Assembly: GCF_902501965.1 (NCBI RefSeq)
Contig: NZ_CABWID010000010.1
Location: 248,001-312,000, forward strand
Length of the DNA: 64,000 nucleotides
Direction of reading: 5' to 3'
DNA from: Collinsella sp. AK_207A
Lineage (GTDB): Bacteria > Actinomycetota > Coriobacteriia > Coriobacteriales > Coriobacteriaceae
Below the pieces are notes generated by a model. The model was not told the origin of the DNA. It did not search any database and was given only the letters and a program-made list of their open reading frames with translations. The translations under genes and the position numbers were made by a program. Shown here piece after piece: positions 1 through 64,000 of this stretch (its first letter is position 1; each line of letters starts with the position of its first letter).

Positions 1-146
1 TCAACCGGGCACCGAATCACGACCTCCTGGTCACGCTTGACGTTCACGCCCTTGCGAACAATGAGGTCCGCATAGCGCTCGAGCTGCGGCACGAGCTTGC
101 TCATGCCGATTCGGGCATCTTCCCTGGTGATCTTTGCCACGACCAT
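1..146 (-). CDS. M29-family aminopeptidase, N-terminus only (partial)
   Basis: Only the first 48 codons are inside the window; the rest lies beyond position 1. The start ATG at 146 has a purine-rich ribosome site (AGGAAGGGAAG) just upstream. The visible peptide contains LERYADLIVRKGVNV followed by VVIRCPV. This resembles the conserved opening of thermophilic-type M29 metallo-aminopeptidases (AmpS/PepS), where a YAxLLVxxGxNV block precedes a 'vlI' strand. Those enzymes are cytoplasmic, cut N-terminal residues from peptides and bind divalent metal through residues located further downstream, so the catalytic site cannot be checked. The call rests on this short N-terminal similarity alone. Confidence 0.6.
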   Translation of the reverse strand, partial: MVVAKITREDARIGMSKLVPQLERYADLIVRKGVNVKRDQEVVIRCPV

Positions 147-217
147 GAAACGGCTTCCCTTCCTGTGGTGACGCGGACTCGCAATCCGCCGGACCCACCT
201 TTTTGCATACGGACAGA

Positions 218-253
218 ACGGGTGGACCACCCGATTCCAAGTGATCCACCCGT
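218..253 (-). terminator. Inverted repeat downstream of the small membrane protein gene
   Basis: Nine-base arms (ACGGGTGGA and TCCACCCGT) enclose an 18-base loop, 35 bases past the stop of the minus-strand gene ending at 288. There is no clear T-run, so it may be a weak terminator, an mRNA-stabilising hairpin or a protein site. Confidence 0.35.
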
Positions 254-287
254 CATCGCTCACATCAAGCCATCGCCGCGCGACGAG

Positions 288-914
288 CTACTTGCGCTTA
301 CCGCGCTTACCGGCCTTCTTGGCCTCCTTGTCGGCGCGCTTGGAATCCTCCTTGGAGGCCCCGCGCTCGACCGTGGCGCTGAGCCGTGCCTCGCTCATGC
401 CCTCGGCCTTGGCACGCGCCTCGTTGCGGATGGGACGAATCTTGACGAAGTCGAAGATGAACGCCGCAAAGATAGCAATGTAGGCAATCGCCACCGTGGC
501 ATACTCCACCACGGAAAGGGTAGCTGAGGGCTTGTTCCCCGCAAACGAGAACAGGATGAACGCCACAACGATCACGGCAATACCCGCAGCGATGAGAATC
601 ATCCAGATCTTGCGATAGCGGTTGTAGTCAAAGTCCTCGCGCATGAGAACGTTTGCAGCCGCAAAAACACGGTCGTCATGCCGGCGAATCTCGGCCTTGC
701 GGGCGCGCTTCTCCTCGCGCGACAGACCGGAAAGGTCCTCGCCGCGCTCAGCCTGCTGGCGCTTGGCCTTGGAATTGGCGGGGACCACGCGGACGGACTC
801 GGCCGCAGTGCGCGCCGGCTTGGCGGAACCGGCGGACTTGCGCATCATGCCGCCCTTGGTCTCACCGCGCAGGCGCTCCTGGGTTCGCTTGTTCTGGGGA
901 CTACGGGTGCTCAC
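288..914 (-). CDS. Conserved-type small membrane protein of unknown function, two TM segments
   Basis: A 208-aa protein. I chose the GTG start at 914 because AAGGAG lies about 10 bases upstream and the gene then begins 4 bases after the purC stop; an internal ATG pair about 22 codons in is an alternative. The N-terminal half is basic and hydrophilic. Two hydrophobic segments follow (beginning IWMILIAAGIAV and VVEYATVAIAYIAIF), joined by a short loop. The C-terminus is strongly charged, rich in Lys, Arg and Glu and ending in KRGKRK. It looks like a two-pass inner-membrane protein with both tails in the cytoplasm. Co-transcription with purC is likely, but I recognise no family and assign no function. 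Confidence 0.75.
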   Translation of the reverse strand: MSTRSPQNKRTQERLRGETKGGMMRKSAGSAKPARTAAESVRVVPANSKAKRQQAERGEDLSGLSREEKRARKAEIRRHDDRVFAAANVLMREDFDYNRYRKIWMILIAAGIAVIVVAFILFSFAGNKPSATLSVVEYATVAIAYIAIFAAFIFDFVKIRPIRNEARAKAEGMSEARLSATVERGASKEDSKRADKEAKKAGKRGKRK

Positions 915-918
915 GTGC

Positions 919-1803
919 CTACTGCTCCTTCTTGCTCTCGAACTTGCTGCCGGTGATGATCTCGAACGCCTCGCGATACCGCGCCGACGTACCCTCGATG
1001 ACATCCTGGGGCAGCTCGGGCGCCTCGCCCTTGAAGTCCCAGTTGGCCTTCAGCCAGTTGCGCACGAACTGCTTGTCGTAGCTGGGCTGGACCTTGCCCT
1101 CCTCATAGGAGTCCGCCGGCCAGAAGCGGCTGGAGTCCGGGGTAAGGCACTCGTCGATGAGCGTGACCTTACCGTCGATGATGCCGAACTCGAACTTGGT
1201 GTCGGCGATGATGATGCCGCGGGTCAGCGCGTACTCGGCCGCCGCGGTGTAGATCTTGAGGGAGAGGTCGCGGATTTGTGCGGCAATATCCTCGCCCACG
1301 ATCTCGGCGCAGCGCTCGTACGAGATGTTCTCGTCATGCTCGCCCAGCGCCGCCTTGGTGGACGGGGTGAAAATCGGCTCGGGAAGCTTGGAAGCCTCGA
1401 CCAGGCCCTCGGGGAGCTTGATGCCGCACACGGTGCGATCCTGGTCGTAGGTCTTCTTGCCGGAACCGGTCAGGTAACCGCGCACGATGCACTCGATGGG
1501 GATGGTCTTGGCCTTCTTCACCAGCATGGAACGGCCGGCCAGGTAGCTCGCGTACTTCTGGAACTCCTCGGGATAGTCGGCCGTGTCGCACGAGATGAGG
1601 TGGTTGGGCACCAGGTCGGCGAACTTGTGGAACCAGAACTCGGAGATGCGGTTCAGCACCTCGCCCTTGAAGGGAATCTCATCCGGCAGGATGTAGTCGA
1701 AAGCCGAGATGCGGTCGGATGCCACCATCAGCAGGGCGTCACCCGTATCGTAGATATCGCGGACCTTGCCATGCGAATCGGGACGAAGCTCCATCTGTGC
1801 CAC
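919..1803 (-). CDS. purC: Phosphoribosylaminoimidazole-succinocarboxamide synthase (SAICAR synthetase)
   Basis: Joins CAIR and aspartate with ATP to give SAICAR in de novo purine synthesis. The 294-aa product starts at a GTG (1803) with AAAGGAG ten bases upstream, giving V-A-Q-MELRPDSHGKVRDIYD. The motifs GKVRDIYD, ASDRISAFD, ECIVRGYLTGSGKK, IIADTKFEFG and LIDECLTPDSSRFW are the family's ATP and substrate-binding blocks. The length fits the longer PurC type (about 290-300 residues). It is followed 4 bases later by a small membrane protein gene. The next purine enzyme, PurB, is encoded at 17.9-19.2 kb on the same strand, so the pathway is dispersed. Confidence 0.97.
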   Translation of the reverse strand: MAQMELRPDSHGKVRDIYDTGDALLMVASDRISAFDYILPDEIPFKGEVLNRISEFWFHKFADLVPNHLISCDTADYPEEFQKYASYLAGRSMLVKKAKTIPIECIVRGYLTGSGKKTYDQDRTVCGIKLPEGLVEASKLPEPIFTPSTKAALGEHDENISYERCAEIVGEDIAAQIRDLSLKIYTAAAEYALTRGIIIADTKFEFGIIDGKVTLIDECLTPDSSRFWPADSYEEGKVQPSYDKQFVRNWLKANWDFKGEAPELPQDVIEGTSARYREAFEIITGSKFESKKEQ

Positions 1804-1834
1804 TGGTGACCAGCTCCTTTGCGGTCGATGTTGC

Positions 1835-1855
1835 AGGTTGCAACCTCGTATTGTA
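1835..1855 (-). promoter_or_regulatory. Possible purC promoter element with adjacent 12-bp palindrome
   Basis: On the minus strand a good -10 hexamer (TACAAT, 1850-1855) lies about 45 bases before the purC start. It is followed at once by the perfect palindrome AGGTTGCAACCT (1835-1846), in the right place for a repressor operator or transcript-start structure. I see no convincing -35, so this is a moderate prediction. Confidence 0.4.
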
Positions 1856-1922
1856 TCCCATACGCGTACCGCGCGCGGCGCAAAGGGTCGGCTTGACGCA
1901 GAGGCCATCGGCAAAGGGAGGG

Positions 1923-1938
1923 CGTTTCACGTGAATCA
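1923..1938. promoter_or_regulatory. Degenerate parS-like site
   Basis: CGTTTCACGTGAATCA matches the canonical parS 16-mer TGTTTCACGTGAAACA at 14 of 16 positions, keeping the core TTTCACGTGAA. It lies in the gap between the kinase gene and purC, 36 kb from the perfect parS pair next to parA. It could be a weak ParB site. Confidence 0.4.
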
Positions 1939-1974
1939 GATGCTGCCCGCTTCAGGTACTGCCCGCTGGCAGAT

Positions 1975-3648
1975 CTAATCCTCCGCCTGCTCGCGCGGCA
2001 GGTGGATGGTGAATGTGGTGCCATGTCCCAGCTCGGACTCAACGGAGATGAAGCCGTGATGGCGCTCGACGATACCCTTGGTGACCGCCAGGCCCACGCC
2101 CAGACCCCCGGCCTCGCGCGCACGGCTCGCATCTGCCCGCCAGAAGCGCCCGAAAATCCGCGACAGGTCTTCCTTGGCGATGCCGATGCCCGTATCGGAT
2201 ACCTTAATCAGCACGTTCTTGCGATCCGCCTCAACGGACACGAGCACCCAGCCATCTTCCGGCGTGTAGCGCATGGCGTTCGACATGATGTTGATCATCG
2301 CCTGGGTGATCATATCGGGATCGATCTCGGCGGTGGCACCGCGCCCCTGCGTCTCATCCGTAAAGCGAAGATGCAGGTCGCGGTCGTGGAACAGCTGATG
2401 CTGGCTCGACACGATAGTGCGGGCGAGCGATACCACGTCCACGCGCTCGATGCTCATGGGAGCCGTCTTGTTCTCCATGCGCGAGAGGTCGAGCATCTGC
2501 TGCACCAAGCGCGCCAGGCGCCGCGTCTCAGAGGCGACCGTCTCCAGATGGTCGGAGTCCGTGGGGTACACGCCATCCTGCATGGCCTCCACCGTGGCAA
2601 GCATGGCCATGAGCGGCGTGCGCAGCTCATGCGCAACGTCCGAGGTCAAACGACGTTCGTGCTTGAGGTCTTTCTCCAGGCTCTGCGTCATCTCATCGAA
2701 GGTCTCGCCAAGCTGATCGATCTCGTCGTCGCCCTTCATGCCCGTGCGTGCCGTTAGATCTCCGTCGCGAATCTGCTTGGCGGTGGAGGTAATGCGGCGA
2801 ATGGGATTCGTGAGCATGCGGCTCACCAAAAAGCCGATGACGAGCGAAATGATGACGGCCACCAGCGCGGAGATAGCCATGGCGTTGAAGGTCTTGCCGC
2901 GAAACGCGGTGTCCGCCTTGGTGAGCAGGGCGTCCGAGCCCAAAACCCACATGCGCAGGGTGCCGATCTCCTTGCCATCCGAGGTGGTGATGGCGCGGCT
3001 CACGGCCTCCACCGGATCCGTGGGCGCCTTGGACGCAAGCGCATGCGCGCCGGAATCCGCGCTCGAGTACGCCGGAGCGCCCGAGGTATCGGTCGAGCCG
3101 GAATCTGCCGGGATAACCGAGCTCTCCTCCGTGGACGTTCCCGCAGCATCCGAAGCGGCGGAGCCACCCGAGACCGAAGCGTCCTCGGTGGAACCCGCGG
3201 GCTCGCTCTGGGCCTTTTCCTCGCGGCGAATCTCGGCGGCAACCGAGGCCGCCGGCCAGGTGTCGTCGTAGAGAATCGTGCCATCGGCATCCAGCACCTG
3301 CATGCCGATATCGTCAGAAACGGAGGACGAGCTGGCAACGTTGGCTAAAAAGGAAATCGACCAGCCGCCCCGCTCCTCATAGCCCGCGGACAGGCGCTCC
3401 GAGGTGAGCCGTGCGATTTCTTCCACGTTCGCACGCGTGTACTCCGAGAACGCGCCGCCCCAGACCACGGTCACCACCGACACCAAGATGGCGACGGTCA
3501 GCAGCGAGGTGAGCGCGAACGAAAAGGCCATCCGCGACCCGTACGTCGTAGCGGGGCGAACGTCCGCACGTGGCGTATTCCAGCTCGCACGGGACGAACC
3601 GTCCTCTTTCTTATGCTTCTGGCCTATGACGAACTGAGCCGGCAGCAT
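1975..3648 (-). CDS. HAMP-domain sensor histidine kinase
   Basis: A 557-aa membrane kinase. TM1 is around residues 41-63. It is followed by an extracytoplasmic region to about 250 containing a Ser/Ala/Glu/Thr-rich low-complexity stretch (about 145-205), TM2 about 256-277 and a HAMP domain 278-330. The H-box TSDVAHELRTPL has phospho-acceptor His340. The catalytic domain shows the N-box (MINIMSNAMRYTPEDG), G1 (DTGIGI), F-box (FGRFWRAD) and G2 (GGLGVGLAV). It starts 6 bases after the response regulator stop, so the two form an operon and presumably a cognate pair. No strong ribosome site is seen, which suggests translational coupling. The signal sensed is unknown. Confidence 0.93.
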   Translation of the reverse strand: MLPAQFVIGQKHKKEDGSSRASWNTPRADVRPATTYGSRMAFSFALTSLLTVAILVSVVTVVWGGAFSEYTRANVEEIARLTSERLSAGYEERGGWSISFLANVASSSSVSDDIGMQVLDADGTILYDDTWPAASVAAEIRREEKAQSEPAGSTEDASVSGGSAASDAAGTSTEESSVIPADSGSTDTSGAPAYSSADSGAHALASKAPTDPVEAVSRAITTSDGKEIGTLRMWVLGSDALLTKADTAFRGKTFNAMAISALVAVIISLVIGFLVSRMLTNPIRRITSTAKQIRDGDLTARTGMKGDDEIDQLGETFDEMTQSLEKDLKHERRLTSDVAHELRTPLMAMLATVEAMQDGVYPTDSDHLETVASETRRLARLVQQMLDLSRMENKTAPMSIERVDVVSLARTIVSSQHQLFHDRDLHLRFTDETQGRGATAEIDPDMITQAMINIMSNAMRYTPEDGWVLVSVEADRKNVLIKVSDTGIGIAKEDLSRIFGRFWRADASRAREAGGLGVGLAVTKGIVERHHGFISVESELGHGTTFTIHLPREQAED

Positions 3649-3654
3649 GGGTTG

Positions 3655-4380
3655 TTACTTGGCCTGGACGTCCTCGGCCGGCTTGGCCGGGGCCTCAAAA
3701 CGGTAGCCGACGCCATGAACGGTGTAGAGCCACTTGGGATGCTTGGGGTCGTCGCCCAGCTTGGCACGCAGGTTCTTCACGTGGCTGTCGATGGTGCGCT
3801 CGTAGCCCTCGAAGTCGTAACCGAGCACCTTCTCCACGAGTTCCATGCGGTTGTACACGCGACCCGGATGACGCGCGAGCGTGGTGAGCAGCTTGAACTC
3901 GGACGCGGTGAGGTCCACTTCCTTGCCCTCCACGAGGATCTTGTGCCCGGAGATGTCGATGACCAGATCACCGAAGTCGAGCACCTCAACCTGGGGCTCA
4001 TCAGCCAGATGAGTGCGGCGGAACAGCGCGCGCACGCGAGCGACGAGCTCGCGCGGGGAGAACGGCTTGATCAGATAGTCGTCCGCGCCGAGCTCCAGAC
4101 CGATGATGCGGTCCTCAACCTCGCCCTTGGCGGTCAGCATGATGATGGGCACATCGGAGGTATCGCGAATGGCGCGGCAGACGCGCTCGCCGGAAAGCTT
4201 GGGAAGCATGAGGTCGAGCACGATGAGGTCGAACTGGTGCTTTTCGAATTCCTCAACCGCGGACTGGCCGTCGCCAACGCCCACGACCCAGTAGCCCTCG
4301 CGCTCAAGGTAGGCCGCGACGGCATCGCGAATGGCCTTCTCGTCCTCGACGAGCAGAATCTTGCGTGCATCTGAAGCCAT
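3655..4380 (-). CDS. OmpR/PhoB-family response regulator
   Basis: A 241-aa regulator. The receiver domain (about 6-118) has the acidic pair E12/D13, phospho-acceptor D56 in LIVLDLMLP, a Thr in IIMLTAKGE and the conserved Lys in LIKPFSPREL. A winged-helix DNA-binding domain fills about 135-232, with the typical LTASEFKLLTTLARHPGRV recognition region and the terminal YTVHGVGYRFE strand. It is the first gene of the two-gene operon with the downstream HAMP kinase and acts as a cytoplasmic transcription factor. Its targets cannot be read from the sequence, although the Tat lipoprotein gene upstream on the same strand is a plausible neighbour target. Confidence 0.96.
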   Translation of the reverse strand: MASDARKILLVEDEKAIRDAVAAYLEREGYWVVGVGDGQSAVEEFEKHQFDLIVLDLMLPKLSGERVCRAIRDTSDVPIIMLTAKGEVEDRIIGLELGADDYLIKPFSPRELVARVRALFRRTHLADEPQVEVLDFGDLVIDISGHKILVEGKEVDLTASEFKLLTTLARHPGRVYNRMELVEKVLGYDFEGYERTIDSHVKNLRAKLGDDPKHPKWLYTVHGVGYRFEAPAKPAEDVQAK

Positions 4381-4481
4381 GGTGGCCTCCTTGTCCTAAA
4401 TGCCCATAGTTCAACCTATTTTAGCGCAGGCCGTATCTTCGTTTCTACCCAACCTGCCACCGGGTTAACCGCGGCCCGCCC

Positions 4482-5705
4482 CTACAACGATATCAAGCGG
4501 GCGAGCACGTGAGACGGTTTGCCCTTGTCGTCGCGCACCGTCGCAAACACGAGTGCCGTGGAGCACGCACCCTCGCTGGCGGTAAAGTCCCCCAGTCCCA
4601 AGCTTCGATCGGGTGACGAGATCCCCTGGTATTTCTGCGAATCCGTATCTATAGCGTAATGAGCGGACTGTGTCTTGATCAGATAGTGCGAGCCGTTGAA
4701 CGCCACCTGGGCCGCCGGCTCGCGCGAGAAGTACACGTACGGGCCGCCCGAACTCCCCAAAAAGGTTCCCATATTGCCTAAGCTGCCCGCCGATTCGTAC
4801 GCCGCCTCGATGGAGAACGCAAACTGCGACCCGGTGTAGACCGCCTCGAACGGCTTGACCGAGGAAGGCAGCACCAGTTGTGCCAGTTGGGAATAGTTGC
4901 TGCTCGTGAGGTCGAGCGCGGTGATGCCGTAGTAGGTTCCCTCCGACACGCGCACGCGCGGCGTGATGGCGAGCGTCCCGTCGGACACGCGCGGATGCGT
5001 GGCGAAGCGCCCCTTGGACTCCCACACCGACGAGCCCTTGCTGTCGCCAACCTTCCAAACGAGGCAATTCGACGCCTCGGAGCTCTTCGAGCCCTTCGCC
5101 ATGGGCATCTTCTGCCAAACGACCATGGTCCCCGTACAGCTGAATTGCGGCGGCTCCCAGTTGGCGTCCCCGCTGTCGAGCTCCGCAGCCGCACCCGAGA
5201 TCGCTCCGTTCCCGAAGGGCTGCGCAAGAAGCACCCAGTCGAGCGTGCGGTAGTTCATCTCGATCCAAGCCATGACGCCCGTGCCGAGCCGCACGTCATG
5301 GAAACCGTACGCCGAGCCCTTGGTCGGGGCACTCATGAGCGTGGTGAGCGATCCGGCCGAGAGCGAGAACGCGCCAATCGTGTTGGGATGCAGCGCGGAC
5401 TCAGGCGCCATCATGGCCGCAGCCCATGCTCCCTCGCTATGCCAGAGCAGCGTCCCCAGGGGAAGCGTCCAGCCATCGGAGATGGTCAGGCCCAGGTCGC
5501 CCGACTTGTAATCGCCGTCGAGCACGTTCACCACCTGCGAGCTGTCGGTCACCACCTGGGGCTCGCCCTCCGACTTCGACTGCGTCCCCGAGCAGCCCGA
5601 AAGCGCCGTTGCCGCAGCAGCCGCCCCGGCAACGGCGACGGTTCCCGCCGCGAGCTTTCGGCGCGTTACCCCTCCGGCGCGGTCAAAGAGGTCGCGGATA
5701 CTCAT
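4482..5705 (-). CDS. Tat-type lipoprotein, probably beta-propeller-like, unknown function
   Basis: A 407-aa exported protein. The N-terminus has a twin-arginine motif (GGVTRRKLAAG) before an Ala-rich hydrophobic stretch ending in a lipobox, ALSGC, with the acylated Cys at about residue 38. This implies folded export and membrane anchoring on the outer face. The mature part is rich in repeated aromatic-Gly strand segments (for example WTLPLGTLLWHSEGAW and SRLGTGVMAWIE-like blocks), consistent with a propeller or similar all-beta fold, but I do not recognise a specific family. Its ATG overlaps the stop of the upstream TSCPD gene (ATGA), so the two are translated from one transcript. Confidence 0.85.
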   Translation of the reverse strand: MSIRDLFDRAGGVTRRKLAAGTVAVAGAAAAATALSGCSGTQSKSEGEPQVVTDSSQVVNVLDGDYKSGDLGLTISDGWTLPLGTLLWHSEGAWAAAMMAPESALHPNTIGAFSLSAGSLTTLMSAPTKGSAYGFHDVRLGTGVMAWIEMNYRTLDWVLLAQPFGNGAISGAAAELDSGDANWEPPQFSCTGTMVVWQKMPMAKGSKSSEASNCLVWKVGDSKGSSVWESKGRFATHPRVSDGTLAITPRVRVSEGTYYGITALDLTSSNYSQLAQLVLPSSVKPFEAVYTGSQFAFSIEAAYESAGSLGNMGTFLGSSGGPYVYFSREPAAQVAFNGSHYLIKTQSAHYAIDTDSQKYQGISSPDRSLGLGDFTASEGACSTALVFATVRDDKGKPSHVLARLISL

Positions 5706-5977
5706 GCCCGGGTCGTCCGAGCGTCAGAAACCGCCTGCTCAAGCGCGTGCGCCAGCTGATCAGCGCACGACGTCGAGCGCGGACCGCACGTGTTGCCGCG
5801 CAGGATGTCGCAGACATGCTCCACTGGCTGCCCCTCTACCAGCTTTGAGATCGCCTTGAGGTTGCCATTGCAGCCACCTGTGAACTCAACGTGCTCGATG
5901 GTCCTACCGGTGTCATCCAGCTCGACATGGATATTTCTCGCACATACGCCACGCGGCGTGAAATCTGTCTCGATCAC
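5702..5977 (-). CDS. TSCPD domain protein (TIGR03905-type)
   Basis: A 91-aa protein starting at a GTG preceded by GAGGGGG. It carries Cys pairs in VEFTGGCNGN and HVCDILRGNTCGPRSTSCADQLAHAL. The order CNGNL..GxxC..TSCADQL is the hallmark of the short stand-alone TSCPD proteins, the Cys-rich domain also found at the C-terminus of class II (B12-type) ribonucleotide reductases. A metal or redox role through the cysteines is likely, but the biochemical function is not established. The stop overlaps the start of the Tat lipoprotein gene by four bases. Confidence 0.85.
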   Translation of the reverse strand: MIETDFTPRGVCARNIHVELDDTGRTIEHVEFTGGCNGNLKAISKLVEGQPVEHVCDILRGNTCGPRSTSCADQLAHALEQAVSDARTTRA

Positions 5978-6106
5978 GGTACCCCCTCATCTTGTCGCAC
6001 ACCATTATATATTGGTGCGCGTGCAATCCGGATTTCCACACGGCGACCTCGACCGCCGATGTGTCACGACCCTCTGGCACCCCACCCGCCCCTGCCTCTG
6101 CTCATC

Positions 6107-6173
6107 GAACGTACCGCAAAGGCCCAAAACAACCCGTATACTATCCTGTTTTTTGGCCGTTCGGGTACGCTCG
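6107..6173. repeat. Palindromic repeat element, copy 1 (left of AbiEi-like gene)
   Basis: A 66-base element with two-tier inverted symmetry: outer arms CGTACC/GGTACG, five-base spacers, inner arms around GGCCCAAAAC/GTTTTTTGGCC, and a central CGTATACTATCC segment. It matches copy 2 (7217-7282) at 62 of 66 positions in the same orientation. The pair brackets the gene at 6236-7204. The centre contains TATACT, a good -10 hexamer, so a promoter role is possible. Confidence 0.85.
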
Positions 6174-6235
6174 ATTTGTACCCCTCTTAATCCCGACTTC
6201 GCGCGATAATGATTACCCGCGCAAAGGAGGCCATC

Positions 6236-7204
6236 ATGGGAGGATGGGCCGCAACCGAAGCAGCTATCGACCTTCAATTTCAGAAGGCCGAGCAGCAAGG
6301 AGTCTGCCTGGTCTCGAGCTCCCGTTCCCTGCGGCGGGCGCTCGCCGCCAGGGCCAGCGAAGACATGCTGATCAGCCCGCTCCCCGGCATGTTTGCGCGG
6401 CCAGCCTATTGGAACGCCCTGTCTCGGCCTGAGAAGCTTCTACTGGTTGTTCGGACCGACGCCTTGCTGCATCCAACATGGGTTTTCTCCCATGCAACCG
6501 CCGCCTTCGTCCTCGGACTCGACGTTTCCTACAACCTCATCTGGCCCATCAACTTCCTCACCGATAATCCGGGAGGCGGAAAGCACCCTCCCCACCACAA
6601 GCACCATCGCACGGGCTTCAACGCCTTTATTGAAAAAGGCAGTATCAAGACAACCGATGTCCTGCAGACCGTCATCGACTGCGCGCGGACATATCCCTTT
6701 GGCCATGCCCTTGCGATAGCCGACTCCGCGCTCCACCAAGGGCTCATCGCCAAAGATGATCTTGAAGCCGGTCTTGCGTGGTTTGGCGGAAAGCGGGGTA
6801 TTCGGGCCGCCCGACGCGTCGTATCCCTGGCGGATGAACGACCGGATTCTGGAGGTGAATCCATGGTCCGCGCCCTCATGATGGAACTCAGCCTTCCCCA
6901 ACCGATCCTTCAGGCACCCGTTCCCAATCTTGAGCATCCCGAGCTCGTTTACCGCGTCGACTTCCTCTTCCGTCCCGAGGGGCTCGCCCCGGTCGCGTTC
7001 GAGCTCGATGGTCTCGAGAAATACGAGAGCATCCAGATGACCAAAGGTCGCACCGCAGTTCGCATCATGGCAGAGGAGCGACAACGCGAGGCCGCTATCA
7101 CGGCCAGTGGCATCCGCGTCGCCCGTCTTGGATTCCGCCAAGCCATGAAACCGCGCCTCCTCCTGGCCAAGCTCGCGGCCTACGGCGTGGTCCCTACCTC
7201 ATAG
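6236..7204 (+). CDS. AbiEi-like protein with C-terminal PD-(D/E)XK nuclease-like domain
   Basis: A 322-aa protein. The ATG at 6236 was chosen because AAAGGAGG sits 5 bases upstream. The N-terminal half (about 10-170) resembles the AbiEi/abortive-infection-antitoxin type: a winged-helix-like start, then LPGMFARPAYWNAL, then a domain containing VFSHATAAFVLGLDV and a DVLQTVIDCART helix. The C-terminal part has a candidate nuclease core: GGES (E208), YRVDF (D242), FELDGLEKY (E256, D258, K262) and an ERQRE helix, as in DUF559/Vsr-like proteins. It is paralogous to the gene at 16312-17331 throughout its length. It stands alone, bracketed by the 66-base palindromic repeats. Nuclease activity is inferred. 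Confidence 0.75.
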   Translation: MGGWAATEAAIDLQFQKAEQQGVCLVSSSRSLRRALAARASEDMLISPLPGMFARPAYWNALSRPEKLLLVVRTDALLHPTWVFSHATAAFVLGLDVSYNLIWPINFLTDNPGGGKHPPHHKHHRTGFNAFIEKGSIKTTDVLQTVIDCARTYPFGHALAIADSALHQGLIAKDDLEAGLAWFGGKRGIRAARRVVSLADERPDSGGESMVRALMMELSLPQPILQAPVPNLEHPELVYRVDFLFRPEGLAPVAFELDGLEKYESIQMTKGRTAVRIMAEERQREAAITASGIRVARLGFRQAMKPRLLLAKLAAYGVVPTS

Positions 7205-7215
7205 TCCGTACGCTC

Positions 7216-7282
7216 GAGCGTACCGCAAAGGCCAAAAACAGCCCGTATACTATCCTGGTTTTTGGCCGTTCGGGTACGCTCG
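7216..7282. repeat. Palindromic repeat element, copy 2 (right of AbiEi-like gene)
   Basis: Second copy of the 66-base element, with cleaner symmetry than copy 1: AGCGTACC/GGTACGCT outer arms and GGCCAAAAAC/GTTTTTGGCC inner arms, with five-base spacers on each side. It begins 12 bases after the AbiEi-like stop codon. Just to its left, GTACGCTCGAGCGTAC forms another perfect palindrome. The stretch from 7283 to 7360 holds a GCCGGC-rich run and no gene. Confidence 0.85.
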
Positions 7283-7361
7283 CGCAACATAGGCAAGGAG
7301 CATCAGCCGCGCCGACGCCGGCGCCGGCGCCGGCACTCCATAGCCGCTACAGCAACCCGCC

Positions 7362-7396
7362 AACAAAAAGCGGGACGACCCAAAGGCCGCCCCGCT
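7362..7396 (-). terminator. Terminator of the AOR-cytochrome operon
   Basis: On the minus strand, AGCGGGGCGGCC and GGTCGTCCCGCT form a 12-base stem (two G-U pairs) with a short loop, followed by TTTTTGTTGG. It sits 26 bases after the cytochrome stop, in the right place for a rho-independent terminator. Confidence 0.75.
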
Positions 7397-7422
7397 CGCT
7401 GCTGGCTTCCTGCTACCAGGTG

Positions 7423-8094
7423 CTACTCAGCAGCCTGGAAGTTCTTCGGCGTCGTCCAGCCGTCGGGCACGCCGCCCTGCTGGCCGTCGCCCAGATCCTG
7501 CATCGTCCAGCCCTCGGGCAGGCTGCCCTCGCCCTCCCAGGCGCCAACCTGGTGGCAACCGGCGCAGGTGAAGACGGACTGGTCGTGCATGCGGTGGCAG
7601 CTGTTGCACTGCTGCACGCCATGGTGGGTGCTGTGCGGGTCGAACGACCAGTCCTTCGTGGAGGACTCAGTCGCGCCCGGCATCACGCCGGCACCGGTGT
7701 GGCAACCGCTCTGCAGGCAGAACTCGTTCGTGAAGGTGACCTTCTTGAACGGCATGTCGTACGTGCCGGAAAGCTGCATCTGCACCTCGTGCAGCATCTG
7801 GGGCAGCGTGGCCTCATGGCAACCAAGGCACTGGTTGTTCGCAGCGGCCTTGTGCTTGTACGCGAGCGTCGTGGTGTCGTTCACGAAGCTGTTGTAGTAC
7901 TTGCCCATGGTGCTGTGGCAGATGGTATCGCAGCACTCCGGGGTGGCATGCCAGGCCCAGCCGGCAACGCCCACCACCGTCACAACGCACACGAGGGCGA
8001 TGATGATCGGAAGGCGCTTCTTCTTCCAATCGATCTTCTTCTTCGGAGTTGCCTCGGCCGTAGCCTCGGTGCTCTCCTTGATCTCGTCAGCCAT
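7423..8094 (-). CDS. Membrane-anchored multihaem c-type cytochrome (NrfH/NapC- or cytochrome c3-like)
   Basis: A 223-aa protein with a lysine-rich cytoplasmic tail, one TM anchor (about 29-47) and an exported haem domain. Five haem-binding sites are visible: ECCDTICH (distal His60, CX3CH), CLGCH (89-93), CLQSGCH (126-132, CX4CH), CNSCH (163-167) and CAGCH (177-181). Two of these depart from CXXCH. Further His and Met residues (for example HSTHH, HRMH) can serve as distal ligands. It is the last gene of an operon with a Tat-exported four-cluster ferredoxin and an AOR-family enzyme. It probably exchanges electrons between the quinone pool or an external partner and that complex. AGAGGAG precedes the ATG. 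Confidence 0.9.
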   Translation of the reverse strand: MADEIKESTEATAEATPKKKIDWKKKRLPIIIALVCVVTVVGVAGWAWHATPECCDTICHSTMGKYYNSFVNDTTTLAYKHKAAANNQCLGCHEATLPQMLHEVQMQLSGTYDMPFKKVTFTNEFCLQSGCHTGAGVMPGATESSTKDWSFDPHSTHHGVQQCNSCHRMHDQSVFTCAGCHQVGAWEGEGSLPEGWTMQDLGDGQQGGVPDGWTTPKNFQAAE

Positions 8095-8115
8095 TGTCTA
8101 CTCCTCTCGAGATCT

Positions 8116-10362
8116 CTAGGCGTTGAGCGCCGGGTTGTCGCCGCAGTACTTCTCGAGGATGTGATCGTACTTGCGCGTACGGTCTTCGTACTTGGCGCCG
8201 CCTTCGGTCAGCAGGCCGAGCTTCTCGAGGTCCTTGGCCTGATCGGTCAGACCCAGATCCTCCAGGCACTCCTTGGTGGGGCAGCCGAGCTTCTCGTCGT
8301 AACCGAAGCGCTTGTAGAGCATGGTCAGGGCCTTCTTGAAGTCCTTGTGCTCCATCTTGTCCGTACCAGGGGTGAAGGGCGCGATGTCCGGGTCCTTGCT
8401 GAACGGCCACTCGGTGATGACGTCGTGGACGCCGCGCATGTCGTTGCAGCCCTTCTTGCCATCCTTGTCGGTCATGCCGCGGACGGTGTTGCAGCGCTGC
8501 AGCGTCATGATGCGCTCGCCGGCCTTGTACAGGTCGTCGATCGTGACCTCGATACCGGTCACCGCGGTGTAGAACTGGGCCTCGAGGTCCAGGTCGCCAC
8601 GGTAGCTGCGCTCCTTGGCGGGGGCCATGGTCATCGGCCACACCCAGTTGCACAGGGTGAGGGAGTCGTGCAGGACATCGGTAACCAGGCACCACCAGGC
8701 GAACTCGGCCTTGGCCTCGTTCATCGGGGTATAGTTCTTGTCCGGGTCAACCGCATCGGCGCTGCCCCAGACCTCCTTGGCCATGTCCTTCTTAAGCTCG
8801 ATGGGCAGGCCGCAGCCCTGGAAGTTCACCGCGGAGTGAATCATGTCGTCGCGGTTGAACCACATGTTGTACAGGCCGCCCACCTGGCTGAAGCACTCGA
8901 TGGCGTGGTGCACGGGCCAGCCGCGGTAGTTGATCAGGCAGCTGCGCTTGTCGTCGAACCACTCCATGTCGTTCCAGTGATCCTTGTCGCACCACACGAA
9001 CGGACCGTGACCGAGCCACGCGATGGGCTTGTTGTCGGTGTCGTTGGAGGCGATGTCGGAGAGGATCTTGATGAACGGCGTGGCGTCGCCGGCCATGATC
9101 TTGTCGAAGCCGTACTCGGGGAACTGGTCGCCCAGCTCGCGCTCCAGGATGCCGTCCACATAGGTGTGGGCGATATCGCGGTAGAGCTGAGCGTAGTTGC
9201 ACCACAGACCGAGGTCATCCACGGTGGCCTGGATGAGCAGGTTGTACACCACGGACTGCTCGGTAAGCTTACCGCTTTCGTCGGTGGTGCCGGGGACCTT
9301 CATCATGCCCTGCATGTACGCGGAGAACGGGAAGTTGGGCACGCAGGTGTTGCCCATGGACTCGTAACCCGTCTTCTCAAGCACGACGGGGTGCTTGACC
9401 TGGGCGTAGCAGCGCACGGGGCAGCCGTGGCAACCGGCCATCTTGACGGTGTACTTCTCAGCCTCGGGGCCGAGGTCCTTGGTGGACTTCATGCAGCGAT
9501 AGCCCATGGTGTTCGGCTCGAACGGCTTGGGCTCGCCGGTCTCGATGGGACCGCCCTCGGCGGCAGCCCAGTAGAGGCCCTTCTTGGAGGTCCAACGCGA
9601 ACCCTTGTCGTAGTACTCGGCCCAGGACTGCTGGGTGCTCGGCACGACGTGGTTGTTGTTGGAACCCAGGACCTGAGCGATCATGTAGTCGGACAGGTCG
9701 GCGACCATCTGCGGGTTCTTGACGTTGACCGGCTTGGTGCCGCGCACGACCACGGCCTTGACCTTCTTGGAGCCGAGCACCGCGCCCAGACCGGCGCCCG
9801 CGGAGTGCGAACGGGTGTTGATGACGCAGGCGTAGGGCAGCAGGTTCTCACCGGCGGGGCCGATAGCGGCAACGCAGCAATCCAGGCCGTGCTTCTTGCA
9901 CAGGGCCTCGGTGGTCTCACGCGTACCCTTGCCCCACACGGCGGAGGCGTCCTCGATCGAGACCTTGTCGTCATCGATCAGGATGTAGACCGGGCTGTCG
10001 GCCTTGCCCTCGATGATCAGGCCGTCGTGGCCCGAGAACTTGAGCTTGGCGCCCAGCTGACCGCCGCAGTGGCAGTCGACGACCAGGTGGTCCTTGGTGT
10101 AGGTGGACAGCGTCGCCCAGGTGGAGCGGCCACCCAGAGGCACGCCGGAACCGGTCAGAGGACCGACTGCGAGAACCGCCTTGTTCTCCTCGTCCATCCA
10201 GTCCGTGCCGGCGGGCACCTCGTCGTACATGATCTTGTTCGCGAAGCCCATGCCACCGATGTAATCCTTCTGCATATCGGTGTCGTCGACCTCGGTGATG
10301 TCACCCGTGCTCAGGTTGACGCGAGCGATCTGACCCGCCCAACCGTACGTGGTTTCTGCCAT
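8116..10362 (-). CDS. Aldehyde ferredoxin oxidoreductase-family enzyme (tungsten/molybdenum bis-pterin)
   Basis: A 748-aa protein covering the full AOR fold. The N-terminal domain opens YGWAGQIARVNLSTG and contains YIGGMGFANKIMYDE, with the family's pterin-binding GxxSGAGxG-like element at HSAGAGLGAVLGSKKVKAV. The [4Fe-4S] ligands are C311, C314 and C318 (CHGCPVRC), with C571 as the likely fourth. AOR enzymes interconvert carboxylates and aldehydes or related substrates using W or Mo. No Tat signal is present, so it either works in the cytoplasm or is carried out by the Tat-bearing ferredoxin encoded upstream. The arrangement resembles the E. coli ydhV cluster more than ferredoxin-linked archaeal AOR. 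The substrate is unknown. Confidence 0.92.
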   Translation of the reverse strand: MAETTYGWAGQIARVNLSTGDITEVDDTDMQKDYIGGMGFANKIMYDEVPAGTDWMDEENKAVLAVGPLTGSGVPLGGRSTWATLSTYTKDHLVVDCHCGGQLGAKLKFSGHDGLIIEGKADSPVYILIDDDKVSIEDASAVWGKGTRETTEALCKKHGLDCCVAAIGPAGENLLPYACVINTRSHSAGAGLGAVLGSKKVKAVVVRGTKPVNVKNPQMVADLSDYMIAQVLGSNNNHVVPSTQQSWAEYYDKGSRWTSKKGLYWAAAEGGPIETGEPKPFEPNTMGYRCMKSTKDLGPEAEKYTVKMAGCHGCPVRCYAQVKHPVVLEKTGYESMGNTCVPNFPFSAYMQGMMKVPGTTDESGKLTEQSVVYNLLIQATVDDLGLWCNYAQLYRDIAHTYVDGILERELGDQFPEYGFDKIMAGDATPFIKILSDIASNDTDNKPIAWLGHGPFVWCDKDHWNDMEWFDDKRSCLINYRGWPVHHAIECFSQVGGLYNMWFNRDDMIHSAVNFQGCGLPIELKKDMAKEVWGSADAVDPDKNYTPMNEAKAEFAWWCLVTDVLHDSLTLCNWVWPMTMAPAKERSYRGDLDLEAQFYTAVTGIEVTIDDLYKAGERIMTLQRCNTVRGMTDKDGKKGCNDMRGVHDVITEWPFSKDPDIAPFTPGTDKMEHKDFKKALTMLYKRFGYDEKLGCPTKECLEDLGLTDQAKDLEKLGLLTEGGAKYEDRTRKYDHILEKYCGDNPALNA

Positions 10363-10376
10363 TTACCTCTCCTCCC

Positions 10377-11099
10377 CTACGCGATCTTGCCGCCGGCGAT
10401 GAAGTCCTGCTTCTCGGTGACGAGCTGCTCGGGGTTCGCCTGGCGGGTCGGGCCGGAGGAGTGGTTGACGTTCTCCCACTTGACAAGCTCGAGCGCGCCG
10501 TTCGGGCACTGGTCTGCGCAGCGACCGCAGGCGATGCACTTGGTGGACTTCTTCGTAACGGTGTTGACGACGGGCATGTGCCACGGGCAGGCAGCGACGC
10601 AGGTGCCGCAACCCACGCACTTGTCCGGGTCCACGGAACGGACGCCGTTGTCATCCGTGAGGATGGCAGCCTGCGGGCACGAGGTCTGGCACAGTGCGGT
10701 GGTGCACATGTGGCAGGTACGGACCATCCACTCCATAGAGTAGTAGATGCCGTCGCCCGAGCCGAGCTCCGAACCATAATAGAAGCCGTCGTTCACGTGG
10801 ATACGAGCAGCTGCGGGCTGCGACACGCCGTCGTTCTTGAGCGTGCAGCTCATCTCGCAGCGCTGGCAGCCGGTGCACCTCGCACGGTTCACCTTCAGCA
10901 CGTGGGACGGGGTCGCGTAGTAGTCGACCTTGCCCTTCGAGCTGGTGGGAGCCGCCGCGGCGGAGTCGGGCAGCAGCCCGAGAGCCACCATGCTGGCGAC
11001 GAACGCGCTCGAGACCTTCACGAACCCGCGACGGGTAAAGAAGGTGTCGAGGCGATCCGCGCCGGAGCCGACATGCTCCAAAGCGGTGTTCTCTTTCAT
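10377..11099 (-). CDS. Tat-exported four-[4Fe-4S] ferredoxin subunit (NrfC/DmsB-like)
   Basis: A 240-aa electron-transfer subunit. The ATG at 11099 was chosen because GGGGAGGG lies 4 bases upstream. FFTRRGFVKVSSAFVA (residues 20-35) is a twin-arginine signal, followed by a hydrophobic stretch ending near AAAA. Sixteen cysteines form four quartets: 75/78/81/85, 129/132/137/141, 161/164/167/171 and 188/191/194/198. This is the four-cluster pattern of the DMSO-reductase-type iron-sulphur subunit. It is the first gene of the operon with the AOR-family enzyme 14 bases downstream and the multihaem cytochrome beyond. It presumably wires the catalytic subunit to the cytochrome on the outer face of the membrane. 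Confidence 0.93.
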   Translation of the reverse strand: MKENTALEHVGSGADRLDTFFTRRGFVKVSSAFVASMVALGLLPDSAAAAPTSSKGKVDYYATPSHVLKVNRARCTGCQRCEMSCTLKNDGVSQPAAARIHVNDGFYYGSELGSGDGIYYSMEWMVRTCHMCTTALCQTSCPQAAILTDDNGVRSVDPDKCVGCGTCVAACPWHMPVVNTVTKKSTKCIACGRCADQCPNGALELVKWENVNHSSGPTRQANPEQLVTEKQDFIAGGKIA

Positions 11100-11306
11100 A
11101 GTTCCCTCCCCTTGCATTGCTTCGCGACGAGTCTTGGGATGACTCGCCGTACCGATGGATCGGCGCGCAGGCGGCACGCACCGAATACTCCACGAGCTAT
11201 TGTGGGACACGGCGCGGGGAGTTCGTCCCCTCCTTGTGGGTAACTTTGTTCCTTATCGCGTTTCCACAGCTCAGACGTGTCACCTATAACAGGGTACCCT
11301 TCTCTT

Positions 11307-11336
11307 TTGAGCTGCAAGGCTTGTCGGTGCTACACT
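11307..11336 (+). promoter_or_regulatory. Predicted sigma70-type promoter for the radical SAM gene
   Basis: TTGAGC (11307-11312) and TACACT (11331-11336) are separated by 18 bases. The site lies 28 bases before the ATG at 11365, whose ribosome site is GAGAGGGG (11352-11359). The remaining 200 bases back to 11100 must also hold the divergent promoter of the redox operon; I see no clear FNR or other named site there. Confidence 0.5.
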
Positions 11337-11364
11337 GTCGGGCGTCGAATCGAGAGGGGTCCCC

Positions 11365-12714
11365 ATGCTTTCTGAGCGTTTGCTCTCCAAAACCATCGGC
11401 GCCGGCGCCGTCCAGCTCTTCCGCTCCAAGACCGAGACCGCGGACATGCTTCCTGCGCCCAAAGATGGCCATACGTACATGCTCTACGTACACATCCCGT
11501 TCTGCGATGTGCTATGCCCATATTGCTCGTTCACACGCTTCCCGTTTAAGGAGGAGCTCGGCCGCCGCTACTTCAAAGCCTTGCGCCAGGAACTGAAGGC
11601 CATCCACGATCTGGGCTACCAGCCGCCCTCGGCATACATCGGCGGCGGCACGCCCACCATCATGATGGATGAGCTGGAGCGCACCATCGACTACATGCGC
11701 GAACTGTTCCCCACTATCACCGAGGTCTCCAGCGAGACCAACCCGCCGCACCTGGACCGCGAGCGCCTGGAGCGCCTCTCCCACATGGTGCAGCGCTTCT
11801 CGGTGGGCGTGCAGAGCTTCGACAACACGCTGCTCAAGCGCATGGACCGCTACAACAAGTACGGCAGCGCCGAGGAGATCGTAGAGCGCATCCAGAACGT
11901 TCACGACATGTTCCAGACGTTCAACGTGGACATGATCTTCAACTTCCCCGGCCAGACGCCTGAGATGATCTTGCATGACATCGAGGTCTTCAAGACCACC
12001 GGCGCCAACCAGATCACCTACTACCCGCTCATGGCCTCGCCGGGCTCCGAGAAGCTCATGCAGACCTGCTTCCACGGCCAGGTGGACTACGTGCGCGAGC
12101 GCGAGCTCTACAACACCATCTTCGACACCATGACGGCACCGGAGGAGCAGGGCGGTGCCGGCTTCTACGCCACCGACGTCTACACCTTCGCCAAGGACAA
12201 GAACGCCATGATCGACGAGTACGTGGTCGACTACGGCGAATTCGTTGCGGCCGGTTGCGGCGGCTACTCCTTCATGGGCAGCGAAATCTACAACAACGAC
12301 TCCTCGCTCGACGGCTATTGCCGTCGCATCGAGGAAGGCCATATGAGCGTGGCGAACAAGATCGACATGGGCCGCGCCAACGAGAAGCGCTACCGCATGG
12401 GCCGCGAGCTCTTCGGCCTGCGCCTGGACAACCAGGCCTGGCGCCGCGACTACGGCAAGTACATCCAGTACGACATGCCGGTTGAGTACGGCTACCTGGC
12501 CGCAAACGGCGCCTTCGACAAGAACAACGCCGACGAGCTCACCCTCACGCGCAAGGGCCGCTACCTGGTGCTCGTGATGATGCGCCAGATCTTCATCGGC
12601 ATGAACACCGAACGCGACCGTCTACGCACTCTGCTGCCGGATGAGGAGCGCACCTGGTTCGCGAATTCCGCCGCCAAGCAGGTTGCCGCCGCGAAAGCCG
12701 CCGACGCGGAGTAA
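11365..12714 (+). CDS. HemN/HemW-family radical SAM protein (coproporphyrinogen III oxidase-like)
   Basis: A 449-aa radical SAM enzyme. YVHIPFCDVLCPYCSFTRF holds the cluster ligands C47, C51 and C54 in the CX3CX2C spacing, preceded by the family's YVHIPFC strand. The SAM-binding region AYIGGGTPTIM, the VQSFDNTLLKRMDR block and the FNFPGQTPEMILHD block are all typical of HemN/HemW/HutW proteins. It could act in haem delivery, anaerobic haem turnover (ChuW/HutW type) or methyl/porphyrin chemistry; sequence alone does not separate these. Divergent transcription from an operon encoding a five-haem cytochrome supports a link to haem. It ends at a strong bidirectional terminator. Confidence 0.88.
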   Translation: MLSERLLSKTIGAGAVQLFRSKTETADMLPAPKDGHTYMLYVHIPFCDVLCPYCSFTRFPFKEELGRRYFKALRQELKAIHDLGYQPPSAYIGGGTPTIMMDELERTIDYMRELFPTITEVSSETNPPHLDRERLERLSHMVQRFSVGVQSFDNTLLKRMDRYNKYGSAEEIVERIQNVHDMFQTFNVDMIFNFPGQTPEMILHDIEVFKTTGANQITYYPLMASPGSEKLMQTCFHGQVDYVRERELYNTIFDTMTAPEEQGGAGFYATDVYTFAKDKNAMIDEYVVDYGEFVAAGCGGYSFMGSEIYNNDSSLDGYCRRIEEGHMSVANKIDMGRANEKRYRMGRELFGLRLDNQAWRRDYGKYIQYDMPVEYGYLAANGAFDKNNADELTLTRKGRYLVLVMMRQIFIGMNTERDRLRTLLPDEERTWFANSAAKQVAAAKAADAE

Positions 12715-12764
12715 CCGCGCAGATCGCGCAGCGTGCTACGGCCACGCGTAGCGACTGGTTAAGA

Positions 12765-12814
12765 AAGGGCCCGGCTCGATTCAGCGCACAGCGAATCGAG
12801 CCGGGCCCTTGTTG
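12765..12814. terminator. Strong bidirectional terminator
   Basis: Perfect 18-base arms (AAGGGCCCGGCTCGATTC and its complement) enclose a 10-base loop, with T-rich tails on both strands. It lies between the convergent radical SAM gene and the NifU-like gene. Confidence 0.93.
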
Positions 12815-12834
12815 TAGAGCGTGGAAACGGGTGG

Positions 12835-13425
12835 CTAGATCTCGCCGACCTCGCGCATCTCCTGATCCACGCGTTCGTCACGCAGCGAGCAATTCTCGGT
12901 GAGCAGACAGTCCACGCACATATTCTGGCAGGTCACGCGCTCGTTGAGCTGCGCCAGGTTGTAGCCCTTCACACGGAGGAAAAAGTCGCCCACCAGGGCT
13001 TTGATGGCCTCCACGGCAAAGAGCAGGGTGTAAGCGCGGCCGTTGGGCACGCCGTCCACCGCGTCCGAGACCGTCTTCTGGTCGATTTCCAGCGCTTCGT
13101 CGATAGTCATCCCCGGCAGCATCTGCGAGATCGCGGCGGCACATGCGATGGCCGCCAGGCATCCGTGGCTCCGGAAACCCACCGCCCCAAAGGTCTCCGT
13201 CTCGGGATCGATGACGGCGAAGAGCTGCATCTGCACCGTGCCGCGCTTCTCGCGCCCCACGCTGCAGAAAGCGTTGGCACCATCCGGAATACCGGAGTTG
13301 CGGGCATCGGCAATCAGGTCGAGCGACTTCTCCGAATACTCGGTAATCGGAGCGTCGTTCTCGATCTGGTACATATCGGGCGTGCGAAGGAACGGCGTGT
13401 CCTCCTTGAGATGAACGCGCGCCAT
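12835..13425 (-). CDS. NifU/IscU N-terminal-like iron-sulphur scaffold protein
   Basis: A 196-aa protein. The central block FGAVGFRSHGCLAAIACAAA followed by ISQMLPGMTIDEAL and AVEAIKALVGDF matches the NifU_N/IscU architecture (conserved Cys, a helix, the 'G.t.eeal' turn and a C-terminal helix). A Cys-rich tail (TCQNMCVDCLLTENC) adds four more possible ligands, which is unusual for plain IscU. The ATG has AGGGGAG four bases upstream. It converges on the HemN-like gene through the terminator at 12765. It probably helps assemble or carry Fe-S clusters for nearby redox enzymes; the specific client is inferred from position only. Confidence 0.75.
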   Translation of the reverse strand: MARVHLKEDTPFLRTPDMYQIENDAPITEYSEKSLDLIADARNSGIPDGANAFCSVGREKRGTVQMQLFAVIDPETETFGAVGFRSHGCLAAIACAAAISQMLPGMTIDEALEIDQKTVSDAVDGVPNGRAYTLLFAVEAIKALVGDFFLRVKGYNLAQLNERVTCQNMCVDCLLTENCSLRDERVDQEMREVGEI

Positions 13426-13515
13426 AAATCTCCCCTCTCATTCAATGGCGGCGGGTGCAGGGGTGGGCGGTTTCGTCGGCTTCGTCAAACGAACGTGGCC
13501 GCACCCCGTTCCCGG

Positions 13516-14343
13516 TTATGGATTGGCAAGCTTCTCGACCTCGTACCACTCGGCAAGCGAGCGCGCCTGGGCCGCGCTCAGGTACAACGTTGAGTAGAAA
13601 TGCACCTTACCATTGCTCGAGGAGCAGCGCTCGATGTCCTTGAAGGCCCCATCAGCTTGAACCTGCTCGAAGAGCTTGAGCGTCTTAGCCGGATCCCACA
13701 GGTAGGGCGGGTTCATGAACTGGTCGATCGCCACCGGGCGCGGATAGGTGCGCGACTCGCTCCGCACCACGTCAACGAACGTGGCCAGTTCGTCATCCTC
13801 CGTGGTGAGGAAGAGGGCATGCGCGAAGCTGTGCGAGAGCAGCGGCTTGGAGTAGAGGTAGGTGCCCTTCTTGCCGTACAGCAGGACCACATCGGACACG
13901 TCGAGCGCGGGCAGAAGCTCGTCCTCGTCAATCTCCTGGCCCTCAAGCTGCACGTCGAGCGGCTTGGGCGCCTCCATGCGGCCGATGGCGGGCGTGTCCT
14001 CGGCGTGCGGGGACGCCTCGATGAACTCGAGCAGGCCCTCAGCGAAGTCATCGACAGACATGCCCGCGGGTGCCACCGCGAGCTTCTTCCAGCGGGCAGG
14101 CGTGGTGAGCTTGCCCTCGTAGCTCCGCTGACGCATATCGGTGAGCGCTGCGTCCCGCGCGCGGGTGAGGGCGTTCGCAGCGTGAATCTCCGCCCGCTCC
14201 TCGTCTGTGAGCTCGGGTTTGGCAGCCGCCTCTCCTTCCACGGCACCGACATCGGACTCGGGCTCATCCGCTATCGACACGGCCTGGTCCTCCTCGACAA
14301 CGGGCGCTTCTTCGTCCGCCGTCGATGTGCTCTTGTCTGCCAT
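13516..14343 (-). CDS. Uncharacterised acidic protein near the AOR cluster (possibly YdhW-like)
   Basis: A 275-aa protein. The ATG at 14343 is preceded by AAGGGGGAG; longer frames lack such a site. The first 75 residues are acidic and Ala/Glu-rich, probably disordered, followed by a helical segment (ELTDEERAEIHAANALTRARD). The folded C-terminal half contains SDVVLLYGKKGTYLYSKPL, ALFLTTEDDELATFVDVVR, RPVAIDQFMNPPYLW and a terminal SLAEWYEVEKLANP. There is no signal peptide, TM segment or Cys motif. I do not recognise it with certainty. Proteins annotated YdhW accompany AOR-type ydh clusters in enterobacteria and Coriobacteriia, so this is one possibility worth testing. Confidence 0.6.
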   Translation of the reverse strand: MADKSTSTADEEAPVVEEDQAVSIADEPESDVGAVEGEAAAKPELTDEERAEIHAANALTRARDAALTDMRQRSYEGKLTTPARWKKLAVAPAGMSVDDFAEGLLEFIEASPHAEDTPAIGRMEAPKPLDVQLEGQEIDEDELLPALDVSDVVLLYGKKGTYLYSKPLLSHSFAHALFLTTEDDELATFVDVVRSESRTYPRPVAIDQFMNPPYLWDPAKTLKLFEQVQADGAFKDIERCSSSNGKVHFYSTLYLSAAQARSLAEWYEVEKLANP

Positions 14344-14465
14344 GCTCTCCCCCTTTGCATTCATACGTTTTGCGTAGGTCTCGATTCTGTGTCCACAGTG
14401 TAGTACAAGGTATACTAACGTATCACCTAGTTGAGGGTACGGACGACAAAAGGGGAGGTAGAAGC

Positions 14466-16082
14466 ATGGGCGATGCTTTGGATAGGCGATCCGGCGCAGG
14501 CGCGGACGCTCCCGAGGCATCAGGCGCCGACCCCACCATGCCACCCCTTACCCTCGAGAACTACGGCATCTTGCTTCCCTCTATCACCGGCCTCGCTATG
14601 GCTTCCACGGCCTCGAATATCATCGTTCAGCAGGCGCACGCCACCACCGGCATCTCCACCTTTGGCGGATGGGCGATGGTCGCCGCCTGCATCCCCGTCG
14701 GCGCGCTCTTCATCGCAACGCTCGTAGTCAAGCGCTTCTCCAAGCGGGCCATCTCGCTTTCCGTCTTCCTTTCCATTCATCTGGCGGGTCTCTCGGCCCT
14801 AGCGCTCGCCTTTGCCGACCTTACCCAAGCGAGTTTCCCTACTGCCGCGGAGCTGCTCTTTCAGGGGGCGATTGCGCTGGGCGCGGTGATCGTGCAGTTC
14901 TACTGGCTCCGCAAGCTGCGCGGCACCTCGGCCCAAGCCGTCGTGATGGTAGTGTTCTCGGCGCTTGCCATCTCCGAGCTGCTCACCTTTATCTGTTCCC
15001 TCGCGCCGCTGCCGACACGTCTCGCTTTCTCCGTGGCGCTCATGTTCATGCAATTCGCCGCGGTGAACCGCTCCCGCAAACTCGGTGTGCCGAGCGACCA
15101 ATTCCCCGCCGTCTCTGAAAGCTACTTTGGGACCGACGAAAACCGTTTCTCCAACCGCAGCTTTCTGGCGGTTGCCGCCATGGGCGTGTGGTTCATCTCC
15201 ATCCCGCTCGGCATGGGACGCGGCTTCCCTGCTGGACCGGCCATCTACCTCGACGTGCTGCCGCGCGGCCTTGTGCTCGCCTGCGTCTGCGTGGTCTCTG
15301 CGCTCTGGGTTCGCTTTGCCCTGGCCTCGCGCATGTGGGCGCTCACCACGAGCATCTGGGTGATGATGCAGCTGCTGCTTGGCGCGGGCGCCATCTGTTT
15401 TGCCGCATGGCCTGTCAACGCCAGCATGGGAGGCGCATTCTTCATGGCCGCAGCGCTCGTGCTGCAGGCGTTTATCTGGTACATGACCGTGGCCTTTACC
15501 AGCTTTGGCTGGCGCGACCCGTACTACTACGCCAGCGCCGCGTGGCTCGCCATGAACCTGCTTGCCATCCTCGGCATGCGCGTCGACTCGCTGCTGACCG
15601 CCATGTTCCCCACGAATACCGGCGTGATTATCGCCATCATGAGCTTCTTCGTGCTGATCGGCGCGCAGGTTGTCTTCACCCGACTCCTTGCCTCGCCCTC
15701 GGAGGAACAAGCCGCTGCCCAGGCTGCGGCGCAAGCTACCTCGGGTGCTGGTACCGAGGGCACCCCGACGGAGGAGGTGCACCACGAGCCGCTTATGGGC
15801 ATGCTCGCCATCTCTCCCCAGGAGAACATTTCTATGAGCAGCAAGACCCCGGACGTGCACATCGCCCAGTCCGTTATGGAGATGGGCCGGCTCTTCGGCC
15901 TTACCGGACGCGAGGTCGAGGTACTCACCCTCTACGCGCTGGGCCACACCCAGGCCCGCGTAAGCGAGGAGCTGCAGCTCTCCACGAACACCGTGCACAC
16001 GCACATCAAGCGCATCTATGAGAAGACCGACCTGCATTCGCGCCAAGAGATCCTCGACTACATCACCAAGTACGGACGATAG
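14466..16082 (+). CDS. Membrane-anchored LuxR-family transcriptional regulator
   Basis: A 538-aa protein. The ATG at 14466 follows GGGGAGGTAGAAGC. About ten to twelve hydrophobic segments fill residues 25-430 (for example ILLPSITGLAMASTAS and WAMVAACIPVGALFIATLVV). A low-complexity Ala/Gln/Thr/Glu linker follows. The C-terminus is a LuxR/GerE helix-turn-helix (about 472-533) with LTGREVEVLTLYALGHTQ and the recognition element LSTNTVHTHIKRIYEKTDLHSRQEIL. This build, polytopic membrane sensor plus LuxR HTH, is expanded in Coriobacteriia such as Eggerthella. It is divergent from the unknown gene at 13516, and the redox genes nearby are candidate targets. Confidence 0.92.
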   Translation: MGDALDRRSGAGADAPEASGADPTMPPLTLENYGILLPSITGLAMASTASNIIVQQAHATTGISTFGGWAMVAACIPVGALFIATLVVKRFSKRAISLSVFLSIHLAGLSALALAFADLTQASFPTAAELLFQGAIALGAVIVQFYWLRKLRGTSAQAVVMVVFSALAISELLTFICSLAPLPTRLAFSVALMFMQFAAVNRSRKLGVPSDQFPAVSESYFGTDENRFSNRSFLAVAAMGVWFISIPLGMGRGFPAGPAIYLDVLPRGLVLACVCVVSALWVRFALASRMWALTTSIWVMMQLLLGAGAICFAAWPVNASMGGAFFMAAALVLQAFIWYMTVAFTSFGWRDPYYYASAAWLAMNLLAILGMRVDSLLTAMFPTNTGVIIAIMSFFVLIGAQVVFTRLLASPSEEQAAAQAAAQATSGAGTEGTPTEEVHHEPLMGMLAISPQENISMSSKTPDVHIAQSVMEMGRLFGLTGREVEVLTLYALGHTQARVSEELQLSTNTVHTHIKRIYEKTDLHSRQEILDYITKYGR

Positions 16083-16085
16083 CGC

Positions 16086-16128
16086 CCTTGGGGTGGTTGG
16101 GAGCCGGCTTCCCACCACCGCCCCAAGG
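16086..16128 (+). terminator. Long inverted repeat after the LuxR-type gene
   Basis: Arms CCTTGGGG...TGGTTGGGAGCC and GGCTTCCCACCA...CCCCAAGG form an almost continuous stem starting 3 bases after the stop codon. No T-run follows, so it is an unusual terminator at best. It directly abuts the GCTAAGC repeat array. Confidence 0.55.
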
Positions 16129-16133
16129 CGGTT

Positions 16134-16316
16134 GCTAAGCGGATTTGCCACTATCGGGCTTTTGCTAAGCAGATTTGCCACTATCGGGCTTTTGCTAAGC
16201 GGATTTGCCACGAAGACCCTGTTTTCGAGGCTTTGCTGGCAGGTTTGCTTAGCAACCTCCTGTTACTGGAAGATGTGCTTAGCAACCGCCCCCTCCTGCC
16301 GACAGGTTTGCTTAGC
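16134..16316. repeat. GCTAAGC repeat array, cluster 1 (3' side of second AbiEi-like gene)
   Basis: Six copies of a 7-base box at 16134, 16164, 16194 (GCTAAGC) and 16247, 16277, 16310 (GCTTAGC, inverted). Spacing is 30, 30, 53, 30 and 33. The first 2.6 units are near-exact 30-base tandem repeats (box plus RGATTTGCCAC and TATCGGGC). The orientation flips around a central hairpin, TGCCACGAAGACCC against CGAGGCTTT..TGGCA. The last box contains the TAA stop of the AbiEi-like gene. The 53-base core closely matches that in cluster 2. Confidence 0.85.
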
Positions 16317-17331
16317 AGCGTCCCTTTAGCGGCCGATCAACTGAGCGACGTGCCCCGGGGTGCAGTCCAACGGAGGCCAGAAGGTGCTCCAACCATCCCG
16401 GTGCTACCAAATCGTGAAAGGTAAAGCGCAGCACCGGAAAGCCGAGAAGCGTCAAGTGCGATTCCCGCTGTCGTTCATCGATGAGCTTACGGGCCTCAAG
16501 TCCGTTCGCAAGCACGCCGCCTCGACCGTACTTACCGAGTCCATCGAACTCCCCGATGACTTTGTCCACCTTGTTACCAGCCCTTTTGATCTTCCAGAAG
16601 AAGTCAACCCGATACACCCGGTGCCGGTCAACCGGATCCCTGAGTTCGACCTGCAATTCCGGCAGCTCATATCCATTTTCTATCAGATAGGCTCGGACGC
16701 GAGATTCCCCGCCGTTCTCCGCGCGCGGGTCGACCCACTCCGCCGTATGAAGCGCCCCCGCTCGACCGTGACGACGAATCGTCTCCTTCATGACCCGACT
16801 CACGAACTCATCCCGGTCCAACCCCTGCAGGCGAGCTGCTGAATCGGCAACTGCCAAGGCTTCTGAAAAAGGTGCGGTCAGCAGGCAGTCGCATACCGTG
16901 CGCCAGAACGGCGTAACCATCATTCCCTGTGCGCACTCCGCTTCGACATTCCGGTACGAATGGAAGCTGACGGGGTGTTCGGGCATCCTTCCGGCATGCC
17001 CGGGCGCTTGAACGTGAATGGAATGAAGCAGGGAATACGGAACGTCAAGGCCGTGAATCAACGCAGCGCTCGAACCGCAGAAGATCCAGGCTGGATGCCT
17101 CTCGGCGAGACCTCTCATTACGCCGAGCATCCGCTCTTCTGCGGGAAGCGTCTGCCAGCGCGAGCGACGCGCAAAGACCCCGGGTACCGGCTCAACGATT
17201 TCATCCTTGCAGAGACGCTGCAAGACTCGTCGGTCAGCGGAAGATGCCGGCGCTAAACAGCCTCCTTGTTTCTCCGACTCATTGAGGAGAAGCTCCGCTC
17301 GCGCGCGTGCTGCAGTTTGTCGTCCCTCCAT
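16312..17331 (-). CDS. AbiEi-like protein with C-terminal PD-(D/E)XK nuclease-like domain (paralogue)
   Basis: A 339-aa protein with AAAAGGAGG eight bases before the ATG. It matches the 6236-7204 product along its whole length: EVPGVFARRSRWQTL-like start, WIFCGSSAALIHGLDVPYS, SEALAVADSAARLQGL, then GGES (E209), YRVDFFW (D243), GEFDGLGKY (E261, D263, K267) and DERQRE. The second half therefore keeps the spacing of a possible PD-(D/E)XK active site. Conservation of the acidic residues in both paralogues argues that the nuclease-like core is functional. The stop codon lies inside a GCTAAGC repeat, and a second array lies about 360 bases upstream. No toxin or antitoxin partner gene is adjacent. 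The activity is inferred. Confidence 0.75.
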   Translation of the reverse strand: MEGRQTAARARAELLLNESEKQGGCLAPASSADRRVLQRLCKDEIVEPVPGVFARRSRWQTLPAEERMLGVMRGLAERHPAWIFCGSSAALIHGLDVPYSLLHSIHVQAPGHAGRMPEHPVSFHSYRNVEAECAQGMMVTPFWRTVCDCLLTAPFSEALAVADSAARLQGLDRDEFVSRVMKETIRRHGRAGALHTAEWVDPRAENGGESRVRAYLIENGYELPELQVELRDPVDRHRVYRVDFFWKIKRAGNKVDKVIGEFDGLGKYGRGGVLANGLEARKLIDERQRESHLTLLGFPVLRFTFHDLVAPGWLEHLLASVGLHPGARRSVDRPLKGRC

Positions 17332-17688
17332 ATGCGCAACCTCCTTTTTGAAGATTACGCTAGCTCAGACCCCTTGTTTTCGCTCCCCGAGAAGGTGAGC
17401 GGTCTTAATGGAATCTGACAGGGATTACGATTTTTCTTCCACGGAACTCACGGTAAACACGACGCCGCCGCTCCAATGCGCGCCATTCTCGCCGACGCTC
17501 CGAAGAACAGCCGGCCCGTCCATACAATCGACATGAGCGGTTATGGAGAGACCAAGCAGGTCAGCCGTTCGCCGAACCGCCCCATGCTCTTTATATGATG
17601 AGCACGGGGCGGGTCCGGTATCACCGCCAACGCGGGGGGCATCGAGCCGCGTTGCGTTGCAAAGCAGATCTTCCACCACCAGTCTTTT
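17332..17688. other. Non-coding stretch upstream of the second AbiEi-like gene
   Basis: No reading frame here shows a ribosome site or recognisable protein. It must contain the promoter of the AbiEi-like gene; I cannot assign a clear -35/-10 pair. GGTCTTAATGG and other short segments show no named motif. Confidence 0.4.
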
Positions 17689-17806
17689 GCTAAGCATATC
17701 TGCCGGCAAGACCCCGGAAACGAGGGTTTCGTGGCAAAGATGCTTAGCAAATTCCTCTTGGTGGACGCTTTGCTTAGCAACCGGGGCTCCGGACGCTTTG
17801 CTTAGC
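17689..17806. repeat. GCTAAGC repeat array, cluster 2 (5' side of second AbiEi-like gene)
   Basis: Four boxes at 17689 (GCTAAGC) and 17742, 17772, 17800 (GCTTAGC), spaced 53, 30 and 28. This copies the inverted core and following boxes of cluster 1. The core again folds as TGCC..CAAGACCC..G against CGAGGGTTTCGTGGCA. It ends 45 bases before the purB stop. Confidence 0.85.
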
Positions 17807-17850
17807 AACGACCTCGCCATCGGAAGCAGACTGGGCCAACGGCCAAGGAG

Positions 17851-19194
17851 TTAGAACTCCAGCTGCTCCAGGCGGTCGAACACCGTGTCGATGCGGGTGA
17901 GGAAGTCCCAGGGGTCAAAGATCTCGTCCAGCTTCTCAGCCGGAATGGTGCAGCGCGGATCGGCCTCGAGCTTCTCCTTGAGGGTCGTGCCCGGCTCGCA
18001 CTGCTGCACCTCGCGCCAGGTGGCCATGGCGTTCTCCTGCACGATCTTGTAGGCGTCCTCGCGCGTGATGCCCGTGTCCACGAGTGCCAGCAGCACCTTA
18101 GACGAGAACACCAGACCGCGCGTCTTGTTGAGGTTGGCCTCCATCTGCTTGGGATAGAGGATCAGCCCGTCGATCACGCGCAGCAGGCACTGGAACATGT
18201 GGTCCAGCGCGATGAAGCTGTCAGCCTGCGCCACACGCTCGGCGGAGGAATGCGAGATGTCGCGCTCGTGCCACAGCGCCACATTGTCGAAGGCAACCTG
18301 CGCGTTCGCCTTCACCACGCGGGAGAGGCCGCAGACCTTCTCCATGGTGATGGGGTTGCGCTTGTGCGGCATGGCAGAGCTGCCCTTCTGGCCCTTCTTG
18401 AACGGCTCCTCGGCCTCTAGGGTGTCGGTCTTCTGAAGGTTGCGTACCTCGGTAGCGATGCGCTCGCAAGTCGCGGCCGTAGTGGCGAGGACGCCGGCCA
18501 GGTAGGCATGGTGGTCGCGGGAGATAACCTGCGTGGACAGCGGGTCGTGCACGAGGCCCAAGTGCTCGCAGACGTACTCCTCCACGAACGGGTCGATGGA
18601 ACTGTAGGTACCCACCGCGCCGGAAATGGCACCGAAAGCCACATTCTTGCGCGCGTCCACCAGACGGTCGAGGTCGCGCTTGAGTTCCCAGGCCCAGCTG
18701 CCGAACTTCATACCAAAGGTCATGGGCTCGGCATGGATGCCGTGCGTGCGGCCGACGCAGAGGGTGTTGCGCTCCTCGAAGGCACGGCGTTTGCAGATCT
18801 CGACGAGCTTCTTCACATCTTCGATGATGAGGTCGCAGGCCTGCGTGAGCTGGTAGCAGAGCGCGGTGTCGCCAAGGTCGGAGGAGGTCATGCCGTAGTG
18901 GACCCAACGGCTGGGCTTCGGTTCGCCCTCCGGCACCTCGGCATCGATGTAGCTGCCCATGTTGGTAAGGAAGGCGATGACATCGTGGTTGGTCACGGCC
19001 TCGATCTCGTCGACCTCGGCCTTGTTGAACTTGGCGTGTTCGCGGATCCAGGCGGCCTCTTCCTTGGTGATGCCACTCTTGCCGAGCTCCGCCTGAGCCT
19101 CGCAGGCGAGCACCTCGATCTCCTGCCAGACGGCGTACTTGTTCTCGAGCGAGAAGATGTGACCCATCTCGGGGCGGGTATATCGATCGATCAT
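17851..19194 (-). CDS. purB: Adenylosuccinate lyase
   Basis: Cleaves SAICAR to AICAR and adenylosuccinate to AMP, releasing fumarate. The 447-aa product starts at ATG 19194, five bases after AAAGGAG, giving MIDRYTRPEMG, the usual PurB opening. Signature elements seen are RWVHYGMTSSDLGDTA, GRTHGIHAEPMTFGMKFG (general-acid/base His region) and the fumarase/aspartase-superfamily signature GSSAMPHKRNPI carrying the mobile catalytic loop. The length is normal for the family. It follows PurC in the pathway, but the two genes are 16 kb apart, each monocistronic or nearly so. Confidence 0.97.
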   Translation of the reverse strand: MIDRYTRPEMGHIFSLENKYAVWQEIEVLACEAQAELGKSGITKEEAAWIREHAKFNKAEVDEIEAVTNHDVIAFLTNMGSYIDAEVPEGEPKPSRWVHYGMTSSDLGDTALCYQLTQACDLIIEDVKKLVEICKRRAFEERNTLCVGRTHGIHAEPMTFGMKFGSWAWELKRDLDRLVDARKNVAFGAISGAVGTYSSIDPFVEEYVCEHLGLVHDPLSTQVISRDHHAYLAGVLATTAATCERIATEVRNLQKTDTLEAEEPFKKGQKGSSAMPHKRNPITMEKVCGLSRVVKANAQVAFDNVALWHERDISHSSAERVAQADSFIALDHMFQCLLRVIDGLILYPKQMEANLNKTRGLVFSSKVLLALVDTGITREDAYKIVQENAMATWREVQQCEPGTTLKEKLEADPRCTIPAEKLDEIFDPWDFLTRIDTVFDRLEQLEF

Positions 19195-19489
19195 GCAGGC
19201 TCCTTTACGTGGACGCAGGGCAGATAGGTTCATTGTACAAAGATGGGTGCGTTTCACTCAAATTTCCGATGACGGTGCGATGAAACGCGTGCGCACCTGT
19301 TGCGCCTTTTCGCACACAAGCGTTGGTGGCCACACAAGCAGGCATGGGCAAGCAACTTTCCTTCCCAGCAGGGTCGGTGCGATAGGCCCGAACGGACCCC
19401 GGCGCTGGCCTGGGAGATGAATCCCGAACAGCTTTCCGTGCGAGTTTGGCTCACATTTGGTGCACATTCATGGCGCACATTCCTCGGAA

Positions 19490-19527
19490 AAGAAAGCAGG
19501 TCAGAGGCTTTACCACCTCTGACCTGC
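19490..19527 (-). terminator. Terminator of tRNA-Gly
   Basis: GCAGGTCAGAGG and CCTCTGACCTGC form a perfect 12-base stem on the minus strand, followed by TTTCTTTT, 10 bases after the tRNA 3' end. Confidence 0.9.
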
Positions 19528-19536
19528 TGCTTTTCT

Positions 19537-19611
19537 TGGAGCGGGTAACGGGACTCGAACCCGCGAATGTCAGCTTGGGAAGCTGATGCCTTACCACTTG
19601 GCGATACCCGC
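19537..19611 (-). tRNA. tRNA-Gly(CCC)
   Basis: A cloverleaf on the minus strand: acceptor GCGGGTA paired with TACCCGC, D-arm with GGTAAGG, anticodon stem TCAGC/GCTGA enclosing TTCCCAA (anticodon CCC), T-arm GGGTTCGAGTCCC, and an encoded CCA (19537-19539). It reads GGG codons. Confidence 0.95.
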
Positions 19612-19945
19612 ATATATCTCGCTGGGCGAACCAGCGCAGCGTTCAGTATACCGTGGGCGTTTTCGTGGAACAAGGTGTCAGCTGGAATCGGCTGAAATTC
19701 GCGGGCACCGGAGCCGAAGGGCATCGCAACCAAACTTGTGTTCTTCTCCTGGGTACTTTGTGCAGATTGACACCCCTTTGCCTTGAAACCCACCGATGCA
19801 ACACCGACTCCTACCAGCTCCGTTCAGCTTTTTGGAAGATTGCCCCGGTATCTCCTTCAGACATTTGGAAGCTCAACCGTAATCTGGTTCAGATTCCCCA
19901 CGGTACGCTCGCCTTCCCGAGAACGCCGTCGAAGGGAGTGACGCC
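19612..19945. other. Intergenic region between tRNA-Gly and the VaFE surface-protein gene
   Basis: It holds the divergent promoters of the tRNA and of the surface protein. The latter's ribosome site AAGGGAG is at about 19933. No open frame with a ribosome site and no repeat is seen. The sequence is less GC-rich than the flanks. Confidence 0.4.
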
Positions 19946-22900
19946 ATGACACGCAATCGAAGATCGAACGTACCCCCGCCCATGCCGATCGTGATAGCGG
20001 TGATTATCCTCTTAACCGCGCTGGCGGCGCTCTCGGCCTTGCGTCCGCTCTCGGCACGTGCTGCCGTTGACGCCATCGTCATCCAGTCGGACGAGTGCCT
20101 CACCGAATTCACCTCTGTCGGAGCCGTGACTCCCTCGTTCTTTCAGGTAACGGGCGGCGGCACCGGCTCCGCGGCATATTGCGCCATGGCGAGCATGAAG
20201 GCCCCGCGCAACGGCGACTCCTGCGCCTACTACGGGAGCCTCGGTATCCCTGAGCTCGACTACGTGATGTACCACGGCTACGACGGTGAGGTGGTTACCC
20301 AGATCTACGGCCTCGACGAGAAGCGATCGAAAGCAGCGACCGCCGTCGCCGTGTGGCTCGCCATCGGAGACCAGCGACTGGACGTCCAGACGGTGATCGG
20401 CGCGATCGACGGCAAACAGTACCAGGGGAACGGTGCCTGGCAGCTCGGATACAACTCCATCACCGACACCGCTGTCAAGAACGCCGCCTGGCGCCTGTAC
20501 CAGGAGGGCCTTGCTTACAAGACCGCGGGCGAGCATGCGCCCGAGAAGGGATGTACCACCTATTGGCGCTCTGGCGCGGATCCCTCCTACGGCCGCTGGC
20601 AGGCCATGGTCACCGTGGAGAAGAGCGTGGACGTGACATTCTCCAAGACCTCCGCGAACGCCACACTCACCAACGGTAACACGGAATACAGCGTGGCCGG
20701 CGCCGAATATGACATCTTCCTCGCGTCGAACAATACCAAGGTGGCACACATCACCTTGGATGGCAATGGCCAAGCGAACTTGTCTCTCAAGCCGAATACC
20801 GACTATTACGCCGTCGAGACCAAGGCGCCGCGAGGCTTTGTGCTCGATACCGGGAAGCGCGCGTTCCAGACCAAGACGGGACAGACCGCGGTCACCCTGA
20901 CCGATATCCCCGGCGCCGTGAACCTCTCTCTGCGCAAGCGTGACGCCGATACGCACGGCAACGCCCAAGCAGCGGCGACCCTCGAGGGGGCCGTGTTCCG
21001 CATCACGGACGCCAACGGCAAGACGCATGAGGCGAGAACTGATACCCAGGGGCGCTTCTCGGTGACGGGCCTACCGCTGGGTCAGATCACCGTGGTTGAG
21101 ACCAAGGCGCCTACCGGCTATCTCCTCGATGAGACTCCCCGCATCTACCAGTCCTCCGCAGATGACTTGCCCGCCACAGGGGTGGTCGAGATTGAACGAG
21201 CGAATGACTATGACGAGCAGATCATCCGCGGCGGGGTCCGCGTACAAAAGCTCGATGCCGACAGCGAGAACGATCACAACACGGGAGACACCTCCTTTGC
21301 CGGCGTGAAGTTGCAGGTCTTGAACGCCAACGCGGGAGACGTCATGGTCGGCGGCAAGGCCATCCCCCAGGGCGGTGTGGTCGCAACGCTCACGCTCGAC
21401 GAGCACGGCACGGCCGCCACTTCGGCAAAAGCCTTGCCGTACGGCACGTACCGTGTGATCGAGAGCGCCGGGGCGGGCGGATACCGCCTGAACCGCGATT
21501 GGTCGGCGACCATCACAATCGAGCACGACGGTCAGATGGCCGACCTCACCGCGAACCCGGTTTCCAACGAACCCATCCGAGGCGATATCCTCGTCCGGAA
21601 ACGCGATGTGCAAACCGACGCGACCACCGCGCAGGGAGGCGCCACCTTGGAAGGCGCCGAGATCTCCATCACCAACCGCTCAACCAAGATGGTGAAGGTC
21701 AACGGGGTGTTCTACCAACCCGGTGAGGTTGTCTGCCGCCTGCTAACCGACGCTCAGGGCAAGGCGCGAACCGAAAACGGGGCGCTACCCTACGGCACCT
21801 ACGAGCTCATCGAAACCAAACCGCCGCGCGGATACAAACTGAACACCACGTGGAAGAAGACCGTCGAGATCCGAGAGCACAACAAACTGTATGAGGTGAC
21901 CGGTCCGTGCGGCAGCATGAACCTTGCTGGCAAGAGCAACACCTCCGGTGTGGGCAACCTGGTGAAACGCGGCGACCTGCACTTCAACAAAATTGCCGGG
22001 ATCGCGCAGCGGCGCTTGCCACGCACGGCGTTCCTCATCACCTCCGATTCCACGGGAGAGCGCCATGTGGTAGTCACCGATGAGAACGGCTCCTACGACT
22101 CACGCGCCTCATGGACTCCGCATACCGCGTACGTGGACGATGAGGGCATCGAGCATAAGACCAACGCCAACGATGCGCTCCTCTCCTCGGATGGGGCTGC
22201 CATCACAGACAGCCGGGGACTCGATCCCGCTGCGGGAACCTGGTTCTTCGGCTCTGCGAACAACAAGGATGCCGCGCCCGACAACGCGCTGGGAGCGCTT
22301 CCGTACGACACGTATACCGTGCAGGAGCTGCGCTGCGAAGCGAATAGGGGCTACCAGCTCGTCCGCTTCCGCCTGAGTGTGACACGCGACGGAGCCGCCG
22401 TTGACGCCGGCACCCTCACGGATACCATGCCGTCCATCTCCACCAAGCTTGGAGACGGCAATGGCAGCCAAGAGCTCGCTGAGATGGAAAATCTACAGCT
22501 CATTGATACCGTCAAGCTGAGCGACCTTGCCGAGAGCGCAACCTATACGCTTGTCTGCAAGCTTTGGGACGACACAGCCGGTGCCTATCTCACGAACGGG
22601 GATGGCAGCGAACGCACCTGGCAGCAGGAGGTGCATGCCAAGGGAACCAGCGTCACCGTCCGCCAGAAAATCAGCCTTGATGCGCGCAGTCTGACCGGTC
22701 ACACGCTCGTGGCCCACGAGTTTCTCTACGATGCTGGCGGAACCCTCATCGCCGAACACGCGGATAACAGCGATCCCGAGCAGACGGTAACCTTTGCGTC
22801 GCTCGACACCATGGCCTCCGGAGCGCACGGCGAGCGCGACATCCCCGCTGGTCCCACGACCGTGCACGATCGCGTGACCTGGGCAGGTCTTCGCCAAGAT

Positions 22901-25300
22901 GCCGTGTACGAACTCACGGCAACCGTCCACCTCCTCGATGAAAAGGGGCGGGACGACGGCGTGGCAACCAAGACCGACGGAAGCCCCGCACGGGCAACGA
23001 AGGAGTTCACGGCAACCTCCTCGCAGGGTGATACCGCCATGGAGATCGAGGTTGACGCTACGGAACTCGGTGGACGAACCCTGGTGGTCTTCGAGGTGCT
23101 CAAGCGCAATGGAACCACCGTCGCCCGGCACGAGGACGTACGCGATGACCAGCAGATGGTCACCGTACCGCGCATTGAGACCAAGGTCTCGGGCGAGGAC
23201 GGTTCGAACACAGCCCGTGCAGCTGAGGATGCTTCTTTTACCGATGTGGTCCGTTACCAGGGACTCGTTCCCGGTCAGACCTATGAATTGCGCGGCACCC
23301 TGCATCTGCGCCACGAGGATGGAAAGGACGCAGGCTCATTGACCGATGAGGCAGGGAACGAGCTTGTCTCGACGGTCTCTTTCACGCCTACGGAGTCAAC
23401 GGGTGAGGTCGAGGTACCGTTCAACATCGATGCTCGCGCGCTCGATGGCAAGACGCTCGTTATTTTTCAAACGCTCGCCCGAAACGGCGTAACCTTCGCC
23501 ACCCATGAGGATATCGGCAGCGGCGATCAGGAAGTCCTCCTTCCTCATATAGACACCACCGCGACCGATGCGGACACCGACTCCCATGAACTTGCCTCCA
23601 CGGGCAAGGTCACGGTCGTGGACCGTATCTCGTACGAGGGTCTCGTCCCCGGTCACCTCTACACGGTAACGGGGACGCTCATAGATGCGGCAACCGGAGA
23701 GGCAGCCCTCGATGCCTCCGACCAGCCCATTCGTTCACAGGAGCGCTTCACGCCCAAACAGAGCTCGGGCACCGTGGAGATTACGTTCACCTTCGATGCG
23801 GCGCGTTTTGCCGGAAAGACCTTGGTGGCGTTTGAAGAGGTCGAGCGCGACGGCAAGCTCTGGACTTCCCACGCCGACCTCACCGACGCGGATCAGACGG
23901 TGACCATCCCCCGCATCGGCACCTCGCTCGCGGATAACGGCGGCGCACATGAGGTTCAAGCCGCTCGCGACCCCAAGCTCATCGACACCGTTGCCTTTGA
24001 GAACCTCACCCCCGGCACGGAGTATCGACTCGTCGGCAGGCTCAAGAATGCCGAGACCGGCAAACCGGTGACGGACGCCAGCGGCAGGGAGGTCAAGGCG
24101 AAGACCTCATTCACCCCGAAGAAGCCCGACGGCTCCGTGGACGTCACGTTCGCCTTCGATTCCAGCAAGCTCGCTGAGCAGCGTCTGGTTGCCTTCGAAG
24201 AGCTCTGGCGCGCCGATTCGCTCATCGCCGCCCATCGCGATCTCACCGATGAGAACCAGACGGTCAGCATTGTTGACATTACTACCAAGGCAAGCGATGC
24301 CCAAGACGAGGACAAGTCCCTTGAGCTGCGAGACGGTATCGCGACCATCGCCGACGAGGTGGAATACCAGGGACTTACCCCGGGTGAAACCTATGAGCTC
24401 GCCGCGAGCGTCATCGCGAAGGACAGCGAGAACAAGGAGGTGCTCCCTGCTCTTGACCTGACAGAAATAGAGGTCGTTGAGCTGCAGGAGGACATGGAGA
24501 AGGATGTCGAACTCCTCTCGAATGGGCGAGTCCGCTTCACGGCGCAAGCGCCCTCTGGGAGCATCCGCGTGCCGATTCGCATCTTCATCGGAGCGCTCTC
24601 CGGAAAGACGCTCGTCGCGGCAGAAGAGCTCACGCGCGGCGGAAGGACGGTAGCGGTGCATCGAGACCTCGAAGATGAAAAACAGACGGTGCGAGTACCG
24701 GAAATCGACACGACGCTTACCGCGCTTGATGGCAAGCACGCCGTTGCGAGCAATGCCTCGGTTGAGCTGGTGGACACCGTTTCGTATCGCAATCTCGTGC
24801 CCGGGAAAACCTACCGCGTCATCGGAGCGCTCCAGCTCCTGCCCAAAGACTGGCCAAGCGGGCGAGACAAGGCGGACGTTGAGCCCGAAAGCGACGCCGT
24901 GGTAGCAGAGGATGCGGCCGAGCGTGTTGATACCGCCCTTACGGGCGCCGACGGGCAGCCGATGAGCGCTGAGGCCGCCTTCACGCCCGAGCAGCCCGAC
25001 GGCACGGTACCGGTTACCTTCTCCTTCGATGCGCAAAAGCTCGGAGGCCGAAAAGTCGTCGCGTTTGAACGCCTCTACACCGAGGACGGCTCACTCGTCG
25101 CACAGCATGAAGATCTTGATGATCGAGCCCAGACCGTCGAGGTTGCCGCGCCGCTCCCCAAGACCGGTCTGTTCAACCGCCTCGCCGTCCCCCTGCTTGT
25201 CACGGCCGCCACAGCGGTCACCGCGCTTGGGTGGTATACCCGGCACCATGGCCAACGTTCAGGCCCGAAGGGACCGCGCTGGATGATGCGTCAACGGTGA
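19946..25300 (+). CDS. Sortase-anchored surface protein with thioester, SpaA/Cna-B-like and seven VaFE (T-Q ester) repeats
   Basis: A 1784-aa wall protein. The signal/TM segment is residues 14-40. An N-terminal thioester-type domain (about 45-205) has SAAYC with C79 and an AVAVW block, although the usual TQxA triad is not evident. Three to four SpaA/Cna-B-like modules follow (about 210-800), recognised by ETKAPRGFVLD, ETKAPTGYLLDE, ESAGAGGYRLN and ETKPPRGYKLN. Seven repeats of the VaFE type come next (LVPGQTYELRGTL...LVAFEEL...HRDLTDENQTV), then the sorting signal LPKTG, a hydrophobic stretch and a basic tail ending WMMRQR. This build is that of long adhesin or pilus-like stalks stabilised by intramolecular bonds. 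A sortase must be encoded elsewhere. Confidence 0.93.
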   Translation: MTRNRRSNVPPPMPIVIAVIILLTALAALSALRPLSARAAVDAIVIQSDECLTEFTSVGAVTPSFFQVTGGGTGSAAYCAMASMKAPRNGDSCAYYGSLGIPELDYVMYHGYDGEVVTQIYGLDEKRSKAATAVAVWLAIGDQRLDVQTVIGAIDGKQYQGNGAWQLGYNSITDTAVKNAAWRLYQEGLAYKTAGEHAPEKGCTTYWRSGADPSYGRWQAMVTVEKSVDVTFSKTSANATLTNGNTEYSVAGAEYDIFLASNNTKVAHITLDGNGQANLSLKPNTDYYAVETKAPRGFVLDTGKRAFQTKTGQTAVTLTDIPGAVNLSLRKRDADTHGNAQAAATLEGAVFRITDANGKTHEARTDTQGRFSVTGLPLGQITVVETKAPTGYLLDETPRIYQSSADDLPATGVVEIERANDYDEQIIRGGVRVQKLDADSENDHNTGDTSFAGVKLQVLNANAGDVMVGGKAIPQGGVVATLTLDEHGTAATSAKALPYGTYRVIESAGAGGYRLNRDWSATITIEHDGQMADLTANPVSNEPIRGDILVRKRDVQTDATTAQGGATLEGAEISITNRSTKMVKVNGVFYQPGEVVCRLLTDAQGKARTENGALPYGTYELIETKPPRGYKLNTTWKKTVEIREHNKLYEVTGPCGSMNLAGKSNTSGVGNLVKRGDLHFNKIAGIAQRRLPRTAFLITSDSTGERHVVVTDENGSYDSRASWTPHTAYVDDEGIEHKTNANDALLSSDGAAITDSRGLDPAAGTWFFGSANNKDAAPDNALGALPYDTYTVQELRCEANRGYQLVRFRLSVTRDGAAVDAGTLTDTMPSISTKLGDGNGSQELAEMENLQLIDTVKLSDLAESATYTLVCKLWDDTAGAYLTNGDGSERTWQQEVHAKGTSVTVRQKISLDARSLTGHTLVAHEFLYDAGGTLIAEHADNSDPEQTVTFASLDTMASGAHGERDIPAGPTTVHDRVTWAGLRQDAVYELTATVHLLDEKGRDDGVATKTDGSPARATKEFTATSSQGDTAMEIEVDATELGGRTLVVFEVLKRNGTTVARHEDVRDDQQMVTVPRIETKVSGEDGSNTARAAEDASFTDVVRYQGLVPGQTYELRGTLHLRHEDGKDAGSLTDEAGNELVSTVSFTPTESTGEVEVPFNIDARALDGKTLVIFQTLARNGVTFATHEDIGSGDQEVLLPHIDTTATDADTDSHELASTGKVTVVDRISYEGLVPGHLYTVTGTLIDAATGEAALDASDQPIRSQERFTPKQSSGTVEITFTFDAARFAGKTLVAFEEVERDGKLWTSHADLTDADQTVTIPRIGTSLADNGGAHEVQAARDPKLIDTVAFENLTPGTEYRLVGRLKNAETGKPVTDASGREVKAKTSFTPKKPDGSVDVTFAFDSSKLAEQRLVAFEELWRADSLIAAHRDLTDENQTVSIVDITTKASDAQDEDKSLELRDGIATIADEVEYQGLTPGETYELAASVIAKDSENKEVLPALDLTEIEVVELQEDMEKDVELLSNGRVRFTAQAPSGSIRVPIRIFIGALSGKTLVAAEELTRGGRTVAVHRDLEDEKQTVRVPEIDTTLTALDGKHAVASNASVELVDTVSYRNLVPGKTYRVIGALQLLPKDWPSGRDKADVEPESDAVVAEDAAERVDTALTGADGQPMSAEAAFTPEQPDGTVPVTFSFDAQKLGGRKVVAFERLYTEDGSLVAQHEDLDDRAQTVEVAAPLPKTGLFNRLAVPLLVTAATAVTALGWYTRHHGQRSGPKGPRWMMRQR

Positions 25301-25344
25301 CGGCGCGGTTAACCAGCTCAGGAGACTGTACGTAACAAGGACCT

Positions 25345-25380
25345 GGCTTCCATTGCTGCACATCGCAAGCAATGGAAGCC
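25345..25380. terminator. Inverted repeat between convergent genes
   Basis: Perfect 13-base arms GGCTTCCATTGCT/AGCAATGGAAGCC with a 10-base loop, 44 bases after the VaFE gene. There is no long T-run, but the site fits a shared terminator with the convergent small membrane-protein gene. Confidence 0.65.
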
Positions 25381-25406
25381 CGGTCATCTCGTTCCAGCGC
25401 AGATTG

Positions 25407-25640
25407 TCACTCAGCAGTCGAGCCGGAATCGCTCGTACCAGAGGAGGAACTACTCTCCGATTCGCTCTCCATCATGGTGTTGAGCTCGGCGTTTTTCTGC
25501 TCAGCCTTGATATTCTCAGCACGCGTATCGGATGGCGTCGATGCCTTGATGCCGATAACGTAGGCCCCAAGTCCGCCCAACCCGAGCGCGATGAGCGCCG
25601 CAATGAGATAGGCAATCCAATGCCGTCTGATAAAGTCCAT
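25407..25640 (-). CDS. Small single-pass membrane protein, unknown function
   Basis: A 77-aa protein. The ATG at 25640 follows GTGGAGGAAGCG; the in-frame upstream extension has no ribosome site. A short basic start (MDFIRRHW) leads into one TM helix (IAYLIAALIALGLGGLGAYV). A hydrophilic exterior follows with a helical AENIKAEQKNAELN segment and a Ser/Glu-rich tail (SESESSSSSGTSDSG). The orientation is probably Nin-Cout. No family is recognised. It stands alone between the convergent VaFE gene and the M28-like gene. Confidence 0.7.
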   Translation of the reverse strand: MDFIRRHWIAYLIAALIALGLGGLGAYVIGIKASTPSDTRAENIKAEQKNAELNTMMESESESSSSSGTSDSGSTAE

Positions 25641-25802
25641 CGCTTCCTCCACACCCCCGAACCATAAACGACATGCTAACAGCTTTTCCAGTCTCTTCTT
25701 GCAGCTACTTGGCTCGATTGCCAGCAAAATGGGACCGGATACGATCCGATCCCATCATCGTTCCCCTTGCAAGTGCACTGAACGCCAGATGCCTCGCGAC
25801 CC

Positions 25803-28800
25803 TTAGGACCGGCGAATGGCCTCGGTCACCACGTTGGCCACGTGATTCACGTTGCGCGGATCGATATTGAACGGCTGGTCCTCCTCGTTGTGCGAGCACG
25901 CCAGATGCGTGGCGTCGATGCCGGCGAGCGTCAGGGCGCGCAGACTGAGCTCCATGGCGGCATGGGCGTCGGTATCGATGAACGGCATGTCCACCGCACC
26001 GATCTCGCCATGGAAGGCGGAAGACACGCGCGACACGAGCTTCATGATGCGCTTATCGCCCTTGAGCACGCGATTCTCGCCCTCGGTGGCAAGCATAGCC
26101 AAACGGCCGGCCCCCACGCTCTCGAGGTTGATGAGGAACACGCCGCGCAGATACTCGCGATGCGTGGAAAGGAAGGCCTTCATGCCTGCGTTGCCATACT
26201 CGGAAGCGCCGGTCGCCACGAACCAGATGTCGTGACCCAGGAGTTCGTCATCACCCATGCTGGTGATTGCATCGCGTAGCTCGTCCTCGGAGACACCCTC
26301 GGCTCCCGTGGCGCCACCCTTCCAGTCGTCATCGGAGTCGAAGTTATCCCAGCTGCCGATCTCGCCGCCGGTGCGCTTGGCGTCGAAATCGTCTCCCACG
26401 CCCAGCCACTCGCCCATGCTCTCCTGTTTATCCTTCTTACGGCCGAAGAGCTTGCCCAGGGCGTGCCGTTCCTTCTTGGGCGCCGGGGCTTCGGACTTGA
26501 TGGTCACAGGCGCAGGGGGCTTCGGCTCGCTCGTGGGAGCCATGGCCGCGTCCTCCGGGGTGACCAAGCTGAACCCGCTCGTCGTAGGCGTTTCCACCGC
26601 GGAAACGGGCACGGTCGGAATCGGACCCGATGAGGCAAAGGGATCACTCGGAGCGGTTGCCGGGTCGGGAATATCGAACAGCGCGGTGCGATTGGACGAA
26701 ACCGGCTGCTGATATGCCGAAGGATCGGGCACCACGGGAGGGATCTGACGGATAACGGTACCGTTCCCCATGCTCGGAATGTTCAGCGAGCGCTGCGGAC
26801 GCGGTGCGGGAGCGCTCTTCGCCTGGATCTGGGCCATCAGCGAATCAACGGTCTCCGCCGGCTGGGACACAGCCTGGGTAGCCTGGTCGTCCTGCGCCGG
26901 CATGGCAACCGTTGCGGAGAGATCGGCCTCGGCAGCGGGCTCCGGAGTACCCTCCTCGTTCGCAGACGCCTTGCTCGCGGGATCCTCGTCGGCCGCAAGA
27001 TCGATGGGAACCGTCACGGACACGGTCTTTTGCGGGTCGGTCGGCGCAGCGCCCTCTGCAGCGGGCGCCGCACCCGCTCCATCCGCCCCACCGGAGCGAG
27101 GCTCAGCCGTATCGGACGGCTCCTCGGCACCGTGCTCGTCATCCAGCTCGGCATACTCGACCACGGCATCCACCGCGTCTGCGTACTCGGCGGCATAGAG
27201 AAGGTGAGCGGGGGTCGCCTCGCCGGCATAGATCACGCCGGCAGGAGGCACAGGGATCTCTTCCGGCTCAGGGGTCTCTTCCGACCCAGGGGTCACCTGG
27301 GTCATCTGCTCCGACGCGGGCTCCGCCGTAGGAGCGGCATTTGTCGCGGGAGCAGCATCCCCCTCCGCGGCAGGCATATCGGTGTATGCCTCGCTCGTCG
27401 CAGGCCCGTCCGCGGTCGCGGCGACAACCTGCTCGTCCATCTCGGTCACAGCGGGAACAGCGGCATCGTCTGCTTGCGCAGCGACCTCGGCATTCGCTTC
27501 CTCTTCGACGGCGTCGCCATTCGCAACGGAAGCGGGCTCGGCCTCAACCGGAACGGCGGGCACCGCTGCGGAAACGGACGCCGCCGCGGAAGCGCCGTCA
27601 TCAGAGGAATCCTGGTCGGTCCCGTTCTCCCCCACGTACACAACGCGGCAAGAGACGGGAACCATGCCCAGGGAGTGAATCACATCGGAGCCGTAGCGAA
27701 TGTTGCCGAGCGCGTTCACCGGCACGGCGGTCGGCTGCGGCTCGGGCAAAACGGGCTCCTCCGTCTCCGGAGCGGAACCGTCGCGCGACTCATCTTCCTG
27801 CGCCGGCTCGGAAACAACCTCGTTACCCTCAGAAGCGGCCTCAGATGAAACGGGAACTGGAGCGGGAACGGGTGCGGCATCGTCTTCCACCGGCGCTACG
27901 GCGTTGGCGCCGCCAAACGAATCCAAGCCGGCATCGATACCCACACCGTCCATAGCCTGCGTAGACGCGGGCGTGGGCACGGGAGCAACAACGGGGGCGG
28001 CAGCCTCGGGAACGGCCGCGTCCTCGTCGGCGACCTCCTCGGGCGAAGCAACCTCCGCGCCGAGCATGTCACCATCCTCGCCACCGAACGCATCCACGTC
28101 CTCATCCGCGGAAGGCACGGCAAAGCTCGCTGCCAGGGAAGACTGGCGTCCCATATAGGCCTCGAACGGTTCGTCGTTCGGGAACTCCTCGCCGTGCGCC
28201 CAGGGGGCCACAGCGTCCATGACGCCCAACATGGCGGCCACGGAGGACTTGTTGCACACGGAACCCGAGGTATAGGGGGTGAAGAAACGGTTGGCGATGA
28301 TGGCCACGGCGTTCGCGAGCGGCACGAGGGCAGCAAGGATGGCGAGCACCCACAGAATCGCTTTTGCGGCGCCGGGCAGCGGCAGCAAGCGCACGACCGC
28401 GATGGCGGCGGGAACGATCATGGCGTAGGGCAGGAACTTGGCAACGAGCGGTCGATACGCGGCAAACGGCTCCTGCGCAAACAGGTCGGCACGCGGAGAA
28501 TCGTAATGGGCGACCACCACGACGGGGCGGTTGCGCGGAGACGCCATGGGGCCGGACGCCACATGGTGCGCGATCACGTTCTGCGAGAGACCGCCGGATC
28601 CCAGGTGGAAGAAATCGATACGGCCGGCGCGCTCCAAACCGAAGACCACAGCGGCGGCCACGGCGAACAGGAAGCCGAACACGCCGAGCGCCCCGCTGAA
28701 GCCCATGAGGAAGGCACCGAGAAAGAGCACGATGCCCAGAATCGCCCGAACCACCTTGGGCGTGCCGTTTGCGGTGAACTCCTGTACCTCAGGTTCAAAC

Positions 28801-28919
28801 CCGTGGGAGCGAAAGATATCTGCCACGAGGTCAGAAGCGGCGCGCTCCTCCTCGCTGCAAGCAGGCGTGATGCCGGTGTTTTGCAGCAGGTGATTGAGGT
28901 ACTTTTCGGTATTGGCCAT
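25803..28919 (-). CDS. M28 peptidase-like membrane protein with a long acidic insert and altered active site
   Basis: A 1038-aa protein. The N-terminal part (1-240) carries MANTEKYLNHLLQ, several TM segments (about 58-100 and 164-210) and the first M28 metal motif VVVVAHYDSP. About 560 Ala/Glu/Pro-rich low-complexity residues then interrupt the domain. The C-terminal part (about 900-1038) resumes it: WFVATGASEYGNAGMKAFL, FLINLESVGAG and HLACSHNEEDQPFNID. Compared with M28 enzymes the GxNDNASG element reads GSVCNKSS, so the bridging Asp is Cys. The catalytic-base Glu of the EE pair is Ser. It may therefore be a pseudo-peptidase or bind metal differently. The divergent WYL pair lies upstream. 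Confidence 0.8.
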   Translation of the reverse strand: MANTEKYLNHLLQNTGITPACSEEERAASDLVADIFRSHGFEPEVQEFTANGTPKVVRAILGIVLFLGAFLMGFSGALGVFGFLFAVAAAVVFGLERAGRIDFFHLGSGGLSQNVIAHHVASGPMASPRNRPVVVVAHYDSPRADLFAQEPFAAYRPLVAKFLPYAMIVPAAIAVVRLLPLPGAAKAILWVLAILAALVPLANAVAIIANRFFTPYTSGSVCNKSSVAAMLGVMDAVAPWAHGEEFPNDEPFEAYMGRQSSLAASFAVPSADEDVDAFGGEDGDMLGAEVASPEEVADEDAAVPEAAAPVVAPVPTPASTQAMDGVGIDAGLDSFGGANAVAPVEDDAAPVPAPVPVSSEAASEGNEVVSEPAQEDESRDGSAPETEEPVLPEPQPTAVPVNALGNIRYGSDVIHSLGMVPVSCRVVYVGENGTDQDSSDDGASAAASVSAAVPAVPVEAEPASVANGDAVEEEANAEVAAQADDAAVPAVTEMDEQVVAATADGPATSEAYTDMPAAEGDAAPATNAAPTAEPASEQMTQVTPGSEETPEPEEIPVPPAGVIYAGEATPAHLLYAAEYADAVDAVVEYAELDDEHGAEEPSDTAEPRSGGADGAGAAPAAEGAAPTDPQKTVSVTVPIDLAADEDPASKASANEEGTPEPAAEADLSATVAMPAQDDQATQAVSQPAETVDSLMAQIQAKSAPAPRPQRSLNIPSMGNGTVIRQIPPVVPDPSAYQQPVSSNRTALFDIPDPATAPSDPFASSGPIPTVPVSAVETPTTSGFSLVTPEDAAMAPTSEPKPPAPVTIKSEAPAPKKERHALGKLFGRKKDKQESMGEWLGVGDDFDAKRTGGEIGSWDNFDSDDDWKGGATGAEGVSEDELRDAITSMGDDELLGHDIWFVATGASEYGNAGMKAFLSTHREYLRGVFLINLESVGAGRLAMLATEGENRVLKGDKRIMKLVSRVSSAFHGEIGAVDMPFIDTDAHAAMELSLRALTLAGIDATHLACSHNEEDQPFNIDPRNVNHVANVVTEAIRRS

Positions 28920-29117
28920 AGGGGCTCCACATCAGATGCTCGACAAGTACGGACGCCCGCCTTGGCGGTGCGCCCATATATTCCGCAAGTATACCCTTAC
29001 TCAGGCCTACCTGCATCTTTTGCGTTTCCGCTGCATAAGTCCGCCGAGAGCGCAGTCCCTGTCGCAAAGTCCATATGGGCTAGAATGGACCGAACGAGAG
29101 TGCGGAAAGGAGCGCCC

Positions 29118-30122
29118 GTGGCTTCAGATAACGATGCATGGCGCATGATGAACCTGGCCTTCACGCTTAACACCTCGCGGCGGCCGGTGACCACGGAGGA
29201 GATCGTATCCGACTCCGACCTTGGCTACGGTTCCGCCAACAAGGACTCCGATAAGCGCAAGTTCCGGCGCGACCGCGCCGCCCTGGCCGAGCGGGGCATC
29301 CACGTGCGCGAGATTCGCCCGCTCGGAGCAAAGAACTCCGACCAGAGCTCCTGGACCATCGACGATAACTCCACCTACGCCGACACCCTCGACGCTGCCG
29401 ACACGGATGCGCTGCTCGCGGCGCTCGATGATCAGATGGCTCGGACCGACCTTCCCTACCGTGGGTCCCTTCCCGCGCTGCGCACCAAAGTGGCCATGGC
29501 GACTGGGAGGTTGAACCAGGTGGCGGACGGGGCCACCGAATCGGAATCGATCCAGACGCCTTCCAACAGCGCCGTCTTAGATGCGGTGTGGGGCGCCTAT
29601 CTACTCAGAAGGGGACTGCTCTTTGCATATCGCGACGGATCAGGCATTGAAACCAAGCGGACCGTCTTCATCTACGGCATCTTTACCAGAAACGGCCTCT
29701 GCTATTTCGTGGGCATGGATGATGTGGCCCAGGATATCCGAACCTTTCGAACCGACCGCGTCGCACGCGCGTACCAGCCAAAACCAAAAGACGTCTACGA
29801 GATTCCCGATAGCTTTCACCTCGATGAATACCTTTTTCTCCCCTTCGACCTTGCGATGGGCGACGACATAGACGCAACGTTCTCCTTCCCGGCCACGACG
29901 AATGCCGAGGAGATTCGCTCGCTCGGCTGCGAGCGTGGAACGCTTGAACGCGACGCGGGAGGGTTCTGGCGTTGGAGCGTGCACGTACGCGACCTCGATG
30001 CGGCGGCCGCCTTTGCCCTCAGCCATGCCCGCAGGGGCATGCGCTGCCTGGAACCTCCAGCCCTCGTGGATAGTTGGAACCGAATTATCAAAGAAGTGGT
30101 GGAGTGCCATGCCGGCGAGTAG
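29118..30122 (+). CDS. WYL-domain transcriptional regulator, PafB-like
   Basis: A 334-aa protein. The GTG at 29118 is placed 5 bases after GGAAAGGAG; the upstream open frame is a shadow. The N-terminus is a helix-turn-helix segment (MMNLAFTLNTSRRPVTTEEIVSD, DSDKRKFRRDRAALAERGI). The middle and C-terminal parts match the WYL arrangement, with a ligand-binding beta domain (TVFIYGIFTRNGLCYFVGMD, FRTDRVARA) and a C-terminal extension. It overlaps the next WYL gene by 14 bases. Adjacent WYL pairs (PafB/PafC) act as a heterodimeric activator in actinobacteria, often of the DNA-damage response. Target genes here are not shown. Confidence 0.85.
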   Translation: MASDNDAWRMMNLAFTLNTSRRPVTTEEIVSDSDLGYGSANKDSDKRKFRRDRAALAERGIHVREIRPLGAKNSDQSSWTIDDNSTYADTLDAADTDALLAALDDQMARTDLPYRGSLPALRTKVAMATGRLNQVADGATESESIQTPSNSAVLDAVWGAYLLRRGLLFAYRDGSGIETKRTVFIYGIFTRNGLCYFVGMDDVAQDIRTFRTDRVARAYQPKPKDVYEIPDSFHLDEYLFLPFDLAMGDDIDATFSFPATTNAEEIRSLGCERGTLERDAGGFWRWSVHVRDLDAAAAFALSHARRGMRCLEPPALVDSWNRIIKEVVECHAGE

Positions 30123-31020
30123 CAAGAAGAGCGCAAATACCGTCATTAACCTGCTCATCCTTTTGAACACCAAGGGCGGCGCCGTGGCACGCGAGGAGGC
30201 GTGCCGCATACTTGGCGTCCGCGACGGCGCGCTTGACGAGGCCCTCGATATCATCAACTCCCTGGCGAACCGCGAGTCGGGTGCGAGGGCCGTGGTCGTG
30301 GACGACGGTGAGACTCTCACGCGCCTGGGTCACTCGGCCGACCTCGCCCCGATTCGCCTGACCATAGACGAAGGGCTCATCCTCTCGCAGGTCATGACAG
30401 ATGTCGACTTGGATGAAACCCTCCGGCAACGCGTCGCCGATGCGTTGCTCCCCCTTGGAATAGCCCCCACGCGAGACGCCCGCGTGGCGGATACCACCCA
30501 CTATGGGCCCTATTACCAGCGCCTGAGCGAAGCGGTGGCCGACGGTATCCGCTGCCGCATCGTCTACCGCTCCGACCGGGAACCGGCGCCCACGACGCGG
30601 ACGATCGATCCGCTGCGGCTGCGCGTCGAGACGGGCATCTCCTACCTCGACGCCTGGGACGTGGAGCGCGACGCGCAGCGACGCTACCGCTTGGACCGTA
30701 TAACCCAGGTCTCCTTTACCGAGGACTCCGCAAATCGGCACACCTGGGACCGCGCCGGCCTTGCCGAAAGCCTGAAGCGCGACGGCCAGGTTGCCACGCT
30801 CGCCTTTCCCTCCGAGCGCCACGCCCATATGCGGGACTGGTCCGGCATGGGCGACGTGGTTACCGTGCGCGAGGGACTCGCCTTAGCGAGTGTTGCCTAC
30901 ACGAACGAGGCATGGCTCTTTGACCAGGTCCTTGAGGGTGCGGGCGAAATTCAAATCATAGCTCCGCTGGAGCTGCGGGAGCGGCTGCGCGACTACGCCG
31001 CCGCCCTTCTCACCGCGTAG
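30109..31020 (+). CDS. WYL-domain transcriptional regulator, PafC-like
   Basis: A 303-aa protein. The ATG at 30109 lies inside the end of the preceding gene with GTGGTGGAG upstream, so translation is coupled. An N-terminal HTH (TVINLLILLNTKGGAVAREEACRILG) is followed by the WYL ligand domain, where CRIVYRSDREPAPTTRTIDPLRL and SYLDAWDVERDAQRRYRLDRI are the typical strands. The classical W-Y-L triad is represented by SYLDAWD rather than an exact WYL. With its neighbour it forms a PafBC-like pair. It converges on the DinG-type helicase gene; a link to DNA damage is suggested by family and position but not demonstrated. Confidence 0.85.
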   Translation: MPASSKKSANTVINLLILLNTKGGAVAREEACRILGVRDGALDEALDIINSLANRESGARAVVVDDGETLTRLGHSADLAPIRLTIDEGLILSQVMTDVDLDETLRQRVADALLPLGIAPTRDARVADTTHYGPYYQRLSEAVADGIRCRIVYRSDREPAPTTRTIDPLRLRVETGISYLDAWDVERDAQRRYRLDRITQVSFTEDSANRHTWDRAGLAESLKRDGQVATLAFPSERHAHMRDWSGMGDVVTVREGLALASVAYTNEAWLFDQVLEGAGEIQIIAPLELRERLRDYAAALLTA

Positions 31021-31044
31021 AAGCGCCACCGACGCCGCCGGCGT

Positions 31045-33924
31045 CTACTCGTGACCGCGGCGCCACAACGTGAGAAACCGTCCCACCTGCCGCGCCTCGA
31101 GCCGCTGGTAGTCCGTGGGCAAACTCTTCAGGAACTGCTTTCCGTAGCCCTTGCTCACCAGGCGCGAGTCTGCCAGCACGAGCACGCCCGCGTCCGTGGA
31201 AGATCGGATGAGCCGGCCGGCTGCCTGCTTGACCTCGAGTACGGCATCGGGAAGCGCGTACCGGGCCCAGGCGCGGTTCTCGCGAACTTCGCGCTCGCAC
31301 GAGAGCGGGTCGGTGGGCGGGCTGAACGGCAGTTTGGGAATCACCACGCAGCGCAGCGTCTCGCCACTGGCGTCGAACCCTTCCCAAAACGCCTTGAGTG
31401 CAAAGAGCGAGGAGGCCTTATCGGCCAGGAACTTCTCCCGCAAGCGTCGAACGCTCGTCCCGTGCGCCTGATAGTCCAGCACCAAACCCTCCCGGGCCAG
31501 GCGCGGAGCCACCCGTTCATAGAGGTCCTCCATGTCGCGCCGGTTGGTGAACAGCGTCAGCGTCGAGCCGCCCATGGCAACGTGCACATCCACGAGCAGC
31601 TCCTCGAGGGCGTTCAGGTAGGCATCGCGATTGCGCGGATCGGGAAGATCACCCGCCACCACCACGGCCATGTTGCGCTCGAAATCGTAGCTCGAGTCCA
31701 GATGACGCGAGCTGCTCGCGCCCGCAGGAAGACGGTCGAGCCCCACGGCATGGTTGAAGTGCTCAAACGAGTTCGAGATGCTACAGGTAGCCGAGGTGAA
31801 GATGACCGTCTTCATCTCGGGCAACCACTCCTCGGCAAGCGCCTCGCCGATATCCATGCGCTCCGCCGTCAACGATTCGCCGCCCACCCGGAGCCGGTGA
31901 TTCACCTGGAAGGAGTACACGTAGCGATCATCCGTGCCATCCATGACGAGTTTGAGCACGTCCCGCAGATCAGCGAGGGAGTTCGCCGCATCCGAGAGGT
32001 CGGCGATGGCTTCCGGTTTCTCCTCGCTCGCCGCTTGCACCAAACCCGCAAGGTTCTTGGCAGCCCCGTCGAGCGCGTCCCGCGCCGCGGCGGCAACCGG
32101 GAGAAAAGTCTCCCATGCCTGGGAGGCGCGCAGCTCCGCGCCGATCCACGTGTTCACGTTGTCGAAGCCGCCGCGCGCCTTCTTACCGAGCAGGCGGATG
32201 CCGTCGAAGAGGTCGGCCAAGGATGAGGACGCGCGCTGCACCGAGGCGACTGCCTTGGCCAGCACGCCCAGGTAGAGCGTGGCGGCATCTGATGCAGCTA
32301 GGTCGTGCGCGGCGCGGCCCAGCGAACCCGTGCGGTCGGTACCCAGGCGCTCGAACAGAGCACGCACTTCATCAGCCGAAACCGTGAGCGCCCACTGACG
32401 GCGCGCCTCCTTTTCCACGGAGTGCGCCTCATCTACCACCCAATGTCTGATCGGCGGCAGGATCTTTCCGTCTGCGGCGACGTTTCGAAAGAGCAGCGAG
32501 TGGTTCGTGACCACCACGTCCGAGCGGGCAGCACGGCGGCGCGCGCCATGCACCAGGCATCCTTCCGGATAGAACGGGCAAAGCCTCCGGGCGCACTCTC
32601 GCGAGCTGCACGTGAGGTCGGCACGGTTTACGCTGCGCCAGCGAATACCAAGCCCGTCCAGGTCTCCCGAGGGAGACTGACACGCGAACGCGTAGATGAC
32701 CGCGATCGCCGTGAGCGTATCGGCCGGGTTCTTATCGGTTTTGACCTCCTGGGCGCGTGCCAGACGTTCCAGGCGGCGGAGACACGGGTAGTGGTCGTAC
32801 CCCTTGAGTGCGCAGAACGAAAGGCCACCGGGAAGCTCGCGGGCGAGTCGGGGCAGCTCCTGGTACATGAGCTGGTCGGCCAGGTTGTTCGATTTGGTGG
32901 CAACGCCCACCGTTATCTTGTTACGGCGCGCAGCCTCCGCCATGGGAACCAGGTACGCCACGGACTTACCGACACCCGTGCCCGCTTCGATCACGCGGTG
33001 CGTGGAGGTCGCCAGGGCATCGCGCACCGTTACGGCCATGGCCATCTGCTCCTCGCGCGGCTCGTAGCCCGGATACATCCGGCTCACCAGGCCACCGGGG
33101 GCAAAATCCTCCTCCACCTCGGCAGCGCTTGGCACGTCGAGCGCGGGCAGGTCGTCGGCATTCACCCGTTCGGGCTCGCTTACCGCCCGTACCACCTTTG
33201 AGCGTGCCTCTACCAGGGAAAACGTTGCCGTCGGCTGGCTGCCGGCAAGGTACGAGAAAATCGGCCGGTACGCCCACGGCACCTCGGGATGCATATCGGC
33301 CAACCGGCGCAGGAGCCCCTGCGGCAGATCGTCCAGGGCGGCGAGCAGGATACGCCAGACCCCGCAGAGTGCATCGACATCATCCACCGCGCGGTGGCTC
33401 ACTGCGGCGCACCCAAAGAGCTCGGCCATGCTCGACAGTTTGTGCGAAGCCAGACGGGGCAGGGCGATGCGCGAAAGGGCGAGCGAATCGATCCAGAGGT
33501 CGCTCACCTTCACACCGCCCTTCACGCTCTCGATGAAGGAGCGGTCGAAGGTAGCGTTATGGGCGATCACCGGGGCGCCGTCCACGAACCGAGCCAGGTC
33601 GGCCACGGCATCCTGCGCTTCGGGAGCGTTTGTAACCTGCGCGTTCGTGATGCTTGTAAGCTTGGTTATCTCAGGCGGAATAAGCCCGTGCGGATGCACG
33701 AACGTGTCGAAGCGATCTACCACCGTGCGACCGGAGAGGCGCGCGGCGGAAATCTCGATCAGCTCGTTCTCGGAAACCGAAAGCCCCGTGGTCTCGGTAT
33801 CGAGCACCACGACGTCTTCCTCGATCAGCCCGAACGACTGGGTACGAGCGCGTTCGGGCAGTTTGGCATAGGCGTCGATAACGAACTGGGGGGTTCCCGG
33901 CAGGACCGCTTCGCTGAAATTCAT
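31045..33924 (-). CDS. DinG-type helicase with N-terminal DnaQ-like 3'-5' exonuclease domain
   Basis: A 959-aa protein. The ATG at 33924 shares its first base with the ddl stop (TGATG), so the genes are coupled. The exonuclease domain (about 38-195) has LDTETTG (D42, E44), HNATFD and HRAVDDVDA. The XPD/DinG helicase domain follows, with AGTGVGKS (about 314-321) and a DEAH box (VVDEAHSVEK). A cluster of cysteines between them (CQSPSGD, CSSRECARRLCPFYPEGC) resembles the Fe-S region of this family. The C-terminal motifs LFTNRRDM, FWEGFDASGE and QAAGRLIR complete superfamily 2. It probably unwinds and trims DNA during repair. Confidence 0.92.
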   Translation of the reverse strand: MNFSEAVLPGTPQFVIDAYAKLPERARTQSFGLIEEDVVVLDTETTGLSVSENELIEISAARLSGRTVVDRFDTFVHPHGLIPPEITKLTSITNAQVTNAPEAQDAVADLARFVDGAPVIAHNATFDRSFIESVKGGVKVSDLWIDSLALSRIALPRLASHKLSSMAELFGCAAVSHRAVDDVDALCGVWRILLAALDDLPQGLLRRLADMHPEVPWAYRPIFSYLAGSQPTATFSLVEARSKVVRAVSEPERVNADDLPALDVPSAAEVEEDFAPGGLVSRMYPGYEPREEQMAMAVTVRDALATSTHRVIEAGTGVGKSVAYLVPMAEAARRNKITVGVATKSNNLADQLMYQELPRLARELPGGLSFCALKGYDHYPCLRRLERLARAQEVKTDKNPADTLTAIAVIYAFACQSPSGDLDGLGIRWRSVNRADLTCSSRECARRLCPFYPEGCLVHGARRRAARSDVVVTNHSLLFRNVAADGKILPPIRHWVVDEAHSVEKEARRQWALTVSADEVRALFERLGTDRTGSLGRAAHDLAASDAATLYLGVLAKAVASVQRASSSLADLFDGIRLLGKKARGGFDNVNTWIGAELRASQAWETFLPVAAAARDALDGAAKNLAGLVQAASEEKPEAIADLSDAANSLADLRDVLKLVMDGTDDRYVYSFQVNHRLRVGGESLTAERMDIGEALAEEWLPEMKTVIFTSATCSISNSFEHFNHAVGLDRLPAGASSSRHLDSSYDFERNMAVVVAGDLPDPRNRDAYLNALEELLVDVHVAMGGSTLTLFTNRRDMEDLYERVAPRLAREGLVLDYQAHGTSVRRLREKFLADKASSLFALKAFWEGFDASGETLRCVVIPKLPFSPPTDPLSCEREVRENRAWARYALPDAVLEVKQAAGRLIRSSTDAGVLVLADSRLVSKGYGKQFLKSLPTDYQRLEARQVGRFLTLWRRGHE

Positions 33925-34889
33925 CAGGCTCCCGCCCGCTCGATTGCCATGTCGACCAACCCTGCGCATACCTCGGGAAACGTCAAGTCGGACGTGTGCC
34001 GAATCTCATCGGGATACAGCGAGGTATCGGTCATGCCGGGAATGGTGTTGGTCTCCAGGATGACCGGGCCTTCCGGTGTGACGATGAAATCGCTGCGCGA
34101 TATTCCCAGGCAGCCCAGGGCACGGTGCGCCGCGCAGGCGAGTTCCTCGGTTCGCTGGTACAGCTCAGGGGAGATCTGGGCCGGGATACGGTGGAGCTTG
34201 GAGGGATCGATGTACTTCACGCTCGTGTCGTAGTACTCGGCACCCTCGTTCTGTACGCACACCTCAACGATGGGCAGCGCGCGCAGGTGCGCATCGTCGC
34301 CGAAGACGCCCACGGTCACCTCGGTACCGCGCACGCGGCGCTCTACGAGCACCTTTTCGCCGTACTCGAACGCGTGCTCGATGGCGCGCGGGAGCTCGGA
34401 CGGATCCTTGACGAGCGAGATACCATAGCTCGAACCGTTTACCGCCGGTTTGACGAAACACTCGCCGCCTACGATCTTCACGATCTCGTCCACATCGTAG
34501 TCATTGCCGCGCTCGATGGCGCAACCGGGGGCGACGGGGATGCCGGCGCGGGCATAGAGCAGCTTGGAGAGCTCCTTATCGGCTGCGCACGCGCTCGCCG
34601 CCACGTTCGACCCGGTATAGGGAATACGCAGCACCTCAAGGAGACCCTGCATCGCGCCATCTTCACCCATAGCACCGTGGAGTGCCAGAAACGCGCAGTC
34701 GAACGAGCCTCCCGTTAGGGTGTCTATAAATGATGAATTTCCGGTATCGACGAGCTTGACTACGCCGAAACCGGCCTGTTCGAGCGCCCGCGCCGCATTC
34801 GCACCCGATGCCAGTGAAATCTCCCGCTCGCTCGACGTGCCGCCCGCGAGCACGGCGATGCGCATACTCTCCCTGCCGTTCGCAGCCAT
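33924..34889 (-). CDS. ddl: D-alanine-D-alanine ligase
   Basis: Joins two D-alanines with ATP for peptidoglycan precursor synthesis in the cytoplasm. The 321-aa product has the ATP-grasp pattern: LAGGTSSEREISLASG, LHGAMGEDGAMQGLLE, YTGSNVAASACAADKELSK, CFVKPAVNGSSYGISLVKD and the C-terminal metal-binding element VILETNTIPGMTDTSLYP. The ATG at 34889 is three bases from AAAGGAGGAG. The frame stays open back to a TTG at 34943. The ribosome site is embedded in a structured leader (see 34892-34931). The gene is co-transcribed with the downstream DinG-type gene by a one-base overlap, an uncommon pairing. Confidence 0.96.
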   Translation of the reverse strand: MAANGRESMRIAVLAGGTSSEREISLASGANAARALEQAGFGVVKLVDTGNSSFIDTLTGGSFDCAFLALHGAMGEDGAMQGLLEVLRIPYTGSNVAASACAADKELSKLLYARAGIPVAPGCAIERGNDYDVDEIVKIVGGECFVKPAVNGSSYGISLVKDPSELPRAIEHAFEYGEKVLVERRVRGTEVTVGVFGDDAHLRALPIVEVCVQNEGAEYYDTSVKYIDPSKLHRIPAQISPELYQRTEELACAAHRALGCLGISRSDFIVTPEGPVILETNTIPGMTDTSLYPDEIRHTSDLTFPEVCAGLVDMAIERAGA

Positions 34890-34891
34890 AG

Positions 34892-34931
34892 CTCCTCCTT
34901 TTTCGTGACAAAGGAGGAGTCCTTTTGTCAC
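34892..34931 (-). promoter_or_regulatory. Structured ddl leader with two mutually exclusive hairpins
   Basis: In the mRNA, GTGACAAAAGGA can pair with TCCTTTGTCAC (34905-34931). Alternatively CTCCTCCTT (34911-34919) pairs with the ribosome site AAGGAGGAG (34892-34900). The two share the same middle segment, so only one can form; the second hides the ribosome site. This is the layout of a translational switch. Confidence 0.6.
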
Positions 34932-34991
34932 GCGCTCGATCAATCCTTTATTGTATAGGCATCATCGCCCTAAATCCTCGAAAGGCATCAT

Positions 34992-36047
34992 ATGCAGCGT
35001 ACTACCATGCGTCGTGACATCCGCACCCTCAAACCCGAAGATCTCTCCCAACTCGTCTCCGATCTGGGCCAGCCGGCGTTTCGCGCCAAACAGATCGGCG
35101 AGTGGCTCTTCCAGAAAAACGTCCGCTCTTTCGATGAGATGACCAACCTGCCCAAGGCACTTCGCGAGCAGCTCGCTGAGCGCTACTCGTTCAGTGCTCC
35201 CACCGAGACCGCTCGCCAGGTGTCTCGCGATGGCTCCCGCAAATATCTGCTCACGTTTTCCGACGGAACCGCTGTTGAAACCGTTGGCATGCCGCGGCGT
35301 AACAAACTTGCCGTCTGCATTTCCACGCAGGCCGGTTGTGCCATGGGTTGCGCCTTCTGCGCCACGGGTATGTCGGGCCTCATGCGCTCGCTTTCCGCGC
35401 GCGAGATGGTCGACCAGGTGCTCCATGTTGCCGACGACTTCAACGAGCGCGTGACCAGTGTTGTCTTCATGGGTCAGGGCGAGCCGTTCGCCAACTTCGA
35501 CGCCACAGTCGAGGCCCTTCGCATGTTGAATGATCCTGACGGCCTCGCCATCGGCGCACGCCATCTCACCGTTTCCACCTGCGGCATCATTCCGAGTATC
35601 CGTCGTTTTGCCGAGCTTCCCGAGCAGTTCACCCTGGCCGTTTCCTTGCATTCTGCCGTTCAGGAGACCCGCAACAAACTCATGCCCGGTGTGAAGAAGT
35701 TCACGTTGCTCCGCCTACACGAGACGCTTCAGCTCTACACCGAGAAGACGGGTCGTCGTCCGAGTTATGAGTTCGCTATGATCGACGGGGTGAACGACAC
35801 GCGCCCCGAGATGGAAGCACTCGTTGATTTCTGCGCCGGCACGCTTTGCCACGTCAACCTCATCCAGCTGAACGATATCCCGAGTAGCCCGCTCAAGCCG
35901 TCTCCCCAGGAAAAGGTTGAGCGTCTCCAGCACCTGCTCGAGATGCACGGTGTTGAGACGACTATCCGCAACTCCCGTGGTCAGGACATCGACGCAGCCT
36001 GCGGTCAGCTGAAGCAGCGATTTGCCGTGAAGAAGGCGGGGGAGTAG
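34992..36047 (+). CDS. rlmN: 23S rRNA/tRNA (adenine C2)-methyltransferase RlmN
   Basis: A radical SAM enzyme that methylates C2 of A2503 in 23S rRNA and A37 in tRNAs. The 351-aa protein has the N-terminal accessory domain (ASDLGQPAFRAKQIGEWLF-like), the cluster motif AGCAMGCAFCATG with C116, C120 and C123, VFMGQGEPFANF, TVSTCGIIP, and the C-terminal methyl-carrying Cys in DAACGQL. It starts 12 bases after a GAAAGG ribosome site, divergent from ddl. It ends at a clear terminator at 36081. Codon usage is more T-rich than in the genes to its left, grading into the AT-rich par block. Confidence 0.96.
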   Translation: MQRTTMRRDIRTLKPEDLSQLVSDLGQPAFRAKQIGEWLFQKNVRSFDEMTNLPKALREQLAERYSFSAPTETARQVSRDGSRKYLLTFSDGTAVETVGMPRRNKLAVCISTQAGCAMGCAFCATGMSGLMRSLSAREMVDQVLHVADDFNERVTSVVFMGQGEPFANFDATVEALRMLNDPDGLAIGARHLTVSTCGIIPSIRRFAELPEQFTLAVSLHSAVQETRNKLMPGVKKFTLLRLHETLQLYTEKTGRRPSYEFAMIDGVNDTRPEMEALVDFCAGTLCHVNLIQLNDIPSSPLKPSPQEKVERLQHLLEMHGVETTIRNSRGQDIDAACGQLKQRFAVKKAGE

Positions 36048-36080
36048 GCTCACCCAACCCTGCAGCGCACCATGGCAAAT

Positions 36081-36130
36081 ACCCCGTTCTCTTGAGCAGG
36101 ATGACCTGATTGGAGAACGGGGTTTTTCTT
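36081..36130 (+). terminator. Rho-independent terminator after rlmN
   Basis: ACCCCGTTCTC and GAGAACGGGGT form an 11-base stem around a 21-base loop, followed by TTTTCTT. Confidence 0.9.
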
Positions 36131-36202
36131 TAATCGCAACGCACGTGCTTTTGTTTCGTCAGGCGCTGTTGCCTTATCTTGCCGATTAACTAGTTCGGTA
36201 CC

Positions 36203-36451
36203 TTACAGACCTATTGCTTCCCATTGCTTTTCAACAAAGTCCTGATTTACCTTGGGGTTCTTGGTGAGCTTAGCTGTTCTGATGGCCACATCCTCACTCA
36301 TCGTATCAATCTTCTTCGTGAGTTTGAGGACGTCCTGAGCATTCCGAACAATCTTTCCGCGGAGTTCATCATTAGTAGCAACCTTGTAACCAAGGAAGGA
36401 TCCCGCAGCAACGGCAACGCCCGCAATAATTATTCCTATATACTTCTTCAT
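36203..36451 (-). CDS. Small YtxH-like membrane-anchored protein
   Basis: An 82-aa protein starting MKKYIGIIIAGVAVAAGSFLGYKV, a single N-terminal membrane segment. An amphipathic helical tail follows (DELRGKIVRNAQDVLKLTKKID). Its ATG overlaps the parB stop by four bases, making it the last gene of the rsmG-parA-parB transcription unit. The size and layout resemble YtxH/gas-vesicle-type small proteins, but that family is loosely defined. Function is unknown; location suggests a link to the chromosome-segregation operon. Confidence 0.7.
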   Translation of the reverse strand: MKKYIGIIIAGVAVAAGSFLGYKVATNDELRGKIVRNAQDVLKLTKKIDTMSEDVAIRTAKLTKNPKVNQDFVEKQWEAIGL

Positions 36452-37335
36452 GCTTCATCACCTTGTTCAAGCGATACAACCATCTGCAGAATATGAGAGA
36501 GTTGTTCCTCGTCTTTGAACTCAATCTCGATCTTGTTCTTACCTCTCAGCTGTTTTACCCGCACATTGGTATTGAACACTTGACGCAGTACGCGGGCCGC
36601 CTTCTTATACGACTGTGGCGTGACAGGTCGAGCAGGCTTTGGCTCATCTCCGACTGAAAACAATGGAGCAAGGTTTTCAGTCGCACGAACCGATAACTGC
36701 TCTGCAACAACTTTCTCAGCAAGCTTGATTCGTTGTTCCTCAAAAGGAACAGCAAGGATTGCACGAGCATGTCCAGCCGTCATCTTGCCCTCAAAGAGAA
36801 ACTGCTGAACCTCTTCTGGCAAATCGAGCAGCCGCAATGAATTCGTGATAGAAGACCGAGATTTTGAGACCGCCTTAGCCAAGGCTTCCTGAGTCATCTT
36901 ACTCTTCTTGATGAGTTGCTGATATCCTTTGGCCTCTTCGATGGGATTCAGGTCAGAACGCTGAAGATTTTCGATGAGCGCCAGCTCCATCATCTTCTGA
37001 TCGTCAACATCCTTGATGATTACGGGAACCTCATCGAGACCCGCGAGCTTAGAAGCTTGATATCGCCGCTCGCCCGCAATGATCTCGTAGTTCTGACCTT
37101 TCTTGCGAACCAACAATGGCTGCAGGACACCATTCTCTCGAATTGATTCGGCAAGCTCTGCGAGAGCTGACTCATCAAAATGCGTACGCGGCTGATTGGG
37201 ATTCGGTTTCACCTGAGCAATGGGGAGCGTCTGGTCCTCATGCTCGGCACTGTTATAACCAGTTTCTGTTTGCGCTTCCCCCATAAGGGAACCCAAGCCA
37301 CGTCCAAGTGCTGACTTCTTCTTGGGACTAGGCAC
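36448..37335 (-). CDS. parB: Chromosome-partitioning protein ParB
   Basis: A 295-aa CTP-dependent DNA-clamp protein that loads at parS sites. The N-terminus GRGLGSLMGE is the ParA-contact motif. The CTPase/ParB domain shows LRPNPNQPR-like (VKPNPNQPRTHFDE), ENGVLQPLLVRK and GERRYQASKLAG. The helix-turn-helix (about 140-190: MTQEALAKAVSKSRSSITNSLRLL) binds parS, and a C-terminal dimerisation segment ends at 295. Its start overlaps the parA stop by 8 bases. Two perfect parS sites lie just upstream of parA. Base use is AT-richer than in the dnaA-gyrA genes. Confidence 0.97.
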   Translation of the reverse strand: MPSPKKKSALGRGLGSLMGEAQTETGYNSAEHEDQTLPIAQVKPNPNQPRTHFDESALAELAESIRENGVLQPLLVRKKGQNYEIIAGERRYQASKLAGLDEVPVIIKDVDDQKMMELALIENLQRSDLNPIEEAKGYQQLIKKSKMTQEALAKAVSKSRSSITNSLRLLDLPEEVQQFLFEGKMTAGHARAILAVPFEEQRIKLAEKVVAEQLSVRATENLAPLFSVGDEPKPARPVTPQSYKKAARVLRQVFNTNVRVKQLRGKNKIEIEFKDEEQLSHILQMVVSLEQGDEA

Positions 37336-38128
37336 GCTTGATCACCTCTCTCGCCAAAGCGATATACGCACGTGAACCCTTATTGTTGGGCGCATATTTG
37401 GTTATTGGCATACCAAAAGACGGAGCCTCGGATACCTTTACAGAACGTGGTATAACCGTCTTGAAGGTTAGGTTGCCGAAGTACTTACGCACTTCATCTG
37501 CAACCTGATTTGAGAGAGATGTACGCGAATCAAACATCGTGAGCAAGATGCCAAACGTATCAAGATTCTTGTTGATCCTACTCTTTACCATGCGCATCGA
37601 CTCAAGTAGCTTCGTAACGCCTTCAAGCGCGTAATACTCGCATTGGATGGGGATCAATACGCTGTCTGCGGCTGTCAGCGCATTGATTGTCAGAAGACCG
37701 AGAGAAGGTGGGCAGTCAATAAGGATGAAGTCAAACTCGTCACGAATCGGCTCTATCAGATCCTTTAACCGCGTTTCCCTTGCCATTGCGGAAACGAGTT
37801 CAATTTCTGCTCCGGCAAGCTGAATAGTTGCGGGAATCACGAATACTTTTTTGCAGCATGTATCTTGGATGAGCTCATCAGCTGTTGCATCATGTAGAAG
37901 TGCATCATATACGCATTTCTCAAGCCCCTCTTTATCGATACCAAATCCACTGGTGCTATTTCCCTGCGGATCGAAATCGATAATGAGTACTTTACGATTT
38001 TGGTCACCAAGTGCTGCTGCGAGATTTACTGCCGTGGTCGACTTTCCAACGCCACCTTTTTGATTGATGATTGCAATGACGCGTGTATCCTTCTCGCTTT
38101 TTGACCTTAGTACGTCTTTGTATCCCAC
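37328..38128 (-). CDS. parA: Chromosome-partitioning ATPase ParA/Soj
   Basis: A 266-aa Walker-type ATPase that works with ParB in origin segregation. The deviant Walker A KGGVGKSTT (about 24-32), the switch DFDPQGNSTSGFG and the Walker B FILIDCPPSLGLLT are all present. It has no N-terminal DNA-binding domain, so it is the chromosomal (Soj) type. It lies between rsmG and parB in one operon. The parS pair occupies the 111-base gap between rsmG and parA, so ParB binding could affect transcription here. Confidence 0.97.
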   Translation of the reverse strand: MGYKDVLRSKSEKDTRVIAIINQKGGVGKSTTAVNLAAALGDQNRKVLIIDFDPQGNSTSGFGIDKEGLEKCVYDALLHDATADELIQDTCCKKVFVIPATIQLAGAEIELVSAMARETRLKDLIEPIRDEFDFILIDCPPSLGLLTINALTAADSVLIPIQCEYYALEGVTKLLESMRMVKSRINKNLDTFGILLTMFDSRTSLSNQVADEVRKYFGNLTFKTVIPRSVKVSEAPSFGMPITKYAPNNKGSRAYIALAREVIKRA

Positions 38129-38169
38129 TATCCCTCCATTCGTGTTTATGCTTCATTTGGATAGCAAGA

Positions 38170-38203
38170 AACCCTAGATGTTTCACGTGAAACATCTAGG
38201 GTT
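38170..38203. promoter_or_regulatory. parS site 1 inside a 34-bp perfect palindrome
   Basis: TGTTTCACGTGAAACA (38179-38194) is the exact consensus parS. It is extended on both sides by AACCCTAGA and TCTAGGGTT, giving perfect dyad symmetry over 34 bases. Confidence 0.95.
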
Positions 38204-38222
38204 TCACTCTGCTAATTCATTA

Positions 38223-38238
38223 TGTTTCACGTGAAACA
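38223..38238. promoter_or_regulatory. parS site 2
   Basis: An exact TGTTTCACGTGAAACA, centred 44 bases from site 1 and ending one base before the rsmG stop codon. Confidence 0.95.
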
Positions 38239-38239
38239 T

Positions 38240-39001
38240 CTAAGCAAGAGGATTCTTCTTTGCAAGTCCCGGTGTACGAGGAAGCTTGACGCGGGAACGC
38301 TCCACAGCCATATAGGTATAAACAACACGATGACCAAGATCATTCGGTAAATCAAACTCATCGAAACCATCAAGCTCAAGACCAAGCATTTCTGCAACTT
38401 TCTCACCAGAAGATAGTTCCCCTTCTGAAGGATTTGCCTTAGCAATAACAAGAGAAGACCCCAACTGCAGAAAGGGACGACCATATTCAAGCAAGAGGGG
38501 TATGGGGCCAAGGGCACGGGCAACAACACAATCAAAGCAATGGTTCTGCGAAGCATACAGCTCGGTACGTTCATGAACAGCTTTGAGGGTTTTCAAATCC
38601 AATTGATTGAGAATTGCGTTTACCACGTTTACCTTCTTGCCAACGGAATCGAGAAGAATGCCGTTGCAACCAGTAGCGATTCCAATTGGAACACCCGGGA
38701 AGCCAGGACCTGTGCCCATATCGAGGAACGAGTTCAGGTCAGGTGGAAGGGATTGCAACAGTGCGAGCGAATCAAGAATATGAAGAACAAGAGCCTCATC
38801 AAGATTCGTAATGCGAGTTAGATTGATGTAATGGTTCACCTGTTCCACGTAAAGAAGATGTTCGACGCAGAGGTTTGCTTGCTCAGCAGTAAGTTCGATA
38901 CAGAAGTCATCACAATACTGGAGAAGCTTATTAACAAGAGTCTTCAGGTCGGAATCCAAAACATCCAACGTTTTCAGCTGAATCTCTCTTTGTGTATCCA
39001 T
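38240..39001 (-). CDS. rsmG: 16S rRNA (guanine-N7)-methyltransferase RsmG
   Basis: Methylates N7 of G527 in 16S rRNA. The 253-aa protein starts at ATG 39001 with GAAAGGAAGAG upstream. The SAM-binding block FLDMGTGPGFPGVP, the VEQVNHYINLTRITN helix and VVARALGPIPLLLEYGRPFL are characteristic of the GidB/RsmG family. It is the first gene of the unit rsmG-parA-parB-small protein, all on the AT-richer block. A terminator at 39053 separates it from khpB, so it has its own promoter, although none is clear. Confidence 0.95.
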   Translation of the reverse strand: MDTQREIQLKTLDVLDSDLKTLVNKLLQYCDDFCIELTAEQANLCVEHLLYVEQVNHYINLTRITNLDEALVLHILDSLALLQSLPPDLNSFLDMGTGPGFPGVPIGIATGCNGILLDSVGKKVNVVNAILNQLDLKTLKAVHERTELYASQNHCFDCVVARALGPIPLLLEYGRPFLQLGSSLVIAKANPSEGELSSGEKVAEMLGLELDGFDEFDLPNDLGHRVVYTYMAVERSRVKLPRTPGLAKKNPLA

Positions 39002-39052
39002 AACTCTTCCTTTCAATACTATGTCTCAAATCAGTGTAACAAGAAGCTCAGT

Positions 39053-39082
39053 CAAAAAAGAAGGGCGCATCGCTGCGCCCTT
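39053..39082 (-). terminator. Terminator of the rpmH-to-khpB operon
   Basis: On the minus strand AAGGGCGCA and TGCGCCCTT form a 9-base stem with a 4-base loop, followed by CTTTTTT, 22 bases after the khpB stop. Confidence 0.92.
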
Positions 39083-39104
39083 TCACCAACCTATGGGGAA
39101 CAAG

Positions 39105-39713
39105 CTAGACAAGCTCAATCACAACATGACGATTAGTATCACTACCCTCGGAATGCGTATCGACGTGCTCGTCATCGCGAAGAGCGATATGCACCAAGCG
39201 ACGCTCGTAGGCAGTCATCGGCGGAAGGCTGACAGAGCGATGCTGGCGAACAGCACGGCTTGCAGCGGAACGAGCCATGTTCGTGACCTTCTGGCGACGA
39301 CGCTCCTTGTAGCTCTCAATATCGATAACAACAGGGTAGTGGAAACCCATGCGATGATCGAGAACCATAGAGAACATCGTCTGGAAGGCTTCGAGACCAC
39401 GCCCGTGATACCCAATGAGAACGGAGAGATCGCAGTTCTTCTTACCGACCTTCTCGTCGGCAAAGACATTGAGGATCAACTCGCCCTCATCGCCATCGAA
39501 CTCCTCAATGCTTGCGCGATCGAGGTTGTAGAAGGATAGGATCTCGCGAACAACCGTGACGCCCGCATCACCGATCAGATCGATATCGTCTTGAGAGAGC
39601 TCCTCGCCGACATGCACACGCTCAGCAAGGGCTGTGAAGGAAGAAGTATCCTCGACCTCTGCCACGTCCTCAATCACATCATCCTGAACATCTTCGATGC
39701 TGTCCTCCGCCAT
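39105..39713 (-). CDS. khpB: RNA-binding protein KhpB (Jag/EloR)
   Basis: A 202-aa RNA-binding protein. The ATG at 39713 follows TGGAGG. An acidic N-terminal part (1-50) precedes a KH domain (GELILNVFADEKV, LSVLIGYHGRGLEAFQTM). An R3H domain follows (SYKERRRQKVTNMARSAASRAVRQHRS, then LPPMTAYERRLVHIAL). In other bacteria it acts with KhpA on mRNA and cell elongation. It lies behind yidC, as in most bacteria. The RHIVIxAL-type R3H helix is intact. Confidence 0.94.
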   Translation of the reverse strand: MAEDSIEDVQDDVIEDVAEVEDTSSFTALAERVHVGEELSQDDIDLIGDAGVTVVREILSFYNLDRASIEEFDGDEGELILNVFADEKVGKKNCDLSVLIGYHGRGLEAFQTMFSMVLDHRMGFHYPVVIDIESYKERRRQKVTNMARSAASRAVRQHRSVSLPPMTAYERRLVHIALRDDEHVDTHSEGSDTNRHVVIELV

Positions 39714-39733
39714 GGGAACCTCCAAATAGTAAG

Positions 39734-39761
39734 GTACCTAACAGGATACCCTGTTAGGTAC
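39734..39761 (-). other. Inverted repeat between yidC and khpB
   Basis: GTACCTAACAGG and CCTGTTAGGTAC form perfect 12-base arms around a 4-base loop in the yidC-khpB gap. There is no T-run and the stem ends 20 bases before the khpB start, so it may be an RNA-processing or partial-termination site. Confidence 0.6.
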
Positions 39762-39774
39762 GTAGAAATGAAAG

Positions 39775-40548
39775 CTAGTTCTTCTTGTGCGGACGCTGGC
39801 GACGCTCGCGGCGCACCACATCAACCTCGAGCGGAGCATTCTCCATACGCTCCTGCTCCTCCTCCTTGGCCTTCTCCATGACCTTCTGAGTGACGAAGAT
39901 CTGCTGGATGACCTGCCAGCCGGTGGAGACGTCGTAGTACAGCAGCACACCGGCGGGAAGACTCCAACCAATCCAGAGCATCATGACGCTCATGACGATA
40001 GCCATGGTCTTCATGCTCTGTGCCTGGGAACCGGTCTGGTTCCGCGCCTGCATGAGCGTAGGGATCAGGGTCAGCACGGCAAAGAGCAGCAGAGCGACCA
40101 CATACGGGATGGACTGCATCGGGTCGGTGGTCAGCGTGCCGGAAACCGAGGCTGAGAGGTTGGGCATGATGCCGAAGAAGCAGAAGTCACCCTTGACCTC
40201 AAGGTACTTGCGAATATCGCGCAGCAGCGTGAAAAGCGCGAACAGCACGGGCATCTGGATGAGCAGAGGCAGGCAGCCGCCCAGCGGGTTGAACTTGTTC
40301 TCGGAGTAGAACTTCTGCATCATCTCCGACTGCTTCTGGGGATCATCGGCGTACTTCTCCTGAATCTCCATCAACTTGGGCTGCAGCACCTGCATGCGCG
40401 CCTGCGACTTCGTTGACTTGAGCTGCAGCGGGGTGAGGATCAGGCGGATGATGACCACCAGAATGATGATGGACAGACCCCAGTCCACGGCAAAGCTCTG
40501 GATGCCGCCGAGGACGACGGCAAGAATGTTAACGATCCAATCCCACAT
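39775..40548 (-). CDS. yidC: Membrane protein insertase YidC
   Basis: A 257-aa five-TM-type insertase that folds proteins into the cytoplasmic membrane with or without SecYEG. It lacks the large periplasmic domain of Gram-negative Yid[27 protein letters not shown] contains the conserved hydrophilic-groove Arg. The coiled-coil region ([28 protein letters not shown]) and the [20 protein letters not shown] motif are clear. A basic tail ([14 protein letters not shown]) fits ribosome contact. Its start lies 20 bases inside the end of yidD. TAGGAAGGA precedes the ATG. Confidence 0.96.
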
Positions 40549-40813
40549 GTGAGTCCTTCCTAAGGGACGCCGGCCCCGCCGGGACGGGGTCGTATCCTCC
40601 TTTATGCAAGGGATTACAGCGGGCTATGCGGCGCGCCGCGAGCCAGCCACCCCTGAGTACACCAAATCGAGCAATAGCCTCAACAGCATACGCGGAACAG
40701 GTCGGGATGTATATACACGCGTCCGGTAAAAGAGGTGAGATCCACCGCTGGTAGACGCGTATAGTGCCGATGACGAGCCGCTGGACATAGCCGGCAGGCC
40801 GAAGATTATCCAT
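40529..40813 (-). CDS. yidD: Membrane protein insertion efficiency factor YidD
   Basis: A 94-aa member of the short YidD family. The ATG at 40813 overlaps the rnpA stop by 8 bases, and its own stop overlaps yidC by 20 bases. The core [61 protein letters not shown] is the family's three-cysteine pattern. YidD assists YidC-dependent insertion at the membrane. Confidence 0.94.
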
Positions 40814-41141
40814 TGATGCCGGCGCGGCGGAGAAGCGAGGAAAGCGCGCCGCACAACTCCTCGGGAGATGCGTCGCGAGTACGCGGCGTGGCGAACAGGA
40901 TGACGTCTCGCCCGGGGAGCGGAAGCTCCAGATGCCGGGCGGCCTCGCGCAGCACGCGCTTGGACCTGTTGCGCACCGCGGCGCAACCAAGTCGCTTGGC
41001 AGCAACGAAGGCGACCCGACCAGGATCGCCTTCGTCAACAGTTTCACCTATGACCATGCGCATCACCGGGTGGTTGTAACGCCTACCCGTGGTGAACACC
41101 CGCTCAAAATCGCGCCGGGACTTGAGTGTCCTCATGGGCAC
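40806..41141 (-). CDS. rnpA: Ribonuclease P protein component
   Basis: A 111-aa basic protein that binds the RNase P RNA and helps position pre-tRNA. The elements [50 protein letters not shown] (the RNR motif) and [12 protein letters not shown] are diagnostic. The frame can start at GTG 41141 or ATG 41135; neither has a strong ribosome site, which fits coupling to rpmH, whose stop is 5 bases upstream of the GTG. Confidence 0.95.
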
Positions 41142-41146
41142 GAGAT

Positions 41147-41293
41147 CTACTTCTCGTCGCTCACCGTGAGACGCTTGCGACCCTTGGCACGACGACGGGC
41201 AAGCACGGCACGGCCGCCCTTGGTCGCCATACGGGCACGGAAGCCGTGGGTCTTGGCACGCTTGCGCTTGTTCGGCTGGTAGGTACGCTTCAT
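41147..41293 (-). CDS. rpmH: 50S ribosomal protein L34
   Basis: A 48-aa basic protein beginning [18 protein letters not shown] and continuing [24 protein letters not shown], the near-invariant L34 sequence, with a short acidic tail VSDEK. AGGAGG lies 9 bases before the ATG. It is the first gene of the rpmH-rnpA-yidD-yidC-khpB operon and is read from the strong promoter at 41371-41400. Confidence 0.97.
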
Positions 41294-41370
41294 GGTGGTT
41301 TTCCTCCTGCTGCGTTTCGTTCGCATCCGGCTGAGCCGAAATACGGATAACTAGGCTCGTGAGCTTTCAG

Positions 41371-41400
41371 ATTGTAGGGAAATCGCCGCTCGAATGTCAA
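41371..41400 (-). promoter_or_regulatory. rpmH operon promoter
   Basis: On the minus strand TTGACA (41395-41400) and TACAAT (41371-41376) are 18 bases apart, close to sigma70 consensus, about 78 bases before the rpmH start. Confidence 0.85.
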
Positions 41401-41456
41401 TCGCACAACTAAAAAAGAACGCGGTGACGAGGTATCTACGCAGGGCGTTCACGGGC

Positions 41457-41571
41457 TTTTCAACACTTTTCACCATATTGCACTGAGTTTTCAACAGCTC
41501 ACGTTGAAAGTGTTGATAACTTTTCGCGATTTTTCTTCAGTTTTCAACCATTTCGGAAAACTTGTTGAAAA
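41457..41571. other. Candidate replication origin part 1: DnaA-box-like cluster
   Basis: Five TTWTCAACA-type nonamers: TTTTCAACA at 41457 and 41488, TTATCAACA (complement) at 41511, TTTTCAACC at 41541 and TTTTCAACA (complement) at 41563. They lie in an AT-rich gap between rpmH and the ATPase gene. Gene orientation diverges here. They differ from the TTATCCACA consensus by A for C at position 6, so species-specific recognition is implied. Confidence 0.65.
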
Positions 41572-41632
41572 CCTGAAAGAACCGCGGCCACGCGGTATGC
41601 TGGTTGGGCATCTTCGAGGAGTGGGATCACGC

Positions 41633-42862
41633 ATGTCAGACGATTTCTACCCGTTCGTGGACTCGGGCGACCCCGCTCCGGGCAACGAGCACCTTCATCA
41701 AACCGCGCGAGACGGTTCGGCCGCGCTCTCGACGCAAACTGAATCGAACGTCCAGAACTTGGACGGGGGCTCGCGCGCGCTCTATGCCACGCGCATCGCG
41801 GTGTACGACGACATGCTCTCCACGCCGCGCGTGCTCGTGGTGGATTCTAAGGATGTGCGCACCTACCTGGAAGAGGTCACGAACACCACGTACCGCTGCA
41901 TGAAGGAGCAGGGTGGTCGCCTCTCCCTTATGGTGATTCGAGAAATCGTCGAGAACTTCATCCACGCCCATTTCGCCGAGCCGGTCATCTCCATCCTCGA
42001 TAACGGGGACACGATCCGCTTCGCCGACCAGGGCCCGGGTATCGATAACAAGGAGCAGGCGTTCGAGTTCGGCGTGACGTCGGCCGACCGCGAGAAGAAG
42101 CGCTACATCCGCGGCACGGGCGCCGGGTTCCCCATGGTGCAGCAGTATCTGGAGAACGCAGGGGGCGCCATCTCGATCGAGGACAACCTAGGACAGGGGA
42201 CCGTGGTGACGGTGACGGTGGACCCGGGACGCACCCAGGAAGTGGAAGCCTCCTCGGCCCGCGGCGCAGCCGTTCGCGGGGCCGCGGGAGCCGGAGGCGG
42301 CATGGCCCGACAGCAACCGGCCTCCCCGTCGGCGACATCGACCGGGTATACCGTATCGGCGGGAATGGAGTTCAACGGCGCGGGCTGTGCACCAGCGCCC
42401 GGCTGGCCCGCGGGGACGCAGGCGCCTGCCTACGCCGGCTACCAGCCATATCAGGCCGCCTACCCGATGCATGGCGCCCAACCCTGGCCGCAACAACCCG
42501 TGTACCAGGGATATCCCGCCTACCAGCAGCCCGTATACCAGCAGCCGGCGGGCATGTGGCCGGCGATGGCGCCGATGCCAGCAGCCCCGCAGGCCCCGGT
42601 GCCGATGAACCCCGGGGCGCCGCATGTGTCGGAGCGTGGGCGGGCCGCGCTGGCATACCTCATGGCCAACGGCATCGCCGGCCCCACGGACCTCGCCCAC
42701 GCGCTCGGCGCCTCCAACGCCACCTGGTCTCGCGAGCTGGACGCGCTCGGAGCGTTGGGGCTCGTGGTGAAGCAGGGGCAGAAACGCGTGCTCACTGAGA
42801 TGGGCCGCGTCTGGCTCGAGCAGGAGGGCGGCACCGCGCAGCCGCCGGTCTCCGTATCATAG
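41633..42862 (+). CDS. HATPase-domain protein with C-terminal winged helix, upstream of dnaA
   Basis: A 409-aa protein of unknown function; ATG 41633 follows GAGGAG. The N-terminal domain (about 50-200) is a GHKL ATPase of the histidine-kinase/anti-sigma type: REIVENFIHAHF (N108), FADQGPGID (D132) and RGTGAGFPMVQQYLENAGG. No phospho-accepting H-box, TM segment or receiver is present, so it is not a usual sensor kinase. A Tyr/Gln/Pro/Ala-rich linker (about 235-330) leads to a MarR-like winged helix (about 335-400: GRAALAYLMANGIAGPTDLAHALGASNATWSRELDALGALG). It ends 53 bases before dnaA, in the same direction, suggesting co-transcription and a possible link to initiation. Confidence 0.8.
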   Translation: MSDDFYPFVDSGDPAPGNEHLHQTARDGSAALSTQTESNVQNLDGGSRALYATRIAVYDDMLSTPRVLVVDSKDVRTYLEEVTNTTYRCMKEQGGRLSLMVIREIVENFIHAHFAEPVISILDNGDTIRFADQGPGIDNKEQAFEFGVTSADREKKRYIRGTGAGFPMVQQYLENAGGAISIEDNLGQGTVVTVTVDPGRTQEVEASSARGAAVRGAAGAGGGMARQQPASPSATSTGYTVSAGMEFNGAGCAPAPGWPAGTQAPAYAGYQPYQAAYPMHGAQPWPQQPVYQGYPAYQQPVYQQPAGMWPAMAPMPAAPQAPVPMNPGAPHVSERGRAALAYLMANGIAGPTDLAHALGASNATWSRELDALGALGLVVKQGQKRVLTEMGRVWLEQEGGTAQPPVSVS

Positions 42863-42915
42863 CGACGGCAGAGCGCGCCCGCGTAAGTAATAGAGAGGGA
42901 CGGTAAGGGAGCCCC

Positions 42916-44667
42916 ATGGAAAGCGAAGCCAAGATTCTCCTGGACGACGCCATCGATTTCTGTCAGCGAGACGGTCGCGACGACCGCCTGGTGCAGATGC
43001 TCTCCCAGGCTCGGGCGGTCGAGCTCACCGACGACCGCCTGGTCATCGAGGCGCCGAGCCGGTTTGCCATCTCGTACCTGGAGCGGAACCGCGAGCTGGT
43101 GGAGGGCTACCTGATGGAGATCGCCTTCGCGCCGATCGCGCTCGAGGTGCGCCCACCGGAGAGCGCGGCGGGCGATAGGTCCGCGCGAACGCGGGCGGCG
43201 GGCATACAGGCTCCCGTGACGGCGCAGCCCGCGGCCACGCCGCAGGCGGATACCGCCCCGATGCCGGTTCAGCCCGCATCGGTCGCCGCTGCCGCGGCCG
43301 CGATCCCCGCCCGCGCGCAGGCGGCCACGACGCCGCGCCCGACAGCGCCATCCCCCCTGCCCCGGCCGCAGCAGGCTGGCGACCGCCCAGCCGAGGGCGG
43401 CATCCGCGTGAAGAGCACCATCAACCCCGCCGAGCTCGCGGAGATGATGGGGCGCATGGGAGGCGCCACGCCGGCGACGCCAGCTGCCTTGCACGGCGCC
43501 GCAAGCCCCGTCGCGACCGCGGGCGTGGTGGAGCCCAAACTCGAGCCGGATTACCCGCAGACCCCCATCAACTCCAAGTTCACGTTCGCGAACTTCGTCT
43601 ACGGCGACGAGAACAAGCACGCCTATCACTCCGCCCAGCGCTTCGCCGCCTTTGCCGACGAGCCGGGACAGGCCGGCTCGCTCTTCATCTACGGCGACTC
43701 GGGTCTGGGAAAGACGCACCTGTTACTCGCCATCCAGAACTACCTAGCCGAGAACAAGCCGCACATCCGCGTGAAGTACTCCAACAGCCAGGCGTACATC
43801 GATGACTTCATCAACGAGATCCAGCGGCAGAAGACCGAGGGCCGAACGATCCTGCGCGAGTACCACGATGCCGACGTGCTCATCATCGACGACATTCAGA
43901 ACATCATCGGCAAGCAGGCCTCGATCGACTACTTCTTCCGGCTGATGGAGGAATTCATCAGCCAGAACAAGAAGATCGCCATCGCATCCGACCGCGCGCC
44001 CAAGAAGCTCGCCCTGGACGAGCGCATGACGAGCCGCTTCAACGCGGGCATGCTCTGCTTGGTGTCGGAACCGGGCTTCGAGATGAAGTACACGATCCTC
44101 AAGCGCTACTACGAGAGCATCACGCGCCCTGACGACGACATGCAGCTCAACTACGACGCCTCCCTGCTTTCGGCGTTCAAGCCCAACGAGGGCCGGCTCA
44201 CAGACGAGCAGCTGCGCCATATGGCCGAGATCTCGGGCAACAACATCCGCGAGCTCGAGAGCTTCTGCGAGCGGTGCACCAACCTCTCCTTCGAGCGCGA
44301 ACAGGCGGGCGGCGAGCTCACGGCCGAGGACATCGAGCGCGTGGCCGACGAGTACTTCGACACGCAGCACAAGGTGATCCACATCGACACCATCCAGAGC
44401 GTCATCGAGGAGTTCTACCACGTGAGCCACGAGGAGCTGATCGGCCCTAAGCGCCAGCGCGACATCGCGTTCGCGCGGCACGTGGCGATCTACCTCTCCA
44501 ACAGCCTGTGCGACCTCTCGTCCAAGGCCATCGGCGAGGAGTTCGGCGGGCGCGACCACTCCACGGTGATCAACAGCCTGAAGGTCGTCGAGAGCAAGAT
44601 GAAGGAGGACCGCCGCATCTGCGAGGACCTGCAGCAGCTCAAGAACAAGATCACCCTGCGCTCGTAG
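42916..44667 (+). CDS. dnaA: Chromosomal replication initiator DnaA
   Basis: Opens oriC by binding DnaA boxes. The 583-aa protein is longer than usual because domain II (about 82-213) is an expanded Ala/Pro/Thr linker. Domain III shows Walker A IYGDSGLGKTHLLLAIQ (about 258-274), Walker B DVLIIDDIQNI and the sensor region IAIASDRAPKKL. Domain IV carries the DnaA signature GGRDHSTVINSLKVVE. DnaA-box clusters lie both 1.3 kb upstream and directly downstream, so autoregulation is plausible. Confidence 0.98.
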   Translation: MESEAKILLDDAIDFCQRDGRDDRLVQMLSQARAVELTDDRLVIEAPSRFAISYLERNRELVEGYLMEIAFAPIALEVRPPESAAGDRSARTRAAGIQAPVTAQPAATPQADTAPMPVQPASVAAAAAAIPARAQAATTPRPTAPSPLPRPQQAGDRPAEGGIRVKSTINPAELAEMMGRMGGATPATPAALHGAASPVATAGVVEPKLEPDYPQTPINSKFTFANFVYGDENKHAYHSAQRFAAFADEPGQAGSLFIYGDSGLGKTHLLLAIQNYLAENKPHIRVKYSNSQAYIDDFINEIQRQKTEGRTILREYHDADVLIIDDIQNIIGKQASIDYFFRLMEEFISQNKKIAIASDRAPKKLALDERMTSRFNAGMLCLVSEPGFEMKYTILKRYYESITRPDDDMQLNYDASLLSAFKPNEGRLTDEQLRHMAEISGNNIRELESFCERCTNLSFEREQAGGELTAEDIERVADEYFDTQHKVIHIDTIQSVIEEFYHVSHEELIGPKRQRDIAFARHVAIYLSNSLCDLSSKAIGEEFGGRDHSTVINSLKVVESKMKEDRRICEDLQQLKNKITLRS

Positions 44668-44776
44668 CCCGTGGCGCGGGACCACGCCGCACCGACCGAC
44701 ACCGCTGGAAAAGATGGGGAATGACGGTGGAAAGACGGTTCAAACCCCGTGGAGAGATGCGATGGTGGAAAACCGT

Positions 44777-44866
44777 TGTGGAAACCGGGGGACTTATCAA
44801 CAGTTCGACAGGGAAAAAGATTCGGGGCGCTATCTGTGGATACGCTTGTTCTCAACACCATCCACA
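44777..44866. other. Candidate replication origin part 2: DnaA boxes between dnaA and dnaN
   Basis: TGTGGAAAC (44777), TTATCAACA (44794), TGTGGATAC (44835) and CCATCCACA (44858) are within two mismatches of the DnaA consensus on one strand or the other; TTCTCAACA lies between the last two. An AT-rich run (ATTATGATGATTAGATTTTT) follows just before dnaN and would suit unwinding. Confidence 0.7.
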
Positions 44867-44915
44867 GGCTTATTATGATGATTAGATTTTTATATATCTA
44901 AGGAAGGATAAACAG

Positions 44916-46019
44916 ATGAAGTTCACGGTCAGCCAATCCTCCCTCGCGGAGGCTCTCGGCGTCGTCATGAAGGGCGTTGCGGGAACCTCCACCCTCCCCA
45001 TCCTCTCCGGCGTGCTCGTTCGCGCTACGGACGGCGTCATCGAGTTCCAGACCTCTAACTACACCATCGCCATCCGCCATCGTATCGCCGCGCGCGTGGA
45101 TGAAGAGGGTGCCATGGTGGTCCCCTGCAAGATGCTCTTGAACATCACGCGCACCCTGCCCGATGCCCCCGTGACCTTTGAACAGGTGGAGCGGCAGGTT
45201 CAGATTCGCTGCGAGAAGAGCTCGTTCCGCCTGAACACGCTCGACGTGAGCGACTTCCCCGAGTTCCCCACCTTCGCGCTCGAGAGCTCCGTCGAGCTGC
45301 CGGCCGATATCCTCTCGGAGATGGTTGCCCGCACCTGGCGCGTGACCTCCACGGATAAGAACCGCCCCGTGTTGAACGGCGTGTACCTCACGGTCGAGAA
45401 CAACACGGTGCGCCTGGTGGCCACCGACTCCTACCGTCTCGCGGTCTGCGACACGCAGGTGGAGACCTCCTCGCTCGATGGCAGCTTCGAGCTGAACGTG
45501 CCCTCCGATTCCTTCAACGACGCCGTGCAGCTCACGGGCGGCCAGGGCTCCATCCTCATCGGTGCCACGGACACGCAGGTGGTCTTCGTGGCGGGCAACA
45601 CCACCTACGTGGCGCGCCGCATCGAGGGCATCTTCCCCGACTACAAGCGTCTGTTGCCGCCGACCTGCGCCACCACGGTGAAGATCGGCATCGAGGCCTT
45701 CTCCGCGGCGCTCAAGCGCGTGGCCGTGGTGGCCCAGGGCAACTCCGCGGTGAAGTTCGGCATCGACGCCGACGCGGGCATCATGTCGCTCTCGGCCGTC
45801 TCGAGCGACCAGGACGCCGCCGACGAGACGCTCGACGTGGAGGTCGAGGGAGATTCCGGCATGATCGCCTTCAACTACCACTACATCCAGAGCTGCCTGG
45901 ACGTGCTCAAGCGCGAGAAGGAGATCACGCTCGAGCTGCAGAGCTACAACCAGGCGGGCGTCTTCAAGAGCTACGACAAGATCAACTACCTGTACCTGGT
46001 CATGCCCGTGCGCGTGTAG
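44916..46019 (+). CDS. dnaN: DNA polymerase III beta subunit (sliding clamp)
   Basis: A 367-aa clamp, the usual length, with three repeated folds. MKFTVSQSSLAEALGVVMKG, TLPILSGVLVRA and the C-terminal YNYLYLVMPVRV-like ending (NYLYLVMPVRV) are typical. Its ribosome site AAGGA stands 8 bases before the ATG. It lies directly behind the second DnaA-box cluster and 24 bases before recF. Confidence 0.98.
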   Translation: MKFTVSQSSLAEALGVVMKGVAGTSTLPILSGVLVRATDGVIEFQTSNYTIAIRHRIAARVDEEGAMVVPCKMLLNITRTLPDAPVTFEQVERQVQIRCEKSSFRLNTLDVSDFPEFPTFALESSVELPADILSEMVARTWRVTSTDKNRPVLNGVYLTVENNTVRLVATDSYRLAVCDTQVETSSLDGSFELNVPSDSFNDAVQLTGGQGSILIGATDTQVVFVAGNTTYVARRIEGIFPDYKRLLPPTCATTVKIGIEAFSAALKRVAVVAQGNSAVKFGIDADAGIMSLSAVSSDQDAADETLDVEVEGDSGMIAFNYHYIQSCLDVLKREKEITLELQSYNQAGVFKSYDKINYLYLVMPVRV

Positions 46020-46043
46020 GCGACGGCTGGGGTATCGCTCGGT

Positions 46044-47171
46044 ATGGCGCTCTCCGCCCGCACGCTCTCTGTGCGCAATTTCAGGAGCTACGAGGAGTTC
46101 ACCCTCGAGCTCGACGCCGGCGTGACCGTGCTCGCAGGCCCCAACGCCGCAGGCAAGACCAACCTGGTCGAGGCGCTGCAGCTCCTCACGGCGGGGCGGT
46201 CCTTCCGGACCACCTCGCCCGCCCCGCTCGTGCGCGCCGGCGAGACGCGGGCATCGGCCGAGCTGCTCGTGGAGGGGGACGGCCGCCGCGTCGATTTGGG
46301 ATGGCGCGCGGAAACGGACGTGGTGGCCGCGGCGGGCAATCTGGCGGTCAAACGGACGTTCACGCGCAACGGCAAGAACGTCACCGTGGCGGGTATGCGC
46401 GGTGTGCTGCCGAGCGTGCTCTTCTACCCGGACCACCTGGACATCGTCAAGCGCGCGGCCGTGGAGCGCCGCAGTGCGCTCGATGAGTTCGGCGTGCAGC
46501 TCTCCGAGAGCTACGCGCAGCTGCTCGGCGCTTACCGAAAGACGCTCGAGCAGCGAAACTCCCTGCTGAGGGGAGGCTTCGCCGATCCTGTGCTGCTTTC
46601 CTCATGGGACGAGGCGCTCATATCCGCCGGCATTTCCGTCATGCGCCACCGCGCGGCCCTGCTCGAGCGCGTGCGCGGCCACTTCCACCGGGTGTACGCG
46701 GCAATCTCGGGCGGTGAGGAGGCCGATGCCGTCTACGAGCCATCCGTCCCGCTCGCCGTGCCGGTGACCGAGGCTTCGGCGGACGATCTGGAGGAGGCGT
46801 TTCGCGCGGCCCTCGCGGCTCATCGAGGCGAGGACCTCGCCCGCGGGCACACGAGCGTGGGGCCCCAGCGCGACGACGTGGCCATGAGCATCGCGGGCCT
46901 GCCCGCGCGTACCTTCGCGAGCCAGGGGCAGCAGCGCTCGCTCGTGCTCGCTTGGAAGATCGCCGAGGTCGAGGTCGTGCGCGACATCCTCGGTCGCCCG
47001 CCGCTGCTGCTGCTCGACGACGTGATGAGCGAGCTCGACGCGGACCGCCGCCGCGCGGTGATGCGCTTTGTGCAGGAGGGAATCCAGACCGTCATCACGA
47101 CCACCAACCTGGGGTATTTTGAGGGCGATGTGCTGGACCGGGCAAAGGTGGTGAGGGTCGGTGGCGAATAG
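46044..47171 (+). CDS. recF: DNA replication and repair protein RecF
   Basis: A 375-aa SMC-like ATPase that loads RecA at gaps. LSVRNFRSYEEFTLELDAGVTVLAGPNAAGKTNLVEAL holds the Walker A. TSVGPQRDDVAM and SQGQQRSLVLAWKIAE form the signature, and PPLLLLDDVMSELD the Walker B/D-loop. The order dnaA-dnaN-recF is conserved. Its last 11 bases overlap the DciA gene. Confidence 0.97.
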   Translation: MALSARTLSVRNFRSYEEFTLELDAGVTVLAGPNAAGKTNLVEALQLLTAGRSFRTTSPAPLVRAGETRASAELLVEGDGRRVDLGWRAETDVVAAAGNLAVKRTFTRNGKNVTVAGMRGVLPSVLFYPDHLDIVKRAAVERRSALDEFGVQLSESYAQLLGAYRKTLEQRNSLLRGGFADPVLLSSWDEALISAGISVMRHRAALLERVRGHFHRVYAAISGGEEADAVYEPSVPLAVPVTEASADDLEEAFRAALAAHRGEDLARGHTSVGPQRDDVAMSIAGLPARTFASQGQQRSLVLAWKIAEVEVVRDILGRPPLLLLDDVMSELDADRRRAVMRFVQEGIQTVITTTNLGYFEGDVLDRAKVVRVGGE

Positions 47172-47748
47172 GTATCGCGGCAGGGGCTCCGCCCGCATGG
47201 GCGAGACCCGCGGTCTGGGCGAGGTGGCGGCCGATATCAGCCGGAACATCTACGACCGCTCGAACGCCGACACCCGGGCCCGTATGGACGCCGCGAGCCG
47301 CCGCGGCCGCGTGTTCGCGGCCTTCAACGGCGTGGTCGCCGGCACGCGCGAGGGGGCCCACGTGACGGGCCTCCACTACCTGTCCGATTCCAACGAGCTC
47401 GTGGTCTACCTGGACGGGCCGAGCTGGACGCAGGAGTTCACCGTGATGCGCGAGATCGTGCGTGCCCGCATGGAGGCCAAGGGCGGCGCCGTGGACGCGC
47501 TCATCTTCCGCACGAGCCGTCCCGATTACGTTCGCTCGCAGCGAGCGGATGCCGTGTTGCAGAGCCATCGTTCGTCTTCTCCGGTGGCCGCCCCGCCGCT
47601 TCCGGAGCTGACGCCTTCTGAGGAGGCCAAGCTCGACCGGGACGTGGCCGGCGTGGCCGATCCCGGTCTGCGCGAGGCGCTCCGCCGGGCCGAGCGGGCT
47701 TCCATCGCGCTCTCGAAGCAGGACTCCACCGCACAGCCGCGCGAGTAA
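47161..47748 (+). CDS. DciA-family (DUF721) replicative helicase loader
   Basis: A 195-aa protein starting at GTG 47161 within the end of recF. The DUF721 core is recognisable in HYLSDSNELVVYLDGPSWTQEFTVMREIVRARM and VDALIFRTSRPDYVRSQ. DciA proteins deliver the replicative helicase DnaB in most bacteria that lack DnaC/DnaI. A proline/Ala-rich tail follows. The position between recF and gyrB is the standard actinobacterial one. Confidence 0.88.
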   Translation: MANRYRGRGSARMGETRGLGEVAADISRNIYDRSNADTRARMDAASRRGRVFAAFNGVVAGTREGAHVTGLHYLSDSNELVVYLDGPSWTQEFTVMREIVRARMEAKGGAVDALIFRTSRPDYVRSQRADAVLQSHRSSSPVAAPPLPELTPSEEAKLDRDVAGVADPGLREALRRAERASIALSKQDSTAQPRE

Positions 47749-47933
47749 ACGGACGAATCGGCTCCATTCGCCCGGTAGTGCGGTGAAAACGCTTCGCACG
47801 GGTCCGCTATCCACTCAAAAGTGACCTTTCTGGTATGAGATGCCAAAGAAACCGTCCGCGGGCCTTACAGGGGCATCTGGGTTCCTTGTAGAGCCATGTC
47901 GCCGGTGTCCCGTGTGTCCGATTCAACCGTTAA

Positions 47934-50006
<2,073 letters not shown>

Positions 50007-50018
50007 AAGGAGAACTGA

Positions 50019-52796
50019 GTGGCTGAGAACAACGAGAACGAGATGAACGAGGGCACCGGCGCGACCGGCCTGCCCGACGACCTCAAGCACCTGCTCGCCC
50101 GCGCCGAGGCCGATGACGGCGCCGACGTGTACGTCGAGGACGCCGCCACCGACGACGAGGACGATGCGGGCGACGGCGAACTCGAGGAGAGCTTCGGCGA
50201 CATCGACCGCGGTGACGACGGCGGCGAGGACGAGAACGGCGGCAAGCTGCAGCTTTCCGAGTTCGGGCACGAGATGAAGCAGTCTTTCATCGAGTACTCC
50301 ATGTCCGTCATCACCGCGCGCGCCCTGCCGGACGTGCGCGACGGCCTGAAGCCGGTGCACCGCCGCATCCTCTACGCCATGAACGAGAGCGGCATCTTCC
50401 CCAACCGCCCGCACAAGAAGAGCGCGTGGACGGTCGGCGAGGTTATCGGCAAGTACCACCCCCACGGTGACTCCGCGGTCTACGAGACGATGGTCCGCCT
50501 GGCCCAGTGGTTCTCCATGCGCACCCCGCTCGTGGATGGACACGGCAACTTCGGCAACATCGACGGCGACTCCGCGGCGGCCATGCGTTACACCGAGAGC
50601 CGTCTGGCCAAGCCCGCCATGGAGCTGCTGCGCGACCTGCAGAAGGACACGGTGGACTGGCAGCCCAACTACGACGAGTCACTCGCCGAGCCCCAGGTGC
50701 TGCCCGCGCGCTTCCCCAACCTGCTGGTGAACGGCCAGACGGGCATCGCCGTTGGCATGGCCACCAACATTCCGCCGCACAACCTGGGCGAGGCTATCGA
50801 GGCCACCTGCTACTACATCGACCACCCCGACTGCACGGTGGACGAGCTCATGCAGATCATGCCGGGTCCGGACTTCCCCACGGGTGCCGTCATCATGGGC
50901 ACCGACGGCATCCGCCAGGCCTACGAGACCGGCCGCGGCTCCATCACCGTGCGCGCCAAGGCGCACGTGGAGTCCACCAAGACGGGTCGCAACCGCCTGG
51001 TGTTCACCGAGGTTCCCTACATGGTCAACAAGGGCACTCTGCAGGAGAAGATCGCCGCGCTCGTGAACGAGAAGCGCATCGAGGGCATCTCGGATATGCG
51101 CGACGAGTCCACGCAAAAGGGCATCCGCCTGGTGATCGAGCTCAAGAAGGGTGTCATCCCGCAGGTCGTGCTCAACAACCTGTACAAGTTCACCCAGCTG
51201 CAGACCACCTTCGGCGCTAACAACCTGGCCCTGGTGAACGGCGTGCCCAAGTGTCTGTCGCTCCGCGAGATCCTCGGGCACTACGTTGACCACCAGGTTG
51301 ACGTCGTCACCCGCCGCACGCGCTTCGACCTCAAGAAGGCCCAGGCCCGCGCCCATATCCTCGAGGGTTACCTCCTGGCTCTCGACCACATCGACGAGGT
51401 CATCTCCATCATCCGCTCCTCGCAGACCGATGCCGAGGCGAGCGCGCGCCTGATTGAGCGTTTCAGCTTCAGCCCCGAGCAGACCACGGCCATCCTCGAG
51501 ATGAAGCTGCGCCGCCTGACCGGCCTCGAGCGCGACAAGATCGAGGACGAGCTCGCCGGCCTGCGCCGCGCCATCGCCTACTACGAGGACCTGCTGGCGC
51601 ACGAGGAGAAGATCTTGGGCGTCATCAAGGACGAGATGCGCGAGATCGCCCGCAAGTTCGGTGACAAGCGCCGCACCGAGATCACCCACGCCGAGAAGGA
51701 CCTGGACGTGGAGGACCTCATCGCCGACGAGGACATGGTCGTCACCATCACGCACACCGGTTACGTGAAGCGCATCCCGGTGGCCACCTACCGTAGCCAG
51801 AAGCGCGGCGGCAAGGGCGTCTCGGGCGCGAACCTCAAGGAAGATGACGTCATCGACGAGATGTTCATCGCCAGTACCCACGAATACGTGCTGTTCTTCT
51901 CCAACCGCGGCAAGGTGTACCGCGTGAAGGTACACGAGCTGCCCATTGGCAGCCGCCAGGCGCGCGGCACGGCGATCGTGAACATCGTGCCGTTCGAGGA
52001 CGGCGAGAAGATCGCGAGCGTCATCTCCTGCCGCGAGTTCCCCGAGGACGAGTACCTGATGTTTGCTACGGCGTCCGGCATGGTGAAGAAGACGGTGATG
52101 AGCGCGTACGGCCGCGTGCTGCGCAGCGGCATCATCGCCATCAAGCTGCAGGCCGGCGACCGCCTGCTCGGCGTGCGTCGCGTGCGCCCGGGCGACAAGG
52201 TGATCCTCGCCTCTACCGCGGGCAAGGCCATCATGTTCGATGAGAACGAGGTGCGCGCGACCGGTCGCGACACGAGCGGCGTGCGTGGTATGGCGCTTAA
52301 GAACGACGCCGAGGTGCTGGGCATGGAAATCACCAACGGGAGGGGCGACCTGTTCGTGGTGACGGAGCGCGGCTTTGGCAAGCGCACCGCCGTGGCCGAC
52401 TACCCGACCCAGGGCCGCGGCGGACAGGGCGTCTACACCATCCAGATGACGGACCGCAAGGGCAAACTGGCAGCCTGCAAGGTGGTGGGCCCGCAGCACG
52501 AACTGTTCATCATCACCGAGGGTGCCACGGTGATCCGCGTGAAGACGGCTGAGATCTCTGAGACCGGCCGCGCCACGCAGGGCGTGAAGATGATGAGCGT
52601 GGCCGACGGCGACCGCGTGTGTGCCGTGGCGCGCATGACGAGCGCCAAGAAGAAGCCCGCCAAGCCTACCGGCGTGGTCGAGGGTCAGGGCGCGCTCGAC
52701 CTCTCGGCCGCCGGCGCCGAGGACGCCACCGACGCGGCCGACCGCGTGGACATCGGCAGCGGCGACGAAGCGCTCGAGGATCTGATGGACGAGTAG
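50019..52796 (+). CDS. gyrA: DNA gyrase subunit A
   Basis: The 925-aa breakage-reunion subunit. The GTG start follows AGAAGGAGAA. An unusual acidic N-terminal extension of about 75 residues (rich in Asp, Glu and Gly) precedes the core at [21 protein letters not shown]. The catalytic Tyr is Y191 in [11 protein letters not shown]. The quinolone-determining segment reads [12 protein letters not shown], with Ser152 and Glu156 at the E. coli 83 and 87 positions. The C-terminal beta-pinwheel region includes the GyrA box QRRGGKGV-like [11 protein letters not shown] terminator follows at 52831. Confidence 0.98.
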
Positions 52797-52830
52797 CGCG
52801 GCTCTCCCTCAATCGCCCCCATGCTCAGGA

Positions 52831-52866
52831 CGGCCTCGGAGAAGTTCCTCCGAGGCCGTTTGTGTT
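52831..52866 (+). terminator. Terminator of gyrA
   Basis: CGGCCTCGGAG and CTCCGAGGCCG form an 11-base stem with a short loop, followed by TTTGTGTT. Confidence 0.88.
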
Positions 52867-52916
52867 GATAAACGCGGTACGCGGCGAATGCAGGGCGTAG
52901 CGAACGGGTGAATATG

Positions 52917-52965
52917 CCGGAACGGGCTCGAACTTGCAGAAATCGCAATTTCAAGCCCGTTCTGG
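52917..52965. repeat. Inverted repeat 1 of three behind gyrA
   Basis: Arms CCGGAACGGGCTCGAA and TTTCAAGCCCGTTCTGG pair imperfectly around ATCGCAA. They share the core GGCTCGAA and AATCGCA with the next two repeats. Confidence 0.8.
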
Positions 52966-53031
52966 CAGATCGCCCTCTATGCGCTCCGCGCAACCGGTTT
53001 GCTTGGGGACAGCGTTATCCGTTTTTAGATG

Positions 53032-53080
53032 TCAGATAAGGCTCGAAATCGCATTTTCAGCGATTTCGAGCCTTATCTGA
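53032..53080. repeat. Inverted repeat 2 of three behind gyrA
   Basis: Perfect 21-base arms (TCAGATAAGGCTCGAAATCG plus C, and complement) around a 7-base loop. No T-run follows, so it is not a standard terminator. It contains the shared CTCGAAATCGC core. Confidence 0.9.
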
Positions 53081-53100
53081 TCAATCGATACAATAGCCTC

Positions 53101-53155
53101 ATGTCAGTTAAGCCTCGAAATCGCAAAAATCCGGATTTCGAGGCTTAACTGACAT
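53101..53155. repeat. Inverted repeat 3 of three behind gyrA
   Basis: Perfect 22-base arms (ATGTCAGTTAAGCCTCGAAA plus TC, and complement) with an 11-base loop. The outer TGTCAG and the CTCGAAATCGCA core match repeat 2; the AGATAAGG part is replaced by AGTTAAGC. Confidence 0.9.
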
Positions 53156-53238
53156 CTCAGTCCCGTATCAGATCCGGGGCGACAAGGGCGTCTGAGTTCA
53201 AGAACGAAAAAACAGGCTCGCGGCCCGCCAAAAAGAAG

Positions 53239-53314
53239 TGGTGGAGATGAAGGGGCTCGAACCCTCGGCCTCAGGCTTGCAAAGCCCGCGCTCTCCCAGC
53301 TGAGCTACATCCCC
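53239..53314 (-). tRNA. tRNA-Ala(TGC)
   Basis: Minus-strand cloverleaf: acceptor GGGGATG with CATCTCC, D-arm AGCTCAGCTGGGAGAGC, anticodon loop TTTGCAA (TGC), T-arm GGGTTCGAGCCC, and encoded CCA. Confidence 0.96.
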
Positions 53315-53324
53315 ACTCTAATGT

Positions 53325-53369
53325 AATAAACACCCCAGCGGCGACTCGGCTCTCGCTGGGGTGTTTATT
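53325..53369 (-). terminator. Hairpin between tRNA-Ile and tRNA-Ala
   Basis: Perfect 16-base arms AATAAACACCCCAGCG/CGCTGGGGTGTTTATT around a 13-base loop. It sits between two tandem tRNAs and is symmetric enough to act on both strands, either as a terminator of tRNA-Ile or as a processing site. Confidence 0.75.
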
Positions 53370-53379
53370 GCGAAAGAAG

Positions 53380-53456
53380 TGGTGGACCTGACAAGATTCG
53401 AACTTGTGACCTCCCGGTTATCAGCCGGACGCTCTAACCAACTGAGCTACAGGTCC
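53380..53456 (-). tRNA. tRNA-Ile(GAT), copy 1
   Basis: Minus-strand cloverleaf: acceptor GGACCTG/CAGGTCC, anticodon loop CTGATAA (GAT), T-arm CAAGTTCGAATCTTG, encoded CCA. It is identical to the plus-strand copy at 54258-54334. Confidence 0.97.
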
Positions 53457-53585
53457 ATCGCTCGAACGATATTAGCCTAGATGAGTATTCCAAGTCAACA
53501 ACATTTTTTGAAATAAGCGACAAATAGTTGAAAAGCGGGTACCATACCTCATTGCAAATGTGCGAGGAAGGTGAGGAGGCACCAG

Positions 53586-54131
53586 ATGATACGCGTTGAT
53601 ATCGAGACTGTGATCATGTCGAATGGTCCCGTGCCGTCCGTCATCGTACTCCGCGAGCGAAGCGACCAACGCACTCCGGAAGCCGCCACGCGCGTTCTTT
53701 CCATTCAAACGGGCATGTTCGAAGCAGCGTCCATTGGGCGCGGTGCCGAGCAGGCAAGGAGTTCCCGTCCCATTACGCACGATTTGCTCCTGAACGTCAT
53801 GCGCGAGCTGGGCGGCAAGCTGGAGCGCGTGGAGATCGACCGGGTGGATGCCCCTGTGTTCTTCGCCAAGCTTATCGTGCAGGTTGAAGCCGCCGTTGAG
53901 GATAGTACCTCCGCCGAGGCGGCAGTGGGCAGCCAGCCCCGCGAACTGCGCATCGATGCCCGTCCGAGCGACGCCCTGGCCTTGGCCGTGCGCGCCAACG
54001 CACCCATCTACGTTGAAGACGACGTCATGAACCGCGCCGGCAACATCAACGTGCGCGAATCCGGGGACGGTGAGGCCGAGCTGGAGCGCTTCGACCAGTT
54101 CGTGCAGACGCTTTCGCCCGACGACTTCTAA
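53586..54131 (+). CDS. Bifunctional nuclease (BFN/DUF151) family protein
   Basis: A 181-aa protein; the ATG at 53586 follows GAGGAGG. The DUF151 pattern is visible: VIVLRERSDQRTPEAATRVLSIQTGMFEA, THDLLLNVMRELGGKLERVEID, FFAKLIVQVE and ELRIDARPSDALALAVRANAPIYVEDDVM. Family members include plant nucleases with RNase and DNase activity and a bacterial fold of unknown role. It is a single gene between two inverted tRNA-Ile copies. A seven-codon frame after it (54147-54170) is too short to call. Confidence 0.9.
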   Translation: MIRVDIETVIMSNGPVPSVIVLRERSDQRTPEAATRVLSIQTGMFEAASIGRGAEQARSSRPITHDLLLNVMRELGGKLERVEIDRVDAPVFFAKLIVQVEAAVEDSTSAEAAVGSQPRELRIDARPSDALALAVRANAPIYVEDDVMNRAGNINVRESGDGEAELERFDQFVQTLSPDDF

Positions 54132-54257
54132 GACAAGGGAAGCCGCATGGACAACGACCTCGACGAGTAGGTAGTCCTCTCTGACAAAAAAGCAGACCCC
54201 TCACATTGGCGGTCGATGCCCTGCGCGGCGACTCGTCTCATATGTCCCTTGTGTGAT

Positions 54258-54334
54258 GGACCTGTAGCTCAGTTGGTTAGAGCGTCCGGCTGATAACCGG
54301 GAGGTCACAAGTTCGAATCTTGTCAGGTCCACCA
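54258..54334 (+). tRNA. tRNA-Ile(GAT), copy 2
   Basis: Identical over 77 bases, including CCA, to copy 1 but on the plus strand. A terminator follows. Confidence 0.97.
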
Positions 54335-54350
54335 TCTATTGAACTGAAGG

Positions 54351-54378
54351 CCTCGGGGCATTGCCTCGGAGCTTTTTT
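54351..54378 (+). terminator. Terminator of tRNA-Ile copy 2
   Basis: CCTCGGGGCA pairs with TGCCTCGGAG (nine of ten, two G-U), followed by seven Ts. Confidence 0.75.
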
Positions 54379-54965
54379 TGTGCCGAGAAGGGTCGGGGGG
54401 CAATGGCTTTCGCGTTGTACGCCTCGGTAGAGACAGACGGGTCTAGCGGCGAGCCTCGCGATACTCACTGTTCGGACGTGCCTACATCCGGCCATTATCG
54501 ATGTATAAAAAATAAATGAATATTCCCAAACTGGTATCGTTATGAAAATACCTCTAAATGCAGGTATAACCGTTTACCGATTGGGGACAACAAAAATAGA
54601 GTGAATAATAATGGCGTAAATAGCGAATTAAATGAATAGTGAACTCATGGAAGAAAACTAACACCTTTCCATTCGGTGTCGAGGCATAGCGCCTGAGCAA
54701 GCTTTTTATAACGCTGCAGGTGCGCAATGGGGGCTATGTTTGCGTTAACAATTGCTCAGTTCTGCGTAAAGACGCCCATATTGTCAAAAGACGTTTACCG
54801 GTGGGCGGCAGATTCTTAAGTTGTTTTTAAGTTAGAAACATGGTGGAGCGTAATGTCAGTCCGCGCTGCGCCAAGGCTATGCAGCTTGCGTCGCAAGACG
54901 TGTGGACACGGCGCAGCTTGACGGCAGTTTGTCGTCGGCTTGTAAACGAAAGGGGCGCTGCTGCC
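54379..54965. other. AT-rich regulatory gap before the GH2 gene
   Basis: About 590 bases with no supportable gene. Base composition drops to AT-rich between about 54490 and 54850. CGTTTACCG occurs twice (54571 and 54792), a possible operator pair. A TTAAGTTGTTTTTAAGTTA segment lies near 54817-54836. The long antisense frame across here is a shadow. Confidence 0.45.
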
Positions 54966-57900
54966 ATGGTAACTAACGGTCGTGCAATTCGATGGGTGCG
55001 AGGGGCGGTGTGCGCGGCGGCATTTGCGGCGGCTGCGCTCACCCTTCCCGTAGCCCACGCGTGGGCGGCGGATGATGTTTCGCCCGAGCTGCGCTCGCAG
55101 ACTCAGACTCAGATGAGTTCTGCACCCGAGATTGCCTATGTGAGTAATGTAAGTAATCCGTCTCAGCGTACGGTTTCGTTTAACGACAACTGGAAATTCA
55201 ATCTGGGCGACGCCAGCGGCGCCCACGATCCCTCTTTTAACGATTCGACGTGGGAGAACGTGACGCTTCCCCACGACTACAGCATCGATCAGGACTATGC
55301 GTCCAACCTTGAGGCCGAGAGCGCCTACAAGCCGGGCGGCATCGGCTGGTATCGCAAGAGCTTCTTTGTCGACAGCGCTCTTGCCGGTAAGCAGGTTCGC
55401 ATCGATTTCGATGGCGTCTATATGGATGCCACCGTGTGGGTCAACGGCACCGAGCTGGGTAACCACCCTTACGGTTACACCCCCTTCTCGTTCGATCTCA
55501 CCCCGTACCTCAAGACGGGCGAGGAGAATACCATCGCCGTCAAGGTTAACCATAAGGTTCCCTCGAGCCGTTGGTACTCCGGTTCGGGCATCGGCCGCAA
55601 CGTCGACCTCGTTGTGACCAACAAGGTCTCCGTTGCCAAGGACGGTGTGCACGTGACTTCCCCCAGTCTGGAGAGCCAGGCCGGCGGCACCGTGACCACC
55701 AAGCTTTCCTCCACCATCGTCAACAATGGCGACAAGGATGCCTCCGTGACGCTCGTGCAGACCATCTTCCCCAAGGGTGGCAATGCTGAGCAGGCTATCG
55801 GCACCGTGACCACCGACGCTCAGGCTGTGGCGGCAGGCGAGTCCAAGACCATCGAGTCGACGATCAAGGCTGCCAACCCGAGCCTCTGGTCCACCGAGGC
55901 CCCCAACCTCTACACGGTTCGCACCGAGGTCAAGGTTGGCGACAAGGTTGTCGACACCTACGACACGGTCTATGGCTATCGTTGGTTCAACTACAACGTC
56001 AACAACGGCTTTAGCCTTAACGGCAAGAACGTGAAGCTCAAGGGCGTCTGCATGCATCACGATCAGGGTGCCCTGGGTTCCGTCGACAGCCGTGCGGCTG
56101 TTGAGCGCCAGGTCCGCATCCTGAAGGAGATGGGCTGCAACTCCATCCGCACCTCTCACAACACGCCGTCGCGCGTGCTCGTTGAGGTGTGCGAGGAGCA
56201 GGGCATCCTGCTTGACGAGGAGATCTTTGACGGCTGGACCGACGCAAAGAACGGCAACCGCTTCGATTACGCTCGCTTCTTTAATAAGAAGGTCGGCGAT
56301 TCCAAGATCATCGGTGCCAAGTCCGATCAGGCTTGGGCTGAGTTTGATCTTAAGGCAACCATCGCCCGTGATTACAACTCCCCTTCGGTCATCATGTGGT
56401 CTGTAGGTAACGAGATGATCACTGGCGGTACCAAACCGTTTGATGAGACCGCTCAGCGCAACCTCATTAAGTGGACCAAGGAGGCCGACCCCTCTCGTCC
56501 TGTGACGCTCGGCGACAACCAGCTCAAGAGTGGCTCGTGGAACTATCGGCCCGGCAACCTTGCTAACGCTGGCGGTCTGATTGGTATCAATTACGCCGAC
56601 GGCAGCATGTATGATCAGCTGCACCGCAATAATCCGACGTGGAAGTTCTACGGCTCCGAGACGGTTTCTTCCGTTAACAGCCGTGGCGTCTACAACACGC
56701 TCGGCAGCATGGCCGATGCCGGCGGTCATCAGCTGACCTCCTACGACACGTCTTATGTAAGCTGGGGTCACACCGCTTCCCAGGCATGGTATGACACCAT
56801 CACCCGCGACTTCGTCGCCGGCGAGTATGTCTGGACCGGCTTTGACTATCTGGGTGAGCCCACTCCGTGGAACGGCATCAGTGCCGGCGTTCAGGGTGGC
56901 GATTGGAGCATTGCTCCCAAGAACTCCTATTTTGGCATCATCGATACCGCCGGCCTGCCCAAGGATACGTACTATCTGTATCAGAGCCAGTGGAACGATA
57001 GCCTGCACACGCTGCACATCCTTCCTGCCTGGAAGAACGATATGGTCAAGAAGGATGCCAGCGGCAAGGTCAAGGTCGTTGTCTACACCGACGCGGCTGG
57101 CGTCGAGCTCTTCTTTACGCCTAAGGGTTCCACGACCCCGCAGTCGCTCGGCAAGAAGACGTTCACCAAGAAGAACACGACTGCCGGCTACACCTATCAG
57201 ATCTATGAGGGTGAGGGCAAGAGCGTTAAAACGGCTGAGAATCTCTGGCTCAGCTGGAATGTTCCCTATGCCGATGGCACCATCACCGCCAAAGCCTATG
57301 ACGAGAGCGGCAACGTTGTCCCGACCGAGAATTGGGACGGCCGTCAGAGCGTGACGACCACCGGTGCCGCCACCAAGCTCGAGGCTTCGGTCGATCGCAC
57401 CGAGCTCTCTGGTAAGGGCGACCTGGCCTATGTCACCGTGAGCGTTAAGGACCAGAACGGCAACATCGTTCCCGACGCCAAGAACAACGTGAAGTTTGAA
57501 GTCAGCGGTGCAGGCGAGCTCGCCGGTATCGACAATGGCAGCTCCCCGGACCACCAGTCCTACCGTGATAACAACCGCAACGCATGGGCTGGCCAGCTCG
57601 TGGGTATCGTGCGCTCCAATGGCAAGGGCGGCGACATCAAGGTCACCATGACTGCCGGCGGTCTCGCGTCCACCACCGTGACGATCCCCTCTACGAGTTC
57701 CAGCGATCCTGCGGCTCCTAAGTCGGTTTCGAGTCTGCTGTACTCCCGCTTCTACTATGTTAAGACCGGCAGCGAGCTCACCCTGCCCAAGCAGATTGAT
57801 GTCAACTATTCCGATGGTACGTCCGAGAAGAAGGATGTTGCCTGGGCCCCGATCAACAAGGATGACCTGTCCAAGCCCGGCACCTTCCAGGTTACCGGTG

Positions 57901-60257
57901 AGGTTGCGGGTGCCAAGGTCTCTTGCACCGTTACGGTTCTTGATGAGGTCGCCGCGCTTCTGAACTACTCCGCCACGACCCCGGTCGGTACGGCCGCTGC
58001 TCTCCCCGACGCGCGCCCTGCCGCCATGGCCGACGGCTCCGTTCTCAATGCGAGCTTCCCCGTTACGTGGGAGACGCCCGCCGAGGACGCTTACAAGCAG
58101 GCTGGCACCGTGACCATCAACGGCACCGCCAACGTCTTTGGCAAGGACCTGACCGTCACCGCAACGATTCGCGTTCAGAACGAGAAGGTCACCATTGGCG
58201 ACAACGTTGCCAACGCCGGTGCCCTGATGAGCGTTTCGCAGAGTGTCCCCGAGGGCAAGCAGTCCGATAGCCTCTCGGCTATCAACGACGGCGTCACTGC
58301 CTTCACCCCGGGTAAGGGCGACGGTAGCGCCAATACGACCTGCTGGTCCAACTATGCGTATGCACAGGAGGGCCACACCAAGTCGAGCGTGACCTTCAAC
58401 TACAACACCCAGCAGCGCCTGGGCCGCGCCGTGGTGTACTTCGTTGAGGATTCTTGGTCTGCGAGCTATCCCGATGCCGGTACCACCAAGGTCGAGGTTT
58501 CCGAGGACGGCAACACTTGGCGCGCGGTCACTACGACTGAGACCATCGGCTCTGCCAGCAATCGCGTTAAGCCCTACACGTATGAGTTCGAGCCCACGCT
58601 TGCTACGTTTGTGAGGTTCACCTTCACCAACAAGAACGTGACGCTTCCCCATGCCAAGCCCTGCACCTGCATCACCGAGATCCAGCTGCTTGAGGCCAAG
58701 GGCAGCTTCGACACCAATACCGAGGCTGCGCTCGATAGCCTGACGGTCAACGGCAAGAAGTTGAGCGCCAGCAACCTCGAGAAGGGCAGCTACTCCACGG
58801 CTGCACTCTTTGCCGATGTTGAGGCTGTCGGTTCCAACAACACCGCTGTCACGGTGCTTCCGGCACACGATAACAAGATCAACATCATCCTCGAGTCCGA
58901 GGACCACGCCACGCGCAAGACCTTTGTTATCAATCTTGCGGCCGATGCCAGCTCGAGCGTTCTGCCCGACGATAGCGACGAGCGCGATGTTCCCAACGAG
59001 GAAATTAAGAACAAGGCCGCCGGCAGCGAGCTGAAACCCGCCTCTGGCAACGAGGGCCCTGTTGCGTTTGCGTTCGATAAGAACAACGCGACCTACTTCC
59101 ACACCAACTGGAGGAATGGCCATAAGCCCAGTGCCGATGAGCTGTGGGTCTCCATGGAGCTCGAGGAGGCCCAGGCGGTCGAGGCCCTGCGCTACCTGCC
59201 GCGTAACTCTGGCGGCGATGGTGGCTACAACGGTATCGTTACCAATTACGAGATTCAGTACCGTGAGAACGAGTCTGACGAGTGGAAGACCATCTCTACC
59301 GGTCACTGGAAGGGCTACAAGGACGAGGGCTTTGAGATGGGCTGGCGTGTCGCTCAGTTCGATCGCCCTGTCACTGCCAAGTACTTCCGCTTTAAGGCCA
59401 ACGGCACCCAGGCTGCCAGCGGCGATAACGAGCACATGAGTGCTGCCGAGATTCGCCTGCGCAAGCCGAGCCCGGCTGTCGAGATCAAGGATGAGAACGT
59501 CAAGGTCGCCGACACGCTCAAGGTCGCCAACATCAACGATGAGGACGCCATCAAGAGCGCGATCGCCAAGACGGTCGACGTCATGGTCGGCGACAAGAAG
59601 CTCACCTATGGTCTCGATTACAAGCTCGCCTTTGAGATGGGCGATGTGAACGAGGGTACCCGCGCCCGTCAGGTTACCGTTACGGTGACCGGTATCGAGG
59701 ACTACAAGGGTTCTATCAATAAGGACGTTGCGATTACCGAGGCCCCGCGCTCGCTTGAGGGCATTGCGGTTAACGCCGATGCCGCCAAGCTCACCTACAC
59801 CGAGGGCGAGAAACTCGACCCCAAGGGTCTGGTTCTGACGCTGACCTACAGCAACGGCACTTCCGAGCAGGTCGAGTACAACGACGACACCAAGAGCGAC
59901 TTTACGTTCGATCCGACGCTCGACACGGAGCTGACCGAGAACGGCAATCTCCAGGTGACCGTTACCTATGGTGGTAAGTCCGCCAGCTATGTTGTCTCGG
60001 TGAGCAAGAAGGCGAACCCCGACCCCGACAAGCCCAACCCTGAGCCGAGCCCTGACCCCAAACCCAATCCGGATCAGCCCAAGCCTGAGCCGAACCCTGA
60101 CCCCAAGCCCAACCCCGGCAAGCCTGGCAAGAACAACGCCAGCGGCTCTATGCCCGAGACGGGCGATAACGCACTTGTTGCGGTTGCGGCAACCGGATGC
60201 GCTGGTGTTGCGGCTATCGCTTGGGGCATGGTTGCCCGCAAGCGTCGCCAGAACTAA
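54966..60257 (+). CDS. Cell-wall-anchored GH2 beta-galactosidase-like enzyme (BgaA-like)
   Basis: A 1763-aa exported enzyme. ATG 54966 was chosen because a signal peptide follows directly (basic start, Ala-rich core, AHAWA cleavage). GH2 sugar-binding and Ig-like domains run to about 330. In the TIM barrel, SVGNEM gives acid/base E483 and GEYVWTGFDYLGEP gives nucleophile E620. A DUF4982-like segment, Ig-like modules, an F5/8-type (discoidin) module at about 1360-1500 and further Ig-like domains follow. A Pro/Lys/Asp-rich wall-spanning region leads to MPETG, a TM helix and RKRRQN. MPETG replaces the usual LPXTG. It likely removes terminal galactose from glycans outside the cell. Confidence 0.92.
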   Translation: MVTNGRAIRWVRGAVCAAAFAAAALTLPVAHAWAADDVSPELRSQTQTQMSSAPEIAYVSNVSNPSQRTVSFNDNWKFNLGDASGAHDPSFNDSTWENVTLPHDYSIDQDYASNLEAESAYKPGGIGWYRKSFFVDSALAGKQVRIDFDGVYMDATVWVNGTELGNHPYGYTPFSFDLTPYLKTGEENTIAVKVNHKVPSSRWYSGSGIGRNVDLVVTNKVSVAKDGVHVTSPSLESQAGGTVTTKLSSTIVNNGDKDASVTLVQTIFPKGGNAEQAIGTVTTDAQAVAAGESKTIESTIKAANPSLWSTEAPNLYTVRTEVKVGDKVVDTYDTVYGYRWFNYNVNNGFSLNGKNVKLKGVCMHHDQGALGSVDSRAAVERQVRILKEMGCNSIRTSHNTPSRVLVEVCEEQGILLDEEIFDGWTDAKNGNRFDYARFFNKKVGDSKIIGAKSDQAWAEFDLKATIARDYNSPSVIMWSVGNEMITGGTKPFDETAQRNLIKWTKEADPSRPVTLGDNQLKSGSWNYRPGNLANAGGLIGINYADGSMYDQLHRNNPTWKFYGSETVSSVNSRGVYNTLGSMADAGGHQLTSYDTSYVSWGHTASQAWYDTITRDFVAGEYVWTGFDYLGEPTPWNGISAGVQGGDWSIAPKNSYFGIIDTAGLPKDTYYLYQSQWNDSLHTLHILPAWKNDMVKKDASGKVKVVVYTDAAGVELFFTPKGSTTPQSLGKKTFTKKNTTAGYTYQIYEGEGKSVKTAENLWLSWNVPYADGTITAKAYDESGNVVPTENWDGRQSVTTTGAATKLEASVDRTELSGKGDLAYVTVSVKDQNGNIVPDAKNNVKFEVSGAGELAGIDNGSSPDHQSYRDNNRNAWAGQLVGIVRSNGKGGDIKVTMTAGGLASTTVTIPSTSSSDPAAPKSVSSLLYSRFYYVKTGSELTLPKQIDVNYSDGTSEKKDVAWAPINKDDLSKPGTFQVTGEVAGAKVSCTVTVLDEVAALLNYSATTPVGTAAALPDARPAAMADGSVLNASFPVTWETPAEDAYKQAGTVTINGTANVFGKDLTVTATIRVQNEKVTIGDNVANAGALMSVSQSVPEGKQSDSLSAINDGVTAFTPGKGDGSANTTCWSNYAYAQEGHTKSSVTFNYNTQQRLGRAVVYFVEDSWSASYPDAGTTKVEVSEDGNTWRAVTTTETIGSASNRVKPYTYEFEPTLATFVRFTFTNKNVTLPHAKPCTCITEIQLLEAKGSFDTNTEAALDSLTVNGKKLSASNLEKGSYSTAALFADVEAVGSNNTAVTVLPAHDNKINIILESEDHATRKTFVINLAADASSSVLPDDSDERDVPNEEIKNKAAGSELKPASGNEGPVAFAFDKNNATYFHTNWRNGHKPSADELWVSMELEEAQAVEALRYLPRNSGGDGGYNGIVTNYEIQYRENESDEWKTISTGHWKGYKDEGFEMGWRVAQFDRPVTAKYFRFKANGTQAASGDNEHMSAAEIRLRKPSPAVEIKDENVKVADTLKVANINDEDAIKSAIAKTVDVMVGDKKLTYGLDYKLAFEMGDVNEGTRARQVTVTVTGIEDYKGSINKDVAITEAPRSLEGIAVNADAAKLTYTEGEKLDPKGLVLTLTYSNGTSEQVEYNDDTKSDFTFDPTLDTELTENGNLQVTVTYGGKSASYVVSVSKKANPDPDKPNPEPSPDPKPNPDQPKPEPNPDPKPNPGKPGKNNASGSMPETGDNALVAVAATGCAGVAAIAWGMVARKRRQN

Positions 60258-60269
60258 TCGCACCACCAC

Positions 60270-60304
60270 GGACGCGCTCCCTGGATACAGGGGGAGCGCG
60301 TCCT
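60270..60304 (+). terminator. Terminator-like hairpin between the GH2 and GH20 genes
   Basis: GGACGCGCTCCC and GGGAGCGCGTCC form a 12-base stem with a short loop, followed by TCTTG. It begins 12 bases after the GH2 stop, so the two glycosidase genes may be only partly co-transcribed. Confidence 0.75.
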
Positions 60305-60362
60305 CTTGCGCGTTAAAAACGCACGAATTTGGTAGGAAGAGAGAAAGGAAGGGAACGTAAGT

Positions 60363-63300
60363 ATGACGGTTCATAAGACCAAAATGCTGAAGCGCGTGAC
60401 CACCATGGTTGCTTGCATGCTTGCAATCGTGTTTGCGTCTACGCTGCTCTGTGCGAACCCTGCCGTTGCGGCCGAGGCAGCCAATCTCGCCCTCAACAAG
60501 ACCGCCGTTGCGGATAGTGAAGAGGCGGGCACGGTTGTCGCTGCCAAGGCGGTGGACGGTAGCGACTCCACTCGTTGGGGCAGTGCCGAGGATAGAACCG
60601 GTGGCGCCCACTGGATCTACGTCGACTTGGGGTCTTCGAAGACCGTAAAGAAGGCGACGGTCAAGTGGGAGTCGTACAAGGCGACTGGTTACAAGATCCA
60701 GTATGCGACGGGCAACACGGCACCAGCCGCCGATAGCAGCGATTGGAAGGACATCCATACGTCCAGCGATCGCCCCGCTTCCCTTACCGACGAGATTACG
60801 TTTGACACTCCTGTGTCCGGTCGTTTCTTCCGTCTGTACATCACGGGCTTCACGAGCCATGACCCCAACGGCGCTGCTGTTGATTGGCCGACCATTGCCG
60901 TGAATGAGTTTGAGCTCTACGGCGACGAGACTACGACGCCTTCTACTCAAGATCCGCAGCAGAACGTTGCGCGTGGCGTGAATGCCACCGCCGACAGCGT
61001 CGAGGCGAACACCCTCGGTGCCGCCAAGGCCGTCGATGGCAACACGACGTCCTCGTCATCCCGTTGGGCAAGTGCCGTTGACGCTACCGCTTCTCGGGAT
61101 GGTGGCCCTCACTGGATCTACGTCGATTTGGGCCAGCAGCGCGACGTAAAATGCGTCCGCGTGTTCTGGGAGCTGCGCAAGGCTAAGGGTTACAAGATTC
61201 AGATTGCCAACGGCTCTACTGCCCCCGCCGCCGATAGCTCTGACTGGAAGACGGTTTACACCAACGCTGGGCATCCTTCGAGCAAGACCGATTTGATTAC
61301 GCTCGACAAGGTGTATCAGGCTCGTTTTGTCCGTCTGTATATCGACCACAACACCTATGCCGATCCCGACGGCGGCGTCGCATGGGGCAATGTTTCCATT
61401 TTCGAGCTCGAGGTCTACGGTGGCACGCCCAAGATGGACATGAACGGCCTGGCCGATGCCATCAAGGTCGAGGCTCCCAAGAAGGGCGACACGCAGCTTA
61501 AGGTCACCCTGCCCACCTCTGAAGAGTATGACGTTACCTATAACGGCACCGACTACGAGCAGGTTGTTGGCACTCAGGCCGACGACGGCACGATTCCCAT
61601 CTACCAGCCGATCGTTGATACGCAGGTCAAGGTTTCCTTCAAGGTGACCAAGAAGAGCGACAAGAACACCTATACGTTCAAAGAGGTTCCCGTTACCGTT
61701 CCTGGTAAGTTCCAGGTCGAGGCGGACGATAACGCCGCCCCCGAGGTTTTGCCGCAGCTTCGCGAGTGGAAGGGCCGCTCCGGCTCCTTTGCTCCTACCG
61801 CGCAGACGCGCGTTGTCTACGACAGCGACGACTTTAAGACGGCTGCCGATGAGCTGGCCGCCGATTACAAGGACCTGTTTGGCTCCGAGCTCACGGTTGT
61901 TAAGGGCAGCTCTGCCAACGCAGGCGACATCTTGCTCTCTAAGACCACCGATACGTCCCTTGGTCTTCAGGACGAGGGCTATCTCATGGAGATCACCGAT
62001 TCCGTGAGCGTCAAGGCCGAGACCAAGACGGGTGCCTACTGGTCCACCCGCACTATTTTGCAGGCCCTCAAGACCGGTAACGGTTCCATCCCGCAGGGCA
62101 TCACCCGCGATTACCCGCTGTATAAGGTACGCGGTCTGATTCTCGACGTGGGCCGCAAGACCTTCTCGCTTGAGTGGCTCCAGCAGATGAGCAAGCAGCT
62201 CTCCTGGTTTAAGCTCAACGATTTCCAGGTGCACCTTTCCGACAACTACATTTGGGTCGAGGAGTACTCGGACGACACCGTCAACACTGCCTATAGCGGC
62301 TTCCGTCTGGAGTCCGATATCAAGAAGGGTGGCAACAACGGTAAGAACAAGGCCGATCTGACGAGCACCGACGTGTGGTACTCCAAAGACGATTTCCGCA
62401 AGTTCATTCAGCACTCGCGTGACCTCGGTGTCAACATCGTTCCCGAGTTCGATATGCCGGCACATTCCCTGGCACTCACCAACGTGCGTCCCGACCTGCG
62501 TACTCCTAAGTCCATGACGCGTCGTGGCAACGACCACCTTAACCTGGCTCAGAAGTATGACGAGTCGCTCGAGTTCGCGCTTTCCATCTGGGATGAGTAC
62601 CTCACCGGTTCCAACCCTGTCTTTGACAACCAGACCATGGTTCATATCGGCGCTGACGAGTACGAGGCCGACGGTAACGCATACCGCAAGTTCGTCAACG
62701 ACCTCTTTGAGCACGTTGAGGCCTCCGGTCGCACTGCCCGCGTATGGGGCAGCCTTACCCAGATTAAGGGCGACGGCTCTGTCCAGGTTTCTGGCAAAGG
62801 CGCCGCAGGCGAGCATCGTCAGATGAACCTTTGGAGTGTGGGTTGGGCCAAGATGGACGAGATGTACAATCTCGGCTTTGATCTGATCAATTGCGTCGAC
62901 AGCAAGTACTACATCGTTCCCAACGCCGGCTACTACTACGATTACCTCAATGACAATACCGTGTACAACTCTGCCGTTAACTCCTATGGCAACGTTACGA
63001 TTCCCGCCGGCGACGAGCAGATGATCGGTGGTGCCTTTGCCGTCTGGAACGACATGTGCGGCAAGAAGGAAAATGGCATCTCCGAGTATGATGTCTACGA
63101 CCGCATCACCAACTCCGCTGGCCTGTATGCTGCTGCCACCTGGGGCAAGGGCACGGCCGATGTCTCCGCTGCAAAGGCTACTGCCAAGAAGCTCGGCGAC
63201 GCCCCCAATACCAACTTTGGTTACGAGACCACGGCCAATGCCGAGGGTACCGTCATGCAGCTTGGTATGGACGATGCCAACGATGCCTCGGGCAACGGCA

Positions 63301-64000
63301 ACAGCCTTAACCTGAAGTCTGCCAAGAACGCCGAGGTTGTCGACGTAGACTTCAAGAAGGCACTTGAGCTCAAGGGCGGCAAGAGCTATGTCACGCTGGA
63401 TTCCGATCTTGAGACCGCTGGTCTCGGTAACGATCTGCGCGTGAAGGTCAAGCGCACCGATGCCACGAGCGACAAGGACCAGATTCTGTTCGAGAGCCCC
63501 TATGGCTCCATCAAGGCCGTTCAGGCAAAGACCGGTAAGGTCGGTATTACCCGCGAGAACCATGACTACTCCTTCAACTACACGCTTCCCATGAACGAGT
63601 GGGTTGAGCTTGAGTTCAAGAACGAAGGCATGGGCAAGGTTTCGCTCTATGTGAATGGCGAGCTCAAGGAGACCATCGGTCGGGATGGCAACAATAAGCT
63701 CAAGGCCACCTGCATGTTCCCGGTCAAACGCATCGGCAGCAAGACGAATGCCTTCACGGGTTACGTCGATGATGTTCGTCTGACGCGTAACGCTACGTTT
63801 GCGACCACCATGCCGCTCGATAATGCCGAGCTCAAGGCCCGCTCCGTGCTCGCTGCCGGTGCGGACGATGCCGAGCTCGAGAAGCTCGTTGAGCGGGCTC
63901 GCGCTCTTGTCAACCAGGTCAACCCCAATGCCGCCGAGATTGCCAATCTCGCGCAGCAGATCAACGACCGCGTTGCCAACGTCAAGTACAAGCCTGCCGA
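60363..64000 (+). CDS. Exported GH20 beta-N-acetylhexosaminidase-like enzyme, 3' end outside window
   Basis: At least 1212 codons, open at the window end. GAAAGGAAGGG precedes the ATG. A signal peptide (about 1-38, ending NPAVAA) leads to two F5/8-type C modules (about 40-195 and 205-355, each with the LNKTA/VNATADS opening and RFFRLYI or RFVRLYI strand). A GH20 N-domain and the GH20 barrel follow. The barrel has VRGLILDVGRKTF, FDMPAHS and HIGADEYE, with D765-E766 the substrate-assisted catalytic pair. A laminin-G-like module follows at about 960-1140. The sorting signal, if any, lies beyond 64000. It probably releases GlcNAc or GalNAc, complementing the upstream GH2. Confidence 0.92.
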   Translation, partial: MTVHKTKMLKRVTTMVACMLAIVFASTLLCANPAVAAEAANLALNKTAVADSEEAGTVVAAKAVDGSDSTRWGSAEDRTGGAHWIYVDLGSSKTVKKATVKWESYKATGYKIQYATGNTAPAADSSDWKDIHTSSDRPASLTDEITFDTPVSGRFFRLYITGFTSHDPNGAAVDWPTIAVNEFELYGDETTTPSTQDPQQNVARGVNATADSVEANTLGAAKAVDGNTTSSSSRWASAVDATASRDGGPHWIYVDLGQQRDVKCVRVFWELRKAKGYKIQIANGSTAPAADSSDWKTVYTNAGHPSSKTDLITLDKVYQARFVRLYIDHNTYADPDGGVAWGNVSIFELEVYGGTPKMDMNGLADAIKVEAPKKGDTQLKVTLPTSEEYDVTYNGTDYEQVVGTQADDGTIPIYQPIVDTQVKVSFKVTKKSDKNTYTFKEVPVTVPGKFQVEADDNAAPEVLPQLREWKGRSGSFAPTAQTRVVYDSDDFKTAADELAADYKDLFGSELTVVKGSSANAGDILLSKTTDTSLGLQDEGYLMEITDSVSVKAETKTGAYWSTRTILQALKTGNGSIPQGITRDYPLYKVRGLILDVGRKTFSLEWLQQMSKQLSWFKLNDFQVHLSDNYIWVEEYSDDTVNTAYSGFRLESDIKKGGNNGKNKADLTSTDVWYSKDDFRKFIQHSRDLGVNIVPEFDMPAHSLALTNVRPDLRTPKSMTRRGNDHLNLAQKYDESLEFALSIWDEYLTGSNPVFDNQTMVHIGADEYEADGNAYRKFVNDLFEHVEASGRTARVWGSLTQIKGDGSVQVSGKGAAGEHRQMNLWSVGWAKMDEMYNLGFDLINCVDSKYYIVPNAGYYYDYLNDNTVYNSAVNSYGNVTIPAGDEQMIGGAFAVWNDMCGKKENGISEYDVYDRITNSAGLYAAATWGKGTADVSAAKATAKKLGDAPNTNFGYETTANAEGTVMQLGMDDANDASGNGNSLNLKSAKNAEVVDVDFKKALELKGGKSYVTLDSDLETAGLGNDLRVKVKRTDATSDKDQILFESPYGSIKAVQAKTGKVGITRENHDYSFNYTLPMNEWVELEFKNEGMGKVSLYVNGELKETIGRDGNNKLKATCMFPVKRIGSKTNAFTGYVDDVRLTRNATFATTMPLDNAELKARSVLAAGADDAELEKLVERARALVNQVNPNAAEIANLAQQINDRVANVKYKPA

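Follow-up and report, generated by a model that had tools for sequence, protein, structure and literature searches.

An AbiEi-like gene of Collinsella sp. AK_207A is bracketed by two clusters of a short inverted box, which raises the question whether these clusters are a private feature of the gene and what connects the boxes to its product. The stretch of 64,000 nucleotides that was analyzed (hereafter, the window) contains 11 GCTAAGC/GCTTAGC boxes, all but one of which lie inside the two clusters (six at 16134–16316 and four at 17689–17806), as stated in the preliminary description. The box count in the window is only marginally unusual (at least 11 boxes in 5 of 100 shuffles); the improbable feature is the arrangement of the boxes, not their number. 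In both clusters, the orientation flips across a core step of exactly 53 bp and is followed by steps of 28–33 bp, again as described. The outer steps are 30 and 30 bp (left) and 30 and 33 bp (right) in array W1, and (30) bp (left) and 30 and 28 bp (right) in array W2, which is lengthened by one more, degenerate unit (TTGCAAAGCA at 17657). The TAA stop codon of the gene indeed forms part of a box, and W2 is located between the 5′ end of the gene and the stop codon of purB.

Table. Coordinates of the gene, its paralog, and the flanking arrays in the window.
Feature	Position	Strand	Remarks
AbiEi-Vsr fusion gene, 339 aa	16312..17331	-	predicted AbiEi-like part (residues 7–201) and Vsr/EDxHD-type nuclease part (residues 205–324)
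Paralog of the AbiEi-Vsr family	6191..7201	+	open frame; 36% identity; no array nearby
Array W1	16132..16318	.	inward + units at 16132, 16162, 16192; core; inward - boxes at 16247, 16277, 16310
Core of W1	16192..16255	.	64 bp, quasi-palindromic; step of exactly 53 bp between the inner boxes, shared by all 12 arrays
Outermost box of W1	16310..16316	-	holds the TAA stop codon of the gene
Array W2	17657..17808	.	+ units at 17657 (degenerate), 17687; core; - boxes at 17742, 17772, 17800
Core of W2	17687..17750	.	64 bp; 53-bp step

Two other features of the window are clustered GTTGAAAA/TTTTCAAC boxes at 41380–41600, where the sequence is richer in AT, and a gene (19946–25300, + strand) encoding a surface protein of 1784 aa that contains seven TQ ester-bond domains as well as SpaA-type folds. 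The clustered boxes resemble DnaA boxes and perhaps mark a replication origin.

The arrays are not private to this gene, contrary to what the first view of the locus implied. The source genome (G000) carries 12 arrays of one plan, spread over several contigs, and 10 of them are located elsewhere, adjoining, for example, glgA/murG, tyrS, prfC, pgi, and rpmE (names read from translations). All 31 box pairs at 30-bp spacing in the genome fall in arrays (0 with the reversed pattern as control), and there are 12 cores with an exact 53-bp step (control, 0). Wherever gene calls are clear, every array lies behind at least one gene end (calls by codon score; unclear at L013). The array unit is GTTGCTAAGCAgatctgCCacCAAGgGGGc, arranged in 30-bp units of the form TTGCTAAGCA...CC. 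Among the 94 units extracted from the 12 arrays, the box is almost invariant and position 19 (C) nearly so, the remainder being variable, and the units on both flanks point inward to a single quasi-palindromic core.

The geometry of the arrays is strict. All 12 arrays have a center step of 53 bp, and on either side the second unit, if present, follows the first after 30 bp; the 70 outer steps are 28–33 or 41–42 bp long, and lengths of 34–40 bp were never seen. The initial suggestion that a spacing of about 30 bases suits proteins on one face of the DNA agrees with these lengths, which fit sites that keep to one face of the B-form helix, some steps being longer by a full turn. The core arms co-vary, with 12 pairs changed on both sides and a covariation score that was reached by 0 of 500 shuffles, and the inner unit pair is more alike within one array than between arrays (P 0.0008); left and right outer units show no covariation (P 0.83, 0.64, and 0.56 for shells 2–4). 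Adjacent units on the same side resemble one another, and judging from this similarity the arrays probably grow by local duplication.

The symmetry of the arrays is also compatible with a function as RNA, i.e., as giant hairpins in 3′-UTRs with a part in mRNA protection or processing. In folding, whole arrays outperform shuffles by a wide margin (z −14.6 and −8.0), and the core arms co-vary. However, the absence of covariation outside the core weakens the case for RNA. Moreover, a 41-bp step on one arm has no counterpart on the opposite arm, which also speaks against paired hairpin steps; the helical-turn fit is a property of DNA, and mirror symmetry alone would produce the fold. A function as RNA is therefore considered improbable.

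Rfam models left the array unmatched (only tRNAs reached the gathering score), and no intrinsic terminator (GC hairpin and T tract) was found at 15900–18000. Nor is a CRISPR array recognizable, with a 10-bp box that occurs in both orientations and LuxR-family and purB genes as neighbors; the initial impression that the array is neither a terminator nor derived from CRISPR or tRNA genes is borne out. (In the relative G018, a long direct-repeat array with a 61-bp period at L204:1721–4500 is probably a CRISPR.) A different kind of function would be that of immobile binding platforms for the AbiEi-Vsr or another protein, which might serve in nucleoid anchoring, as a transcription roadblock, or as replacement terminators. 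The strict phasing and the strong conservation of the box relative to the diverged spacers suggest selection on binding; 11 of the 12 stop codons in G000 within 120 bp of an array have no intrinsic terminator before the array, and no array of this genome was found between divergent genes.

Among 45 genomes of the genus, the GCTAAGC array box is confined to G000; the core pattern with up to two mismatches is absent from the 44 others save for one chance-like match, and wider sets of genome contigs and viral contigs yielded nothing beyond unrelated or chance singletons. The relatives are probably also Collinsella, C. aerofaciens being the source of the sole match to a neighboring-species protein in a plasmid collection. 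Analogous arrays with other boxes are present in several relatives. A box-independent scan for inverted box runs, which covered 800 kb from three relatives and returned none in shuffles, revealed an ACTGACA array in G016. The entire genome of G016 contains seven ACTGACA arrays, all with a center of 32 and an identical 25-nt gap and with steps of 20 bp or multiples thereof; such arrays are absent from the other 44 genomes of the genus. Seven TGGCGGT arrays were counted in 488 kb of G025; their steps measure about 29, and the center is 53 bp in six of them (one is irregular). In 200 kb of G034 there are seven CCTATGG arrays, in which the steps are 20, 40, or 60 and the center is 45, increasing to 65 in cases of a decayed inner box. 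In species resembling C. aerofaciens, CTGTAACA boxes alternate at 33 and 47–48 bp, resulting in an 80-bp period; this layout differs from the mirror plan and is closer to that of BIMEs. The inward-facing tandem plan around a fixed core is found in four of the five box families. No mirror-type arrays were seen in samples of G022, G005, G028, G001, and G060.

Further repeats were encountered at related sites. A TGAGACC array with steps of 31 is located behind pgi in G034 (L246:11209–11340); pgi of G000 likewise precedes a GCTAAGC array (L011:2833–3110), possibly a shared insertion site. G018 has inverted CGGGGACGTACC elements (L199:11930, L202:8828, and L121), one of which immediately follows prfC, a position occupied by an array in G000. 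A long inverted repeat with arms of about 45 bp (CCCCAGGATTAACGTTTTACGAAGACCCCGTGTGCA) is present downstream of purB in the purB–LuxR intergenic region of G008 (L036).

The AlphaFold2 model of the 339-aa protein is confident (pLDDT 86.7). Residues 7–201 of the model, with a winged-helix N-terminus, match the structure of AbiEi (6y8q) with Z 8.4 and an rmsd of 6.4 over 167 residues, whereas residues 205–324 align to the homing endonuclease I-Bth0305I (Z 9.8) and to Vsr (Z 8.5). The original label “AbiEi-like” is thus appropriate at the level of the fold but missed the additional Vsr-type nuclease domain. Residues E209, D243, E261, and K267 are invariant across 16 homologs, and the three acidic residues in this predicted Vsr-like catalytic fold are consistent with a putative active site of the PD-(D/E)XK type. 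Sequence searches of Pfam, NCBIfam, and PDB assigned the protein to no clear family (Pfam, no match), and the PADLOC matches to AbiEi are weak (E 0.0015).

Members of this family and arrays occur together in several species. The gene in G000 sits between the only close pair among the twelve arrays, the homolog in G034 has two arrays on each side, and the homolog in G025 has two arrays no more than 0.9 kb away; random placement of at least two arrays at a gene has a p of about 0.0004 (G000) or 0.002 (G025). In the CTGTAACA set of 21 family loci, 15 have boxes on both flanks and 20 have them on one flank or both, but these 20 loci represent mostly one orthologous locus and are worth one or two independent cases. 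A paralog in L171/L173 has its own array (GGGA..ACTTTCCG) about 50 bp past its stop codon. No close homolog is present in G016, although this genome carries arrays; the array-adjacent gene (L223:174–1205) is only a remote homolog (hhalign E 4.6e-6, probability 86%) that shares the predicted nuclease fold type (I-Bth0305I, Z 8.4). The ortholog of the CTGTAACA-clade AbiEi-Vsr gene in G024 was matched in two pieces only (C1:65089–66037) and is perhaps a broken copy. Counter to a matched pair of gene and arrays, several paralogs have no convincing arrays, namely the paralog in the window (6191–7201) and those at L018, L019, L174, L176–L178, L272, and L296. The array-bearing members are not grouped together in the family tree.

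Each box is near-exclusive to its own gene (a looser test word, ACTTTCC, is less so), and family copies with different boxes are bracketed by different arrays. The link between arrays and gene product that had been proposed for the single locus is backed by this comparison across species, each box family having an array beside a gene of the superfamily, and the association is well supported at the level of sequence. An opposite conclusion, no link between AbiEi-like genes and arrays, was based on array-free paralogs in G000 and a scan for mirror patterns; it was overturned by a pattern-free scan. The mirror-only scan had missed the alternating CTGTAACA arrays, and the pattern-free scan has a loose background (80 of 600 windows); coding and CRISPR-like repeats that emerged from the scans (L204, L241, and L275) were excluded by eye.

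The adjacency of gene and arrays might also be a coincidence or reflect a shared insertion hot spot, with the protein being an unrelated defense factor or toxin–antitoxin relic. AbiEi-like proteins are typically encoded by defense genes, and many paralogs lack arrays. Yet the association repeats with at least five different boxes, each faithful to its own gene, and no gene for an AbiEii (DUF1814) nucleotidyltransferase toxin adjoins the gene in the window, whose neighbors encode a LuxR-family regulator and adenylosuccinate lyase (purB). Coincidence is accordingly rated as very improbable.

There is also evidence for a turnover of arrays. At a site upstream of prfC, the CTGTAACA array is present in seven species and absent from seven close relatives, with both flanks aligning, and the filled sites differ in length by whole 80-bp units. 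Because there is no clear target-site duplication at the filled or empty site, insertion and deletion are indistinguishable, and it is possible that the difference arose by deletion rather than insertion. At the purB locus, the genes on either side of the gene and its two arrays are direct neighbors in some relatives (e.g., L040 and L054). Such differences argue against immobile binding platforms: arrays are gained or lost at one and the same site, this site of the CTGTAACA clade is located upstream of prfC and not behind a gene, and box and geometry differ between sister species, whereas conservation of both would be expected of elements with a housekeeping role. In G016, moreover, arrays often coexist with canonical terminators. 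Terminator replacement was rejected as suggestive in G000 but not in G016; the comparison with relatives is noisy because many stop codons are mis-set. A role as binding platforms is considered unlikely, though less so than the other alternatives.

The reading to which an even chance is given treats the two clusters as copies of a lineage-specific array that is dispersed through the genome and forms, with the bracketed AbiEi-Vsr gene, a matched repeat/nuclease pair. Array geometry, dispersal, species specificity, gene–array adjacency in five families, and, in one clade, filled and empty sites and length differences are read directly from the sequences. For binding, cooperativity, cutting, copying mechanism, and mode of spread, we infer the following scheme. 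The winged-helix AbiEi part would read the box, and copies of the protein would bind side by side on one face of the DNA, outward from the mirror-symmetric core; such loading would dictate the core length of 53 bp and the step lengths of 30 or 41 bp. The Vsr-type nuclease part would then nick or cut the DNA at or near the core, and homing-like recombination repair might copy, lengthen, or remove arrays at other intergenic sites. If the protein both reads the box and causes the copying of arrays, box and protein would change jointly, resulting in one box per protein lineage.

The comparison among species suggests that nuclease and repeats evolve as matched pairs. Somewhat short of an even chance is the broader proposal that AbiEi-Vsr proteins and phased mirror arrays constitute a separate, HUH-independent repeat/nuclease class, in which each lineage recognizes, spreads, or maintains its own box, with a box specificity that is readable from the genome and changes between species. 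If true, a common gut genus would carry many natural pairs of DNA-reading nuclease and target, each with its own specificity, and would join REP/RAYT as a second, independent illustration of the life of short repeats in bacterial genomes. A testable function would also become available for AbiEi/DUF559-like proteins, a large group that commonly carries no label beyond antitoxin-like. A literature search limited to papers accessible without subscription revealed none that joins Collinsella with AbiEi and none that describes such arrays.

Among known systems, REP/BIME-RAYT (PMC2817692, PMC3116915) likewise comprises lineage-specific palindromic extragenic repeats that are dispersed also elsewhere in the genome and a nuclease gene flanked by two repeats (here in G000, G034, and the CTGTAACA clade), and repeat and enzyme appear to change together. 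An origin of the arrays as ordinary REP/BIME repeats that a Y1 (RAYT) transposase mobilizes is nevertheless hardly probable. Their dispersed, extragenic, palindromic, and lineage-specific nature would be compatible with this explanation, as would the presence of Y1_Tnp genes in five of the six genomes tested, but the single Y1_Tnp gene of G000 (C16:12714) has no boxes nearby, and G034 carries arrays yet has no Y1_Tnp match. The enzyme is an AbiEi-Vsr fusion and not an HUH/Y1 transposase, the unit (GTTGCTAAGCA...) lacks the GTAG or CGTC head on a 20–40-nt palindrome that is typical of REPs, and there are at most 12 arrays (94 units in G000) versus usually more than 100 REPs; because of these differences in enzyme, head motif, and copy number, membership in REP/RAYT fails. 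In addition, four of the five families have inward tandem units around one fixed core instead of alternating REPs.

In the AbiE type IV toxin–antitoxin system, AbiEi binds two 23-bp inverted repeats, 3 bp apart, with positive cooperativity, and Rv2827c binds four 23-bp inverted repeats (PMC7319586). The protein described here shares with them the predicted AbiEi fold and multiple inverted DNA sites by the gene; it differs in the fused nuclease domain, in the missing neighbor toxin gene, and in sites that form long arrays and occur also at ten further loci, not solely at its own promoter. With EDxHD/Vsr-type homing endonucleases such as I-Bth0305I it has in common the predicted fold of the catalytic domain (residues 205–324), whereas the gene is free-standing and encodes an AbiEi DNA-binding part, and the putative target is a repeated array rather than a single long one. 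Small interspersed repeats such as BOX and RUP (PMC3049150) are also modular, intergenic, and hairpin-forming, with a variable number of inner units, but the arrays described here combine a species-specific box with a genus-wide geometry and an adjacent nuclease gene. Arrays and gene are best read as a pair with a REP/RAYT-like organization, in which the enzyme is unrelated and the plan of the array, with its helical phasing, is new.
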